The notes below the pieces were generated by a model. It worked only from the letters and a program-made list of their open reading frames with translations. It was not told the origin of the DNA and did no database searches. This document shows positions 1 to 64,000 of a stretch of DNA of 64,000 nucleotides, piece by piece. The DNA is taken from assembly GCA_964017065.1 (NCBI GenBank), contig OZ024783.1, forward strand, positions 6,676,093-6,740,092, read 5' to 3'. The translations under genes were made by a program, and so were the position numbers. Source of the DNA: Haliclona indistincta (taxonomy: Eukaryota; Porifera; Demospongiae; Haplosclerida; Chalinidae). Every line of letters starts with the position of its first letter. Positions within the stretch are counted from its first letter, which is position 1.

Positions 1-132
1 CTTCACAACTTCAGCTACAACACAGACTCGGGCATTGCTGAGCCCAGTGAGAGAGAACTTGCATCGCATCGGACCTCAACTGAAAACTCGCCCTCGACTT
101 TTATTCTGTGGCTGAGGAGTGTAACCATCTGA
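1..132 (+). CDS. possible 3' end of a coding exon entering from the left
   Basis: Frame 1 is open from the first base to a TGA at 130-132. It encodes about 43 mostly polar residues rich in Ser, Thr and Glu, which is plausible for the C-terminal tail of a gene lying to the left. No domain is recognisable, no acceptor site is visible because the window starts inside it, and an open run this short could be chance. Confidence 0.22.
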   Translation, partial: LHNFSYNTDSGIAEPSERELASHRTSTENSPSTFILWLRSVTI

Positions 133-239
133 GCAATGCACAGATTTAACTTGTGCAGTGCTCAGAGTGGCTTTTGATGTGTAGATCTGTGCCCTACTTA
201 CTGCACTTTTTCCAGAAAATATTATTTTTGGGGAATATA

Positions 240-3200
240 TTAACTCTAAAAATTTAATTGCTTAAATAGTTGCTAGAAGCTAGTTCAACTCACGTCCTAC
301 ATGTACATACTGATATAATTTCTCGTGGTCCTACCTTCATTTATTCAATTGCTTAACAAATATCTTTAATGAAGACACTTCTCATGCTAAGTGTGGTACA
401 CTTGCCTGCACAATGAATGCTTGTTGCGATAAGTCCATTTGATGTACGAATACATCTGGAATAGATGAAAGTTTGATAAAAACAGTTATTTTAGTCGTGT
501 GTCGATTCCATGAGCTACTAGTAGCTTCACGTACCTCCACGATAGTTGAAATATAAAAACTAAAAAGAGCTTAGAGCCTGAATAAATGCTTACATTTGCA
601 GTGCCCTCCTTGGAGACAGCTCACCTGAACTCCGTTGATCATGACGACGATCATGCACGTGCTAGTAGACCACACCTCCAGCTACCACGCCCCCAACGAC
701 ACGTCTCCTAGAAGCTTACTTTGGCTAGGAGATTACCAACTGTGCTGAACGATGGTCGTTTGTTCTTGCTTACAATGATATGTCGAATCTCAGCTTCTGT
801 CGTTTCTCTAAGAAACTTAAGTTATTCTGTTGTAGGGCAGAGGCCTGCCTGATTATTGCTTTCATGCTGTTTTCATTGATGAACTAGAAGTAGTGGGTGA
901 ACTTTATTCTCGAGTAATCTTACTGAGAGCTCCATATTATTATCTTAAATTCTTTAATAACATAATATTAACCGGAATATTAACCCTAAAAATTTAATTG
1001 CTTAAACAGTTGCTAGAAGCTAGTTCAACTCACGTCCTACATGTACAATGTACATGCTGATCTAATTTCTCGGGGTCCTAACTTTCATTTATTCAATGCG
1101 AAGAATTGCTTAACAAATGTCTTTAATGAAGACACTTCTCATGCTAAGTGTGATACACTAGCCAGTACAATGAATGCTTGTTGCGATACGTCCATCTGAT
1201 GAACGAACACATCTGGAACAGGTGAAAGTTAGATGAAAACTCTGTTATTTTTGCGCTCTGTTGGTTCCATGAGCTACTAGTAGCTTCATTTACCTTCACA
1301 ATAGTTGAAATCTAATAACTAAAATGAGCTTAGAGCCTACACGATATTTGCTGTGCCCTCCTTGGAGATAACTCACCTGAACTAGTATGATGCACAATGA
1401 ATGCTTGTTGCGACAAGTCCATTCTATGTACAGATACATCTGGTACAGGTGAAAGTTTGATGAAAACGCTGTTATTTTTGCACTCTGTTGGTTCCATGAG
1501 CTACAAGTAGCTTCCGTACCTCCACGATAGTTGAAATCTAAACTCAGAAGAGCTTAGAGCCTGACCAAATAGCACACGATATTTGCAGTGCCCTCCTCTG
1601 GATAACTCACCTGAACTAAGTATGATACACTTGCCAGTACAATGAATGCTTGTTGTGAAAGATACAGGTGAAATTTTGATGAAAACGCTGTTATTTTTGC
1701 AGTCTGTTGGTTCCATGAGCTACAAGTAGCTTCCGTGCCTTGAACAATCCTCGAACTTCAGGGTAAGAATATTGCAATCCGGTAACTGCGGGCTTAGCGT
1801 TGCCTAGGCATTCTTCTATATCTACGTAACCAAATTCATCCACGATAGTTGAAATCTAAAAACAAAAAAGAGCTTAGAGCCTGACCAAATAGCACACGAT
1901 ATTTGCAGTACCCTCCTCGGAGATAGCTCACCTGACCTCCGTTGATCTCGACATGTCCCCTAGAAGCTTACTTTGGCTTGGAGATTACCAACTGTGCTGA
2001 ACTTCTAAGAAGCTGGGACTGAAGGAGACCCTTATGAAGAAACTTAAGTTATGCTGTTGTAGGTATTGGGGATCCTCTACAATACATTCGATAGCTTCAC
2101 CTTCACGTTTAGCCTGCAAAAGGTTTGAACAGATTATTCGAGTTGCAGCTGCAGGACCTGTAGACTACTAGAGCACCTTTCCAGTCACCAGTAATAATCT
2201 GAGCCCAGTAACAAGTCAACCGGCAAATTGGTCAAGTCGCCAGTTCTAGCTTTGAGAGGTGTTGGATGTGTTTCAATGCAAGCTGTGATAGGTTGTCCCA
2301 CAAGTTGCTCACAGATGGTTGGCACGACATACAGTTCAAGTGAAATGGGTGGGTGTCCATTCAGGTTCAAATTGACTGTCACAATCGGACAAGTTCTGGT
2401 TGTTCCTATAAGAGAACCAAGATTAATGTGGCAATACTCAGAGTGTGCTCACCATGACGTCTCAGATTCAACAGAGTGCATTACGAAATCACTAAGGACA
2501 CATGAAATCTACATTGCATACACTCATCAGGCTTGTTGCATGAATGAATGCTTGAGTTGAATGCTTGAGTTGAATGAATATGAATGCTTGACCATTCATC
2601 TTCTCATCAGGCTTGTTGTACAGATGGGCGAACAGCCTTGTCAAATCGTCGGAAACTTTAAATCACATGAAATTTAGTAATTGTGTTGCAATAATAATCA
2701 TCAAACATGTGGGAAGGCCGCTGCTGTACTGTCTGGTTCTCCTGATCAATGATTGATACAGTACAGTAAGCTCAAATATGGCTCAATATCTAACTGTGCT
2801 ATAAGCATTGGACAAAAGTACACAGTACCATGCTTATTCTTTAACTATAGTATTGTACGTTCAGGATGGGCGGAGTCATTATGGTAAATGTATCGATGGT
2901 GCACATTACCTGTAAGTTACTTGATTTGATGATATCATACAATGGTACATAAGCATCATAAATTGTAGGATACAACTACAGTAATCTCTGCAGCTATTAG
3001 TGACAACTGTCATCAATAAGTTGCACTCTGTTGGTTACTCACTTTGTTATTTTTGCACTCTGTTGGTTCCATGAGCTACAAGTAGCTTCCGTACCTTCAC
3101 AATAATTGAAATCTAAAAACAAAAAAGAGCTTAGAGCCTGACCAAATAGCACACGATATGTGCAGTGCCCTCCTCGGAGATAGCTCACCTGACCTCAGTT

Positions 3201-3330
3201 GATCACGACACGTCCCCTACTTTGGCTTGGAGATTACCAACTGTGCTGAACTTCTAAGAAGCTGCGACTGAGGGAGACCCTTATGAAGAAACTTAAGTTA
3301 TGCTGTTGTAGGGCAGAGGCCTGCCTGATC
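240..3330. repeat. imperfect repeats of a ~390-bp unit with truncated copies
   Basis: A block at about 240-620 recurs at about 979-1375, and shorter pieces recur near 1388-1560, 1620-1740, 1840-2070 and 3050-3330. Shared marks include a TTTAATTGCTTAAA stretch, the TTGGTTCCATGAGCTAC stretch and a stretch reading GATAGCTCACCTGA. Copies differ by small indels and all frames are interrupted. No gene is seen apart from the retrotransposon remnant at 2185-2445. Confidence 0.7.
2185..2445 (-). pseudogene. BEL/Pao retrotransposon protease remnant
   Basis: The minus strand encodes an open stretch of about 85 residues ending at a stop at 2185. It shows the order typical of the BEL/Pao aspartic protease region (DUF1758 type): a VTVNLNLNG strand, a PTICEQLVG segment and the hallmark PVDLLLGSDYYW near the end. 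The family's pol continues far past GSDYYW, but here a stop follows at once and no reverse transcriptase or LTR is seen nearby. This is a short fossil, not an active element. A relic in a longer repeat is an alternative, but the GSDYYW signature is quite specific. Confidence 0.65.
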
Positions 3331-4160
3331 TCGACATTTTTATTGATTGGGACATTTTAGCTGATCTCGACATTCTTGGGTACATTCTGGCAAACTTGTC
3401 TATTGCCTTTTCTAGGTCTTGTTGTACAACTAATAAACTCAGGAAGATCATACATGTCATACATGCTGTGGTCTCTATGTCCTTTTGCTTACTGTAGACA
3501 AGCCACGGGAAATTTTGTAGCCAATGATGTTGAAATGATCGACCAGTAGAAGAACACTTGGATAAGTGTGATCTGCAGGTGGCTGAAAATGTTTGCTTAG
3601 CAAGTTGTGTCTTGTGTTAGTGCTGAGATAGTCAGTTGATGAACTGTTGATGACTTGGGAAACAGATGGTTGCTAGGCGGCAAGACGCTTGGCAGAAGCT
3701 GCTCTACTGTCATCTTTTTAAGACAATAGAGCAGATTTAAAGTAGATGCCACATCTCAAATTTTGAAAACATTGTACATGTATGGACAACTTTTGACACA
3801 AAAATTTCTCAAGAGTGGGTTTGAACCTTGTTGCAAATTTAAAAAGGAACATTCTGTTGTCTTAAAAGACGCCGCTCCAAGAAGTCTGAGGGGATAAGAA
3901 CGGCTGAGGAGATAGGAGGACCTACATCGGCAAAAAACCAAACTAGACAGTGGTGCGGTTAGCTGCCTAGATAAGCGTATAGTTCCCTCCCCACAATCAG
4001 GATGGGGCCTGGTGAGGAAGCTACATAACACTTGCATGTAGACAGGGAAGCCTACGAAACAGTGTCAACATTCCGCAAGGCATAGTGGAGTAAGTGGACA
4101 CTTCTTTAATCTTTTAACACGTAGTAATCTTGGTATTCAATTGTGAGTTTCATTTTGAGG
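2450..4160. other. no gene recognised
   Basis: Apart from a copy of the upstream repeat at 3050-3330, this stretch has only short ORFs with no recognisable domain. The 93-residue minus-strand frame at 3756-4037 has no family resemblance or splice context and is treated as chance. Confidence 0.5.
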
Positions 4161-4164
4161 ACCA

Positions 4165-4400
4165 CCATAAGAGATATAGCTCTTCAGTGTCTCTGTATCC
4201 ATCCCATATGTACAGGTTACTACAAACAGCTATTTTCTGACTAAACTCTTTCATGAACTACTAATAAACGAAAGCAACAAAGTATGCTCTATTTTCAACC
4301 AGTATACTCTATTCTACCTTTTTACATTTATCAAGAGATATAGCTCTTCAGTGTCTCTATATCCACCCCATAAGTAGAGTTTTTTGTCAGCAACGATCGG
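4165..4400. repeat. dispersed repeat at the left border of the tandem array
   Basis: This holds two close copies of a module around the motif GAGATATAGCTCTTCAGTG followed by a CCCATANGTA stretch. The same module recurs at the right border of the array (12325-12560) and alone at 20165-20260 and 23835-23925. It is therefore a dispersed repeat that bounds the array, not a unique flank. Confidence 0.7.
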
Positions 4401-4886
4401 ATCACACAATCGTCTTGTAGCAAGTAGTGTCTTTAGATGTAAGATCTGTTCATTTATTATCAGATCTTAAACTAGCAAATATGTACAGTTACTTTGTGTG
4501 GTGAATTGAGCCTGCCTCACCAAAACCACAGACTGTCCTGATAGCTCGATAACGAAACCAACGGAGTTCGATTGGTGTAACGTAACTTCAACCAGATGAC
4601 TGACCATTACAAGAGTGACATCTGCAGATGAGAATTGTTGTCTTTGTTTCTTGCGATGTCTCTAAGACCAACATCAGGACCTGCGCAGCTACCTCAGAGA
4701 ATGGAGAATATCAGATACAGGATAACTCACTCTCTTCGGTGAAAGGACCAAAGTATTTCGACAACCCTTCATCCAATTTAGTCCCCTAGTGATCGAAAAA
4801 TGATAAAAATAACAGGCACCTGTTGAGGTAATAATACTGGTAATATGACAATAAATAATACTGGTAATATGACAATAATATGACAA

Positions 4887-4913
4887 TGACTTGACTTGTA
4901 GCAAGTCAAGTCA
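4887..4913. repeat. perfect 12-bp-arm hairpin in the first array unit
   Basis: TGACTTGACTTG and its exact reverse complement are separated by the trinucleotide TAG. The same hairpin stands at 11084-11110 in the last unit. The three inner units keep only the right part of it. Confidence 0.75.
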
Positions 4914-5218
4914 ACAATAAAAGCTGTTGACGGATGACTTTCCTTCTCTCAGTGATCTAGCTTTCCCTGCAAGCAAGCACATAATCAGATTTGATAAAAA
5001 AGTGAACTAAACAAATAATGCATGCAACTTCATTTAAAAACTAGACAACGATCTCCACTTTGTATTCTCCAAGACTTGCTCGTGACTCTTCGATCTCATC
5101 CATCACTTCTTTATAGTGCTCTCAATTTTGCATCTGCAAGGTATTTTTTACGATGGAGATTTTTACAGAGGATCGAACCAAGAAATGGACCAGCGTGTTA
5201 TGATGCCGTTGCCATGGT

Positions 5219-8200
5219 CTGATCCCTTGATACTATTGATATCTTCCCAGACCCACATGTGAATCTGCAGGTTCAAGTAATGTTATGTTCGATGTTGTAT
5301 AATCATCTTTGTATGCTCCAGATCAGCGTTTTTTATAAACAACGAAATTTTTCAACGAGCATTTGATCCCTTGATACTATTGATATCTTCCCAGACCCAC
5401 ATGTGAATCTGCAGGTTGTTACGTTCGATGCTTTACAATCGTTTTTGTATGCTCCAGATCAGCGTTTTATAAACAACGAAATTTTTCAATGAGCATTCAC
5501 ATGTTACGATGTATGGACAAGATCAGAGAATCCATACAACACTGGATCAGTTTCTTTGAGTATGCCTCCAGCTTAGCCCAGGGATCATCACACGTTATCA
5601 TTGTTAGCAGTCATGCTGATCTATCGTGAGCTAAAGAAAAGAATTCACCAGTGGAGCAGCAGAGCAAGTAAATAGCAAATTTTTGTTGATGAACAATAAT
5701 TCTTGAAATTCAACTCTTCGATCACTGTGTGTATCAGCCATTGCTCTCTCCTCTTTCTCGTTCAATTTTACTTTTCGAGTTCAATTTGGCGTTTTTGCAC
5801 GAATAAAGTAGTCCAGTTCATCCATAAGGTCAATCTCATATTCTGCTCTAGTTTTATACATTGATTTTATCAAGAGATAATTATAACTCTTCAGTGTCTC
5901 TGTACCTATCCCATAAGTAGATTTTTTGTCAGCAACGATCGGATCAAACAATCGTCTTGTAGCAAGTAGTGTCTTTAGATGTAAGATCTGTTCATTTATT
6001 ATCAGATCTTAAACTAGCAAATATGTACAGTTACTTTGTGTGGTGAATTGAGCCTGCCTCACCAAAACCACAGACTGTCCTGATAGCTCGATAACGAAAC
6101 CAACGGAGTTCGATTGGTTGCTGAGTTCGATTGGTGTAACATAACTTCAACCAGATGACTGACCATTAGAAGAGTGACATCTGCAGATGAGAATTGCTGT
6201 CTTTGTTTCTTGCGATCTCTCTAAGACCAACAGCAGAACCTGCGCAGCTACCTCAGAGAATGGAGAATATCAGATACAGGATAACTCACTCTCTTCAGTG
6301 AAAGAACCAAAGTATTTCGACAAACCCTTCATCCAATTTAGTCCCCTAGTGATCGAAAAATGATAAAAATAACAGGCACCTGTTGAGGTAATAATACTGG
6401 TAATATGACTAAGTCAAGTCAACAATAAAAGCTGTTGACGGATGACTTTCCTTCTCTCAGTGATCTAGCTTTCCCTGCAAACAAGCACATAATCAGATTT
6501 GTTAAAAAAGTGAACTAAACAAATAATGCATGCAACTTCATTTAAAAACTAGACAACGATCTCCACTTTGTATTCTCCAAGACTTGCTCGTGACTCTTCG
6601 ATCTCATCCATCACTTTATAGTGCTCTCAATTTTGCATCTGCAAGGTATTTTTTACGATGGAGATTTTTACAGAGGATCGAACCAAGAAATGGACCAGCG
6701 TGTTATGATGCCGTTGCCATGGTCTGATCCCTTGATACTATTGATATCTTCCCAGACCCACATGTGAATCTGCCGGTTGTTATGTTCGATGCTGTACAAT
6801 CATCTTCGTATGCTCCAGATCAGCGTTTTATAAACAACGAAATTTTTCAACGAGCATTTGATCCCTTGATACTATTGATATCTTCCCAGACCCACATGTG
6901 AATCTGCAGGTTGTTATGTTCGATGTTGTACAATTGTCTTCGTATGCTCCAGATCAGCGTTTTTTATAAACAACGAAATTTTTCAACGAGCATTTGATCC
7001 CTTGATACTATTGATATCTTCCCAGACCCACATGTGAATCTGCAGGTTGTTATGTTCGATGTTGTACAATCATCTTCGTATGCTCCAGATCAGCGTTTTA
7101 TAAACAACGAAATTTTTCAATGAGCATTCACATGTTACGATGTATGGACAAGATCAGGGAATCCATACACTACTGGATCAGTTTCTTTGAGTATGCCTCC
7201 AGCTTAGCCCAGGGATCATCACACGTTATCATTGTTAGCAGTCATGCTGATCTATTGTGAGCTAAAGAAAAGAAATTCAACTCTTCTATCACTGTGTGTA
7301 TCAGCCATTGCTCTCTCCTCTTTCTCGTTCAATTTTACTTTTCGAGTTCAATTTGGCGTTTTTGCACGAATAAAGTAGTCCAGTTCATCCATAAGGTCAA
7401 TCTCATATTCTGCTCTAGTTTTATACATTGATTTTATCAAGAGATAATTATAACTCTTCAGTGTCTCTGTACCCATCCATAAGTAGAGTTTTTTGTCAGC
7501 AACGATCGGATCACACAATCGTCTTGTAGCAAGTAGTGTCTTTAGATGTAAGATCTGTTCATTTATTATCAGATCTTAAACTAGCAAATATGTACAGTTA
7601 CTTTGTGTGGTGAATTGAGCCTGCCTCACCAAAACCACAGACTGTCCTGATAGCTCGATAACGAAACCAACAGAGTTCGATTGGTTGCCGAGTTCGATTG
7701 GTGTTATGTAACTTCAACCAGATGACTGACCATTAGAAGAGTGACATCTGCAGATGAAAATTGTTGTCTTTGTTTCTTGCGATGTCTCTAAGACCAACAT
7801 CAGGACCTGCGCAGCTACCTCAGAGAATGGAGAATATCAGATACAGGATAACTCACTCTCTTCAGTGAAAGAACCAAAGTATTTCGACAACCTTTCATCC
7901 AATTTAGTCCCCTAGTGATCGAAAAATGATAAAAATAACAGGCACCTGTTGAGGTAATAATACTGGTAATAATATGACTAAGTCAAGTCAACAATAAAAG
8001 CTGTTGACGGATGACATTCCTTCTCTCAGTGGTCTAGCTTTCCCTGCAAACAAGCACATAATCAGATTTGTTAAAAAAGTGAACTAAACAAATAATGCAT
8101 GTAACTTCATTTAAAAACTAGACAACGATCTCCACTTTGTATTCTCCAAGACTTGCTCGTGACTCTTCGATCTCATCCATCACTTCTTTATAGTGCTCTC

Positions 8201-11200
8201 AATTTTGCATCTGCAAGGTATTTTTTACGATGGAGATTTTTACAGAGGATCGAACCAAGAAATGGACCAGCGTGTTATGATGCCGTTGCCATGGTCTGAT
8301 CCCTTGATACTATTGATATCTTCCCAGACCCACATGTGAATCTGCAGGTTCAAGTAATGTTATGTTCGATGTTGTATAATCATCTTTGTATGCTCCAGAT
8401 CAGCGTTTTTTATAAACAACGAAATTTTTCAACGAGATTTGTTTGATCCCTTGATACTATTGATATCTTCCCAGACCCACATGTGAATCTGCAGGTTGTT
8501 ACGTTCGATGCTTTACAATCGTTTTTGTATGCTCCAGATCAGCGTTTTATAAACAACGAAATTTTTCAATGAGCATTCACATGTTACGATGTATGGACAA
8601 GATCAGAGAATCCATACAACACTGGATCAGTTTCTTTGAGTATGCCTCCAGCTTAGCCCAGGGATCATCACACGTTATCATTGTTAGCAGTCATGCTGAT
8701 CTATCGTGAGCTAAAGAAAAGAATTCACCAGTGGAGCAGCAGAGCAAGTAAATAGCAAATTTTTGTTGATGAACAATAATTCTTGAAATTCAACTCTTCG
8801 ATCACTGTGTGTATCAGCCATTGCTCTCTCCTCTTTCTCGTTCAATTTTACTTTTCGAGTTCAATTTGGCGTTTTTGCACGAATAAAGTAGTCCAGTTCA
8901 TCCATAAGGTCAATCTCATATTTTGCTCTAGTTTTATACATTGATTTTATCAAGAGATAATTATAACTCTTCAGTGTCTCTGTACCTATCCCATAAGTAG
9001 ATTTTTTGTCAGCAACGATCGGATCAAACAATCGTCTTGTAGCAAGTAGTGTCTTTAGATGTAAGATCTGTTCATTTATTATCAGATCTTAAACTAGCAA
9101 ATATGTACAGTGACTTTGTGTGGTGAATTGAGCCTGCCTCACCAAAACCACAGACTGTCCTGATAGCTCGATAACGAAACCAACGGAGTTCGATTGGTTG
9201 CTGAGTTCGATTGGTGTAACATAACTTCAACCAGATGACTGACCATTAGAAGAGTGACATCTGCAGATGAGAATTGCTGTCTTTGTTTCTTGCGATCTCT
9301 CTAAGACCAACAGCAGAACCTGCGCAGCTACCTCAGAGAATGGAGAATATCAGATACAGGATAACTCACTCTCTTCAGGGAAAGGACCAAAGTATTTCGA
9401 CAAACCCTTCATCCAATTTAGTCCCCTAGTGATCGAAAAATGATAAAAATAACAGGCACCTGTTGAGGTAATAATACTGGTAATATGACTAAGTCAAGTC
9501 AACAATAAAAGCTGTTGACGGATGACTTTCCTTCTCTCAGTGATCTAGCTTTCCCTGCAAGCAAGCACATAATCAGTTTTGTTAAAAAAGTAAACGGTAC
9601 AAATAATGCATGTAACTTCATTTAAAAACTAGACAACGATCTCCACTTTGTATTCTCCAAGACTTGCTCGTGACTCTTCGATCTCATCCATCACTTTATA
9701 GTGCTCTCAATTTTGCATCTGCAAGGTATTTTTTACGATGGAGATTTTTACAGAGGATCGAACCAAGAAATGGACCAGCGTGTTATGATGCCGTTGCCAT
9801 GGTCTGATCCCTTGATACTATTGATATCTTCCCAGACCCACATGTGAATCTGCCGGTTGTTATGTTCGATGCTGTACAATCATCTTCGTATGCTCCAGAT
9901 CAGCGTTTTATAAACAACGAAATTTTTCAACGAGCATTTGATCCCTTGATACTATTGATATCTTCCCAGACCCACATGTGAATCTGCAGGTTGTTATGTT
10001 CGATGTTGTACAATTGTCTTCGTATGCTCCAGATCAGCGTTTTTTATAAACAACGAAATTTTTCAACGAGCATTTGATCCCTTGATACTATTGATATCTT
10101 CCCAGACCCACATGTGAATCTGCAGGTTGTTATGTTCGATGTTGTACAATCATCTTCGTATGCTCCAGATCAGCGTTTTATAAACAACGAAATTTTTCAA
10201 TGAGCATTCACATGTTACGATGTATGGACAAGATCAGGGAATCCATACACTACTGGATCAGTTTCTTTGAGTATGCCTCCAGCTTAGCCCAGGGATCATC
10301 ACACGTTATCATTGTTAGCAGTCATGCTGATCTATTGTGAGCTAAAGAAAAGAAATTCAACTCTTCTATCACTGTGTGTATCAGCCATTGCTCTCTCCTC
10401 TTTCTCGTTCAATTTTACTTTTCGAGTTCAATTTGGCGTTTTTGCACGAATAAAGTAGTCCAGTTCATCCATAAGGTCAATCTCATATTCTGCTCTAGTT
10501 TTATACATTGATTTTATCAAGAGATAATTATAACTCTTCAGTGTCTCTGTACCCATCCATAAGTAGAGTTTTTTGTCAGCAACGATCGGATCACACAATC
10601 GTCTTGTAGCAAGTAGTGTCTTTAGATGTAAGATCTGTTCATTTATTATCAGATCTTAAACTAGCAAATATGTACAGTTACTTTGTGTGGTGAATTGAGC
10701 CTGCCTCACCAAAACCACAGACTGTCCTGATAGCTCGATAACGAAACCAACAGAGTTCGATTGGTTGCCGAGTTCGAGTGGTGTAACGTAACTTCAACCA
10801 GATGACTGACCATTACAAGAGTGACATCTGCAGATGAGAATTGTTGTCTTTGTTTCTTGCGATGTCTCTAAGACCAACATCAGGACCTGCGCAGCTACCT
10901 CAGAGAATGGAGAATATCAGATACAGGATAACTCACTCTCTTCGGTGAAAGGACCAAAGTATTTCAACAACCTTTCATCCAATTTAGTCCCCTAGTGATC
11001 GAGAAATAACAGGCACCTGTTGAGGTAATAATACTGGTAATATGACAATAAATAATACTGGTAATATGACAATAATATGACAATGACTTGACTTGTAGCA
11101 AGTCAAGTCAACAATAAAAGCTGTTGACGGATGACTTTCCTTCTCTCAGTGATCTAGCTTTCCCTGCAAGCAAGCACATAATCAGATTTGATAAAAAAGT

Positions 11201-11960
11201 GAACTAAACAAATAATGCATGCAACTTCATTTAAAAACTAGACAACGATCTCCACTTTGTATTCTCCAAGACTTGCTCGTGACTCTTTGATCTCATCCAT
11301 CACTTCTTTATAGTGCTCTCAATTTTGCATCTGCAAGGTATTTTTTACGATGGAGATTTTTACAGAGGATCGAACCAAGAAATGGACCAGCGTGTTATGA
11401 TGCCGTTGCCATGGTCTGATCCCTTGATACTATTGATATCTTCCCAGACCCACATGTGAATCTGCCGGTTGTTATGTTCGATGCTGTACAATCGTCTTTG
11501 TATGCTCCAGATCAGCGTTTTATAAGCAACGAAATTTTTCAACGAGCATTTGATCCCTTGATACTATTGATATCTTCCCAGACCCACATGTGAATCTGCA
11601 GGTTGTTATGTTCGATGTTGTACAATCTTCTTAGTATGCTCCAGATCAGCGTTTTTTATAAACAACGAAATTTTTCAACGAGCATTTGATCCCTTGATAC
11701 TATTGATATCTTCCCAGACCCACATGTGAATCTGCAGGTTGTTATGTTCGATGTTGTACAATCTTCTTCGTATGCTCCAGATCAGCGTTTTTTATAAACA
11801 ACGAAATTTTTCAACGAGCATTTGATCCCTTGATACTATTGATATCTTCCCAGACCCACATGTGAATCTGCAGGTTGTTATGTTCGGTGTTGTACACTTC
11901 ATTTTTGTATGCTCCAGATCAGCGTTTTATAAACAACGAATTTTTCAATGAGCATTCACA
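5219..11960. repeat. nested ~137-bp subrepeat inside each array unit
   Basis: A subunit starting TGATCCCTTGATACTATTG and ending in a stretch reading ACAACGAAATTTTTCAA is directly repeated inside every unit. There are two copies from 5219, three from 6722, two from 8296, three from 9795 and four from 11418. The 2-3-2-3-4 pattern follows the dimer structure and explains why the last unit is longest. Confidence 0.82.
11084..11110. repeat. perfect 12-bp-arm hairpin in the last array unit
   Basis: Identical to the hairpin at 4887-4913 and preceded by the same ATATGACAATA repeats. The inner units at about 6410, 7975 and 9485 lack the left arm and the preceding repeats. Confidence 0.75.
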
Positions 11961-12324
11961 TGTTACGGTGTATGGACAAGATCAGAGAATCCATACAACA
12001 CTGGATCAGTTTCTTTGAGTATGCCTCCAGCTTAGCCCAGGGATCATCACACGTTATCATTGTTAGCAGTCATGCTGATCTATCGTGAGCTAAAGAAAAG
12101 AATTCACCAGTGGAGCAGCAGAGCAAGTAAATAGCAAATTTTTGTTGATGAACAATAATTCTTGAAATTCAACTCTTCGATCACTGTGTATATCAGCCAT
12201 TGCTCTCTCCTCTTTCTCGTTCAATTTTACTTTTCGAGTTCAATTTGGCGTTTTTGCACGAATAAAGTAGTCCAGTTCATCCATAAGGTCAATCTCATAT
12301 TCTGCTCTAGTTTTATACATTGAT

Positions 12325-12560
12325 TTTATCAAGAGATAATTGTAGCTCTTCATTGTCTCTGTATCCATCCCATATGTACAGGTTACTACGAACAGCTAAT
12401 GTCTGACTAAACTCTTTCATGAACTACTAATAAACATAAGCAACGAAGTATACTCTATTTTCAACAAGTATACTCTACTCTACCTTTATACATTTATCAA
12501 GAGATATAGCTCTTCAGTGTCTCTGTACCCACCCCATAGGTACAGGTTACTGCCAGCAGC
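12325..12560. repeat. dispersed repeat at the right border of the tandem array
   Basis: This carries the same two-module arrangement as 4165-4400 with point differences. Array growth therefore took place between, or together with, two copies of this repeat. Confidence 0.7.
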
Positions 12561-12599
12561 TGTCACTTGTTGCTTTGTTCAGTAGTTGATCCACAGTAG

Positions 12600-13010
12600 A
12601 TAGCAGCTTGTAACTGAAGCAAGATATCCAAATCACTTTGGATTGTACTTATCTTTTGCTTCTATGGTTGCTAAGCAATTACCCCAGTTTGGCTCCAATA
12701 TGCAACATGATTTCAAGTATTTTTACTCTCCTTATAATTATAAGTACATCTCCCCTCCTGCAAAGGGACATGCTTCTCCCAAGTTTCTTTAAATTAAGAA
12801 CAATGCAACTCTGGCGGAGTTCCTTTCAAGAATTCTCTTAAAGAGTCCCATCAGAGCATCTGCATTAGCTTTCCGCTTCTTCCGTGTACGTTTGCTAGCC
12901 GTGATGGTCATAGCAGGAGAGATTGGTGTGGCAAAGGCAGCACTAGACAAAGTGACTCCGAAAATCTTTCAAATAAGAGAGATTTCACATTGTTGAGATT
13001 TACTTTTATA
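12600..13010. other. no gene recognised
   Basis: A 67-codon plus-strand ORF at 12638-12841 has no recognisable feature and no splice context. Its end overlaps a short stretch (around 12830) repeated near 15655 and 19500, so it lies in duplicated, non-conserved sequence. Confidence 0.45.
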
Positions 13011-13017
13011 TGTTGTA

Positions 13018-13215
13018 CTACTCCTGAGGGTCGTCTACTTCAACCTCATTTGCAGGTTCCCCTGGCCTGTAATGAGAGTGTCCTGCACCGAAAGTATGTT
13101 TGTAAATAGAGAGCCATGTAGCCCATACAAACACGGGACACGTGAAAAAATTGACGTAGCCCTTATTTGCACCATTACTGATGGATAGTATTGATGGGTA
13201 ACGTAGCTTGTTGTT
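13018..13215 (-). CDS. possible last exon of the same minus-strand gene
   Basis: The minus strand is open to a stop at 13018 with an acidic end ANEVEVDDPQE. The NEVEGNKPSE stretch readable on the minus strand near 15770-15750 is a diverged relative, which suggests real coding descent. The 5' limit and the join to 13175-13597 are not clear, since the two frames overlap. Function is unknown. Confidence 0.25.
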   Translation of the reverse strand, partial: NNKLRYPSILSISNGANKGYVNFFTCPVFVWATWLSIYKHTFGAGHSHYRPGEPANEVEVDDPQE

Positions 13216-13597
13216 CAAACGAATGAAGGAGATCTAATCGACTGCTCACAAATTCACGAACTGTAAGGATTGGACGATTTTCAGGAGTACATGTAGCAAT
13301 GTCATTTGGTGAAGTCAGGACAACAAGTTTTGATCGCAAAGAAACATAATCAGGTTTCGAATTTGTGAAGCAGTCGAAAACATACAATGTAGTTGATTCA
13401 GAAAGTAGAGGGCGTATTACTTGCCGAAACTCACTTGAGCTCTTATGACTTGTTACGACCACCTTCATTGAATCAAGTAGGAAGCAATAGTAATCTCCTT
13501 CCAAACACATGACAAGTGTTCCGGTCACATGATCATATTCTTTGATGAAGAGGATCCAGCATGACTTGCTGACCTGCTTAGCAAGGAGCAGCGACAA
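13175..13597 (-). pseudogene. fragment resembling a Crinkler/RHS-type P-loop NTPase
   Basis: This open minus-strand stretch of 140 residues contains LAKQVSKSCW, a strand pair ending FLLDS, then TTLYVFDCFTNSKPD followed by KLVVLTSPND. The spacing of a YVFD strand and a VVLTSPN strand resembles the region after Walker A in Crinkler/RHS-type NTPases, known from oomycetes, fungi and some other eukaryotes. No Walker A is present upstream; the expected place holds unrelated sequence. A partial copy at 16260-16440 has lost most of the middle. The family assignment is inference from a weak motif pattern; a sponge-specific family is the main alternative. Confidence 0.35.
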
Positions 13598-14150
13598 GAC
13601 AAATTGACTCTTGTTAATAGTTTAGTTCAGAGAAGAGAAAAGAGACAAGAGTTCATTGGATTTGCTAATGTAGATTGTCGCAAGAACAGGAGCTTGCAGT
13701 TATTGAGCGTTTGGTGGTCCACCTGAAGGAGCTCGAATAGGTTGTTGAACGTTGGGCGGACCTACAAGAACAGGAGCTTGAATAGGTCGTTGTTGAAGGA
13801 TGAGTGGTCCATCACCGGAGCTCCATCACCCATCATTACTCCAAAATATCATAGCAGTAGCACCAATAACAAGAATTATGACATAAACAAGATAACGCCA
13901 AAAATATTCCTTCAGAATAACTTTTCCAATACTGACGATACGACTTTGAATGACCATTATAAAATAAATACTATTCTGACATTGGAAGCGATATAGAACA
14001 TTTTTTCACGACATGATTGTGAAGACCATCAAATTTCTCTCTTCTTACCATGGGAAAATTGTAGATTTGCTTCGCCACACGTTGTAGTGCTTGAGAAGAG
14101 GAAATGTTAATCGGTCGACCTTCAGATCGATGTTACTCATTTCCCTCCAT

Positions 14151-14420
14151 CTAATCGTCTCCTTGATTCCTTTTGATTTTCTGGAACTTATCTACCATGA
14201 GATGACTGAGAAGGAAGATAAGGCAGTTTTCAAGCACAATCTCATCATTCTCTTCGCTGACGGCATACGAACAAACAAGAACTGAGTGTCTTCTTATCAC
14301 AAGATCAGGCGATCCAACAAATAAGAATACTTTCCTATAACAATTCGGTAGTTCCAGACCAAAATTTAAAAAGTTAGTCAATAAGGAAAAATTAAAAGTT
14401 GGAAGAATATTGGACTTCAA
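14151..14420 (-). pseudogene. copy I of a conserved minus-strand exon, truncated
   Basis: The minus strand encodes LNFGLELPNCYRKVFLFVG, SPDLVIRRHSVLVC and SYAVSEENDEIVLENCLIF. The longer copy at 17420-17848 has nearly the same residues, so the frame has been maintained across the duplication. Here the frame breaks shortly after FLLSHLMVD because a short segment present in copy II is missing. The family is not recognised. A restriction-endonuclease-like core (PDLVI then a second strand) is conceivable but the usual E-x-K pair is not evident. Confidence 0.4.
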
Positions 14421-15142
14421 ACATGGCTTATGTAGCTCCTTCTGTGATTCAGTTTGTGAAATAAATTCAAACCAGTTGTGTTTACAATCTAATAGTGTTT
14501 GACCTCAAAACGATCAATGAAGGAAAAGGAACATGGGGAATTCTTTCTTCGATTGTTCACTTACATGTTTCACTTGCTTGTTGCAATGTGTTTATCTCCT
14601 TGACATTTATCTTGGGAAAAAAATTTAAACTTGAACACACAGTACCATAGTATGCTCCAGATTGGGCTGTTGTGATGATTTCTGCTTGAAAATGTGTTTA
14701 ACAAGCTCTTCGCAGGATGGTTCAGACATTGGTCTTTCAAATTAGGAAGCGTCTTGTGCTGGACACAAACTGTTGCTCTGTGTCAGGTTCTTATTAATAC
14801 ACAGCATACTATAATGAGATTGAAAGAAGTGGGCAGCGTATGGTTTTTCAGTTGATGTAATCAGTGTATTTATCAACTGCATTAAGTAAACACTGTTGAT
14901 GATCTTCAAAAAGTGTAGTTGTGACAATTATTGTTTGAGTCAAGTGCTTAGCTGCACTAGTCATTTGAAAGATGTGAAGTGTATTATTGTCACCAAGAAG
15001 AAAAGAATCAACATCGTGATCCTTCCATCAACTACCAATCCGGTCGGTCGGTTTGTCAACGTGGATTGCGGATACCTTTCCTCGGAATAACGGAATAATA
15101 ATTTTGTCAAGACCAGGAGAAGGTTTTGGTCCTCCTTATACT

Positions 15143-15568
15143 TCAAGTGTGGTATCCACCAGGCAATTGAGCTTTGACTAGGTGGAGCAGCCTGGGATAG
15201 ACAACAATCTTACATTCAGTGTTGCACAAATGAAGCTGGTACTCGACTGACCCTACATTTTGATTAAGCATAGGTACTTGAGCACCTTGACTATTTCGGC
15301 CAATGTCGAAGTACAAGTGTGGTAAGTAGAATAGTAAGAGTTCAGACTTGACCAAATAAAGTACTTTGGGCACCATATATTTGGTGTAGAATTCCATACC
15401 AAGCATTGCTTGTTGTTGCGGGTGCCAAAGGCCAATCATCTGTTCATTGTGTTGCGCTCGAGCAGTGGTGTTGTCGCCATCAACAGTGCTCTCACCACGG
15501 GGCGTTGGCATATGTTGTGTCATCCTTAGGTGTGGTTTTATTGACATGAAGCATGCGATCAGCATCAT
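15143..15568 (-). CDS. unidentified minus-strand ORF, 141 codons
   Basis: One of the longer open frames in the duplicated block. It has a low-complexity start rich in Met, Thr and Gln, and a middle part with alternating hydrophobic strands (KVLYLVKSELLLFYLPHLY). Part of it recurs near 19340-19440 without the open frame. No domain is recognised and no clear splice sites flank it, so coding status is doubtful. Confidence 0.25.
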   Translation of the reverse strand: MMLIACFMSIKPHLRMTQHMPTPRGESTVDGDNTTARAQHNEQMIGLWHPQQQAMLGMEFYTKYMVPKVLYLVKSELLLFYLPHLYFDIGRNSQGAQVPMLNQNVGSVEYQLHLCNTECKIVVYPRLLHLVKAQLPGGYHT

Positions 15569-15639
15569 AACAATAATTATGATAATTTTTACCTTTGGTT
15601 TTTTGACAATTGCATATAGTGGACTGTCAGTTTTAGGTG

Positions 15640-16030
15640 TGGTTTTCTAAGGGGCATTCTCTTAAAGAGTCCATTCGAGCAAACTCAGAAAATCTTTCAA
15701 ATGAGACAGAATTCACATCGTAAAGATTTACTTTTAAGTGTACTACTTCTGAGGGTTTGTTTCCTTCAACCTCATTCGTGCTCTGTCCTAGCTTCGGCAA
15801 GAAATAGGTCAGGCTGGTATATTGCTAAAGAAACTTGCAGAAAATCAGAAATTGTGTCAATAACGGAGGTTTTGAGCACGCTTGCTTCCATAGCGGAGAG
15901 AGAGAATGAGAATAATTGGGGCGAAAAAGTTTTGTTAAACTGGTGGTATTCGGATCTGCAGGTGTTCCTGACCTGTAAAGGAGTGTCCTGCGCCAAAAGA
16001 CAAGACAGGCTACTTAGGTCCATCTTTTAA
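15640..16030. repeat. duplicated block shared with 19470-19720
   Basis: The stretch from TTCTAAGG through GCTAAAGAAAC recurs at 19470-19710 with a few differences. Frames on both strands are open in places. The minus-strand reading (NEVEGNKPSEVVHLKVNLY, followed by FERFSEFARMDSLR) looks the more protein-like and resembles the acidic end at 13018. The plus-strand ORFs are probably shadows. Confidence 0.5.
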
Positions 16031-16439
16031 TATCAGAGGCACCAGACACTGCAAATGGAGCTTTACTTCTTCAGTCGAAGGCACATGTTGTTTGTAAGAT
16101 ATTTTAAATAGATAATGGCAATATAATTTATAGAGAGTATTGAATGCCATATGGCCCATACAAACACAGTAACATGACGGACACGTGAGAAACTTGACGT
16201 AGCGCCTATTTGCACCATTACTGATGGATAGTATTGATGGGTAACGTAGCTTGTTGCTCAAACGAATGAAGGAGATCTAATCTACTGCTCACAAATTCAT
16301 GAACTGTAAGGATAGGACGATTTTCAGGAGTACATGTAGCAATGTCATTTCAAACACATGACAAGTGTTCCGGTCACATGATCATATTCTATGATGAAGA
16401 AGATCCAGCATCTCTACCACCGGTTCTTTGATGTACCGC

Positions 16440-16868
16440 TCATTGACATTCAGTCTGGATTTCCTCATTTCCACTTGAATTGAGGAATTCGACTACTTTT
16501 GAACACGCATCTGTATGTGTTAAGTGTGTCCCCTGTGAGATACCCAGTAGAGATTGTATTGTATATTTAGGTACTCCACATTGACTAATTTGTTGGATGT
16601 TCTCTTTCAAATGGTATAATCGTTGTGCAGTTGCTGGTGAATTGCTCATCACAGAAGAATTTATGTCTGGCAGGGTTACTTTGAAGCTCGATTTAACCCA
16701 ATCATTTGGGGAGAGCCGACGTCTGCTAAGTACGGTATCCAAACTAGAGGTTGTCATGTTAACAAGAGAGTAACAAATAAAGAAGTAGGATGGTGGAGAG
16801 ACAGCAGGTTGACAATACAAGGAGCTAGAATTGGGGGAAAGAAAAGACAGAAAGTAAAAATTATGCAA
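16440..16868 (-). CDS. unidentified minus-strand ORF unique to copy II
   Basis: The frame is open for 142 codons. From an internal Met (MTTSSLDTVLSRRR) it reads as a soluble, helical protein of about 105 residues with HLKENIQQISQCG and a C-terminal EFLNSSGNEEIQTE. It ends at a stop just before the fragment related to 18475-18699 (IKEPVVEMLDLLHH). It may be an internal exon of the duplicated minus-strand family. No known domain is recognised. Confidence 0.3.
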   Translation of the reverse strand: MHNFYFLSFLSPNSSSLYCQPAVSPPSYFFICYSLVNMTTSSLDTVLSRRRLSPNDWVKSSFKVTLPDINSSVMSNSPATAQRLYHLKENIQQISQCGVPKYTIQSLLGISQGTHLTHTDACSKVVEFLNSSGNEEIQTECQ

Positions 16869-17016
16869 TCAAAAGGTTTAGAAATTACTAGGAAGTGGGG
16901 CTTAAACTAGCCTTGTCACCAGGCTCCACCCTCTCGCAAATTTTGTTCTGACAGTGAGCCTGGTCTCTAATCTCGCGTGACATAGACAGAGAATTAGTGA
17001 GCGTGGGCAGGATAGC

Positions 17017-17388
17017 TCAACATGCCGACGCACCACGTACACTGCAAGTGCAGACTGTACGTTTGTACCAGTATGTGAGTACAGACTCGATTATACTTGC
17101 TAACAGCAACTTAACAGCTTGTTCGCGATTGCGTGTGCCATGCACTTGGACTTCTTCCTTTAGCCACACCTCTTCATTAACAAGCTTATTAAGGTGGTCC
17201 ATCACCGGATCTTTGATGTAAAACTTACTCCAAAATATCATAGCAGTAGCACCAATAACAAGAATTATGACATACACAAGATAACGGCAAACATTACACC
17301 TCAGACGTTCGGTTGAATAACTACTCCAATACCTACATGTAACTACTGACAATACGACTTTGAATGACCATTCTAAAATAACTACCAA
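17017..17388 (-). CDS. minus-strand ORF with one predicted membrane segment
   Basis: The frame is open for 123 codons. A hydrophobic run YLVYVIILVIGATAMIFW is followed by FYIKDPVMDHLNKL and an amphipathic helix-like stretch with many charged residues. It lies directly 3' of 17420-17848 on the minus strand and could belong to the same gene. The shorter IKDPVVEMLDLL stretch at 18699-18650 is a relative. Function unknown. Confidence 0.3.
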   Translation of the reverse strand: MVVILEWSFKVVLSVVTCRYWSSYSTERLRCNVCRYLVYVIILVIGATAMIFWSKFYIKDPVMDHLNKLVNEEVWLKEEVQVHGTRNREQAVKLLLASIIESVLTYWYKRTVCTCSVRGASAC

Positions 17389-17419
17389 TCAGACTTTGGA
17401 ACCGATATAGAACATTTTT

Positions 17420-17848
17420 TCACGACATGATTGTGAAGACCATCAAATTTCTCTCCTCTAACCATGGGAAAATTGTAGATAAGCTTTGCCACACGTTGTA
17501 GTACTCGAGTAGAGGAAACGTTAATCGGTTGACCTTCAGATCGATGTGACTGATTTCCCTCCACTTTCTAATCATCTCCTTGATTCCTTTTGATTTTCCG
17601 GAACTTATTGGACCATCATCTACCATGAGATGACTGAGAAGGAAGATAAGGCAGTTTTCAAGCACAATCTCTTCATTCTCTTCGCTGACGGCATACGAAC
17701 AAACAAGAACTGAGTGTCTTCTTATCACAAGATCAGGCGATCCAACAAATAAGAACACTTTCCTATAACAATTCGGTAGTTCCAGACCAAAATTTAAAAA
17801 GTTGGTCATTAATGAAAAATTAAAAGTTATAAGAATATTGGACTTCAA
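17420..17848 (-). pseudogene. copy II of the conserved minus-strand exon
   Basis: The open frame of 142 codons has the same core as 14151-14420 (LNFGLELPNCYRKVFLF, GSPDLVIRR, ENCLIFLLSHLMVD). It continues into a basic stretch (KGIKEMIRKWREISH) and a C-terminal part (LLEYYNVWQSLSTIFPWLEE). Near-identity of the amino acids between copies argues for past selection. The neighbouring parts are broken, so it is classed as a fragment of a decayed duplicated gene. Confidence 0.4.
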
Positions 17849-18399
17849 GCATGGCTTATGTAGCTCTTTCTGTGATTCAGTTTGTGAAATAAATTCAAAC
17901 CAGTTGTGTTTGCAATCTAAAAGTGTTTGACCTCAAAACGATCAATGAAGGAAAAGGAAGATGAGGAATTCTTTCTTCGATTGTTCACTTACCTGTTTCA
18001 CTTGCTTGTTGCGATGTGTTTATCTCTTGACATTTATCTTGGGGAAAAAATTTAAACTTGAACACACAGTACCAGAGCATGCTCCAGATTGGGCTGTTGT
18101 GATGATTTCTGCTTGAAAATGTGTTTAACAAGCTCTTCGCAGGATGGTTCAGACATTGGTCTTTCAAATTAGGAAGCGTCTTGTGCTGGACACAAAATGT
18201 TGCTCTGTGTCAGGTTCTTATTAATACACAGCATACTATAATGAGATTGAAAGAAGTAGGCATCATATGGTTTTCCAGTTGATGTAATCAGTGTATTTAT
18301 CCACTGCATTAAGTAAACACTGTTGATAATCTTCAAAAAGTGTGGTTGTGACAATTATTGTTCTTCCATCAATCTGGTCGGTCGGTTTGTAGACCATTT

Positions 18400-19010
18400 A
18401 TATTTTATAGAGAGTATTGAATATATGGTCCATACGGTCACGTGAGAAAATTGACGTAGCCCTTATTAGCACCATTACTGATGGATAGTATTGATGGGTA
18501 ACGTAGCTTGTTGTTCAAACGAATGAAGGAGATCTAATCGACTGCTCACAAATTCATGAACTATAATGGATAGGACGATTTTCAGGAGTACATGTAGCAA
18601 TGTCATTTCAAACACATGACAAGTGTTCCGGTCACCAGATGATATTCTGTGATGAAGAAGATCCAGCATCTCTACCACCGGATCTTTGATGTACTCCAAA
18701 ATATTATAGCAGAATTATGAAGATAACGACCAAACATTGTACCAATATTCCACCAGACGTTCGGTTGAGTGACTACTCCAATACCTACCTACTGACGATA
18801 CGTCTTGAATTACTGTTCTCTAATCTGACTTTGGAACCGATATAGAACATTTTTTCACGACATGATTGTGAAGACCATCAAATTTCTCTCCTAACTATGG
18901 GAAAATTGTAGATATGCTTCACCACATGTTGTAGTACTTGAGAAGAAGAAACGTCAATCAGTCGACCTTTCAGATCGATGTGACCGATTTCCCTATCGCC
19001 TCGTACGAAG
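18400..19010. repeat. segmental duplication, copy III (partial)
   Basis: Third, shortest copy of the 13000-15160 block. It keeps the segment around the IKDPVVEMLDLLHH coding stretch (minus strand, 18475-18699) and the piece around 18840-18990, with the middle deleted. No intact ORF. Confidence 0.7.
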
Positions 19011-19701
19011 CTACAGCAATTATTATAGAGTTTTTGAAATTCTTTTCATCATTTCTTTTTCTACTAATTGCATTTTTTCCTTTTTTTCTGTGTGTACAGG
19101 CAAAAATAGATAAACTCTCAAAAAGGGAATATGGGATGCCCCTTGGGTATACATGTTAGAACTATACATGTACAATGATTTGTTAGGACTGCGTACCGGC
19201 AAAGGCTCAATGATCGTTGCCTCTTCACCTATTGAAAACGAAAGGTCCTTTTTAGAGTGTAGAATCATAAAATAACACGATATAATTTCCTTCCTGCTTA
19301 GCCTCATATGATGCTACAGCAATTAATAAACTATTTCGGCCAATGGGGCGTTGGCATATGTTGTTTCATCCTTAGGTGTGGTTTTATTGACATGAAGCAT
19401 GCGATCAGCATCATAACAATAATTATGATAATTTTTTACCTTTGGTTTTTTGACAATTGCATATAGTGGACTGTCAGTTTAGGTGTGGTTTTCTAAGGAG
19501 CATTCTCTTAAAGAGTCTACTCGAGCAGACTCAGAAAATCTTTCAAATGAAACAGAATTTGCATCGTGAAGATTTACTTTTAAGTGTACTACTTCTGAGG
19601 GTTCGTTTTCTTCAACCTCATTTGTGCTCTGTCCTAGCTTCGGCAAGATATAGGTCAGGCTGGTATATTGCTAAAGAAACATGCAGAAAATCAGGATTTA
19701 A

Positions 19702-19896
19702 AGGAATTTAAAGGAATTGATCCTTTTATGTCGGGATGATCAGTCTTTTGAGCCAGGTACCATCCCAGATCTTGCAGGGGAATTTTTCAAAAGGAGGATT
19801 GAATACGATCATGTATTGCGTACCGGCAAAGGCTCAATGATAATTGCTTCTTGGCCACGTGAAAACGAAAGGTCCTGTTTCACAACTATTGCATGA
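19702..19896 (+). CDS. protein-like plus-strand ORF, unidentified
   Basis: The frame is open between stops and encodes about 64 residues: LKELILLCRDDQSFEPG, then IPDLAGEFFKRRIEYDHV, then LRTGKGSMIIASWPRENERS. A partial copy at 19185-19250 preserves LRTGKGSMIVASSP with synonymous-looking changes, which suggests real coding descent. There is no good start codon; it is probably an exon or exon remnant. GTGKGS is not a convincing P-loop. Confidence 0.3.
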   Translation, partial: RNLKELILLCRDDQSFEPGTIPDLAGEFFKRRIEYDHVLRTGKGSMIIASWPRENERSCFTTIA

Positions 19897-20164
19897 CTTC
19901 AGTGGGAATGCTGACGTATCGAACTTCCTAATTTTCACATATACGTCAACAGGTGAGACAAAAAATCCAGATCTTGGAAAAAGTCCAGGAGTTGTTTCTT
20001 TCTGACAACTAAGCCTCCTGTTTTTTTCTGATAAAAATACGCGATCTTAAATAGCCCTCTTGATAGCAACTTCCTTGGAATTAACTACTTGTTCATAATC
20101 AATCCTAGGTGGAAGCCTTACTCTCTTCAGTGCCGCATCCTTGCCTTTCCACTGCCCATGATGT

Positions 20165-20260
20165 ACAACACTAAACTACCTTTATACATTTATCAAGAGA
20201 TATAGCTCTTCAGTGTCTCTGTATCCACCCCATAGGTACAGGTTACTGCCAGCAGCGGTC
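20165..20260. repeat. solo copy of the array-border dispersed repeat
   Basis: Matches the module at 4165-4400 and 12325-12560. It is preceded by a block (20050-20165) repeated at 23716-23835, so the two loci share a duplicated segment of about 200 bp. Confidence 0.65.
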
Positions 20261-21920
20261 AATCCGGTCGGTTGGTTTGTTAGCACGGATAGTAAATACC
20301 TCTTGTTCCTCCATGAGTGCCCTCGGAATAACGGTATCTAGCTCCAAGCATTGTACTTATTGCTTGCGGTCGATCGTTAAGAAAAATATTTGCTGAGATT
20401 CGAATTCAAGTTTCATTGGTAGTTATAGCATTGATCAAGTAGCTTTGCAACCACCTACCTTCTGATTTGGTCAGTTTGTTCGCGCGGATTGTGGATACCT
20501 TTCGTTCCTCCACGAGTGCCCTCGGAATTACTATATCTAGCTCCAAGCATTGTACTTATTGCTTGTGGTCGACTGTTGGGAAAACTTTCGCTGGAGCTTC
20601 GAATTCAAGTTTCGTTGGTAGCTATAATGTTGATCAAATAGCTTTGCACCAGCCATCTTCTGAATTGGTCAGTATGTTCGCGCGGATTATGGATACCTTT
20701 CATTTCTCCATTAGTGCCCTCGGAATAACAGTATCTAGCTCCAAGCATTGTACAATGTACATATTGCTTGTGGTCGACCGTTGGGAAAACTTTGGCTAGA
20801 GCTTCCATTGATTCGAATTTAAGTTTCGTCAGTAGCTATAGCGTTGATCAAGTAGCAGCTATCTTTTGAATTGGATACCTTTTTTGGAAAGATTACAATG
20901 GTTGTTATACAAGTTTTATTGTTTATAAATGTATTATGCTCTTGTTTCACTTGCTTGATTATCTCTTGACTTGAGCCTATCAATCTTGGAAAAAAGTATA
21001 TCAATCTTTAACACACAGTACCAGATTATGCTCTAGACTAGGCTGTTGTGATGATTTCTTCACCTTGTCAAGACCAGGAGATTTTTTTGATTGCGGCATA
21101 CACAGTTTTGTGATGACTAGGAAGAGGTTTTGGTCCTTCTTGTATATCCATTACTTCAGCATATGTTGGTGTGGTCTTCTTCACATGAAGCATGTGATCA
21201 GCATCATAACACAATAATTATTACCTCAATAGCTGATAAAAATTATATAACAATCTCTTTGCTTGATGGTTCAGACATTTTTTTGCCTTTCAAAGTAGGA
21301 AGCTTCTGTGCTAGACACAAACTGTTGTGCTGTGTCAGGCTCTTGTTAATTCACAGTATTACTATAATGAGAAGCGGGAATCGTATGGTTTTCTAGTTGA
21401 TGTAATCAGTGAAATTATCAACTGCATTAACTCCAGCAGTTGAAATGTTATAGTGAGTAACTGATTCCACTTTTACCTTATCTCTGTTTTTTTTTGCCAT
21501 TCCAAAGGACCAGTCAAGAGAATTTGTGAGTAAGAATGCTACGTATTCCTCTTGAACACTGTTGATGATCTTCAATAAGAGTGTAGTCGTGGCAATTGTT
21601 CCAGTCAAGTGCTTAGCTGCACTAGTCATTTGGAAGTGTGAAGTGTATTATTGTCACCAAGAAGAAAAGAATCAACGTCATGATTCTTCCATCAACTACC
21701 AGTCCGGTCGGTCGGTTTGTTAGCATGGATTGTGGATACCTCTTGTTCCTCCATGAGTGCCCTCGGAATAACGGTATCTAGCTCTAAGCACTGTACATAT
21801 TGCTTGCGGTCGACTGCCGGGAAATCTTTCACTGAAGCTGCCATTGATTCGAATCAAAGTTTCGTCAATAGCTATAGTGTTGATCAAGTAGCCTTGCAGT
21901 TGGCTATCTTCTGAATTGGA
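20260..21920. repeat. four copies of a ~200-bp coding-like block
   Basis: Blocks around 20260-20460, 20465-20665, 20670-20880 and 21700-21920 share CCTCGGAATAACGGTATCTA and AAGTTTCGTNNNTAGCTATA stretches. On the minus strand each reads in part as LQSYLINAIATDET followed by a segment with FPTVDRKQYV, suggesting a duplicated exon. Frames are shifted between copies and contain stops. The sequence between 20880 and 21700 carries pieces of the 14740-15000 block. The family is unknown. Confidence 0.6.
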
Positions 21921-22300
21921 TACCTTTTCTAGTAACTTTCACCAGTTGTCTCCTTAAAACTTTCTATGTATAGAAAAAGTGGGATATTTGTTATAAATAC
22001 TATAGTTTAAAGTTGAACTTACCATATAAATTATGTGAAGCTCTCAATTTCTTCTGACACTAAACAAACCACAAAAACGCCCTCTTTGAATGATCCAAAG
22101 CCAAAAACAATCGTACTCACCTTATATTAAAAGGTGTAAGTGAAAGAATAGAAAAACAAATTTAACCTTTCAACATTAGAATTTATAACCATCTTTAATA
22201 ACGCAATGTGTTTACACTAATAATTCCGTCATGTATGTCTTTACACCTATACATACCAGTACGATGACTTCTTGCTCGATGAATTTTGAGATCTTTGCTC
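21920..22300. other. no gene recognised
   Basis: AT-rich single-copy-looking sequence without ORFs of note or obvious repeats. Confidence 0.5.
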
Positions 22301-23130
22301 TCATTAGTAATCGAAATTTCATCATTAGTTCTGAGTTCCTGACAATTTGTGGTACAGTTGAACCACTCAATGGAATTGTAGACTTCAAAGGGGCACGCTA
22401 GTACTGCCTCTTCTCCATCTGCTGCAGTATACTGTGTTGTGGGGTATACAGATGACTGAAGAACTTTGTATAATTCGTACTCAATGGTGTCATTCCCGAA
22501 AATATTTTTGCTAAGCAGGTATATATTCCTTCGATGTCTATACCAGAGTTCAGTAATGCAGCGAGATTTTCTTTGTTGATGTTCAAAGAATTGTCATGCC
22601 CCAAGGTGCTTCTGTTCCATTGAAAGTCCAAGTGATTCTTGGTTCAGGAATACCTTGGGCAACACAAGGAAGCCTTATATCTTGTCCTCTGACGAATCCA
22701 ATTTTTTGATACTTCGAACTTGAATGGATAACTGGTGGAACTGCATTATGCAAGTTGTGGAAAATGCATTGTTATCCATCATTTCTGCATTTTCTATTCT
22801 GGCGGTTAGCTAAAACTGGTATGTTCCACACTGGATGGAACGCAACACATTCCGAACAAACAGAAAATATTCCTGAGTCACATGTGGTATTTGAGCAGAA
22901 TTCAATTTTCTTACATCCTAAGAAGAAAGGCTCAAAGTTGTACTTAGCTACAATTTCACATACTTTCACAATTGCTGATGCTTGCATTATCAATGTTAAT
23001 GCAATTCATACGAACTGGTCCGTTGGTGTACGTACCACTCGTACAGTCAATATTAAGGGATGAACTATTCTCTGAAACAACTCCACCTTCAGGTGTAAAC
23101 ACTCTACTGAAGTAAGCTGGCTCACAGAAG
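22300..23130 (-). pseudogene. Ig/cysteine-rich receptor gene, copy A (decayed)
   Basis: In minus-strand order there is a stretch with RVFTPEGGVV and GTYTNGPVRMNC, then a GTATGT...TTCTTAG intron of about 46 bp. Next comes a cysteine-rich exon (CKKIEFC, CSECVAFHPVW, LANRQNRKCR). After an acceptor at a GCAG near 22742 an Ig exon follows: PPVIHSSSKYQ, DIRLPCVAQGIPEPRI and TWTFNGT, with the closing EGIYTC motif in another frame. The frameshift within the Ig domain marks decay. The family would be a cell-surface receptor; ligand and signalling part are unknown. Confidence 0.6.
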
Positions 23131-23216
23131 GTAACCACTGGCTGACAATCAGTGGGGGAAGAGTGAGAGGGAGGAGGAGAGATGCAATAGGCTGTAGAGA
23201 GAACTGAACTGGAGCC

Positions 23217-23236
23217 TGAGAGAGAGAGAGAGAGAG
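23217..23236. repeat. AG dinucleotide microsatellite
   Basis: About ten AG units followed by a looser GTGAG-rich tract to about 23285. It interrupts the upstream exon region of receptor copy A. Confidence 0.8.
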
Positions 23237-23299
23237 TGAGTTTGGGTGAGTGAATTGATGGGTGAGTGTGTAGTGAGTGAGTCATTGTTCTCAGACTCA

Positions 23300-23445
23300 C
23301 CAGGTGGTGTGATGGGGTAGTTATATCTGGAGAAGGAACAGATCCTGGTCTCATCGAGGTATAGGGCATGATTGCGACTTGCCGAGCTCGGGGCTCGGCC
23401 GCGCTCGAGGCTGATCGAGAGCTCGGGGCTTGCCGCGGATGACAT
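23300..23445 (-). CDS. possible exon upstream of receptor copy A
   Basis: The minus-strand frame starting with ATG at 23445 encodes about 48 residues (MSSAASPELSISLERG, later LDETRICSFSRYNYPITPP). It ends at a strong donor, CACCTG|GTGAGT. The GC content is higher than the surroundings. It may be a first exon of copy A or of a different gene. No domain is recognised. Confidence 0.3.
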
Positions 23446-23715
23446 CAGCGACTACTTGAAAAAAAGGTGAAACTTAGCATAAGCAATAGACAAAGCATCC
23501 AGCTAACCTTTACAGAATTACTAAACGTGCACGTGGCAGAAGGATAGCTGGAGTATTGCTGAATCTTGGGCGGAGTCGACCACATCTCTTGAGTGCCAAG
23601 TGCACAGTAAGATGAAAGTAGATTAAATTTGATGTCATGACCAAAAAAGCTATTTTGAATAGTTTAAGTTAGTTAGCAAAAAATAAGAAAGCAAAGCAAT
23701 GGAGTTCAGGTTGAA

Positions 23716-23925
23716 CCTCTTGATAGCAACTTCCTTTGGAATTAACTACTTGCTCACAATCAATCCTAGGTGGAAGCCTTACTCTCTTCAGTGCTACATC
23801 CTTGCCTTTCCACTGCCCACGTTGTATACAACACTGAAACTACCTTTATACATTTATCAAGAGATATAGCTCTTCAGTGTCTCTGTATCCACCCCATAGG
23901 TACAGGTTACTACCAGCAGCTAGAG
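23716..23925. repeat. duplicate of 20050-20260
   Basis: Nearly the same as 20050-20260, ending in the dispersed array-border repeat. No ORF. Confidence 0.65.
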
Positions 23926-24450
23926 CAATTAATCGATTTCCGGTCACCACGTATTTTCGGACACTGCCGCTTCTCTCTAGAAGAACGAGGGCTGCCGGCT
24001 GCAGTGGCAAATAGTAGTTCTGTGTTAGCTCGTTTGATATCCACTAGCTTTTGGAAGTACGTCTGCTCTGAGCATATTAGCGATGGATAAAAGCTGGCGT
24101 CCGAAGCAATGAAATGTCGGCCAAATTCATGTATATTCGGACACACGATTCCAGCTCATGCAGTTTTTAAGCTACGACGGAGCCATAGCATTATTATTAA
24201 ACACCTACCTTCGCAGTATTCAAAAAGTCAAAATAACAATCGCTGCAAAAAACTGGCGGAGACAGAGGTGCACGAACGCGTGCCTAATTGACTTAACCAA
24301 TAACCGGACAAGTTAAGTCACACTGCGGTGCACCAAAATGTCTTTGACTGCATAATGTGTTTCGGACAGTGAGTACAAAAGCAGCTGATTAATGATGAGA
24401 ATTGTTACAAAACGATTATGAGTGTCCAGCCTTGTGCTGCGAGCCTAAGT

Positions 24451-25060
24451 TTAAATACAGTCACTACAATAGAAATGAAAGTTGGCTTCAGCTGCAATGG
24501 TTGGTGAGACTCTAGCACAAATGCAATGTAGCCAAAGGCTACATTTTTCACATTGCACCCATTTCCATGGCTGATATCTCTCTATCCTGATGCTTTCGTT
24601 GAGCTTCATCAGGTTTTGTTTAGGTACCGCAATATTTCCAGTGCACCAGTCTGTTGGTTCTGTCTCTCTTTTGATTACTCCTAGTTTCTCAGTTTTGTTT
24701 AGCTCTTCCTTCACTTCCCTCCTTAGAAGTTCTGCTTTGCTGCAAGGGGCTGATAGAGCTAAGGGCTTGGCTTCGCGAATAGTGTAGTCTCCTTCCAGTT
24801 CTCCCCGTCCTGTGAAGAGGATAGGATACTGTTCTTGTGGGCGGTTCTTCAGGTTCTTCTTCAGATTCTTCAGGTTCTTCAGGTTCTTCTTCAGATTCTT
24901 CTTCAGATTCTTCAGGTTCTTCAGGCTTCTTCAACTTCTTGTTGACGGTCGATACTCGTCTCACTAGCTGAAGGCTTTGAATTGCTGGACGTCCAAGTAG
25001 TGGCTTGCTGAGTCCTTCTAGAGTAAGCCACCAATATTTGGCCACCATCTATTATCGGCC
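24451..25060 (-). pseudogene. Ty3/gypsy retrotransposon protease-RT junction remnant with PHD-like finger
   Basis: Minus-strand order: a stretch ending EGLSKPLLGRPAIQSLQLV, typical of the end of gypsy protease; an acidic Glu/Pro/Ser tract encoded by a TTCTTCAGG-type microsatellite (24846-24930). Then, after a change of frame, comes a linker and MEKLGVI-type reverse-transcriptase start, here NKTEKLGVIKRETEPTDWC. Where RT motif 1 would continue, the frame runs into QCEKCSLWLHCIC and FYCSDC, a PHD-like zinc finger, and stops. RT catalytic motifs, RNase H and LTRs are absent. An inactive chimeric fossil. Confidence 0.68.
24846..24930. repeat. TTCTTCAGG-type microsatellite
   Basis: Interleaved TTCTTCAGGTTC and TTCTTCAGATTC units, read on the minus strand as Glu-Glu-Pro/Ser repeats inside the gypsy remnant. 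Confidence 0.8.
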
Positions 25061-25300
25061 ACTCGTTCGTACACTTGCAAATACGCTACACAGATCAAAC
25101 TTGACCGACGTATAGACACACACTTCCTCTGCCTGCATTGCAAATATGCAGCTCATAACTGCTTTTTTGTCTGCTGTAGAGACGAAGAAAGTGGGTAGCC
25201 GAAAACATTGATGTTCGGCAAAAGCAATGTATTATCCGGCACCAGTCCTAGTGACTGATAGACGAATAGGGCGGGATTGCAAGTCAGTACTGCAAACACC
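25060..25300. other. no gene recognised
   Basis: Short spacer between the gypsy remnant and receptor copy B; nothing identifiable. Confidence 0.5.
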
Positions 25301-25301
25301 T

Positions 25302-26002
25302 TTATCCATCAGCATTACAACGAGCTACAATTGAAAAGCTCTCGTCTTGCCGTCCGGGTAATTTTCTTTTCCAAAGACCCCGGGGTCGAACAACAATGGC
25401 TTGACTACTAAATCCTTCATAGTATCCTCTACAGCAATACACACCAGCATGATAGATGCTCACTGGATATATTCGCAGCGCTTGGCTGCCATTAACAAAT
25501 GAAACGAGATCATTAGTTTTCAGTTCCTGATTATCCCTGCGATGCTCACTACAGTTGAGCCATTCTATCGATTCATAGTCTTGAATTGGACACACTAATA
25601 TTGCTTCTCCTCCTTCTGCTGAACTATAAATTGTCTTTAGAAATAATGATGACTGAAGAACTTGATCTGGGTACAAATGACTAACAGATTACACAATAGT
25701 CTCTTAAACCATTAACTCACATAATTCATACTCAATGCTGTCATTACCGACAACATTTCTAGCAAAACATGTATAAACTCCTTCAATGTTTGTATCGGAG
25801 TTTAGTAGAACATCAAGACTAGCTTCGCTAATATACAAAGAATTGTCAGTACTAGTTGTGCCCCAAGGTACTCCTGTTCCATTGAAAGTCCAATTAATTC
25901 TAGGTTTGGGAATACCTTGGGCAACACAAGGTAGTCTTATATCATGTCCTTGGACAAAAGCGATTTCTTTATACTGAGAACTGGAACGGATAACCGGTGG
26001 AA
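25302..26002 (-). CDS. Ig-domain receptor, copy B: two adjacent Ig exons
   Basis: Exon 1 (26002-25717) follows a GCAG acceptor. It encodes an I-set-like Ig domain: VPPVIRSSSQY, DIRLPCVAQGIPKPRINW (first Cys and core Trp) and EGVYTCFARNVVGN (DxxG-type Tyr-x-Cys). A ~36-bp intron with GTTAAT...TTAG ends leads in phase to exon 2 from 25680. This has a second Ig-like domain: GGEAILVCPI, then IEWLNC, ALRIYPVSIYHAGVYCCRG and SSQAIVVRP. Both frames are intact, unlike the other copies. The cysteine-rich exon and signal peptide expected upstream are not found, so this copy is partial or chimeric. It probably encodes part of an extracellular receptor. Confidence 0.62.
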
Positions 26003-26029
26003 CTGCAATATACGAGAACATTTAAAAGT

Positions 26030-26690
26030 TGTGGAAAATGCGTTGATATCGATCAGTGGTCAAAAGTGGCCAACTGCTTTCTGCAACTAGAGCCATCGAA
26101 AACAACAGTTCCAGCCACCAAACACTGCATTTTAGTCAGCAGATTTCGATTCTCTCACATTTCTTGGCTAATTTCTGAAATTCCTTGAATGGACAAGCAG
26201 AACTTCACTAAAGATGCAAAGTTGTCAAATCAGATTCAGAGTTGCAAAAAGCAAAAAACGCTTTGTCAGCAGATTTGCAAATTTGCTAATTTTATAAACT
26301 CAGATTCAGATTTGCAGAAAACGCTTTGTCAGCAGATTTGCAAATTCGCTTTGAACTTACTTCGTCAGCTGACATGGATTGTTGTTGACATGTAGATGCA
26401 TGAATAAAATTATAATGAATTTTGAGTAGCTAGTAAAATGGTGCAACCACATGTCCTTGTGATCAGCAATGTAATGATGGACTGTCACCGAGTTGTATGT
26501 ATGCTGTAAGGTAGGCTGTACCAAACTATGTACTTGTAGCTGCACTGTATGTAGTTCACATGTAAAACCTAGCTGATTGAGGTGTTGCCTGTACATATAT
26601 AGGCAACACATATATAGGCAGATAACGATTTTGGAGCAGTAAAGTTGAAGACTCCGTTATAGTTGTGTAGTATTGTCCATGTGCAATTCA
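26030..26690. other. non-coding stretch with short local repeats
   Basis: Two copies of a ~70-bp unit (about 26233-26290 and 26300-26350) share the stretch CGCTTTGTCAGCAGATTTGC. A duplicated ACATATATAGGCA stretch lies at about 26590-26620. No supported gene. Confidence 0.5.
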
Positions 26691-27240
26691 CTAGAGCACG
26701 ACTTTAACGTAGTTTCGTGCAATGTGTAAGGACCATATACGATCAAGCCATGTATAGGAAATGTTACCAGATAACATGTGATTGGCTGCGCACCTTAATT
26801 TGAAGGGTCGCCGAAAAGCACTGTGATCTGAACTCCAACCCACCACTATTGCTGATAATATCACTTTGCGAAGAACAACAGAACTTCCATCTTAAGAATG
26901 CAAAATGAAGATCAACAATTTGCTTACCTTGATATAGCGACAGTCTCACTCTGGACCACATTAATAAAAGAAGTGTTAGGACAGAGAATCGAACGATTGC
27001 CGGTTATGAACTCATAGCAACAGTGTTCCCAGCAATTTCAGGTATCAAAATATCACAATTAAGGAGCAAAGAAAAACCTGAAATACGAAAACAAGCAGTG
27101 ACTACATAATATTAAGATGCTCATTGATTTTTAACGTAGTTCGGTGCAATGCAAATAAGACCATATTCGGTCATGCCATGTTCTAAAAGTGTTGATGGTA
27201 AAAGTGTTGATGGTATCTTTTTTATTATATAAGTTGCTGA
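26690..27240. repeat. segmental duplicate of 31370-31870
   Basis: Shared blocks include AACGTAGTTCGGTGCAATGC and the sequence around ATATTCGGTCATGCCATGT. The copy at 31370-31870 lies immediately upstream (minus-strand sense) of receptor copy D. This block is probably the 5' flank of another, lost copy. Confidence 0.7.
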
Positions 27241-27480
27241 TGATTTTCAGGATATCATCATATTCTTTGTATGTTTGTGCAAACACTTTTTTGGTTGAAT
27301 TTGTGAGTTGGAATAAAACTACTCCGAATTTTAAATGTATCAGAGACCTCCGAAGCTTTCTGAACTTGATAACAAGTTCAGCTGAACTTCATGTCCTGAA
27401 CTTGATGCCGATTGCTGAACTTGATGCCTTGATGTTGTTGCAAGATCCATCATTTATTACGTCATAACCAACTTTAGAAG
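27210..27480 (-). pseudogene. fragment of the 29300-29600 domain
   Basis: The stretch around 27210-27300 matches 29400-29480 and reads on the minus strand as VFAQTYKEYDDILKIISNLYN. The rest is unrelated or repeated; the neighbouring TTCTGAACTTGATGCC-type direct repeats (27355-27430) look slippage-derived. Confidence 0.45.
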
Positions 27481-28020
27481 TGTTTTATACAGTGCTCCTC
27501 CAGTTTGGATTATAATACGAGCCATATTCTTTAAGCAGTACAACTTGTTACCATTTCTATTCTTGACATTCTTTGTCGCTCCATTTTCTACTAGTACTTT
27601 AGTTCCAAGATCGGGTATGCCTGAACTGATCTAACAATTATACTTGTGATGAGTGTTTGGACACATTGTTTAGGCTGTTGGAATTGCACAGTTCCAACTG
27701 CAACTGCATTTATGATGCACCTATCATTGCATCATAGGTGGAGACGGCAGTTATGATGGTGTTGGTACTAGTGCATAGAGAGACCAAGTGATAGGTGCGA
27801 AAATTGACGAAAGATTAAAATAATCGCAAAGGTTGATTTAATAATTGTTTTAGTTAGCAGTAGATCAGTATCATCTAACGTCATTGCTGACGTGACGCTG
27901 ACATACCAAGAATCAGCTTGTGGACTGTTGTACCTGAGCTGTAACTCCAGAGGATTCAATCCTGTTTACTGATAATTGTTGGTATATCATCAGTTTCCTT
28001 ATATTAATGTGCATATATTT
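27480..28020. other. no gene recognised
   Basis: Only short ORFs. A piece near 27940-28060 recurs at 29985-30080 and leads into the second Ig domain fragments. Confidence 0.45.
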
Positions 28021-28027
28021 TATTCCT

Positions 28028-29290
28028 TCAAAAATCACGCCATAATTTCAAATACTTCAGAGGCCTTCTAAATCTGTCTGCACAAATTCGCAGCACTTTT
28101 GTGTCATTAATGAAAGAAATGAGATCATTAGTTGTCAGTTGCTGACACTTGCTGGTACAGTCAGACCATTCGATAGACACGTATTTTATCCCGGTTGCAG
28201 TACCAAGTTCGTGAAATTTTTTTTCGTGAGCTTGGCACCTTTTCGTGAATACAGACTCGTAGCGACAAGCTCCCAGTATTCTTTTTAGCTGGTTTTGGCG
28301 GAGGACCCTTTTCCAGGAAGTTCTCCACAAGTTTATATAAGTCGATCTTTTTGTATTGGTCACTGGCGGAGGATTGAGAATAAACTAGCTGCAATGTCAG
28401 AAATGACACATGGGAGAACTGCTTCTCTATTTTATTCCCAACTCTCAAGTCTGATGATCAAAGCAAAATTTAAATGTATTCTTTTATCTGAGGACTTAAA
28501 CCACATCAATCTTGTGAAATGTGTCTACAAAGAAAGCTCATTTATGTGGTATTCTGGAGGAGATGATTTCCGTTTTATTTGTCGTACTTTTGAAACTTAA
28601 CACCTGTAGCATAAGTAGAATTTTATAGCATAAGACACTAATTGTATTATACTAAAACATTTAAGGAAAATGCATTGATATCCATCAGCTCTGCATTTAC
28701 GGCGAAAAGCTACAACTAGTATTTTCACACTGGATGAAACTCAGCATATTCTGAACAAACAGAAAATATTGCTGAGTTGCAGGTAGTATTTACGCAGAAA
28801 TCAATTTTCTTACATCCTAAGAAGAAAATCTCAATGTTGTACTTAGCTCTGTTTTACATACTTTCACATTTGCTGACGCTTGCATAATATTTTACTCACA
28901 AATGTATCGATTCTAAATGTTGTCAATTTTAAGTTTCTTTGACATGTTCCAAGCTCCAGACCAGACGACACTCGTCTTTTCAATGGAGACGATGTACGAA
29001 CTGGTCCGTTGGTATGTCCCACCCGAACAGTCATTGTGGAGGAAAGAATTTTTCAATTTTCTTACATCCTAAGAAGAAAAGCTCAATGTTGTACTTAGCT
29101 ACAGTTTTACATACTTTTACATTTGCTGACGTTTGCATTACCAAGGTCACTGCAATGCATACGAACTGGTCCGTTGGTGTATGTCCCATCCAGTCAGTCA
29201 ATACTGAGGGATGAATTGTTCTCTGAAACAACTCCTCCTTTAGGTGTAAACACTCTTCTGCCAGGTGCACAGTAAGATGAAAGTAGATTA
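28028..29290 (-). pseudogene. Ig/cysteine-rich receptor gene, copy C (scrambled)
   Basis: Contains a C-terminal part of the second Ig domain (28028-28190; LTTNDLISFINDTKVLRI), two pieces of the cysteine-rich region (28660-28880 and 29040-29200) and an upstream GTYTNGPVRMHCSDLGN stretch. The 46-bp GTATGT...TTCTTAG intron is retained at about 29070-29120, but the following cysteine exon runs into unrelated sequence after CKKIEK. No continuous gene model is possible. Confidence 0.55.
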
Positions 29291-29612
29291 AATTTGATGT
29301 CATGACCGGGGGTAATGGCTGTGGTGGCCGATCATCAATGCTGACAGTGACTGATTTCTGTAGAAGAAGAGGACGTGATTCAGCTACTGGTGGCCGGGTA
29401 TCTTTTTTATTATATAAGTTGCTGATGATTTTCAGGATGTCATCATATTCTTTGTATATTTGTGCAAACACTTTTTTGCTTGTTTCTTTGTGTTGGAATA
29501 AAATTAATCCAAAATTAATTTGTGACTGGTATTCTATTATTTTAATTAATACCTTTGATTCATATTGGGGATCCTCTAGTATAAAATAAATAGCGTCACT
29601 TTTAGCCTGCAA
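29290..29612 (-). CDS. unidentified helical domain fragment fused to receptor copy C
   Basis: The minus-strand frame encodes AKSDAIYFILEDPQYESKV, LIKIIEYQSQINFGLILF and KVFAQIYKEYDDILKIISNLY, then a Pro-rich tail. It is open into copy C sequence at about 29285, probably by fusion during duplication. The domain also appears at 27210-27300 and, weakly, at 2050-2130. Its start is repeated in tandem at 29517-29985. A cytoplasmic helical domain is possible but no family is recognised. Confidence 0.35.
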
Positions 29613-29985
29613 AAGGTTTAGACACTGATTCGTGACTGGTATTCTATTATTTTAATTAATACCTTTGATTCATATTGGGGATCCTCTAGTGTAAAATAAA
29701 TAGCGTCACTTTTAGCCTGCAAAAGGTTTAGACACTGATTTGTGACTGGTATTCTATTATTTTAATTAATACCTTTGGTTCATCTTGTGGATCCTCTAGT
29801 GTATGATAAATTGGTTCACTTTTAGCCTGCAAAAGGTTTAGACACTGATTTGTCACTGGTAGTCTGGTACTCTAATTAATACCTTTGGTTCATCTTGTGG
29901 ATCCTCTAGTGTATGATAAATTGGTTCACTTTTAGCCTGCAAAAGGTTTAGACACTGATTTGTGACTGGTACTCATGGTACTTGA
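29517..29985. repeat. tandem repeat, four and a half copies of ~110 bp
   Basis: Copies begin TGTGACTGGTA at about 29519, 29632, 29740, 29848 and 29957, each with GCCTGCAAAAGGTTTAGACA. The unit is the 5' part of the domain fragment at 29290-29612. The period is not a multiple of three throughout, so the copies do not extend an ORF. Confidence 0.85.
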
Positions 29986-29999
29986 ACTGTAACTCCAGA

Positions 30000-31440
30000 G
30001 GATTCAATCCTGTTTACTGATAATTGTTGGTATATCATCAGTTTCCTTATATTAATGTGCATATATTTTGTTCCTTCTAAAATCACGCCATAATTTCAAA
30101 TACTTCAGAGGCCTTCTAAATCTGTCTGCACAAATTCGCAGCACTTTTGTGTCATTAATGAAAGAAATGAGATGATTAGTTGTCAGTTGCTGGCACTTGC
30201 TGGTACAGTCAGACCATTCGATGGACACGTATTTTTAAGCAGACATACTAGATCTGCTTCTTCTTTTAATGCAGTAAAATATGTCATAGGATAAACAGAT
30301 CATGACTGAATAGCTTCATCTGGATACAAATGACTAAAAGATTACATAATAGTCCCTTGAACCATTAACTCACATAAGTTGTACTCAATGCTGTCATTCC
30401 CTAAAACGTTCTTTGCAAACGAGATATAAACCTCTTCAATATTTTTGTCCAGAGTTCAACAGTACATTAAGATTTTCTTTACTGAAATGGGAGAGTCGTC
30501 ATTGCTAGTCGTACTCCAAGGGTACACCTGTTCCATTCAAATTCCAAATGATTCTTGGTTTAGGAATACCTTGGGCAACACAAGGAAGCCTTATGCTCTG
30601 TCCTGATAAATTTGATTTCTTGATACTTGGAACTTGAGTTAATAACTGGTGGCACTGCTAAAACATTAAAAACTTGTAGAAAATGCATTGACGTCCATGA
30701 CCTCTGCATTTTCTATTCCAGTGGTTAGCTAAAACTGGTATGTTCCACACTGGATGGAACGCAACACATTCAGAACAAACAGAAAATATTGCTGAGTTAC
30801 ATCCTAAGAAGAAAAGCTCAATGTTGTACTTAGCTACAGTTTTACATACCTTCACATTTGCTGACGCTTGTATTACCAAGCTAAATACAATTCATACGAA
30901 CTGGTCCGTTGGTGTATGTCCCACCCAGATAGTCAATATGGATGGATGAACTGTTCTCAGAACAACTCCACCTTTAGGTGTAAACACTCTACTGCCAGGT
31001 GCACAGTAAGATGAAAGTAGATTAAATTTGATGTCATGACCAAAAAAGCTATCTTTGCTTATAAGATTTGATCTTATTTTGCTTGGAACAAATCCTGAGG
31101 TACCAAGTACGAAAACTATTATAGAAAATAATTGAGGAGATACAGTTACACACTGTAATATAGTCATTTCACAACCTGAATTGGAACAGTATTTTAAACT
31201 TGCTTGTCCATGGAATGCATCCTTCAGAGGAACTGATTGTGATATTTCTATTCCAATGCATGCGTTATTGAAATCGTTGGTCATTTTCAACACCGCCGCT
31301 TCATCAAAACAGTTGCAGGCAATTTCAAAAGACACTGCGCAACAATTTACAAGTGCATGACTCGAATGTAGTTCAGTGCAATGCAAAGACATTGTTTGAT
31401 CATACCACGTTTTAGAAGTGTTGACTGTCAGTCCGGACAC
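30000..31440 (-). pseudogene. Ig/cysteine-rich receptor gene, copy D (most complete order)
   Basis: Minus-strand order: a signal-peptide-like start (PQLFSIIVFVLGTSGFVPS, about 31165-31070), an N-terminal part with FNLLSSYCAPGSRVF and TPKGGVV, then GPVRMNC followed by a stop. Next come the 46-bp intron, a cysteine-rich exon with IFSVCSECVAFHPVW, an Ig exon at 30655-30370 and the second Ig at 30340-30000. A stop after GPVRMNCI and frameshifts in the Ig exon show it is not functional. This copy gives the domain order: signal peptide, Cys-rich region, Ig, Ig. Confidence 0.6.
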
Positions 31441-31870
31441 AATGTGATTAGCTCCGCACCCTAATTCAAAGGGTTGCCATAACCTGAACTCTAACCACTG
31501 ATAACACTACTCTGCTGAGAGCAATAGAACTTGTATCTTAAAATGCAAAACAAAGATCAACAATTAAAGTACACTTACCTCGCTATAAGGATATTATTCT
31601 GGACCAGTGATTCCCACTAATGAACTCGTAACAAACCGTGAAGTTCCCGGCAGCAATTTCAGGTATCAAAAATATAAAAATTAAGGTGCAAACAAAGACT
31701 TTTTGAAATACGACAACAAGCAGTGACCGAGTACATAATATTAAGATGCTCGTTGATTTTTAACGTAGTTCGGTGCAATGCAAATAAGACCATATTCGGT
31801 CATGCCATGTTTAAGAAGTGTTGATGGTCAGCTAGTCCGGACACAACGCGATTAGCTCCACACCCTAATC
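31370..31870. repeat. segmental duplicate of 26690-27240
   Basis: The 5' flank (minus-strand sense) of receptor copy D. It shares about 450 bp with 26690-27240. Confidence 0.7.
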
Positions 31871-31959
31871 TAAAGGATTGCCGAAAAGCTGGTAACTCTA
31901 TATCAGAACAAAGAACTAATAACCGGAGGCTTCTCCATTTACTTTAAAGTATTACTTTC

Positions 31960-32345
31960 TGCACATGTCCTATGTTTTTCCTACAGACATCTGGAGTCAG
32001 GCTTTTCCAGAAAGTTTTAATGCCATCAATTAGTGTCTGCATATTCCTCGGCTTGTACTCGTGTTTTAGAAAGTACTTTAGACTAGCCCACTATAGGGTT
32101 CAAATCTGGACTTTCAGCTGGCGTCTTGAACCAGTTGACTCCCATCTCTTCTAAGAACTGCTTGGTTTATTTGCTGCAGTGTTTCGGATCGTTATCCTGC
32201 TGGAAAGGATGCCCTGATGGAAACACGTCTTCAAAGAAAGGAAGCAGGCCTTGCTCTAAGATAGAACAGTATCGTGTGGAATTCATAATACCCGTGAATA
32301 TGACTACGAGTGTAGCTCCACGACTAGAAATTCCAGCCTAGATAT
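31960..32345 (-). pseudogene. Tc1/mariner transposase remnant
   Basis: The minus strand reads SSRGATLVVIFTGIM, then FQQDNDPKHCSK with the second catalytic Asp of the DDE triad, then ESPDLNPI, a hallmark of Tc1 transposases. After a frame change it reads LIDGIKTFWKSLTPDVC, the family's C-terminal helix. In-frame stops follow DNDPKHCSK and SPDLNPIVG. The upstream catalytic part is only weakly traceable to about 32600 and no terminal inverted repeats were found. Confidence 0.85.
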
Positions 32346-32349
32346 GCAC

Positions 32350-33340
32350 TTTTATGGAGTTCTTGGGACTCTACTATCCTTGACACTACCTCACTAAACA
32401 AAGTAGAGAGGGTTAGTATATCTTGATTGTGTACATGAATCTTGACTTTCGGTGACATATCCAACAGTTATGTCTGGAAATCCTACGAATGGGTAGCAAT
32501 GAACCGGGTCTTGAAGTCTTGTGACACAAACTGTACTTTCGAAAATGACTTTAAAGTGGCTGTGTCAACACTCTCTCTATATTATTTACTCTTGGTATTA
32601 TGCAAACTTGAAAAATTCCACGAAAGAGTAACTCCCTTCCTCTAAACACACACTTGAACTTTGATCCTTAGATCATTTTCTTCCTGTATTTGTTCTTTAA
32701 ACTGTAAGAGATCATGAGTTCGTGCGAAGTTGATTTTAGAGTAAGGTGTTGTAGTACGATTGGAAGGTATTGGATAATGGTCTTGTGGAAGTTCGAAACA
32801 AATTCGAGTATAATCGAGTGTAGGTTGCATATTTGAAGATGGAGAACTAACAGCAGCTGGTCCACTTCAATAATTTTCTCTTGGTTTGTAAGCAAACTAC
32901 ACAAGTGTTGAGAACCACCATACATGTAGTTGTCTTTGTGCATCTCACATAATCAGTGATCAAAATCCTCTCAAACAATTATTGCTGGTCAACATTCGGT
33001 ATGTGTCTCCTACAAGATGAGAATGGAGAAGCAGTACTCCTTTTGTGAAGAACCTTATCCAACCATGCGGTGCTAAAAAGGAAAGTGGGCAAATATTGGG
33101 AAACAGTGAATCTACTACATGTAGGAGTGGGCTTTTTTCTCACAATGGAATATGGTCAAGCACTTAATGTGTTGATACATCTGTGACGAAATCTTTTACT
33201 CATCCTAGTTGGTTGTCAAAGTGATCATGATTGGAGCAGGAGTCATCAATTGCCTGCGTGCTGAGCTATAGTTTACTACTTGGTACACAAGTTAGTAGAA
33301 TAGCTTCACTACTGGCCGTGCATTTTTACCTTTCACACGC
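32350..33340. other. no gene recognised
   Basis: Weak traces of the N-terminal part of the Tc1 transposase may reach 32600 on the minus strand. Beyond that only short ORFs without family resemblance are present. Confidence 0.45.
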
Positions 33341-33552
33341 TGATACATGTAACCAGGAGCGCATATAAACAAGGGAGCATGTAACTCTGAGCACTACCCC
33401 ATATAACGGCGAAATCCTAATATGGCGGACTTGCTATTTTTAGTTACTTCCATATAAAGTATAAGTGTGACGTTTGCGGATGTAATAACTAGTACACGCC
33501 CGTTATTAATAATATACCGGGTGGAGGCGCGGTTGAAATTATAGACCTTATT

Positions 33553-34000
33553 ATGCCACGCGGTAGCAGTGGCATATTTAGGGTTGAGCGGAAAACAAGA
33601 TGGCGGCTACACTTAGGCTAAACGCAATAATTCACGTATATCATGGCTGTTGACGACATCAGGGGTATTTTAACTACCTAGGGGTTATCCTAAGAGGTAA
33701 GCGCTTACAATGAGTCTACTAATAAAGGCTATAAGGCCAGTTGCTATGGGCATGAAGATGGCGTCTCGCATGGAGGCACCGTAAGTACGGCACTGCCATA
33801 TCTTCGCCGTACGAGTGTTTCAAGCTAATCTAACGCTCTGAAGCTCTTTGCACGATTTGTGCGATTACAAAGAGACCTTTAGAAGCAAAAGAAACCAGGT
33901 CTAAGGTGGTAAACCAGAGTTCACGTGGTCACCCGTTTGTTCATCTTCTTCTTCTTCTTCTTCTTCTTCTCCAGCCAGCCTACCGCCGTGGCTAGTGAGC
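33553..34000. repeat. hairpin-headed repeat shared with 57747-58060
   Basis: A small hairpin (ATGCCAC...GTGGCAT) is followed by TTTAGGGTTGAGCGGAAAAC and AAGATGGCGGCTACA. At 57747 a GAGGCAC...GTGCCTC hairpin is followed by the matching stretch and a TTCTTC-rich part. The ATG GCG at 33602 in this context is repeat-borne, not evidence of a gene. Confidence 0.5.
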
Positions 34001-34520
34001 TATTCAAGACAAAACCTACACAGCAACTACACTAGTCGTTGGGAGCAGTGCACCTGATATCTATTTAAGCCTAAAACACTAACAGAAGCGAGTATTTCCA
34101 AGAAAACAGCGATTTTTGGTCCATAACAGACTCCATTCCATCATTCTGTTTGAACTCCGTTACTAGGTTACGCCTACTCGCGCACGCCCGTGTATGTAAT
34201 TATTCTAATACAAGCGCACCTTAGTACAAATTGCTTGGAACGCGAGTGCTGCTGCCACTAGCAGTGTTGTTCACTGCAGACAACGTGCAAATCTTCACTG
34301 TTACACTGGATTTGTCTGTTCAGGCTTGTAAGAATGCTAGATTAAGCTTAGCTAATGTTGCATGGTACGTTTTGCTGCTGCATGCATGCAGTGCAGAGTC
34401 GATCGTCAGTGCACTACCGTCGTACGGCCCCGGTCTCGGCTGAAATAGTTCAAGAGGCTCTTTACACTGTACTAGCATAAGTGGCAACTAAGTCATTAAT
34501 AAAAAAAAAAAGAAAAGAAA

Positions 34521-34808
34521 CAAGTAATAAAAACATTTTAACCAAAATGCAAGAGATTTAGGGTTGGTACATTTGTCGAAAAATAATGGAAACAAGATTT
34601 TGAAATGAAAAGGATCGTAACAATAGCAGTGTAATGCTACCTCTCTAAATTAACTGCTTTCGATAGTTGTGGTTAATTTAATAGGGAGGTAGCATTACAC
34701 TGCTATTGTTACAATCCTTTTCATTTCAAAATCTTGTTTCCATTATTTTTCGACAAATGTACCAACCCTAAATCTCTTGCATTTTGGTTAAAATGTTTTT
34801 ATTACTTG
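34521..34808. repeat. near-perfect long hairpin, arms about 125 bp
   Basis: The left arm starting CAAGTAATAAAAACATTTTA is mirrored by the right arm ending TTTTTATTACTTG. The loop of about 35 bp lies near 34655-34680. Only isolated mismatches (for example GATCGT against ACAATCC) are seen, so it is young or conserved by folding. Confidence 0.85.
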
Positions 34809-34919
34809 TATGGATTATAGTTCTTATATGGAAACTATTATTTTTAGAACAGCCGCCACGTTAGGATTTTGCCGTTTACAGAGTTACATGCTCCCTTGTT
34901 TATATGCGCTCCTGATGTA

Positions 34920-35350
34920 ACTCAAAAAATTTTGCGTTTAATAAATATTGGCGTTTCTCTTAGTTACAAAAATTGGAGTATTAACAAAAAAACTAGTTCA
35001 CGTATGAGAAAATTCGAAATTTATCGCCTAAATAATTTTCAAAATAGTCACTACACTAATTTTGATGTACGTGTGCGGTTTTTTGAGAAAAGGGGTCACT
35101 TCACTCCTGCAATTTTTGAACGCACGCCTGTTTTCAAATGGCTGCTACTCGGTCAAACATTACTGAAATTCAAAGAGATTTTTTGTGTATAGTATATTTT
35201 GATCATTCTGCTTACTGTATGTCAAATTTTAGAGCCATGGTACTAAATTTTGATAAATAGCAGCAAGTTGAAAACATGCGTGCGTTCGAAAATTGCAGTA
35301 GAGAACAAAAGTCTCCTGACAATAGTACTACAAATGTTCGTACTTTTTAG
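34920..35350. other. non-coding, contains a 107-codon ORF without support
   Basis: The frame at 34869-35192 begins inside foldback element 1 and has Asn/Lys/Phe-rich composition typical of AT-rich non-coding DNA. A stretch near 35100 partly recurs in inverse orientation near 35280. Confidence 0.45.
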
Positions 35351-35365
35351 ATTGTAGTCTACTGT

Positions 35366-35859
35366 CAGGAGCACATGAACAGAAGGAGCGTGCAACTTAC
35401 AGTGCCAACACTTTAATAATTAATGACGTACTTCCGCTTTACCTGAGTATGAACGTACGTCATATCTATTTAACGCGCATTACTGGTAAGTTTACGACAG
35501 CGAGCGCGCCTGGTGTTGCTCAGCTTGAATACGGTCATCCTAGCTTTCATTGCGCTCCTCACGGGCGAGTTCTTAACTTGTTGTAAACGAATCCGCCGGG
35601 GAGACAGCATGATCAGCTTTCTCTTGGAGCTGGCCTGACTAAGACGTCGAGGGCGACTCGAGGGGTTCGCGCCATCCTCTCTTGCCGCACTTAGATCTAT
35701 TATGTATCACGTGCACAGAACGTACGTCACGCATATTTAATGAAGCACAAAAACTTCCAAATATGGAAGTTCTGAGCACACATCTGTGAATCTAATTATA
35801 CACTGTTGGCACTAACGCGCGGTTTACAGTTGCACGCTCCTTCTTTTTATGTGCTCCTG
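35366..35859. mobile_element. foldback element 2, 7-bp target duplication
   Basis: Termini CAGGAGCACATGAACAGAAG and its approximate complement are flanked by CTACTGT at 35359-35365 and 35860-35866. The interior has higher GC and no ORF. Terminal sequence resembles element 1. It lies just 5' of the first recognised ARP10 exon. Confidence 0.82.
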
Positions 35860-35945
35860 CTACTGTATTTTGTATAATGTGTTGCATTTTGTATTTTGTG
35901 ATTGTTGTATTTATTATGAAATTATTTTATTGTTCTCTCTTTCAG

Positions 35946-38900
35946 TTAGAACTTGTTTTGTGCGTTCAAAGGGCAGTGATAGAGAAGCTCCCAATGTAAC
36001 CTACCCTCTCGGCTCAAAGCATCAACTGTGTGTGGATGGATACATACGGTAAACATGATACATGACGTGACTAGTTTTACTGTGGAGCTGTACTGGTTGA
36101 AATTTTTTGAATTACAGAATAGCGGTCCTGCAGTATCATAGCTCAGCTAGTCTGTCAGTGTGCAGTACAGGGCAATGCAGTGTAACTTGTTGTCGTTTAC
36201 TAACGATTCCTGAGTGATAGCTATAGCTGTATGACAACAAGGTGACATGGTCTCATACTGAGCAGAATCTAGTCATGTTAGCTGGTGTACTGGGCAGCGA
36301 TGTCAGCGTATTGGCTGTTACCCTTTGTCGAATAAAGAAATTGTTTGTCACTCGTAGAAAAGCAACAAAATATCTTGTTGTCTTTTGCTTCTTTGTGACA
36401 TGACTTGTACTAGTCCAAAATGTCATAATCAGCATAGCTCTGTCCAAGTGCTTGCTAGTCGCCACACACAGTCATGATCATTCAGTCTAACATGTGTGAT
36501 GTGCTGATGCTGTGTTGTTGTTGTTGTGCAGTACTCGTGCTGCTGACTGCTTGTTTGAGAGCTGGTCTGTGGACGCTACTCTACCAGCCACAATACTGGA
36601 CTCACTACTAGAGGTACAGCGAATATCAACCATAACCACAGTGCATTCACAGTAGCTATGTATGTGACCAAGGGCGTATAGAGAAAGAGGGCATGCAACC
36701 GTCAATCACTCCCGTAGGATAGCGAAATATTTATTGTTACTAAAATTAGAAGTTACGCCCATCAATTGCTGACGTAGAAAAAAGTAGGCGGTAACTAATG
36801 ACGCTTATTCAGTCAGATACAGCCTGTCCCGCGATCCCAAGCACAGCGGTACCAGTCCTATGCCAGTGTTCTCCTACTACAGATACAACAATCCACAGCT
36901 CATCTTGGCTTTCTTCCAAACGCAAGCTACAGTAGCGGGCAGCGACAGTCTCACGAATTTCAGGTTTCCAGCTTGAAGAATGCGCGAACTAGTGTGCCTC
37001 CCTTCACGCATTTAGCGACAAGCATTCGTCTAGCGGTTACAGACAAGGGCGAGCAGCTACTACTGTCACTATTCCGCCGTTTAGACCTGCACTAGCCATT
37101 TTCTCTGCACTCTCCGCATACGTACTGACGTATGCACTGTATACTAAAGGTATACGGAGTTTAATTGATGTTTATTTTTAGTATTTCGCTATCCTACAGA
37201 GTGATTGACAGTTGCATGCCCTCTTTCTCTATACACCCTTGATGTGACCAAGAGTTCATTATTACCTAAGAGTATGCAATATACCCCCTAGGACGGTGTT
37301 GGACATTTTTACGTCACAAGTTTATACAGCAGAAAACATTAGGAAAGTAATAATGATAATCATCACTGTGTATAGGTAAACTTGTGACGTAGAAATGTCC
37401 AACGCCGTCCTAGGGGTATATTGCTGGTTGCATACTCTTAGGTAATGAACTCTTGGCGTGACTGTGTATAATGAACGAGTCCAAGTGGGATCAGGGGTTT
37501 CTTTTGAATTTAGCCAGCAGGGCTAATTGCAACTAGCACAAAACAGTTTCTACTACCCCAATGAAATAATTAAGCTAATTTATGCTTTAATGAACTTGAT
37601 TCTACTCGTAAGCTTACTACTTTTTCTAGCCAGCTGGGCTACCAACCTGTAAATATTAATAGCTCAGTTTTACCAGCCTCGGCTAGTGCTAATTTGAAGC
37701 CCTGAGTGGAATGTTAGTGGGTAATTTTTTGTGAATTGAGCACTCTAGCTTTTCATGAGTTTTATTTTCTCAAACAGCTCCTGACATACAAATCATTTCG
37801 TCAAGATTCATGAGTTATATTTTCGCGGCTCGAGCAAAAACTGCCAAAATTTAACCCTGCTTAAATTACCTGCTATAATTTGTGGTATGTTTTGAATAAA
37901 ATGAGATTCCTGTTTAGATAATATTATGAGCAGTCATTTTAATCTGGCATGGCTATCACATAAACTCAGCATAAAGTATTAATTTTTCTGCTCTACTTTC
38001 ATTATTCTATCTATTGTCACCTGTTAGTTACTCTGTGTTGCTTGTCTAGTGCTCACTGGATTGTAGGAGACAGCTCAGTGAGAATATCGTACTGATTGGT
38101 GGAACAGCTTCTCTTGTTGGACTAAGGTTAGATACTGCTGCTACACGTATTAACCCTTTAATTACTGCTGCTACATTTATTAACCCTTTAGTTACTGCTG
38201 CTACATTTATTAACCCTTTAGTTACTGCTGCTACATGTATTAACCCTTTAGTTACTGCTGCTACATTTATTAACCCTTTAGTTACTGTTGCTACATTTGT
38301 TAACCCTTTAATTACTGCTGGTACACATATTAAACAAAGTGTAGCATTACATTTGATTAGCTGTACAGCGGAACCTCTCTATAACGGACAAGTGCCCTTT
38401 TTGTCCCTAACATGGAGGTGTCCTTTACATGGAGGTTCAATCTGTATTTCTATGTAAATCAGCAAATTATGGAGGTGTCTGCTATTGGAGTGTCCGTTGA
38501 AAGAGGTTCAACTGTATACTGACTGTAAAATTGTGTGGAAGTGTAAATGTATGGGTACATATACAGTGGAACCCTCTAATCCAGATACCCTTGGGACTCG
38601 CAATAGTGTCCTGATGTCAGGGGTCGTTGTATATGCAAGTATTGATTTAAGGGGACGGTTAACAGTTTGCCTCATTAATTATTCATAAAATAATATTAAA
38701 TCATAGTGTGAAGACAAAAAGCGCTATAAAGCTAAGATAAGCTTTATTGAATGCACCATCGACTTATCTATGTATAAAATAGTCCAGGTCAACAACTGCT
38801 ACAGTAGAATAAGCCGGTATTGTGCCAAAGTCGACTCGCTATAAAACTGAATTTTCGGCGCCGAATTTCTTGACAAGCGTGCTAAGGCAAGAAGCGAAGT

Positions 38901-40335
38901 ACACACCAAACGCTTCCTAAAGACAAACTATAGGTCCGTATCTATACTGGAAAGAATAGAAGCATCTTGTTTACGAAAAATTCCCAATAAATGGCTAAAA
39001 TGGCGTGTTTCAGCGTCTTCCTTAAGCCATTTATTGGGAATTTTTCGGAAACAAGATGCTTCTATTCTTTCCAGTATAGATACGGACCTATAGTTTGTCT
39101 TTAGGAAGCGTTTGGTGTGTACTTCGCTTCTTGCCTTAGCACGCTCGTCAAGAAATTTGGCGCCGAAAATTCAATTTTATAGCGAGTCGACTTTGGCACA
39201 ATACCGGCTTATTCTACTGTAGCAGTTGTTGACCTGGACTATTTTATACATAGATAAGTCGATGGNNNNNNNNNNNNNNNNNNNNNNNNNNNNNNNNNNN
39301 NNNNNNNNNNNNNNNNNNNNNNNNNNNNNNNNNNNNNNNNNNNNNNNNNNNNNNNNNNNNNNNNNNNNNNNNNNNNNNNNNNNNNNNNNNNNNNNNNNNN
39401 NNNNNNNNNNNNNNNNNNNNNNNNNNNNNNNNNNNNNNNNNNNNNNNNNNNNNNNNNNNNNNNNNATGTTGGTTAGATTCTTAGTCGACATTGTTCCCTG
39501 ATTACTGCTGTTCACTGTATCTCAGTTGGAGACTAAAGCAGGAGATGGCTGCTCTGATCGAGACAAGGAGCAACAGATATGGTTCTCTTGCTGCTCTAGA
39601 CTTCAAATTCCATTCTCCTCCAGCTCATCCTAACAGCGCAGCTTGGCTGGGAGGTAAGTGACATGAACCACTACTCTAATCCAAAATCATGCTTAGACAA
39701 GAGATCGATTCAGCACCAAATACTACATTGCATAGTATTGCTTATGGACTACCGGGTTTGATTTTGAGGACAAAGGAGCACTCCCTAGTGTGTAGCATAA
39801 GGATTTTATGAGTTTTTATTCTGTGTGAATCCCGTTGGCGAAGATTTGTCCAACCAATTTCACCATAGCAACTGTTACAGTACAAAAGCTATTTTCGATG
39901 CAACTTTGCAGCAGTTTTTGACAGCACATGAACACAGCCTATCAAATCACTGGATTCTTACATAAACCAGTGCTAACTGTTGTGGTATAGATCCACTCCC
40001 AATTGTGTTTATAATACAAATGTACATGTACTCTTAGAACAATGTGTAAATGAAGGCTTGAATTCACCAATTGAAAGTTACTTATTCATTCTGTAGGCTC
40101 TTTGTTGGGCGCTTGTGAAACACCAGTTCTCGAGCGATCAGTATCACGTGATGAGTTCAGGGAGACCCGTTGTCTGCCGGACTGGCTATCATGTGACCCG
40201 AAGCAACAAGAGAACCTGAAGGATGTGGTGGTTGGAAAGCTCCTCTCATCATCTAGTTCTCATAGCAGTAGAAAACTTCCATCACATTCAGCACTTTTTA
40301 AAGACACATCCGGATCAAAATTAGACAATTTATGA
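35946..40335 (+). CDS. ACTR10: actin-related protein 10 (dynactin Arp11 subunit), five 3' exons
   Basis: Exons 35946-36048, 36532-36613, 38050-38126, 39526-39653 and 40097-40335 (TGA) join in phase at GT-AG sites. The protein reads VRTCFVRSKG; ADCLFESW...ILDSLLE; RRQLSENIVLIGGTASLVG (the actin-fold ENIVLIGGT strand-loop); FKFHSPPAHPNSAAWLGG; then ERSVSRDEF...CLPDWLS and a Ser-rich end. This follows the C-terminal half of animal ACTR10, which caps the pointed end of the dynactin filament. The N-terminal actin-fold exons were not found in the 33 kb upstream. Introns hold foldbacks, a minisatellite, a MITE and an assembly gap. Confidence 0.85.
36669..37241. mobile_element. foldback element 3, 7-bp target duplication
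   Basis: Termini CAAGGGCGTATAGAGAAAG and its approximate complement (ending CTATACACCCTTG) are flanked by ATGTGAC at 36662-36668 and 37242-37248. Its ends resemble elements 1 and 2. It lies in the second recognised intron of ACTR10. No coding capacity. Confidence 0.8.
37249..37455. mobile_element. foldback element 4, abutting element 3
   Basis: A palindromic element begins CAAGAGTTCATTATTACC and ends GGTAATGAACTCTTG, with arms of about 85 bp around a short AT-rich centre. The left flank ATGTGAC is also the right target duplication of element 3; the right flank GCGTGAC differs at two of seven positions. Confidence 0.72.
37460..38049. other. ACTR10 intron, no feature recognised
   Basis: AT-rich intron sequence. 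Around 37520-37700 there are two GCTAATTG/AGCCAGC-like words in inverse orientation, too short to define an element. Confidence 0.5.
38132..38340. repeat. 30-bp minisatellite, seven units
   Basis: Unit TTACTGCTGCTACATTTATT followed by AACCCTTTAG, with substitutions mainly in the TACATTTAT part. It lies in an ACTR10 intron directly after a donor site. Confidence 0.9.
38366..38514. mobile_element. Tc1/mariner-type MITE, 149 bp
   Basis: Ends CAGCGGAACCTCT and AGAGGTTCAACTG are inverted repeats and lie between TA dinucleotides (38364-38365 and 38515-38516). The CAGTGGAACCTC-type end is common in pogo/Tc1-like MITEs. A single similar end (CAGTGGAACCCTCTAA) occurs at 38566, possibly a second truncated copy. 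Confidence 0.8.
38753..39265. repeat. near-perfect long palindrome broken by the assembly gap
   Basis: The left arm 38753-39002 (starting CACCATCGACTTATCTATG) is matched by the right arm 39023-39265 (ending CATAGATAAGTCGATGG) around a ~20-bp centre. Only scattered differences are seen. The right arm runs directly into the run of N, so the true right end and any target duplication are missing. Confidence 0.88.
39266..39465. other. assembly gap (200 N)
   Basis: Exactly 200 N, a round number that suggests a placeholder, not a measured length. ORFs spanning it are artefacts. Confidence 0.97.
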
Positions 40336-41682
40336 CTTCACATTATCAGTTTTTAGATTCTATAACATGGTCTTGTCAGCTGTATGTATCTGAATCAAAA
40401 TTTGGAATAGTAATTTTGAGCAGTTGTGCATTTCAATTGTTGTCTGTTTATGTTCATAAAGAAGTAGAGCTCAGAAGAAGTTATGACTGTTATTATTTCA
40501 ACAAATACCAGTGCTGAACAGTCGGTCTGTGAACTATTGTTATAGCTAGCTCTGCTTTACTGGTAGCATATTCACTACCAGCAGCAGAATAGCTTCCATC
40601 CTCTGTAAGGACAACAATGAATCTTAGTGTCTATGTCGCATTACATCACCATTACGTATGATAACGTGACGTTCAATGACGTAGTTACGCGCACGTGATG
40701 ATTTGATTTTGCGCGCGATAGGCTATTGTTAGTGCATAGTAATAATAGTTAATAATGCCTTCTGGTTACCATGAGCTGTACATAAGCAAGTCCTTCAGGT
40801 AATGAATATATGAATATATTATGAAAGATGTGCAGTGCTAAATCCTTAACAAGTGTATTTCCTGTGCATGCACTAAGAGATCAATAGAGTAGTGTCGTGT
40901 ACAACAACAACATCAAAGAGATAATGTGCAGGTTTGCAGTGAATGCTTGAATAAGGGGAACACAGTCAGTAAATGCAGAAGAGAACTGCAGCACAATCAA
41001 CTTAATGACATTAACAAAATAAATGTTTCAAGATCCAAGATGAGGACTCTTGTGTTAAAACAAAGTGCCAGGCACATGAAATTCCCGAATGCTATGAACA
41101 GTTGAGTGGTCTTACAGTAGAACAACCTGTACAGGAGGAAGAAAGTAGAGAAGATAGCATATATGCTACTGGGTACTTAGATCACTACACACCTACAGTG
41201 TGGGATACATGACTGAACACTTCTCAGCTACAAACATCAACATGGTACTCCAATAGGCAAGGTAAACAAACGACAGTAAAAATGGGAATCACGGCCAGAT
41301 TAATTATCATGACAAGGTACTTGGCTACCAAGTTCAGTACAGCCAGACGTACCACTGCTATCGTGGTGGTAAGGGGAGACTTTGAGTCCCACCTTACCAC
41401 ATCATGGCGGTAAGGGGGGATTCAAATCTGAGAATAGAGATCCACTGAAGTGTTAAAGTGCTCTGGGTAAATGTATGGGATGCCCTGCCAAAATTCACCT
41501 GTGTCGTCAGTCTTCTTTTGCTTGAGAATGGCAGTGTGATAGCAGAAGTCAAGATACCTCATTTGTCACTTTATTAGCAACATGTCCCTTCCTCAGCTGT
41601 TGACTTTCAAGATCTTTGCCCACTTCCTGAGATTGAGGAGAAGGTCAAATCACAAATACAGCAAGTATACGTAAGACCATTG

Positions 41683-43106
41683 ATATTATATTGCCTACAG
41701 ACTGGGATTGGACATCGTGTACTCTCCGCGTTGCGCCGGAAGTGAATTTTGCCCTTGGATACAGCCTCCTGTAAAATCCGGAATTGCGGAATTCCGCCCG
41801 GAATTCCGGATGTCAAAATTTGTATGATAACGGATAAAAATTGAGAAAGAAACAACACTCGCTCTGACTCGCCCATCGTGGAGTACTGTAGCACGCGAAG
41901 AGAAAGGTCGAGATAGCCGGTGCTGCCAGGCATGGAGCAGCAAGACGCGCATGCAAAATCAATGCAGTTCTCAGCGGTAGGACTATATACTATAGTCTGA
42001 GTGCTGAAGAATATAGCGAAGGCAACGCCATAGTGACAGGCAGAGGTTCACGTGCAGCTCGCTCGAGCCTCTCCAGACCTTCCAGCGAGACTAGCCTATC
42101 GTGTGGATATCGAGCTAGCGAACGCTTCTAACTCACAACGGCAGGCTGAGTTGCTGAATGGAGAACATAAACAAGCCAGCTAGTAAATGTTCTTGGCTAC
42201 TGAGTGTTTTAATATCGTTGCCGAGGCAGCCTAGTGAGCTCCTATATTTTGCTTTTCTTTAGCCGTCAGCTTACTAGGTTAGTCTTGCCCACCACACTGA
42301 TACAGTGCAGGGAGTAAGCCTTACATAGTGTTGCCTCAGTACAGCTACGTAGCTAGTCAGCCTCACGGTCATTCCTTGACACCGGAGCCTTGGCGGCGAG
42401 CTATTAACTTGCTTTTTGTAGCAAGAACGGCACTGAGTCTACATGCGCGCCTTACTACTCCATGCCAGGACCGGCTATCGTTGTACCTCGACCTTTTCTC
42501 TTCGCGTGCTATAGTACTCCACGATGGGCGAGTCAGAGCGAGTGCTGTTTCTCTCTCAATTTTTCTCCGTTATCATACAAATTTTGACATCCGGAATTCC
42601 GGGCGGAATTCCGCAATTCCGGATTTTACAGTAGGCCCTTGGATACAGCGTGGTTCAGCATGGTTACAGTATTACCTAATACAAAAACTGCCCAAATCAA
42701 AGGCGTTTTGTGACAAGATAACGCTTTGTCTGTATACAGATTATAGCCTAAACCATATTCGAATCATTGAACAGTAGCTCCAAGGCATAGAATTTATTCA
42801 GATATTCATCATGTTGTGTCCAGAGGTACACAAAAAAGGTCACTAGCAAGTATGAAGGATCGCCCTAAGCGCCGAATAACATGCCTACGCCATATCGATC
42901 AACGTGAATAACAATTATAAAGCAACAGCGTACATTAAAAATAGTGCGTATTTGCAGTAGAGGTACACAAAGTTCACGACTTTCTGCTCGCTAATGTATT
43001 ACGGCACTTAGGTAAAGCGCAACGCGAAGTGTACACAGAAAAATGTATTGTTACTATGCGCTCACGTGAGCTAGTGTCCAATCCCAGTCCGTAGGCAATA
43101 TAATAT
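41683..43106. mobile_element. inverted-repeat element hosting a nested foldback
   Basis: ATATTATATTGCCTAC followed by a GACTGGGATTGGACA stretch is mirrored at 43070-43106. Without the inner insertion it would be about 540 bp. No target duplication is obvious. No coding sequence. Confidence 0.7.
41766..42634. mobile_element. foldback element with a 15-bp flanking duplication
   Basis: Arms of about 190 bp start CTCCTGTAAAATCCGGAATT and end as the near-complement (CCGGATTTTACAGTAG). The perfect 15-bp repeat GCCCTTGGATACAGC flanks it at 41751-41765 and 42635-42649. ORFs on either strand in the arms mirror each other and are not genes. Confidence 0.78.
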
Positions 43107-43847
43107 CTTTGCTAAGACTAGCCTACTCCCCAGGCCACACCCCTCTCATTATTAGCAATCGAGGTTTGATAGCCTGCTACACTCGCGACAAAAACTGTCG
43201 GCCACGTAAGCCTATGTCTGTTCATTTCCGCTGGTTTTTTTAGCACACAAAGAGCATCCTAGTACTACTGAGATAAGCCACAATGGAATGAAAGTTATGA
43301 AACAAAGATTAATGCAGCAGAGCAGCCTTGGTGAACTTACGTAGTTACGTTGTATGTCAAACAAAAGTGTGCGCTGGATTTCGCGCGCTGAAACCTGCTC
43401 ACGATTTTGTGAGGTACTCGGGACAGTTTTTTTGTCGTCAGTGTTACCAGGCCCTCTCTCGGTAATTGTAAATTAATTAGAAGGTGGGGCCTGGGGAGGA
43501 GGCTAACTTAAGACAGGTAGCACTTATGTTGACAATTAAAAATTGGGTGGAGTCTGAATTAATACCACAACACACATCTAAAGGTATTATCGATCACATT
43601 CCCTCTCACCTCAACCGAGCATACTACCCAAATCGACAAGACATTCATAGCACATGTCATTATGACACATGACCAAGTAACCCCAAACACATGTCACATG
43701 ACCAAGTAGCCCAAAAAAGTTATCAAAAGAGGAGATACTACAGTCAGGTCATTGTTTGTAACAATAACAATAGTGATTCTAAATGTTTACAGGGAATAGG
43801 CAGTGGCAAATTTCTATTGCCTCCCCATACATTTGATTGCTTCTACA

Positions 43848-43983
43848 CCACCAGCATCTTGGATGATTTCTTGTATTATCAGTCACGCAAGTGTCACAAA
43901 GTGTCTTAGCATGTTCCCGTCACAAGTCACTTTGTGACACTTGCGTAACTGATAATACAAGAAATCATCCAAGATGCTGGTGG
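43848..43983. repeat. hairpin with 56-bp near-perfect arms
   Basis: The left arm CCACCAGCATCTTGGATGAT continues to CACAAAGTG. The right arm is its reverse complement with one or two mismatches (TCAGTCACG against CGTAACTGA). The loop of about 24 bp is at 43904-43927. Confidence 0.8.
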
Positions 43984-44199
43984 TGTCTGGGAACTGCTTC
44001 TTCAGAGCATGTTCCCATCAGATATATTGTACTGACAGGGGTACAATGTACCCTGTACTTGCGGCTGCGACCGGGATCAAATTGAAATCAATATTAATGG
44101 ATCTACATGTAGATCGCCTAACAGCAAGAGTCAAGAAATCAAGAGCGCATTTTGGAGCAGATCAGCCGATCAAGAACTGATTTAGCATGATCAAAATAG

Positions 44200-44544
44200 T
44201 ATTGGATACATTGGAGTCGCAGCCCCCTGACTAACACCCACCACACAGATCTACGGCAGTTACTACAACACTACATTCAAGACAACTACTCTAAGTATAA
44301 GACATACTCGTTAGACCAGAGTGTATCCTACTCTGAGCATGTACAGCAGTCTACCAACAACAGCAGCCCTAACATAATACATAGCTTTACCTTTGTCAGG
44401 TCTGCCACCGGCGGTTCAGACACTCGAGATCCGCGCTCGGATCATAGCAGCACAAGAGATCACCATGACAGCATTGTACCGTACAGGGACCAGGCACCAC
44501 CTCTCCAAGCTCCAGTAATCCTAGTTGCCTCCATTGGCAGTTGA
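44200..44544 (+). CDS. possible exon, unidentified, 114 codons
   Basis: Open between a TAG at 44197 and a TGA at 44542. It has no ATG near its start, so it would be an internal or last exon. The peptide is polar with DLRQLLQHYIQDNYSKYKTY, YSEHVQQSTNNSS, RSATGGSDTRDPRSDHSS and a hydrophobic end. The Ser/Thr/Asp-rich linker composition looks like coding sequence rather than random AT-rich DNA. No domain recognised. Confidence 0.33.
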   Translation, partial: YWIHWSRSPLTNTHHTDLRQLLQHYIQDNYSKYKTYSLDQSVSYSEHVQQSTNNSSPNIIHSFTFVRSATGGSDTRDPRSDHSSTRDHHDSIVPYRDQAPPLQAPVILVASIGS

Positions 44545-45006
44545 CTTGATCTCAGACTCTTAGAACTTGGCTCTGCACTTTGTCACGTTTAGGGGCGGGG
44601 TTAAGCACAACGTCACGTTACCATACGTAATGGTGATGTAATGCGACATAGACACTGTACCGTATACCTAGCGCTACCCTTTCTAAAAAGCACGGAACAT
44701 ATATACTGCATACAATAATGAATAAGTTATTATATTGCATACCTCAGCTGGGTGTGGCTAGCTAAGATTCATTGTTGTCCTTACAGAGGATGGAAGCTAT
44801 TCGCCTGCTGGTTGTGAATGTGCTACCAGTATTGCAGAGCTAGCTATAACAATAGTTTGTAGACCAACTATTCACCACTGGTGTGTCTTGACATGATCTC
44901 AAGTGCAGTGTATGTTGCAAGTAAGTAAACACTGCTGAATGCATATTTATGTGCAAATGGTTTACACCTGATCATAGTACTATTGTAATCAGATATCTAA
45001 CCACAG

Positions 45007-45045
45007 AACAAAATTGTGATCCAGCAGTACAAGACTGATGGTAAC
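45007..45045 (+). other. uncertain 5' end of the ankyrin gene
   Basis: A CCACAG acceptor ends at 45006 and the ankyrin frame is open from 45007. The sequence is a truncated array unit in which TACAAGACTGATGG has lost two bases relative to TACCAGACAATGATGG. Upstream, ATGATCTCAAGTGCAGTG ending at a GCAA|GTAAGT donor (44893-44920) is a candidate first exon, but its phase does not fit the 45007 acceptor. Either another exon exists or translation starts at 45046. Confidence 0.45.
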
Positions 45046-48000
45046 ATGGCAATACACATAGCTTGTCGTCGTGGTCAATTAAATGTTGTAAAGTATCTTA
45101 TTATTGAAATGAAGTGTAATCCAAAATCTCGAGGGTTCAAAGGTCGAACACCACTTCATCAAGCTTCTGGCTATGGTCATATGGACATAATCAAGTTTCT
45201 AGTTACAGAGCAAGGTTGTGATCCAGCAGTACCAGACAATGATGGTAACATGCCAATAAACATTGCTTGTTTTGGTGGTCAATTAAATGTTGTAAAGTAT
45301 CTTATTACTGAAATGAAGTGTAATCCAAAATCTCGAGGGTGCAAAGGTCGAACACCACTTCATCAAGCTTCTGGCTTTGGTCATATCGACATAATCAAGT
45401 ATCTGATTACAGATCAAGGTTGTGATCCAGCAGTACCAGACAATGATGGTAACATGCCAATAAACATTGCTTGTCTTGGTGGTCAATTAAATGTTGTAAA
45501 GTATCTTATTACTGAAATGAAGTGTAATCCGAAATCTCGAGGGTATAAAGGTCGAACACCACTTCATCAAGCTTCTAGCAATGGTCATATGGACATAATC
45601 AAGTATCTAATTACCGAGCAAGGTTGTGATCCAGCAATACCAGACAATGATGGTGACATGCCATTACACACTGCTTCTCTTGGTGGTCAATTAAATGTTG
45701 TAAAGTATCTTATTACTGAAATGAAGTGTAATCCAAAATCTCGAGGGTGCAAAGGTCGAGCACCACTTCATCAAGCTTCTGGCTGTGGTCATATCAACAT
45801 AATCAAGTATCTGATTACAGATCAAGGTTGTGATCCAGCAGTACCAGACAATGATGGTAACATGCCAATAAACATTGCTTGTTTTGGTGGTCAATTAAAT
45901 GTTGTAAAGTATCTTATTACTGAAATGAAGTGTAATCCAAAATCTCGAGGGTGCAAAGGTCGAACACCACTTCATCAAGCTTCTGGCTGTGGTCATATCG
46001 ACATAATCAAGTATCTGATTACAGATCAAGGTTGTGATCCAGCAGTACCAGACAATGATGGTGACATGCCATTACACACTGCTTCTCTTGGTGGTCAATT
46101 AAATGTTGTAAAGTATCTTATTACTGAAATGAAGTGTAATCCGAAATCTCGAGGGTACAATGGTCAAACACCACTTCATCAAGCTTCTGGCAATGGTCAT
46201 ATGGACATAATCAAGTATCTAATTACAGAGCAAGGTTGTGATCCAGCAATACCAGACAATGATGGTGACATGCCATTACACACTGCTTCTCTTGGTGGTC
46301 AATTAAATGTTGTAAAGTATCTTATTACTGAAATGAAGTGTAATCCGAAATCTCGAGGGTACAATGGTCAAACACCACTTCATCAAGCTTCTGAAAATGG
46401 TCATATGGACATAATCAAGTATCTAATTACAGAGCAAGGTTGTGATACAGCAATACCAGACAATGATTGCAACATGACACTACACTCTGCTTGTCTTGGT
46501 GGCCAATTAAATGTTGTAAAGTATCTTATTACTGAAATGAAGTGTAATCCAAAATCTCGAGGGTGCAAAGGTCGAACACCACTTCATCAAGCTTCTGGCT
46601 GTGGTCATATCGACATAATCAAGTATCTGATTACAGATCAAGGTTGTGATCCAGCAGTACCAGACAATGATGGTAACATGCCAATAAACATTGCTTGTTT
46701 TGGTGGTCAATTAAATGTTGTAAAGTATCTTATTACTGAAATGAAGTGTAATCCAGGGCGCAAAGGTCGAACACCACTTCATCAAGCTTCTGGCTGTGGT
46801 CATATCGACATAATCAAGTATCTGATTACAGATCAAGGTTGTGATCCAGCAGTACCAGACAATGATGGTAACATGCCAATAAACATTGCTTATCTTGGTG
46901 GTCAATTAAATGTGGTAAAGTATCTTATTACTGAAATGAAGTGTAATCCAAAATCTCGAGGGTGCAATGGTCAAACACCACTTCATCAAGCTTCTGGCAA
47001 TGGTCATATGGACACAATCAAGTATCTAATTACAGAGCAAGGTTGTGATCCAGCAATACCAGACAATGATGGTGACATGCCATTACACACTGCTTCTCTT
47101 GGTGGTCAATTAAATGTTGTAAAGTATCTTATTACTGAAATAAAGTGTAATCCGAAATCTCGAGGGTACAATGGTCAAACACCACTTCATCAAGCTTCTG
47201 ACAATGGTCATATGGACATAATCAAGTATCTAATTATAGAGCAAGGTTGTGATCCAGCAATACCAGACAATGATGGTAACATTCCATTACACACTGCTTC
47301 TCTTGGTGGCCAATTACATGTTGTAAAGTATCTTATTACTGAAATGAAGTGTAATCCAAAATCTCGAGGGTGCAAAGGTCGAACACCACTTCATCAAGCT
47401 TCTGGCTGTGGTCATATCGACATAATCAAGTATCTGATTACAGATCAAGGTTGTGATCCAGCAGTACCAGACAATGATGGTAACATGCCAATAAACATTG
47501 CTTGTCTTGGTGGTCAATTAAATGTTGTAAAGTATCTTATTACTGAAATGAAGTGTAATCCAAAATCTCGAGGGTGCAAAGGTCGAACACCACTTCATCA
47601 AGCTTCTGGCTGTGGTCATATCGACATAATCAAGTATCTGATTACAGATCAAGGTTGTGATCCAGCAGTACTAGACAATGATGGTAACATCCCATTACAC
47701 ACTGCTTGTCTTGGTGGCCAATTACATGTTGTAAAGTATCTTATTACTGAAATGAAGTGTAATCCGAAATCTCGAGGGTACAAAGGTCAAACACCACTTC
47801 ATCAAGCTTCTGGCACTGGTCATATGGACATAATCAAGTATCTAATTACAGAGCAAGGTTGTTATACAGCAATACCAGACAGTGATTGTAACATGACATT
47901 ACACTCTGCTTGTCTTGGTGGCCAATTACATGTTGTAAAGTTTCTTATTACTGAAATGAAGTGTAATCCGAAATCTCGAGGGTGCAAAGGTCGAACACCA

Positions 48001-49380
48001 CTTCATCAAGCTTCTGGCAATGGTCATATGGACATAATCAAGTATCTAATTACAGAGCAAGGTTGTGATCCAGCAATACCAGACAATGATGGTAACATTC
48101 CATTACACTCTGCTTGTCTTGGTGGCCAATTACATGTTGTAAAGTATCTTATTACTGAAATGAAGTGTAATCCGAGATCTCAAGGGTATAAAGGTCGAAC
48201 ACCACTTCATCAAGCTTCTATTAAAGGTCACCTGGACATAATCAAGTATCTAATTAGAGACCAAGGTTGTGATCCAGCAATACCAGACAATGATGGTAAC
48301 ATGCCAATACACATTGCTTCTCTTGGTGGTCAATTAAATGTTGTAAAGTATCTTATTATTAAAATGAAATGTAATCCGAAATCTCGAGGGTACAAAGGTC
48401 GAACACCACTTCATCAAGCTTCTGGCAATGGTCATATGGACATAATCAAGTATCTAATTACAGAGCAAGGTTGTTATACAGCAATACCAGACAGTGATTG
48501 TAACATGACATTACACTCTGCTTGTCTTGGTGGCCAATTACATGTTGTAAAGTATCTTATTACTGAAATGAAGTGTAATCTGAAATCTCGAGGGTATAAA
48601 GGTCGAACACCACTTCATCAAGCTTCTGGCAATGGTCATATGGACATAATCAAGTATCTAATTACAGAGCAAGGTTGTGATCCAGCAATACCAGACAATG
48701 ATGGTAACATTCCATTACACTCTGCTTGTCTTGGTGGCCAATTACATGTTGTAAAGTATCTTATTACTGAAATGAAGTGTAATCCGAAATCTCAAGGGTA
48801 TAAAGGTCGAACACCACTTCATCAAGCTTCTGGCAATGGTCATATGGACATAATCAAGTATCTAATTACAGAGCAAGGTTGTGATACAGCAATACCAGAC
48901 AATGATTGCAACATGACACTACACTCTGCTTGTCTTGGTGGCCAATTACATGTTGTAAAGTATCTTATTACTGAAATGAAGTCTAATCCGAAATCTCTAG
49001 GTTACAAAGGTCGAACACCACTTCATCAAGCTTCTGTTAAAGGTCACCTGGACATAATCAAGTATCTAATTAGAGACCAAGGTTGTGATCCAGCAATACC
49101 AGACAATGATGGTAACATGCCAATACACATTGCTTCTCTTGGTGGTCAATTAAATGTTGTAAAGTATCTTATTATTGAAATGAAGTGTAATCCGAAATCT
49201 CGAGGGTACAAAGGTCGAACACCACTTCATCAAGCTTCTGGAAAAGGTCATATGGACATAATCAAGTATCTGATTACAGATCAAGGTTGTGATCCAGCAG
49301 TACCAGACAATGACAGTAACATGCCAATAAACATTGCTTGTCTTGGTGGTCATTTAAGTGTTGTAAAGTATTTCTACAGT
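45040..49380 (+). repeat. coding tandem array, 21 units of 204 bp (68 residues, two ankyrin repeats each)
   Basis: TPLHQAS-type units recur 21 times with a 204-bp period (one copy is shortened to 195 bp by an in-frame 9-bp loss near 46750). Units are nearly identical in DNA. Differences cluster at the residues just after HQAS (GY, GF, SN, GC, EN, DN, GT, IK, VK, GK) and at the GN/DC/GD site in the second repeat. Minus-strand ORFs of 64-67 codons recurring here are shadows. Confidence 0.93.
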
Positions 49381-52266
49381 TTACAAAGCTGTAACAGAGA
49401 AGGAATGAAAGGAGCGACATCACTGCATTTTGCTTGTGTTATAGGACACATAGAAGTGGTCAAGTTTCTCATTGTAGAGCAAGGTTGTGATCCAGCTGTT
49501 GCCGATGCTAAATGCAGAACACCGTTGCATATAGCTTGTGTTGGTGGTCATGTTAGCATTGCAAAATTGCTTTTGCAGGACAGAAGAGTAGATCCATTGT
49601 GCACAGACAAATACGGTCATACACCAGTATACTATGCTGAATTCAGTAGCAACAAATATCAATTGCTAAACTTGTTTAAAACACTTTTACAATCACACAA
49701 GGACTATCCCATTCACTCCTTTTCAAAGGTTGTTCTCACTGGAAATAGTGGAGCAGGAAAAAGTTCTCTTGCTAAAATTATTATAGGCCAAGCAACAGAC
49801 GTATTGGGATCTCTCAGTTTTTATCATGACGAAGAAGATGAGGATACGATTGAAAGAGTGACTCTCACTGCTGGTATAGATTCTTATGTTGTTAAGAGCG
49901 ATACTGTTGGTAACATGGTATTATATGACTTGGCAGGTCAATCAGAGTACTACTTTAGTCAAAGTGTTATTATGGAGACAGTGATACAGAAGACGCCGGC
50001 CATTTTTATTAATTTGGTTGATCTTAGTAGGACTGAGGATGAGGTAGAGCAAGCTGTTCATCACTGGGTCACATTCATTGAAAATGCTACATGGAAAACT
50101 CAAGAGAAGTCATGTATTATAATGGTTGGCAGTCACATTGATCGTCTTAGTAAACAACAGTTGAAAACAAAGTCCTCACTAGTGGAAGATCTGGTTGACA
50201 GGAGAGTAAAGAAACAAAAGTATGAAGGATTTTTAGGAATGGACTGTCGCTTGGTCAATGCTGAAATAATGAACAATTTTTTTCCTCGACTTTTAAATTG
50301 CAGTACCATCATATCTGCCGATTCACCACCTGTGAGTGTGTACTGCCACATGCTGTATGCGTATCTTCAAACTATGCTGGATAAGCCAGCATGTCAGCTT
50401 AAAGAGCTGGTTTGTTTACTTGAAGCTGAAGATAATTCTAATGTACCTTCGAATGCACCTTTCCTTGATGAGCTGTTAGAAGACCTGGGTGATAAAGGGG
50501 TTATTATTTACCTGAAAAGCAAGTCGTGTCTTGAAAAAAGTTGGGTAGTAGTGAAGAGAGAGATCATACTAAAAGACATTAACGGAGAACTGTTTAAACC
50601 GAAGTACTTCAGAGGTCATCATCCAATTGCCAGCAAATCTGGTATAATTCACATGTCATCACTTACAGAGTTGTTTCCTCAGTACAATCCAGAAATGCTA
50701 GTAGAACTAATGGTTAGACTGGAGTTCTGCCATCCTGTAAATTTATCTGGAATGACAACTAATCTCCAGCCAATTGGCACTCCTGTATCAATGGAAAACG
50801 CAACCGAAGTTTTGCTTTTCTTTCCATCCTTGTTAACAGCAAAGCGACCACAAACCCTCGCTGGCTCTGAATCTTGTGCGAAGCTTGTGAGATTTGGGTG
50901 GTGTCTTGGCTGCAAGGACTATGAGTATCAATTCCTCACTAGTCGATTTCTTCATGTTCTCCTTCTTCGTTTGGCATATACCTTTCCTCTTCCTAGTGAG
51001 GAGTACACTAAGACACATAATCTTCACAAGATAGAGCGTATTTGCACTGTGTGGATAAATGGAATATCATGGAACAATGAGGATGGTATCAGGACAGTAG
51101 TGGAGGTTATCCAGCAAAATCGTTGGGTGGTTCTGACAATGTACCACAACAAGGACATCACCAGTTCGGTGAAGTACAGCAAGCATCGCAGTGCTGTCAT
51201 CAGACTGGTTCTGGATCTTCAGAAGGAACTGGCTCCAGACCTGGACACATTAGAGCGTCTCATCTCTCCTGCCCTACTCCAACAATGGCCATTAGAACAT
51301 CTTCCTTTGTCAGACCTGTTTCCTATCAAGAAAGTTGTTAGCTGTGTTCTCCTCAATAATCCATTCATCCTCAGCTGTGATGGCAGCCATCAGTTACAAA
51401 CACAAGATGCTGTGTTCTTTGAGCCATATCATCTCTTGAACCCCTCCTCTGTGTGTGAGCTGATGGATAGCAGCAAGAGTGACCAGCCAGTATCCTCTGC
51501 CCTCCTCAATGAGGTGAGGGAATGCTGTAAGCAGCCTCAGATAGAGTCACAGAGACACTTAAGCTTGAGAGAACATCTGGACAGTATGAGTATATTTACA
51601 GGTAGAAATCTTCTGGTGAGTAGAGCACTCTATACTAATACTACACATCATATAGTGAGTCACTGTTTGTCTGCTCTATTGATACAGGAAGTGGCAGAAC
51701 TAGACTCAGATACTGTCATCAGAGAATCAGCTCGTGTGAGTAAAGGTACATTTTTTGCAAAATATAGTTTTCATGTATGCATGTAAGATTATTATTCTTA
51801 TTTTTAGTTTCGTCTCAGTCAGTTATTAGTCAGACTCTTCCCAGTACTCCACCAGTACCCAATGTAGACCTGTCCACTATATCTGATGATGGTACACTTG
51901 GTGAGTCAGGATCAACACAACCTTTTATCTCACTTGTATCACTATGTTATAGCTATCACTGATCTTGTTGTACTGCTGGAAGTACTCAATGATACTGCTT
52001 GTCAGTGGTATAATCTTGGACTACAGCTCGGCATAAGCTGCTTTACTCTAGATGCAATTGAAACTGATCAGAGAGGAGTGCAAATCTGTCTTAGAGAGAT
52101 GCTGAAAGCATGGCTGAAGGGTCAGGGAGGAGAGTGTACTAAACACACTCTCAGAACGGCATTGTCTATTAAAATAATCAACTGCAGGATTGTTGATAAG
52201 ACCACAGTGAGTGCAGAATGCATCATCATAATAGAGCTCATTGATTTTCACACAGTAAATAAATGA
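45046..52266 (+). CDS. ankyrin-repeat / Roc-COR GTPase / Death domain protein
   Basis: Proposed exons are 45007 or 45046-51615, 51688-51735, 51819-51900 and 51953-52266, all joining in phase at GTGAGT-type donors and AG acceptors, giving about 2,337 residues from the first in-frame ATG. About 46 ankyrin repeats (residues 1-1540) precede a Roc-like GTPase: P-loop GNSGAGKSS near 1566, DLAGQ near 1628 and SHID at about 1696, in the place of the usual G4 motif. A COR-like region follows to about 2000, then a Death domain (WYNLGLQLGIS, LKAWLKGQGGECTKHTL) in the last exon. The order matches DAPK1 without kinase, suggesting a nucleotide-switched cell-death or immune scaffold. The true first exon is uncertain. 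Confidence 0.85.
52258..52263 (+). promoter_or_regulatory. AATAAA polyadenylation signal abutting the stop codon
   Basis: AATAAA immediately precedes the TGA of the ankyrin-Death gene, implying a very short 3' UTR if used. Confidence 0.45.
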
Positions 52267-52269
52267 TAA

Positions 52270-53590
52270 GTATCCATCTATTACTATCTTGTACTTTATT
52301 TGCTTTATCTGTTTTCTCTCTGTAGAATTGAAATTAGTCAAATCATGCTCGCTACAAGTGAACAATGAGAGAATATTTAACTTGTTGTTGTGCCTCTCAC
52401 TAGCTTTGATTATTCTCTGATAGCATCGGTTATTCTCTGATATTATTCTCTGATAGCATCTGACAGCTGGTCAGGTCCAGCTGCTCTGAACTATTTTCTC
52501 TTTTCTTATCTCACCTGAATGAATTAATTTTGTATTCCACAATCAACCAATTACACTTTATCACACCTCAATAAAAAAATTCATCTTAATATTTCTTGAG
52601 TCTGCAACAGGCTACAAGTTCAACTCTCTAAGCAACCATAGGCAACTCAGACTACTTGATTCTGCATTAATTTTTATTAAATCTTCGTCCAAATTACATT
52701 TATGTTCTGGAGTCCATGCTGCAATAAGAATGTCTCTGTTGCCGTAATGGAACAAGTGTTCATAGTAAAAATTTCAAGACTGATTATTTAGGGCTAGTAT
52801 AAGTCACTAGAACTAGAACTATTCTTGAAAACTGTTTTAAAAAGGTTCTTCGTGCTCTTAATTATTAAGAACCATTGTCATGGCTGCCCCAACTATAAGC
52901 AAACAACATAAACTCAATAAAGGGACGTACTGCATCCATGCACTTGATAATAACTAATGGTAACATAAATTTATGACCAATGACTCAAACAAATTCTTGT
53001 TACGTTTCAGTCTGGACCGGCCTTCTTCTGTAACATATTGTGGTCTGAAACTTGAAATGCATTGATTATGCTTTGCGGGCAGTTCTATATTCTTAAAACC
53101 TGGTGAGAAGCTGTATTTTCTTGAGAAGCTTTGATTCTGCTTCATAGATTTATATCTGAGTTGACAGTTACCAACTGAGGGAGCTGTTATGGAGACTTTT
53201 GCTTCCCATTCCTTGAGACTTACTGCATTTCTTCATCAGTTAGATTTTTACTATAGTATCAGCAGGCAAAATTGTTTTGCTACCAGGTCATCACTGTTCT
53301 TTTCTGTTTTTTTTGTATATCAATTTCTGACTACTGCTACTAAACAATTTCAAACTAGTTGTGGGTGTGGTGTCTATAAAGAGAGACATGGCCTTGTCAT
53401 TTATAATTTTATTTACTGTTTGAACAGGCAAAGTGATCAAGTTTTACTGCTAGTAACAATTTATGACTTAACTAAGCTCTTGTATAAATTACAGCCTTTA
53501 GATACTTCATTATTAACTTATTAATAATAACCTTACTGTTTCCTACGTCCATATTATTTGTTACTTGTTTCTGTGCTACGGCAAAAGCTA
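52270..53590. other. intergenic, no gene recognised
   Basis: AT-rich. A small local repeat of a stretch reading TATTCTCTGATAGCATC lies at 52400-52460. The 111-codon plus ORF at 53189-53524 has no domain, no splice context and random-like composition. Confidence 0.55.
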
Positions 53591-53599
53591 CCACGATTC

Positions 53600-53722
53600 T
53601 ACAGACCTTTGCAAGTTGCTTGACAGCAACTTGTGAAATGGACGTTGGCCTATAACATAGTTAGCTTAGTAGCCAACGCCCATTTTAGATTTCTGCTGTC
53701 AAGCAACATACAAAGGCCTGTA
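53600..53722. repeat. small foldback, arms about 50 bp
   Basis: TACAGACCTTTGCAAGTTGC through GGACGTTGGC is mirrored, imperfectly, by GCCAACGCCCATTTT through AAAGGCCTGTA. No target duplication was identified. Confidence 0.65.
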
Positions 53723-53780
53723 CTAGTAACAATATAAAATGTAGCCTTGTCTATAATGGTCACATCTATCTCCATCAACA

Positions 53781-54990
53781 TTAGTGTGTATCTTGAATGA
53801 GAGCATGTGAACTTTCTTTGCTTGGTAGGATTCTGCTGATGTTTTTGATGTGTCGCGAGATCAGTTCCTTATATTTGGTAACAAGAAACCTTTCCATGGC
53901 ATTGGTGAAGAGGGACATGGCTCTGTTGTCTACATTAGTAGCAATCTCGGTAGCTGTACGAACAGGTGGAGGACTGGCTGAGATCAACTGCTTGAATCAG
54001 ATTAACTATGTCGTCGTAACCTTTAGATGCTGCTATGTCCAGAGTATCCAGACCTTTTCGATAATATATATTACGAAAATGAGCATCAGACATTAACAGT
54101 AGCTCAGCAGATTCTAGGCATCCAGAATAGCAGGCAGCCATGAGAGCAGTTACAGTGCCGTCATCAGAGTCGTGCTTTATATTGGGATTAGCTCCTCTTG
54201 ACAATAGTAGTTGAACTGTCTCTGGTTTTTGTTTTAAGCTAGCATATTATTAGAGGAGTTGAGATTTCATCGAATCGATGGTTGAGATCTGCATTGGCGT
54301 TCAGAAAAAGATTTACGATGTCCAAGTGCCCGTGAATACTTGCCATGTTTAACGGTGCCATGCCATCAAATGTTGTAAGGTTAGGATCAGCATTAGCATC
54401 CAGAAGAATACTTACGATGTTTGCATTCTTGTACAAGCATGCCATGAATAATGGTGTCATACCATCATATGTTGCAAGGTTGGGATTGGCATTGGCTTTT
54501 AAGAGTAATCTAATCACATCAATTTGATTCTTATAGCATGCTACGAAAAGAGCTGTAATACCACTAATACTTGATCGAAGATTTGGACTAGAACCTTTAG
54601 CTTTGAGAAGACGATCAACTACTCCATGAAGAGCTGGAATACCTTCTGAACTAAAATCAGGATTAACATTGATGTCAAGAAGAACATGAAGCTCAACAGA
54701 TCGTTGTCATTGGATAAACTGTATCATGGCTGCTTGACTTGCCGCAGTGCTCTTTCATCACGTGCACCTGGCTGGTGAGTGGTATATTTCTCTCTCAGTC
54801 GATTGGCCAGACTAAATTCCGACATCTTTGTAGCGCGCAGATTATAATTTTCAGCCATGATGGATTTGTTACCTTCTCCATCCACTTGCTGAGCATCAGT
54901 GGCCATTCGTCTGCGCGCAGTCTCGCGATGATCCTGTTCGATCTCCTTGTCAGTGAGTCCAAGAAATACTCCGAGAGTGTACCATTCACC
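53781..54990 (-). pseudogene. Death domain - ankyrin protein pseudogene
   Basis: Minus-strand order: Death-domain-like start (WYTLGVFLGLTDKEIEQ), its second half (LMLSKWMEKVTNPSW, ALQRCRNLVWPID) in another frame, then a third frame. Ankyrin repeats follow at about 54640-53950 (VIRLLLKANANPNLATYDG, NADPNLTTFDGMAPLNMAS, LLLSRGANPNIKH, ALMAACYSGCLESAELLL). A C-terminal tail (TATEIATNVDNRAMS) lies in a further frame. At least three frame changes without splice sites (within the Death part, near 54250 and near 53990) break the gene. Its repeats are unlike those of the neighbouring array gene, so it is a separate family member. Confidence 0.75.
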
Positions 54991-55152
54991 TATTCCACAA
55001 AGGACATAGGAGTTGAGCCACGCCCACTTAACTTAACTAACTAGCTAGACGCATGCGCTGCACTCCCACGACAAAGAACGTTACTACATGTACTACATAG
55101 CTAGCTGTTTTTTTTTTCCGGTCTAAGGTTTTAATTCCTGTCATCTTTGCTG

Positions 55153-55408
55153 ATGATCGATATCGCGACCTGGCGGGCCAGGATTGGTCTGTATCGTGTC
55201 CGTGCTGGTCCAAGTGGAACCAGGAGAGCTAAAGTGTTACCATCAGATGGAGCGACGGATTGGTCGCTGTTGAGCACGATCACTGTGGAACAAGTGGTCA
55301 CTGTGATCTATGTTGTGATTATTACTGTCCTGCTCGTGCTGCCTGCTAACATTGAGCGATACTACAGCCTTCATGTAGTGAACCCTGGCCAGCAGCTAGT
55401 GGAGACAG
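55153..55408 (+). other. NLR exon 1: basic leader and membrane segment
   Basis: ATG at 55153 gives MIDIATWRARIGLYR, a basic stretch and then VVTVIYVVIITVLLVLP. The donor ACAG|GTGAGA leaves phase 1, matching the next exon. WRARIG-type openings followed by a hydrophobic run resemble N-terminal leaders of some invertebrate 2A-bearing proteins (recollection, not a search). LPANIERYY sits where a 2A core could once have been. Confidence 0.6.
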
Positions 55409-58400
55409 GTGAGATCTTGCATAACTCTGTTGTAGGCCTGTATGTAACCAAAGATTCGAAGCACTTGGTTCTTGTTTACGCGAGACACAGCCAAGAAGAT
55501 GAGAGTGGCTGGGAAATGCAAATATCGGCCGAAAGTGTCAGTTTTCGGACAACTAGCCAGTACTCTGCTGCTTCAAAGAACAAGAGCACAACTTCTACAT
55601 GCATAATAGCAATAGTTACCTTTGTTCAATAATCACAGCCAACATCTACGGCCCAACTCAACTCAAAGCTAGTCTGCAAGCAGCAAGAAACTGGGTGGTG
55701 CCAATTGATCAATAATCGGCATTTATTTTCAATAATTTAATACAATAATCATCTTTTACGAAGTTTGCCCATTGTTCAAGGCTTCCATGTGTTAAAATAC
55801 AATCGTCTGCTGTCAACAGGTACATTTACTTGTAAAACTAATAATTCTAATTATTAATTTTATCACGCCTGTTTTCACACGTCACGGACATGTACATGCT
55901 TGGACAAAATTTATTATGGCCATGACGCCTGAATACAAGGCCTGATAAAAATAGATTAGTTTACAAGTAAATGTACCTGTTGACAGCAGACGATTGTATT
56001 TTAACACATGGAAGCCTTGAACAATGGGCAAACTTCGTAAAAGATGATTATTGTATTAAATTATTGAAAATAAATGCCGATTATTGATCAATTGGCACCA
56101 CCCAGTTTCATGCTGCTTGCAGACTAGCTTCGAGTTGAGCTGGGCCGTAGATGTTGTGCTCTTGTTCCTTGAAGCAGCAGAGTACTGGCTAGTTGTCCGA
56201 AAACTGACACTTTCGGCCGATATTTGCATTTCCCAGCCACTCTCATCTTCTTGGCTGTGTCTCGCGTAAACAAGAACTTAGCGCTTCGAATCTTTGGTTG
56301 CTTACAGCCCTACAACAGACCCATGCACCAGTGTATAGCTGACTTCGCCTACTCCTCTAGCTGGCTGTAACGAAGTGGCCGATTATACTTGGTGACCGAT
56401 TATTGGTTCATTACTCTAGTTAAAGTTATAACCACACCAATTAAACTGTGATTCCAGCTGTGTCAACTGTACATTAGTAAATAGTGAGTGTGGTTTACAA
56501 CACATGACAAGTATGCACAGAATTGCTTACAGAACGAAGAAGTGACTGCTTTAACTTGTATGTAGAAACAGAGATGTGTAAACCTAACTATCTACAAATC
56601 CATACAACATGACAAGGTGGACTGGAGGACAAAGACAGCTGCCCACTACTTAAACTACACAATGATATCTATTTACAAGGAAGCCTTTGTACAATAATAT
56701 CTAAAATCGATACTTACCATATTTGGTTAGTTAACATTATAACCACACCAATTAGACTGTGGTTTCAGCTGCATTAGGTACTCCATACCAGAAGGAATTT
56801 GATAATTAATTTTAGGTATAGTACTCCCACACTACAAAATTATTATTTCTAACTGCAGTCATAGTGAACAGTAACACTACTGGATACGAGCTGGAAGTAT
56901 TCCGTGGTCACTTAGTGAGAGCAACGACTTGTCCAACTCTGATCATACCAGTCCTCTACTCTATGGGGATTACCACAGCAGCGCTAGGTAAGAAACAGAT
57001 ACAATTTCAGTGATCTCAACTATTCTGGATTTTTAACTAAAGGTCTGGTTACCAAGACCCAGCTGCTGCTGATGATGTCTAGACAAAACTACTGTGTTCA
57101 ACCTGCCACTTCACCTTTAGTGACCCATATGCATGCAGCTGCTGGCCTAGAGACAAGTGAGTGTAGATCATGTTGAATAGCTATGCTGTGATTGAGTGTC
57201 TCTTCAGTTGCTAATGGCAACACTACTCATCACCTAGTGAGAGCAGCTACACTGATACCAGCTACCCTCTACTCTAAAGGTGTGGTTAGCAGGACCCAGC
57301 TCATGCTGTCGGGAGATGTGGAGATTAATCCCGGCCCTGGAACAGGTGAGGAGTGTAGCTGTGATCAGTGGTTACATTGAGTCTAGTCCCTTCTCTGTTG
57401 CAGTTGCTGATGACAACACTGCTGTGTACGAGGTGTTCCGTGCACACTTTGATCAACTAGTGAGGGCAATGGGGACTAGTCCAACTGCACTGATACCAGT
57501 CCTCTACTCTAAAGGACTGATCAGTGATACTGATAAGACCAGACTCGCCACACTCACTCATACTGACAATATCGACAAGGCCATCAAGTTACTGACTGCA
57601 GTAGAGACTACAATGAAGGCTGCACCCAGAGCAGCACGAGTGGTGAGAGAGTTGTGTGAGGCTGTGAACGATCAACCTGCACTGAGACATGTTGCTGATA
57701 GGATCACAACAGCACTAGGTGAGTGATGGACTGACTGGTCTTATTGTATTAGGGAGGCACGGTAGTGCCTCCCTATGTAGGGTTGAACGAGAAAACAAGA
57801 TGGTGGTTACATACAATGTATTAGCGTTCAAACGCTGATATTTCGCCTGGTGATGAATTGTATACGTCAAAAGACACCTGAATCTGCTCTCTGGCGTTGC
57901 CCCATCTTACAGTAGCAAGGAGAATGCTCGAAATTGTTAATAAAGTGACGAACCTGGAACGGTGAAAATCGAGTTTCGTCGTCTTCGTTTTCTTCTTTGT
58001 TCTTCTTTTTTCTTCAGCGCGCCTAGCGCCTTTACACGAGCAATGCCGAGACCAAAACACCCACGAACAGTCGTCAAATTCTTCTGGCAGGTGCCTTTTG
58101 AACTTTGTTTTTAGCGAAACGTCGATATAAATTCCGCGATTTCTCGATCGTGATCCGTTGTCAGCTAAGTGTTAGACGCCATTATTGTGAATGCACAATA
58201 CGCACGTGACCAAGCAGTACGTGACCAAGCACTAGCTTGAGTATCGCGTGCCGTATGGATCACGGAGAACACATACATGTATTTGTCTGGAGTCTTCGAA
58301 GAACGGTAAGCTCGTATAGGATCACCATTCTGCGCTTGCCAGATAATTACAACTGTCGTACAGGTCTACAAATAAGTATGGGCGGGGCTCATATCCACTG

Positions 58401-61400
58401 CATGCATGCATGCATGCGTAGGCGAGCTGATATGTACAGCATAACTTAGCTACAAGTTTAAAATTCTTAATAATAAAGAAAAGCCATCAACAACAGGAAA
58501 ACTAAACCAATGGTGGAAACAAAGACAGCTCAGTACGTACATGATATTGAAGTGCACTTCGCTGAAAAAGAAAAAGGACAAAAACAAGAAAATTAAAAAG
58601 ATTTCTATCGAAATCAAAAGGATGTAGGGTTGTGAAATCTACCACTGGTCCACAATGTAAACTAACAAGGAAAAAGCATGGAATGGTAACACGATTGACT
58701 TACAGTACCGTTCACGAGTAAGTGTACTCAAACCCGCGGGCCAACCGCGCGTAAGTCGGGGGTGCCCGCGGGTCCGTGAACGTGTACCCGCTGCCCGCAC
58801 CACACTAACCTGCGGCCCTCATGCGGCCTTGCATGCACTCGCGCCCCGCTAGATAGCTAGGCAGACTCACGTTGTCGGTGTGTGACTTGCGCAAGCATAT
58901 ACAGTGCTAGCACGTATCCGCACCAGCGCGTGATTGTATTCGCATCTACCCGCGGTTAATGATACACGGTTCCGCGGGCAAGACAAAATTACCCCCGGGT
59001 TGCCTGCGAGTCTCCCGCGGGTGTTGGTCCACTTACTCGTGAACGGTACTGTAAGCTTGCTAACAGACCATAGATCCCTACATCAGTGGCTGTACATAAG
59101 ATCAATATTTTGTCACAAGCTGAATGCACGTCAGGTGTCAGTCAACAGCAACTAGCTGAACTAGCTATAGCCAACCACCGTAGCAGCCACTCATGTAGGG
59201 ATCTATGGTCTGTTAGCAAGCTTAAGTCAATTGTGTTACCATTCCATGCTTGTTCCTTGTTAGTTTACATTGTGGACCAGTGGTAGATTTCACAACCCTA
59301 CATCCTTTTGATTTCGATAGAAATCTTTTTAATTTTCTATATTATGGTACTAGTCCATCCTCTCTCAGATCAACCTGCTCCCTCACCCATTACTACACCT
59401 ACTGCTACTCCACACACTCCTGCCCTAGTCCAGAGGTACATTGACTACCTCAAGTATCTCTACATCAACAAATCACCGATACTGAAGGAAAAGGTGCTTA
59501 AGGTCCGACCAAAAGAGTTTATTCACCTCAATCTGGTCAGCACTGTAGCCAAAGAGGAAGAAAAGGAGGATGATTTCAACAGCAAGTGCCTCTTGTTGCA
59601 GCTGTACGGAGATGTTGCTGCAATAAAGAAGAAGAGAAGACCAATGGAGATGGAGGACATTGGTAGAAGTGAGGACCAGTCAGTAGCACAACACATTTTG
59701 GTAGAAGGTAGCCCGGGAATAGGAAAGACAATGTTCTCTTGGGAGCTTTGCCGCCAATGGGCAGAGGGTAAGATGCTACAAGATAGGGATATCGTTCTAA
59801 TGCTACAGCTGCGTAGTAAGAGTGTGCGAGAGGCAAAGAGCTTGTCCGATCTTTTCCATCACAGCAACTATAGCATCAAACAGGAGGTCTTGGAGCATGT
59901 AACGTCTGTAGATGGTAGAGGTGTGTTTCTAGTGCTGGAAGGATACGATGAGCTAACAGAGGATCAGAGAACAGAGGGCAGCATATTGAATGAGCTATTG
60001 ACAGGCTATTGTTTGCCTAAAGCAACAATTATGGTGACCAGTCGACCGCTAGCCAGTGATAGCTTGTGTCCTGACTTTAGAGAAAAAGTTAATCAACACA
60101 TAGAAGTAGTTGGCTTCAATGATGAGGATATAAAGTCTTATGTGCAGAAAGCATGCCAAAAGCAGCCCAAGTTATTACCTGACCTTATGTCATACATAGC
60201 CTCGAACCCATTTGTATCCTCCGTAATGTATATTCCTCTTCAATGTGCCACACTCACTGCCATGTACATTGAGAAGTGGTACAAAGGCAAATCTAGCTAT
60301 GCTCCTATTACACTGACACAGCTTTACACTGACCTACTACTCAGCTCATTAATTCGCTACATCAGTGATCACCCAGTCTACAGTAAGCTTAAAATCAGAC
60401 AACTGTCAGACTTGCCCGCAGAGGTACATGAACAGGTTTGGAAGCTGTCCCAGCTAGCAGCAGAGGGATTGGAGATCAGACAGTTTATATTCGATAGCAT
60501 TCCGTGTGATCACATGGGTCTGATGCAAAGTGCAGAGGAGGAGTTAGTAATTGGTAGCTCAGTGTCTTACTGCTTCTTACATCTGACCCTACAGGAATAT
60601 TTGGCTGCCTTGCACTGGTCTAGAATGGGTTCAGAGAATATGGTTAGACTGATTAGTGAGACGAGCCTGTTTCCTCTTGACGCACTTGTTAGAGATGGAA
60701 TAACAGTAGGTGACCATTGGCCAGCTCTTTACTTTCTGTCTGGTCTCACTAAACTTCCTCTTGAGCTGTTGAATGAATCTCTTAAAGCTGCAGATGATGC
60801 CATGTTGTTGGATGATGATGATGATGAGCTCGTGCAAGTTGTTTTAAACGGGCTCGATTTTTATTCATTTATAAAACCATAGGAGGAAAGCAATGCAATC
60901 CATACTTTTTTCAGGTGCTATTTGAATCCCAGTCTCGTGATCTTACTACTGAACTTTTTACTAGAAAAGCTGTTGCTCCTGCAATTACTAATCCACTAGA
61001 ATGCTTTGTCACTGCCTGGTGTGTTGCTAACAGTGATCCCACATCAGAATGGAAACTTACTTTTTATGATATGTCGTTACTAGAAAAATTTTTGGAGCAT
61101 TTTCAAAGGCTTTCAATTGGCTCTTCTTCCACTTCACTTTCCTCTTCATTCACTGGCTCGATTGTACAGATCACGATGACATTCGAGTCACGGCAGCATC
61201 TGATATCCGAACATGGTGAAGTAAAACGAGGTGAGAATCGAGCAGAAAAACTTGCCCACTCAATGTCATCACTCTGTCCATGCTTGGGATGTCTTATGTT
61301 CTGGATAACTACTGCTGATATACCACTAGTGGTATCGTTCCTTTGCATCGCAGTACAAATGGTTCCACTAAAGACAATAATTATAATAAATAATCGTTCG

Positions 61401-62744
61401 GATGAAGATGAGTTAGGAGCTGCACCACCACTACGCTGCCCATCACTACACTGCCCATCACTCAAAACTGTCTGGCTAATTGGTGAGACAAGTGTGGCAG
61501 CGCCACTCATTCAATCTTTGATCTTGCCTAATATTAATACATTGACTAAAATATTGTTAATTAAGTGTAGGCCCAGGTCTGGCTCAGAATTCAACAATTT
61601 TTGCTCTTGTTTGTGTCAAAGCACCAGTCTTGAGCATGTAATCTGTGGTTCAGATGTTGATTTGAATGCACATGAAAGGAAGCAACTGGCTAGTGCTCTG
61701 GAACAGATTAAGTCACTAAAAGTGGCAATTTATATTCCTATTGAAGATATTGATTGTGATCGATATTTTGATTATGAAGATAGCTTATCAAAAAACCGTA
61801 TCGGACGTCTTAAAGAAAATATAATGAGTTTCTATAAAAAATTATATTTGTTGCGTCGCAGGTCCAGACTGATGTGTGTGATCAGCCTGATGCTTATTGA
61901 CTCTCATAGTGTCTCTCAAAATCCAGTGACAATTGACATGTTTGACGTAATAAGCCTTGATATGTTTGATGATAATTCAACAGAAGAGGGGCAAGAAGAA
62001 AATGAGGTGGCTTTGCAAACAGCAGCTGAGCTGCAAGATGATGAGAACTATGATCTGCTACTTACACTGATGTTTAGTATAGAAACAGCACAAGATGAGC
62101 AAAAGAGAAGACAGGTAGAACAACAGCAGGCTTTGCAGTCAGAGAATGAGCAGGGAGAAATAAAGAAGGAATCAGCTGAAGGTGAGGATGTCCAGTTTCC
62201 ACTGGCACCGTCTAGTATGCAAGCAGCAGAGGATGAGCAAAGGAAAAGAGAGGGAGAACAGCAGCAGCTGGCTTTAAAATCAGAGCATGAGCAAGATCTG
62301 TCAGGAGATGATCAATCAGCTGAAAATGACCCAAACAAGGAGAAGTTGAAGAATTTCAAAGAACAACAACAAGAGTCTCATAAAGATGAACAAACACGAA
62401 AAGAGGAGGAGCAAGAGGAATCAGCTGCAGCTGAAACGCTTGCATCTTATCATCCGGAAGACCTGATAAGTAAGAGCCAAGGAGAAAATGAGATGGGCTT
62501 GCAAACAGCATCAGCTGAAAAGCAAGATGACAACCTCCAGCTTGTACTATCAGCTAGTATACAAACAGCAAAAAATGAGCAAAGGAAGAAAGAGGAAGAA
62601 CAGCAGCAACAGGCTTCGCAATCGAAAGAATATAGACAAAAGGCTTTGCAATCAGCAGATGAACAGGACAAAGAGACGGTGTGTGGTACAATGCAATCAG
62701 CAGAACAAGACGAAGAAGTTGAATGGCAAGCGATAGAGCAATAA
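55153..62744 (+). CDS. NOD-like receptor with leader, 2A motif, CARD, NACHT and degenerate LRR-like C-terminus
   Basis: Seven exons join in phase: 55153-55408, 56859-56987, 57043-57156, 57208-57345, 57404-57718, 59369-60837 and 60915-62744, giving about 1,416 residues. The leader has WRARIGLYR and a membrane segment (about 46-65). Three short exons follow, the third with GDVEINPGP (scissile Gly209-Pro210). A CARD-like domain lies at about 221-310 (LIPVLYSKGLISDTDK, VVRELCEAV). The NACHT has Walker A GSPGIGKT at 431-438, Walker B FLVLEGYDEL (E508 replaces the usual Asp) and a TSRP sensor. Exon 7 has weak LRR-like segments and a Gln/Glu-rich tail from about 1163. This fits the sponge NLR family of intracellular microbe sensors. 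Confidence 0.85.
55426..56319. mobile_element. long foldback in NLR intron 1
   Basis: The left arm starting TCTGTTGTAGGCCTGTATG and the right arm ending CTTACAGCCCTACAACAGA pair over about 400 bp, around a spacer at about 55840-55970. ORFs at 55409-55632 and 56084-56269 are the same sequence on opposite strands. A clear target duplication was not found. Confidence 0.8.
56320..56858. other. NLR intron 1, remainder
   Basis: AT-rich. A stretch around 56415-56460 (AACCACACCAATTA then ACTGTGATTCCAGCTG) recurs at 56740-56775. No gene. Confidence 0.5.
57312..57338 (+). promoter_or_regulatory. 2A ribosome-skipping motif GDVEINPGP
   Basis: Codons for G-D-V-E-I-N-P-G-P match the canonical D(V/I)ExNPGP core exactly, preceded by LMLS. 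At such motifs the ribosome fails to join Gly to Pro and continues, giving two proteins from one frame. Here that would yield a ~209-residue membrane-leader product and a ~1,207-residue CARD-NACHT product starting with Pro. The frame is right only with the spliced model (exon 4 to exon 5, GTV junction). Upstream residues also affect efficiency, and these are unusual. Confidence 0.8.
57747..58060. repeat. hairpin-headed repeat shared with 33553-34000, in NLR intron 5
   Basis: GGGAGGCACGGTAGTGCCTCCC forms a hairpin. It is followed by TGTAGGGTTGAACGAGAAAAC and AAGATGGTGGTTACA, then a TTCTTC-rich part near 57990-58020, as in the copy within foldback element 1. Confidence 0.5.
58588..59337. mobile_element. 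palindromic element in NLR intron 5, interrupted by a MITE
   Basis: The left arm starting GAAAATTAAAAAGATTTC pairs with the right arm ending GAAATCTTTTTAATTTTC. The pairing continues after skipping 58703-59053, so the arms were once continuous. Arms extend through TAAGCTTGCTAACAGACC on the inner side. The last bases of the right arm lie 32 bp before the NACHT exon. Confidence 0.85.
58703..59051. mobile_element. GC-rich Tc1/mariner-like MITE, 349 bp, TA duplication
   Basis: Ends CAGTACCGTTCACGAGTAAG and CTTACTCGTGAACGGTACTG are perfect inverted repeats between TA dinucleotides (58701-58702, 59052-59053). The interior is GC-rich with many CCCGCGGG-like words, unlike its surroundings. Removing it and one TA restores the host palindrome. 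Confidence 0.88.
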
Positions 62745-62745
62745 A
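62740..62745 (+). promoter_or_regulatory. AATAAA polyadenylation signal overlapping the NLR stop codon
   Basis: AATAAA contains the TAA stop codon (62742-62744). If used, the 3' UTR would be very short. ATTAAA near 63041 is a downstream alternative. Confidence 0.4.
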
Positions 62746-62749
62746 GAAG

Positions 62750-63115
62750 CTGAGTAAAGGCAAATAGAGGAAGAGAAACTACACAAAAAGTATTAATATG
62801 CACTATAACTATAGTATAATACTCCCTGCATTGGACCTGAACCTGCGCATTGCAATCGAGTCTGTACATCAACAATAATACTACACCACTTTGCCTGCAC
62901 CTAAACATTAGTTATAATGTCTTGAATATTGATTTTTGTTTGTACTGTACTTTTGTCCCCTTTATTTTTCCACTTGTTTTCTTTTCTTTCCTACACTTTA
63001 CTACTAAACAATTTTCTTATGTACTTCTGAATCTTGAGAATTAAACTAATTAATTTTATGTTACTTTGAAAATTGATATGCAACAGTTATCATAAAAAAA
63101 TTAATAATGATAATT
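62750..63115. other. no gene recognised
   Basis: AT-rich 3' flank of the NLR gene with several poly-T runs; no ORF of note. Confidence 0.55.
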
Positions 63116-63119
63116 TGCT

Positions 63120-63524
63120 TTCTGTTCCATTCAGAGTCCAAGTGATTCTTGGATTAGGAATACCTTGGGCAACACCAGGAAGCCTTATGTTCTGTGCTCT
63201 GAGGAATTCAATTCTTGAAACCTAGAACTTAAATGGATGACTGGTGGAAATGCATTATACTAAAACATTTAAAAGTTGTGGATAACGCATTGATGCCCAT
63301 CACCTCTGCATTTTCTATTCCGGCGGTTAGCTACAACTGGTATTTTCCACACTGGATGGAACGCAGCACATTCCGAACAAACAGAAAATATTGCTGAGTT
63401 GCAGGTAGTATTTATGCAGAAATAAATTTTCTTACATCCTAAGAAGAAAAGTTCAAAGTTGTACTTAGCTACATACTTTCACATTTGCTGACGCTTGCAT
63501 TACCAAGATCAATACAATTCATAC
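63120..63524 (-). pseudogene. Ig/cysteine-rich receptor gene, copy E (fragment)
   Basis: Minus-strand Ig start and cysteine-rich exon pieces match copies A and D (for example the stretch GGAATACCTTGGGCAACACC and the TGTTCGGAATGTG region). Frames are broken and the match ends abruptly near 63524, where the other copies continue. It is 32 kb from its relatives at 22-31 kb. Confidence 0.6.
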
Positions 63525-63727
63525 GACATCCGGTGGCAACTCAGCCAGAAAGTCCATGTCGCCTAGTGCTTTCATGCCGAAGCAGTAAACAGCGACATGG
63601 ACAATTCCAGCTGAGTCGAATGCATCCAATAACAAGTACGTTGGTACCAGCAGTATCGAAGTAGAAAAGAGCAGGCGACTAGTGGAGGCCACTAACACTG
63701 GCCCACGTTTGCAAATGGAGTGACAAG
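63519..63727 (-). CDS. protein-like minus-strand ORF, unidentified
   Basis: Open from about 63727 to a TGA at 63519-63521. It reads RGPVLVASTSRLLFSTSILL, then LLDAFDSAGIVHVAVYCFG, then MKALGDMDFLAELPPDV. Composition and codon usage look like a real exon. The stop codon is at the junction to receptor fragment E, so the original exon was probably cut there. Family not recognised. Confidence 0.35.
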
Positions 63728-63756
63728 CAGCAACCTATTGCATTAATTTTGTAAAC

Positions 63757-63990
63757 TCAGTGTTTAAATATAAAATTTCGTTCCACCTTCTGTTCATAAC
63801 TGGCGACAGCGTAGATGGAGAGGCTGATTGTACCAACTTGAATGTAATTTGGTAGGTCTTTAACACCTCTTGGGGTGTTTGTCATCTTCACTGGTAAGTA
63901 CTTTGGCAAAATACCGCGCAGTCCAGCGACAGTTGGGGTGACATTATCCAGATCTGGTCTACTATGCACAACTTTAGTGATAGAACATTA
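63757..63990 (-). CDS. protein-like minus-strand ORF, unidentified
   Basis: The open frame reads VVHSRPDLDNVTPTVAGLRG, LPKYLPVKMTNTPRGVKDLP, then YIQVGTISLSIYAVASYEQ and a stop at 63757. No ATG is seen and the frame is closed upstream near 63990, so it would be an exon joined to sequence to the right or a remnant. No domain recognised. Confidence 0.3.
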
Positions 63991-64000
63991 CGTTAGTGTA

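Follow-up and report, generated by a model that had tools for sequence, protein, structure and literature searches.

Our analysis indicates that a small predicted exon of a NACHT receptor gene in the sponge Haliclona indistincta encodes a canonical 2A ribosome-skipping motif, and we consider it probable that this motif releases a membrane leader and so yields a free, likely cytosolic CARD-NACHT sensor. The gene lies in a window of 64,000 nucleotides, by which we mean the whole stretch of DNA analysed (contig OZ024783.1), and positions in the gene refer to that window. The core GDVEINPGP is encoded in frame on the plus strand at positions 57312-57338, as a preliminary description of this DNA had stated, and the predicted skip falls between Gly209 and Pro210 (GDVEINPG/P); in the spliced model of exons 1-5 the skipping proline is indeed residue 210, and the predicted product after the skip begins PGTVADDNTAVYEVFR at Pro210. 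The motif lies near the end of exon 4 (57208-57345, plus strand, 138 nt, phase 1-1; acceptor cag/TTGCTAATGG, donor ACAG/GTGAGG), and the GT-AG, phase-1 junctions found over exons 1-5 bear out the earlier proposal that it is in frame with the CARD-NACHT exons. Exon 4 could be aligned in 17 copies, the window and 16 paralogs, with the same donor in the group on contig C4 and related sequence on C6, and there is a weak similarity between its first half and the CARD exon. The window thus carries, in frame, the D-[VI]-E-x-N-P-G-P core that defines 2A/StopGo. Of the StopGo residues, L7, D12 and N16 are described as needed or important while E14, P17 and G18 shape the stalled state (PMC12846837), and on alignment by eye the window has all of D12, N16, L7, E14, P17 and G18. 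Directly before the core, the sequence RTQLMLSG places Leu at F2A positions 7 and 9 and Gln at 6, and the hydrophobic F2A positions 4 and 6 are Arg and Gln in the window (both by eye). The stretch preceding the 2A has no strong hydrophobicity (17-residue hydropathy reaches at most 0.95), so the efficiency of skipping cannot be read from sequence alone.

Upstream, exon 1 (55153-55408, plus strand) supplies the ATG and the leader (MIDIATWRARIGL...) and ends in phase 1 at CAG/GTGAGA. Its predicted membrane segment (55285-55341, plus strand, residues 45-63) has a mean Kyte-Doolittle hydropathy of 2.57 and is preceded by 7 K/R and 3 D/E residues. Exon 1 is identical over its whole length to the public protein P0207, and the leader exon has 30 other genomic matches at E <= 0.002. 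We considered whether exon 1 ends in a degenerate 2A (ANIERYYS) and dropped the idea, because other leader exons are inconsistent in showing it. Between leader and 2A lie exon 2 (56859-56987, plus strand, phase 1-1), which is similar to the beginning of the CARD exon (E 7e-6), and exon 3 (57043-57156, plus strand, phase 1-1). In the C4 paralogs read, the frames of both stay open and the phase-1 donors are mostly kept, and a donor-like site for exon 2 is absent in three C6 paralogs and the C4 paralog L045 among those examined, so that the use of the two exons, and their place in the transcript, is uncertain. The distance from membrane segment to 2A is about 146 residues, a figure that falls to about 65 when exons 2 and 3 are omitted. 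As separate observations, introns 1 and 5 hold large inverted repeats (55418-56327, with arms of 197 and 181 nt, and 58587-59338, 116 nt) whose arms are 94-98% complementary and which are probably foldback or MITE-like insertions, and ankyrin-repeat-like open frames, recognised by eye, adjoin the NLR gene on the minus strand at 53935-54706.

Downstream of the 2A, exon 5 (57404-57718, plus strand, phase 1-1) encodes a predicted CARD domain. Its AlphaFold model has a mean pLDDT of 93.5, and the best five Foldseek matches were all CARD structures (probability 0.96-1.00, TMq 0.54-0.67, lowest E-value 0.30), the third-ranked being ICEBERG, which we take to be a CARD protein. The window's own exon 5 gave no match to PF00619, and 7 of 26 aligned relatives did (best E 3.9e-4); the N-terminal CARD of an NLRC-type receptor is therefore indicated by a fold match without significant E-value together with the Pfam matches of these relatives. 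The NACHT domain that characterises NLRC proteins is found in exon 6 (59369-60882, plus strand; PF05729, E 3.3e-22), which is open until a stop at 60880-60882. The region beyond it (60846-62744, plus strand) is homologous to the C-terminal regions of the paralogs and stands in another frame here: relative to six paralog proteins compared, all of which read NACHT and C-terminal regions in one frame, the frame changes between about 60787 and 60846. Because the window changes frame where the paralogs stay in one, the last intron of the seven-exon transcript to 62744 put forward in the preliminary description is unsupported; a short intron may lie at the frame change. The frame downstream of the change ends in a Glu/Gln-rich tail that runs up to 62744. 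No LRR match at E <= 1 was obtained in 60828-62741, a region that is out of frame, and no in-frame C-terminal LRRs of the NLRC kind were found in the window. No spliced models occurred among the protein-database matches to the NACHT, CARD and leader exons.

The frame change after the NACHT region and the inverted repeats in introns 1 and 5 are what would be expected if the window copy were a decaying pseudogene in which the 2A exon is a relic. We take this seriously as a possibility while holding it to be somewhat the less probable case: the reading frame is open in the leader, 2A, CARD and NACHT exons, whose candidate splice sites are intact, several paralogs likewise have NACHT frames that end early, and decay would in any event concern the window copy and not the family. 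The strongest evidence for the proposed release of a leader comes from that family.

The CARD exon belongs to a large family of genomic matches, which allowed us to ask how leader and 2A are distributed. Applying a 6-kb rule, we found a perfect 2A at all 31 CARD exons that have a leader upstream, and none at 30 of the 32 that have no leader (63 of 136 CARD-exon matches were counted; weaker ones and three second fragments were dropped). At C4:15002101 and C1:12051457, CARD exons have a 2A and no detected leader. In three of the 31 pairings (CARD exons at C4:13822481, 13830450 and 13859274) a further CARD or NACHT exon intervenes, so the leader counted may belong to a neighbouring gene; with these doubtful pairings removed the count is 28/28. 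Seen from the leader side, 30 of 31 leaders (from 33 matches, two with E > 0.2 being dropped) are followed by a 2A within 6 kb; the remaining one, L207 (C4:15041947), has neither 2A nor CARD in that distance. A count based on NACHT exons under a 7-kb rule (63 of 87 rows; those left out were of about 40% identity, or fragments) gave a perfect 2A upstream in 1/1 on C1, 21/21 on C4 and 9/11 on C6, and in 0/25 on C9, 0/4 on C7 and 0/1 on C5. The exceptions are two C6 relatives and one on C5 that have no perfect 2A upstream, and the C4 rows 13831056 and 13859661 lie behind another NACHT or CARD exon. In all these counts, paralogs within one cluster are non-independent samples, for which reason we attach no weight to a Fisher value computed for the 6-kb counts. 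The earlier proposal that the 2A separates a membrane leader from the CARD-NACHT sensor is thus supported in part: leader and perfect 2A are retained jointly, leaderless paralogs have 2A relics that are broken and have a Met next to the skip position, and the transcript to 62744 is unsupported. This co-retention provides strong comparative support for a role of the 2A in separating leader from sensor.

The codons of the core point in the same direction. Across 25 exon-4-type loci, we counted at least 13 synonymous changes in the seven fixed core codons and 0 replacements; these loci were taken from the 2A list, a choice which alone would force fixed residues. However, in 24 of the 25 a leader was also identified independently, and every exon-4 copy seen with a leader has an intact core. 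Reading through the start of the exon meets no interruption in 24/25, and in L041 a 4-nt insertion breaks it within exon 4, before the 2A. A further observation concerns the C4 paralogs at 13.8 and 15.0-15.2 Mb (L041-L053, L087), where third-position diversity is 0.43 in 8 core codons versus 0.08 in the preceding 25 (14 loci; permutation p 5e-5, uncorrected and not matched for codon degeneracy), and where the intron directly after the 2A exon is nearly invariant (13 loci). This third-position excess is weaker in four other 2A clusters and absent in C7:1.6M, C1:11.4M, C1:12.0M and the PHD type; it might reflect codon tuning, small-RNA escape or local conversion.

Where the leader is gone, the 2A is found broken. 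On C9 our leader search found none near the CARD genes, and upstream of all 24 CARD exons read there the 3' end of the 2A exon is retained with its donor. In each of the 24 copies the skipping glycine is replaced by serine (22 NPSP, 1 NLSP, 1 NTSP) and an in-frame Met lies 7-14 residues before the exon end; in 22/24 this Met occupies the x codon of the core. Exon-4 sequence with a small deletion is still recognisable in at least six C9 copies, from which we conclude that they derive from a 2A exon. In the whole genome the NPSP relic pattern has 21 sites, all of them on C9, and its control 0. With the in-frame Met just upstream of it, the predicted C9 protein starts almost at the skip position, and its expected product, MNPSPGT-VADD, differs little from the PGT-VADD that skipping would leave; the C9 genes may alternatively have another, unrelated upstream exon. 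On C7, NPGP was found in none of the four genes without leader, of which three retain a truncated form of the motif (MSGDPGQRT and similar); in the fourth nothing clear is visible. In a CARD tree of 20 rows, which includes one C9 and one C7 member, C9 and C7 require separate changes, and the public relatives P0137 and P0155 show other damage.

These relics also bear on two readings in which no leader is released by skipping. If the motif were translated simply as part of the protein, as a linker or signal-anchor, the weak hydropathy before the window 2A would pose no difficulty, but the strict conservation of the core and the loss of exactly the skipping glycine in C9 are better accounted for by skipping, and we regard this reading as improbable. 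The phase 1-1 structure of all middle exons, together with leaderless paralogs that seem to start within the 2A remnant, would suit a gene from which exon 4 is usually spliced out, leaving a leader fusion or an internal-start product as the receptor. We give this little credence as well, as use of the exon is implied both by the splice sites kept in the C4 paralogs and by purifying selection acting on its 2A codons. The release of a leader by skipping remains our preferred reading.

The window locus is not a one-off and belongs, judged by its sequence context, to a genome-wide class of 2A exons. A search with the pattern GAYRTNGARNNNAAYCCNGGNCC for perfect D-[VIM]-E-x-N-P-G-P cores returned 189 sites in the 144-Mb genome (46 contigs) and 0 for the reversed pattern, which rules out a chance motif. 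Among the 168 sites used for counting donors (17 of the C4:10.64-Mb array and 4 on C10 being left out), 91 have a GT[AG]AG donor exactly 7 nt past the last proline codon, where about 0.8 per offset would be expected from the sequence further downstream, and in 3, 6 and 12 further sites the first donor-like site is at +4, +10 and +13, also in phase 1. A donor-like site near +7 is absent in L057 and L099. In 74 of the 112 phase-1-donor sites a strongly hydrophobic stretch precedes the 2A by no more than 60 residues and in most cases directly adjoins it (median distance 2 residues). The arrangement varies: a separate exon carries the 2A in the window and in those C4:15-Mb and C6:4-Mb copies that were read, leader and 2A are within one short exon in L055 and L157, and both are in one long frame in L054, L085 and L086. 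The downstream cargo varies too. At four sampled sites we found NACHT with a weak Death match (L184), a Death match above cut-off (L185), a weak Death match (L183) and no recognised domain (L182). From the NACHT side, 22 of the 102 matches listed have a same-strand 2A within 6 kb upstream, compared with 0 on the opposite strand, 2 downstream and 0.4 expected, so that linkage to NACHT matches in general appears weaker than inside the window's clade; this proportion applies to the matches listed and should not be read as a figure for NLRs as a whole. For Death-domain matches, 3 of 26 tested, chosen mostly near 2A clusters from among 150 listed, have a 2A within 6 kb upstream. Some members of this set have a distribution of their own. 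On C4, seventeen D-[VIM]-E-x-N-P-G-P motifs lie on one strand within about 15 kb (10637345-10652476, partly covered by L186) and look like a repeat array. Other 2A motifs, some of them near-identical copies, lie within about 22 kb of contig ends (C2:6517, C4:7072, C6:4339, C4:15527939 and C9:9153204-9165962; L089, L098, L129, L153, L178-L180) and are possibly subtelomeric families. Apart from the 2A sites, we noted papain-type (PF00112) exon arrays at C10:4136419-4149257 and C5:8084516-8101666, which could be cathepsin or silicatein genes.

Odon et al. reportedly described 2A sequences in non-LTR retrotransposons in 2013 (cited in PMC11512398). Such elements share the same core and are probably also present in this genome, in the form of examples whose frame continues past the 2A without a +7 donor. 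Eight other 2A frames were tested, and PHD fingers above cut-off in L163, L139 and L103 and an endonuclease-family match below cut-off in L096 would agree with the motif having come from a 2A-bearing retroelement, with no receptor role. We nevertheless disfavour this origin and consider it very improbable for the receptor genes, given the +7 phase-1 donor common to 91/168 sites, the alignment of exon 4 over 17 copies and the exclusively synonymous changes in the fixed codons of the 25 loci.

Taken together, nearly all leader-bearing genes keep the 2A while in nearly all leaderless ones it is broken or missing, and so the 2A likely serves to free the sensor. In the mechanism we propose, exons 1-4 would be spliced together, the leader would enter the membrane, and a ribosome at Gly209 would stall, let the leader go and resume at Pro210, in the manner described for StopGo (PMC12846837). 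Skipping would free the receptor from the membrane-bound leader in the split form of the window, and an unskipped fraction would be membrane-tethered. With the membrane segment about 146 (or about 65) residues upstream of the 2A, the leader should already be out of the ribosome before the skip. In the merged forms, given the length of the ribosome tunnel, the hydrophobic stretch would still be inside the tunnel at the skip, and skipping would therefore precede membrane targeting. As exons 2, 3 and 4 are each phase 1-1, a transcript lacking exon 4 would fuse leader and CARD without a shift of frame, and splicing could then, by prediction, be a second means of deciding whether the receptor is freed or stays tethered. 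We put forward, as a tentative proposal that we hold somewhat less likely than not, that in this receptor clade the 2A exon is a symmetric cassette split from its leader, whose inclusion gives a free cytosolic sensor and whose omission, or failure to skip, gives an anchored one, and that leaderless lineages broke the 2A in different ways and reset their start codon to the skip site. In such lineages, recoding would have been replaced by initiation, with the mature N-terminus nearly unchanged.

Among known sponge receptors, the NLRC genes of Dysidea avara likewise form a large NACHT family in which some members have a CARD; in the main text of that paper, the terms 'NPGP', 'ribosome', 'skipping', 'signal peptide' and '2A-like' do not occur (PMC12909245). 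Our search of the open-licence literature found no report of a sponge NLR with a 2A-like sequence, of ribosome skipping in Porifera or of 2A-like sequences for Amphimedon queenslandica, and cellular genes are said to use StopGo rarely (PMC12846837). Like viral F2A, the window motif has the D-V-E-x-N-P-G-P core and, by eye, Leu at positions 7 and 9 (PMC12846837); unlike it, it differs at positions 4 and 6 and belongs to a cellular receptor gene, where it has its own exon and a leader in place of a polyprotein partner. The closest precedent is the sea urchin, in which 85 of 241 NLR genes have a 2A near the N-terminus, 2A and signal sequence forming one 26-residue peptide (Roulston et al. 2016, PMC4981915). 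As there, the sponge 2A is in the N-terminal region with a secretory-type leader, and skipping would decide whether the leader is retained. In contrast to the sea urchin NLRs, the window 2A is not itself a hydrophobic signal, membrane segment and 2A are on separate exons (the former on exon 1), the leader is predicted to leave the ribosome before the skip, and there are leaderless paralogs with a broken 2A. The sea urchin type is resembled elsewhere in this genome, by 2A leaders such as L055, C6:8.4M and C7:1.6M and by the 74 of 112 sites in which a hydrophobic stretch precedes the 2A. Thus, 2A leaders of NLRs were known from the sea urchin, and the placement of leader and 2A on separate exons appears to be new. 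Dozens of receptor genes in one animal, with the motif intact where the leader is present and broken where it is gone, amount to a natural experiment through which the function of a cellular 2A, and the localisation of an immune sensor by ribosome skipping, become directly testable. If our reading is true, sponge and sea urchin would represent two distant animal lineages with 2A-controlled receptors, either by deep descent or by convergence.
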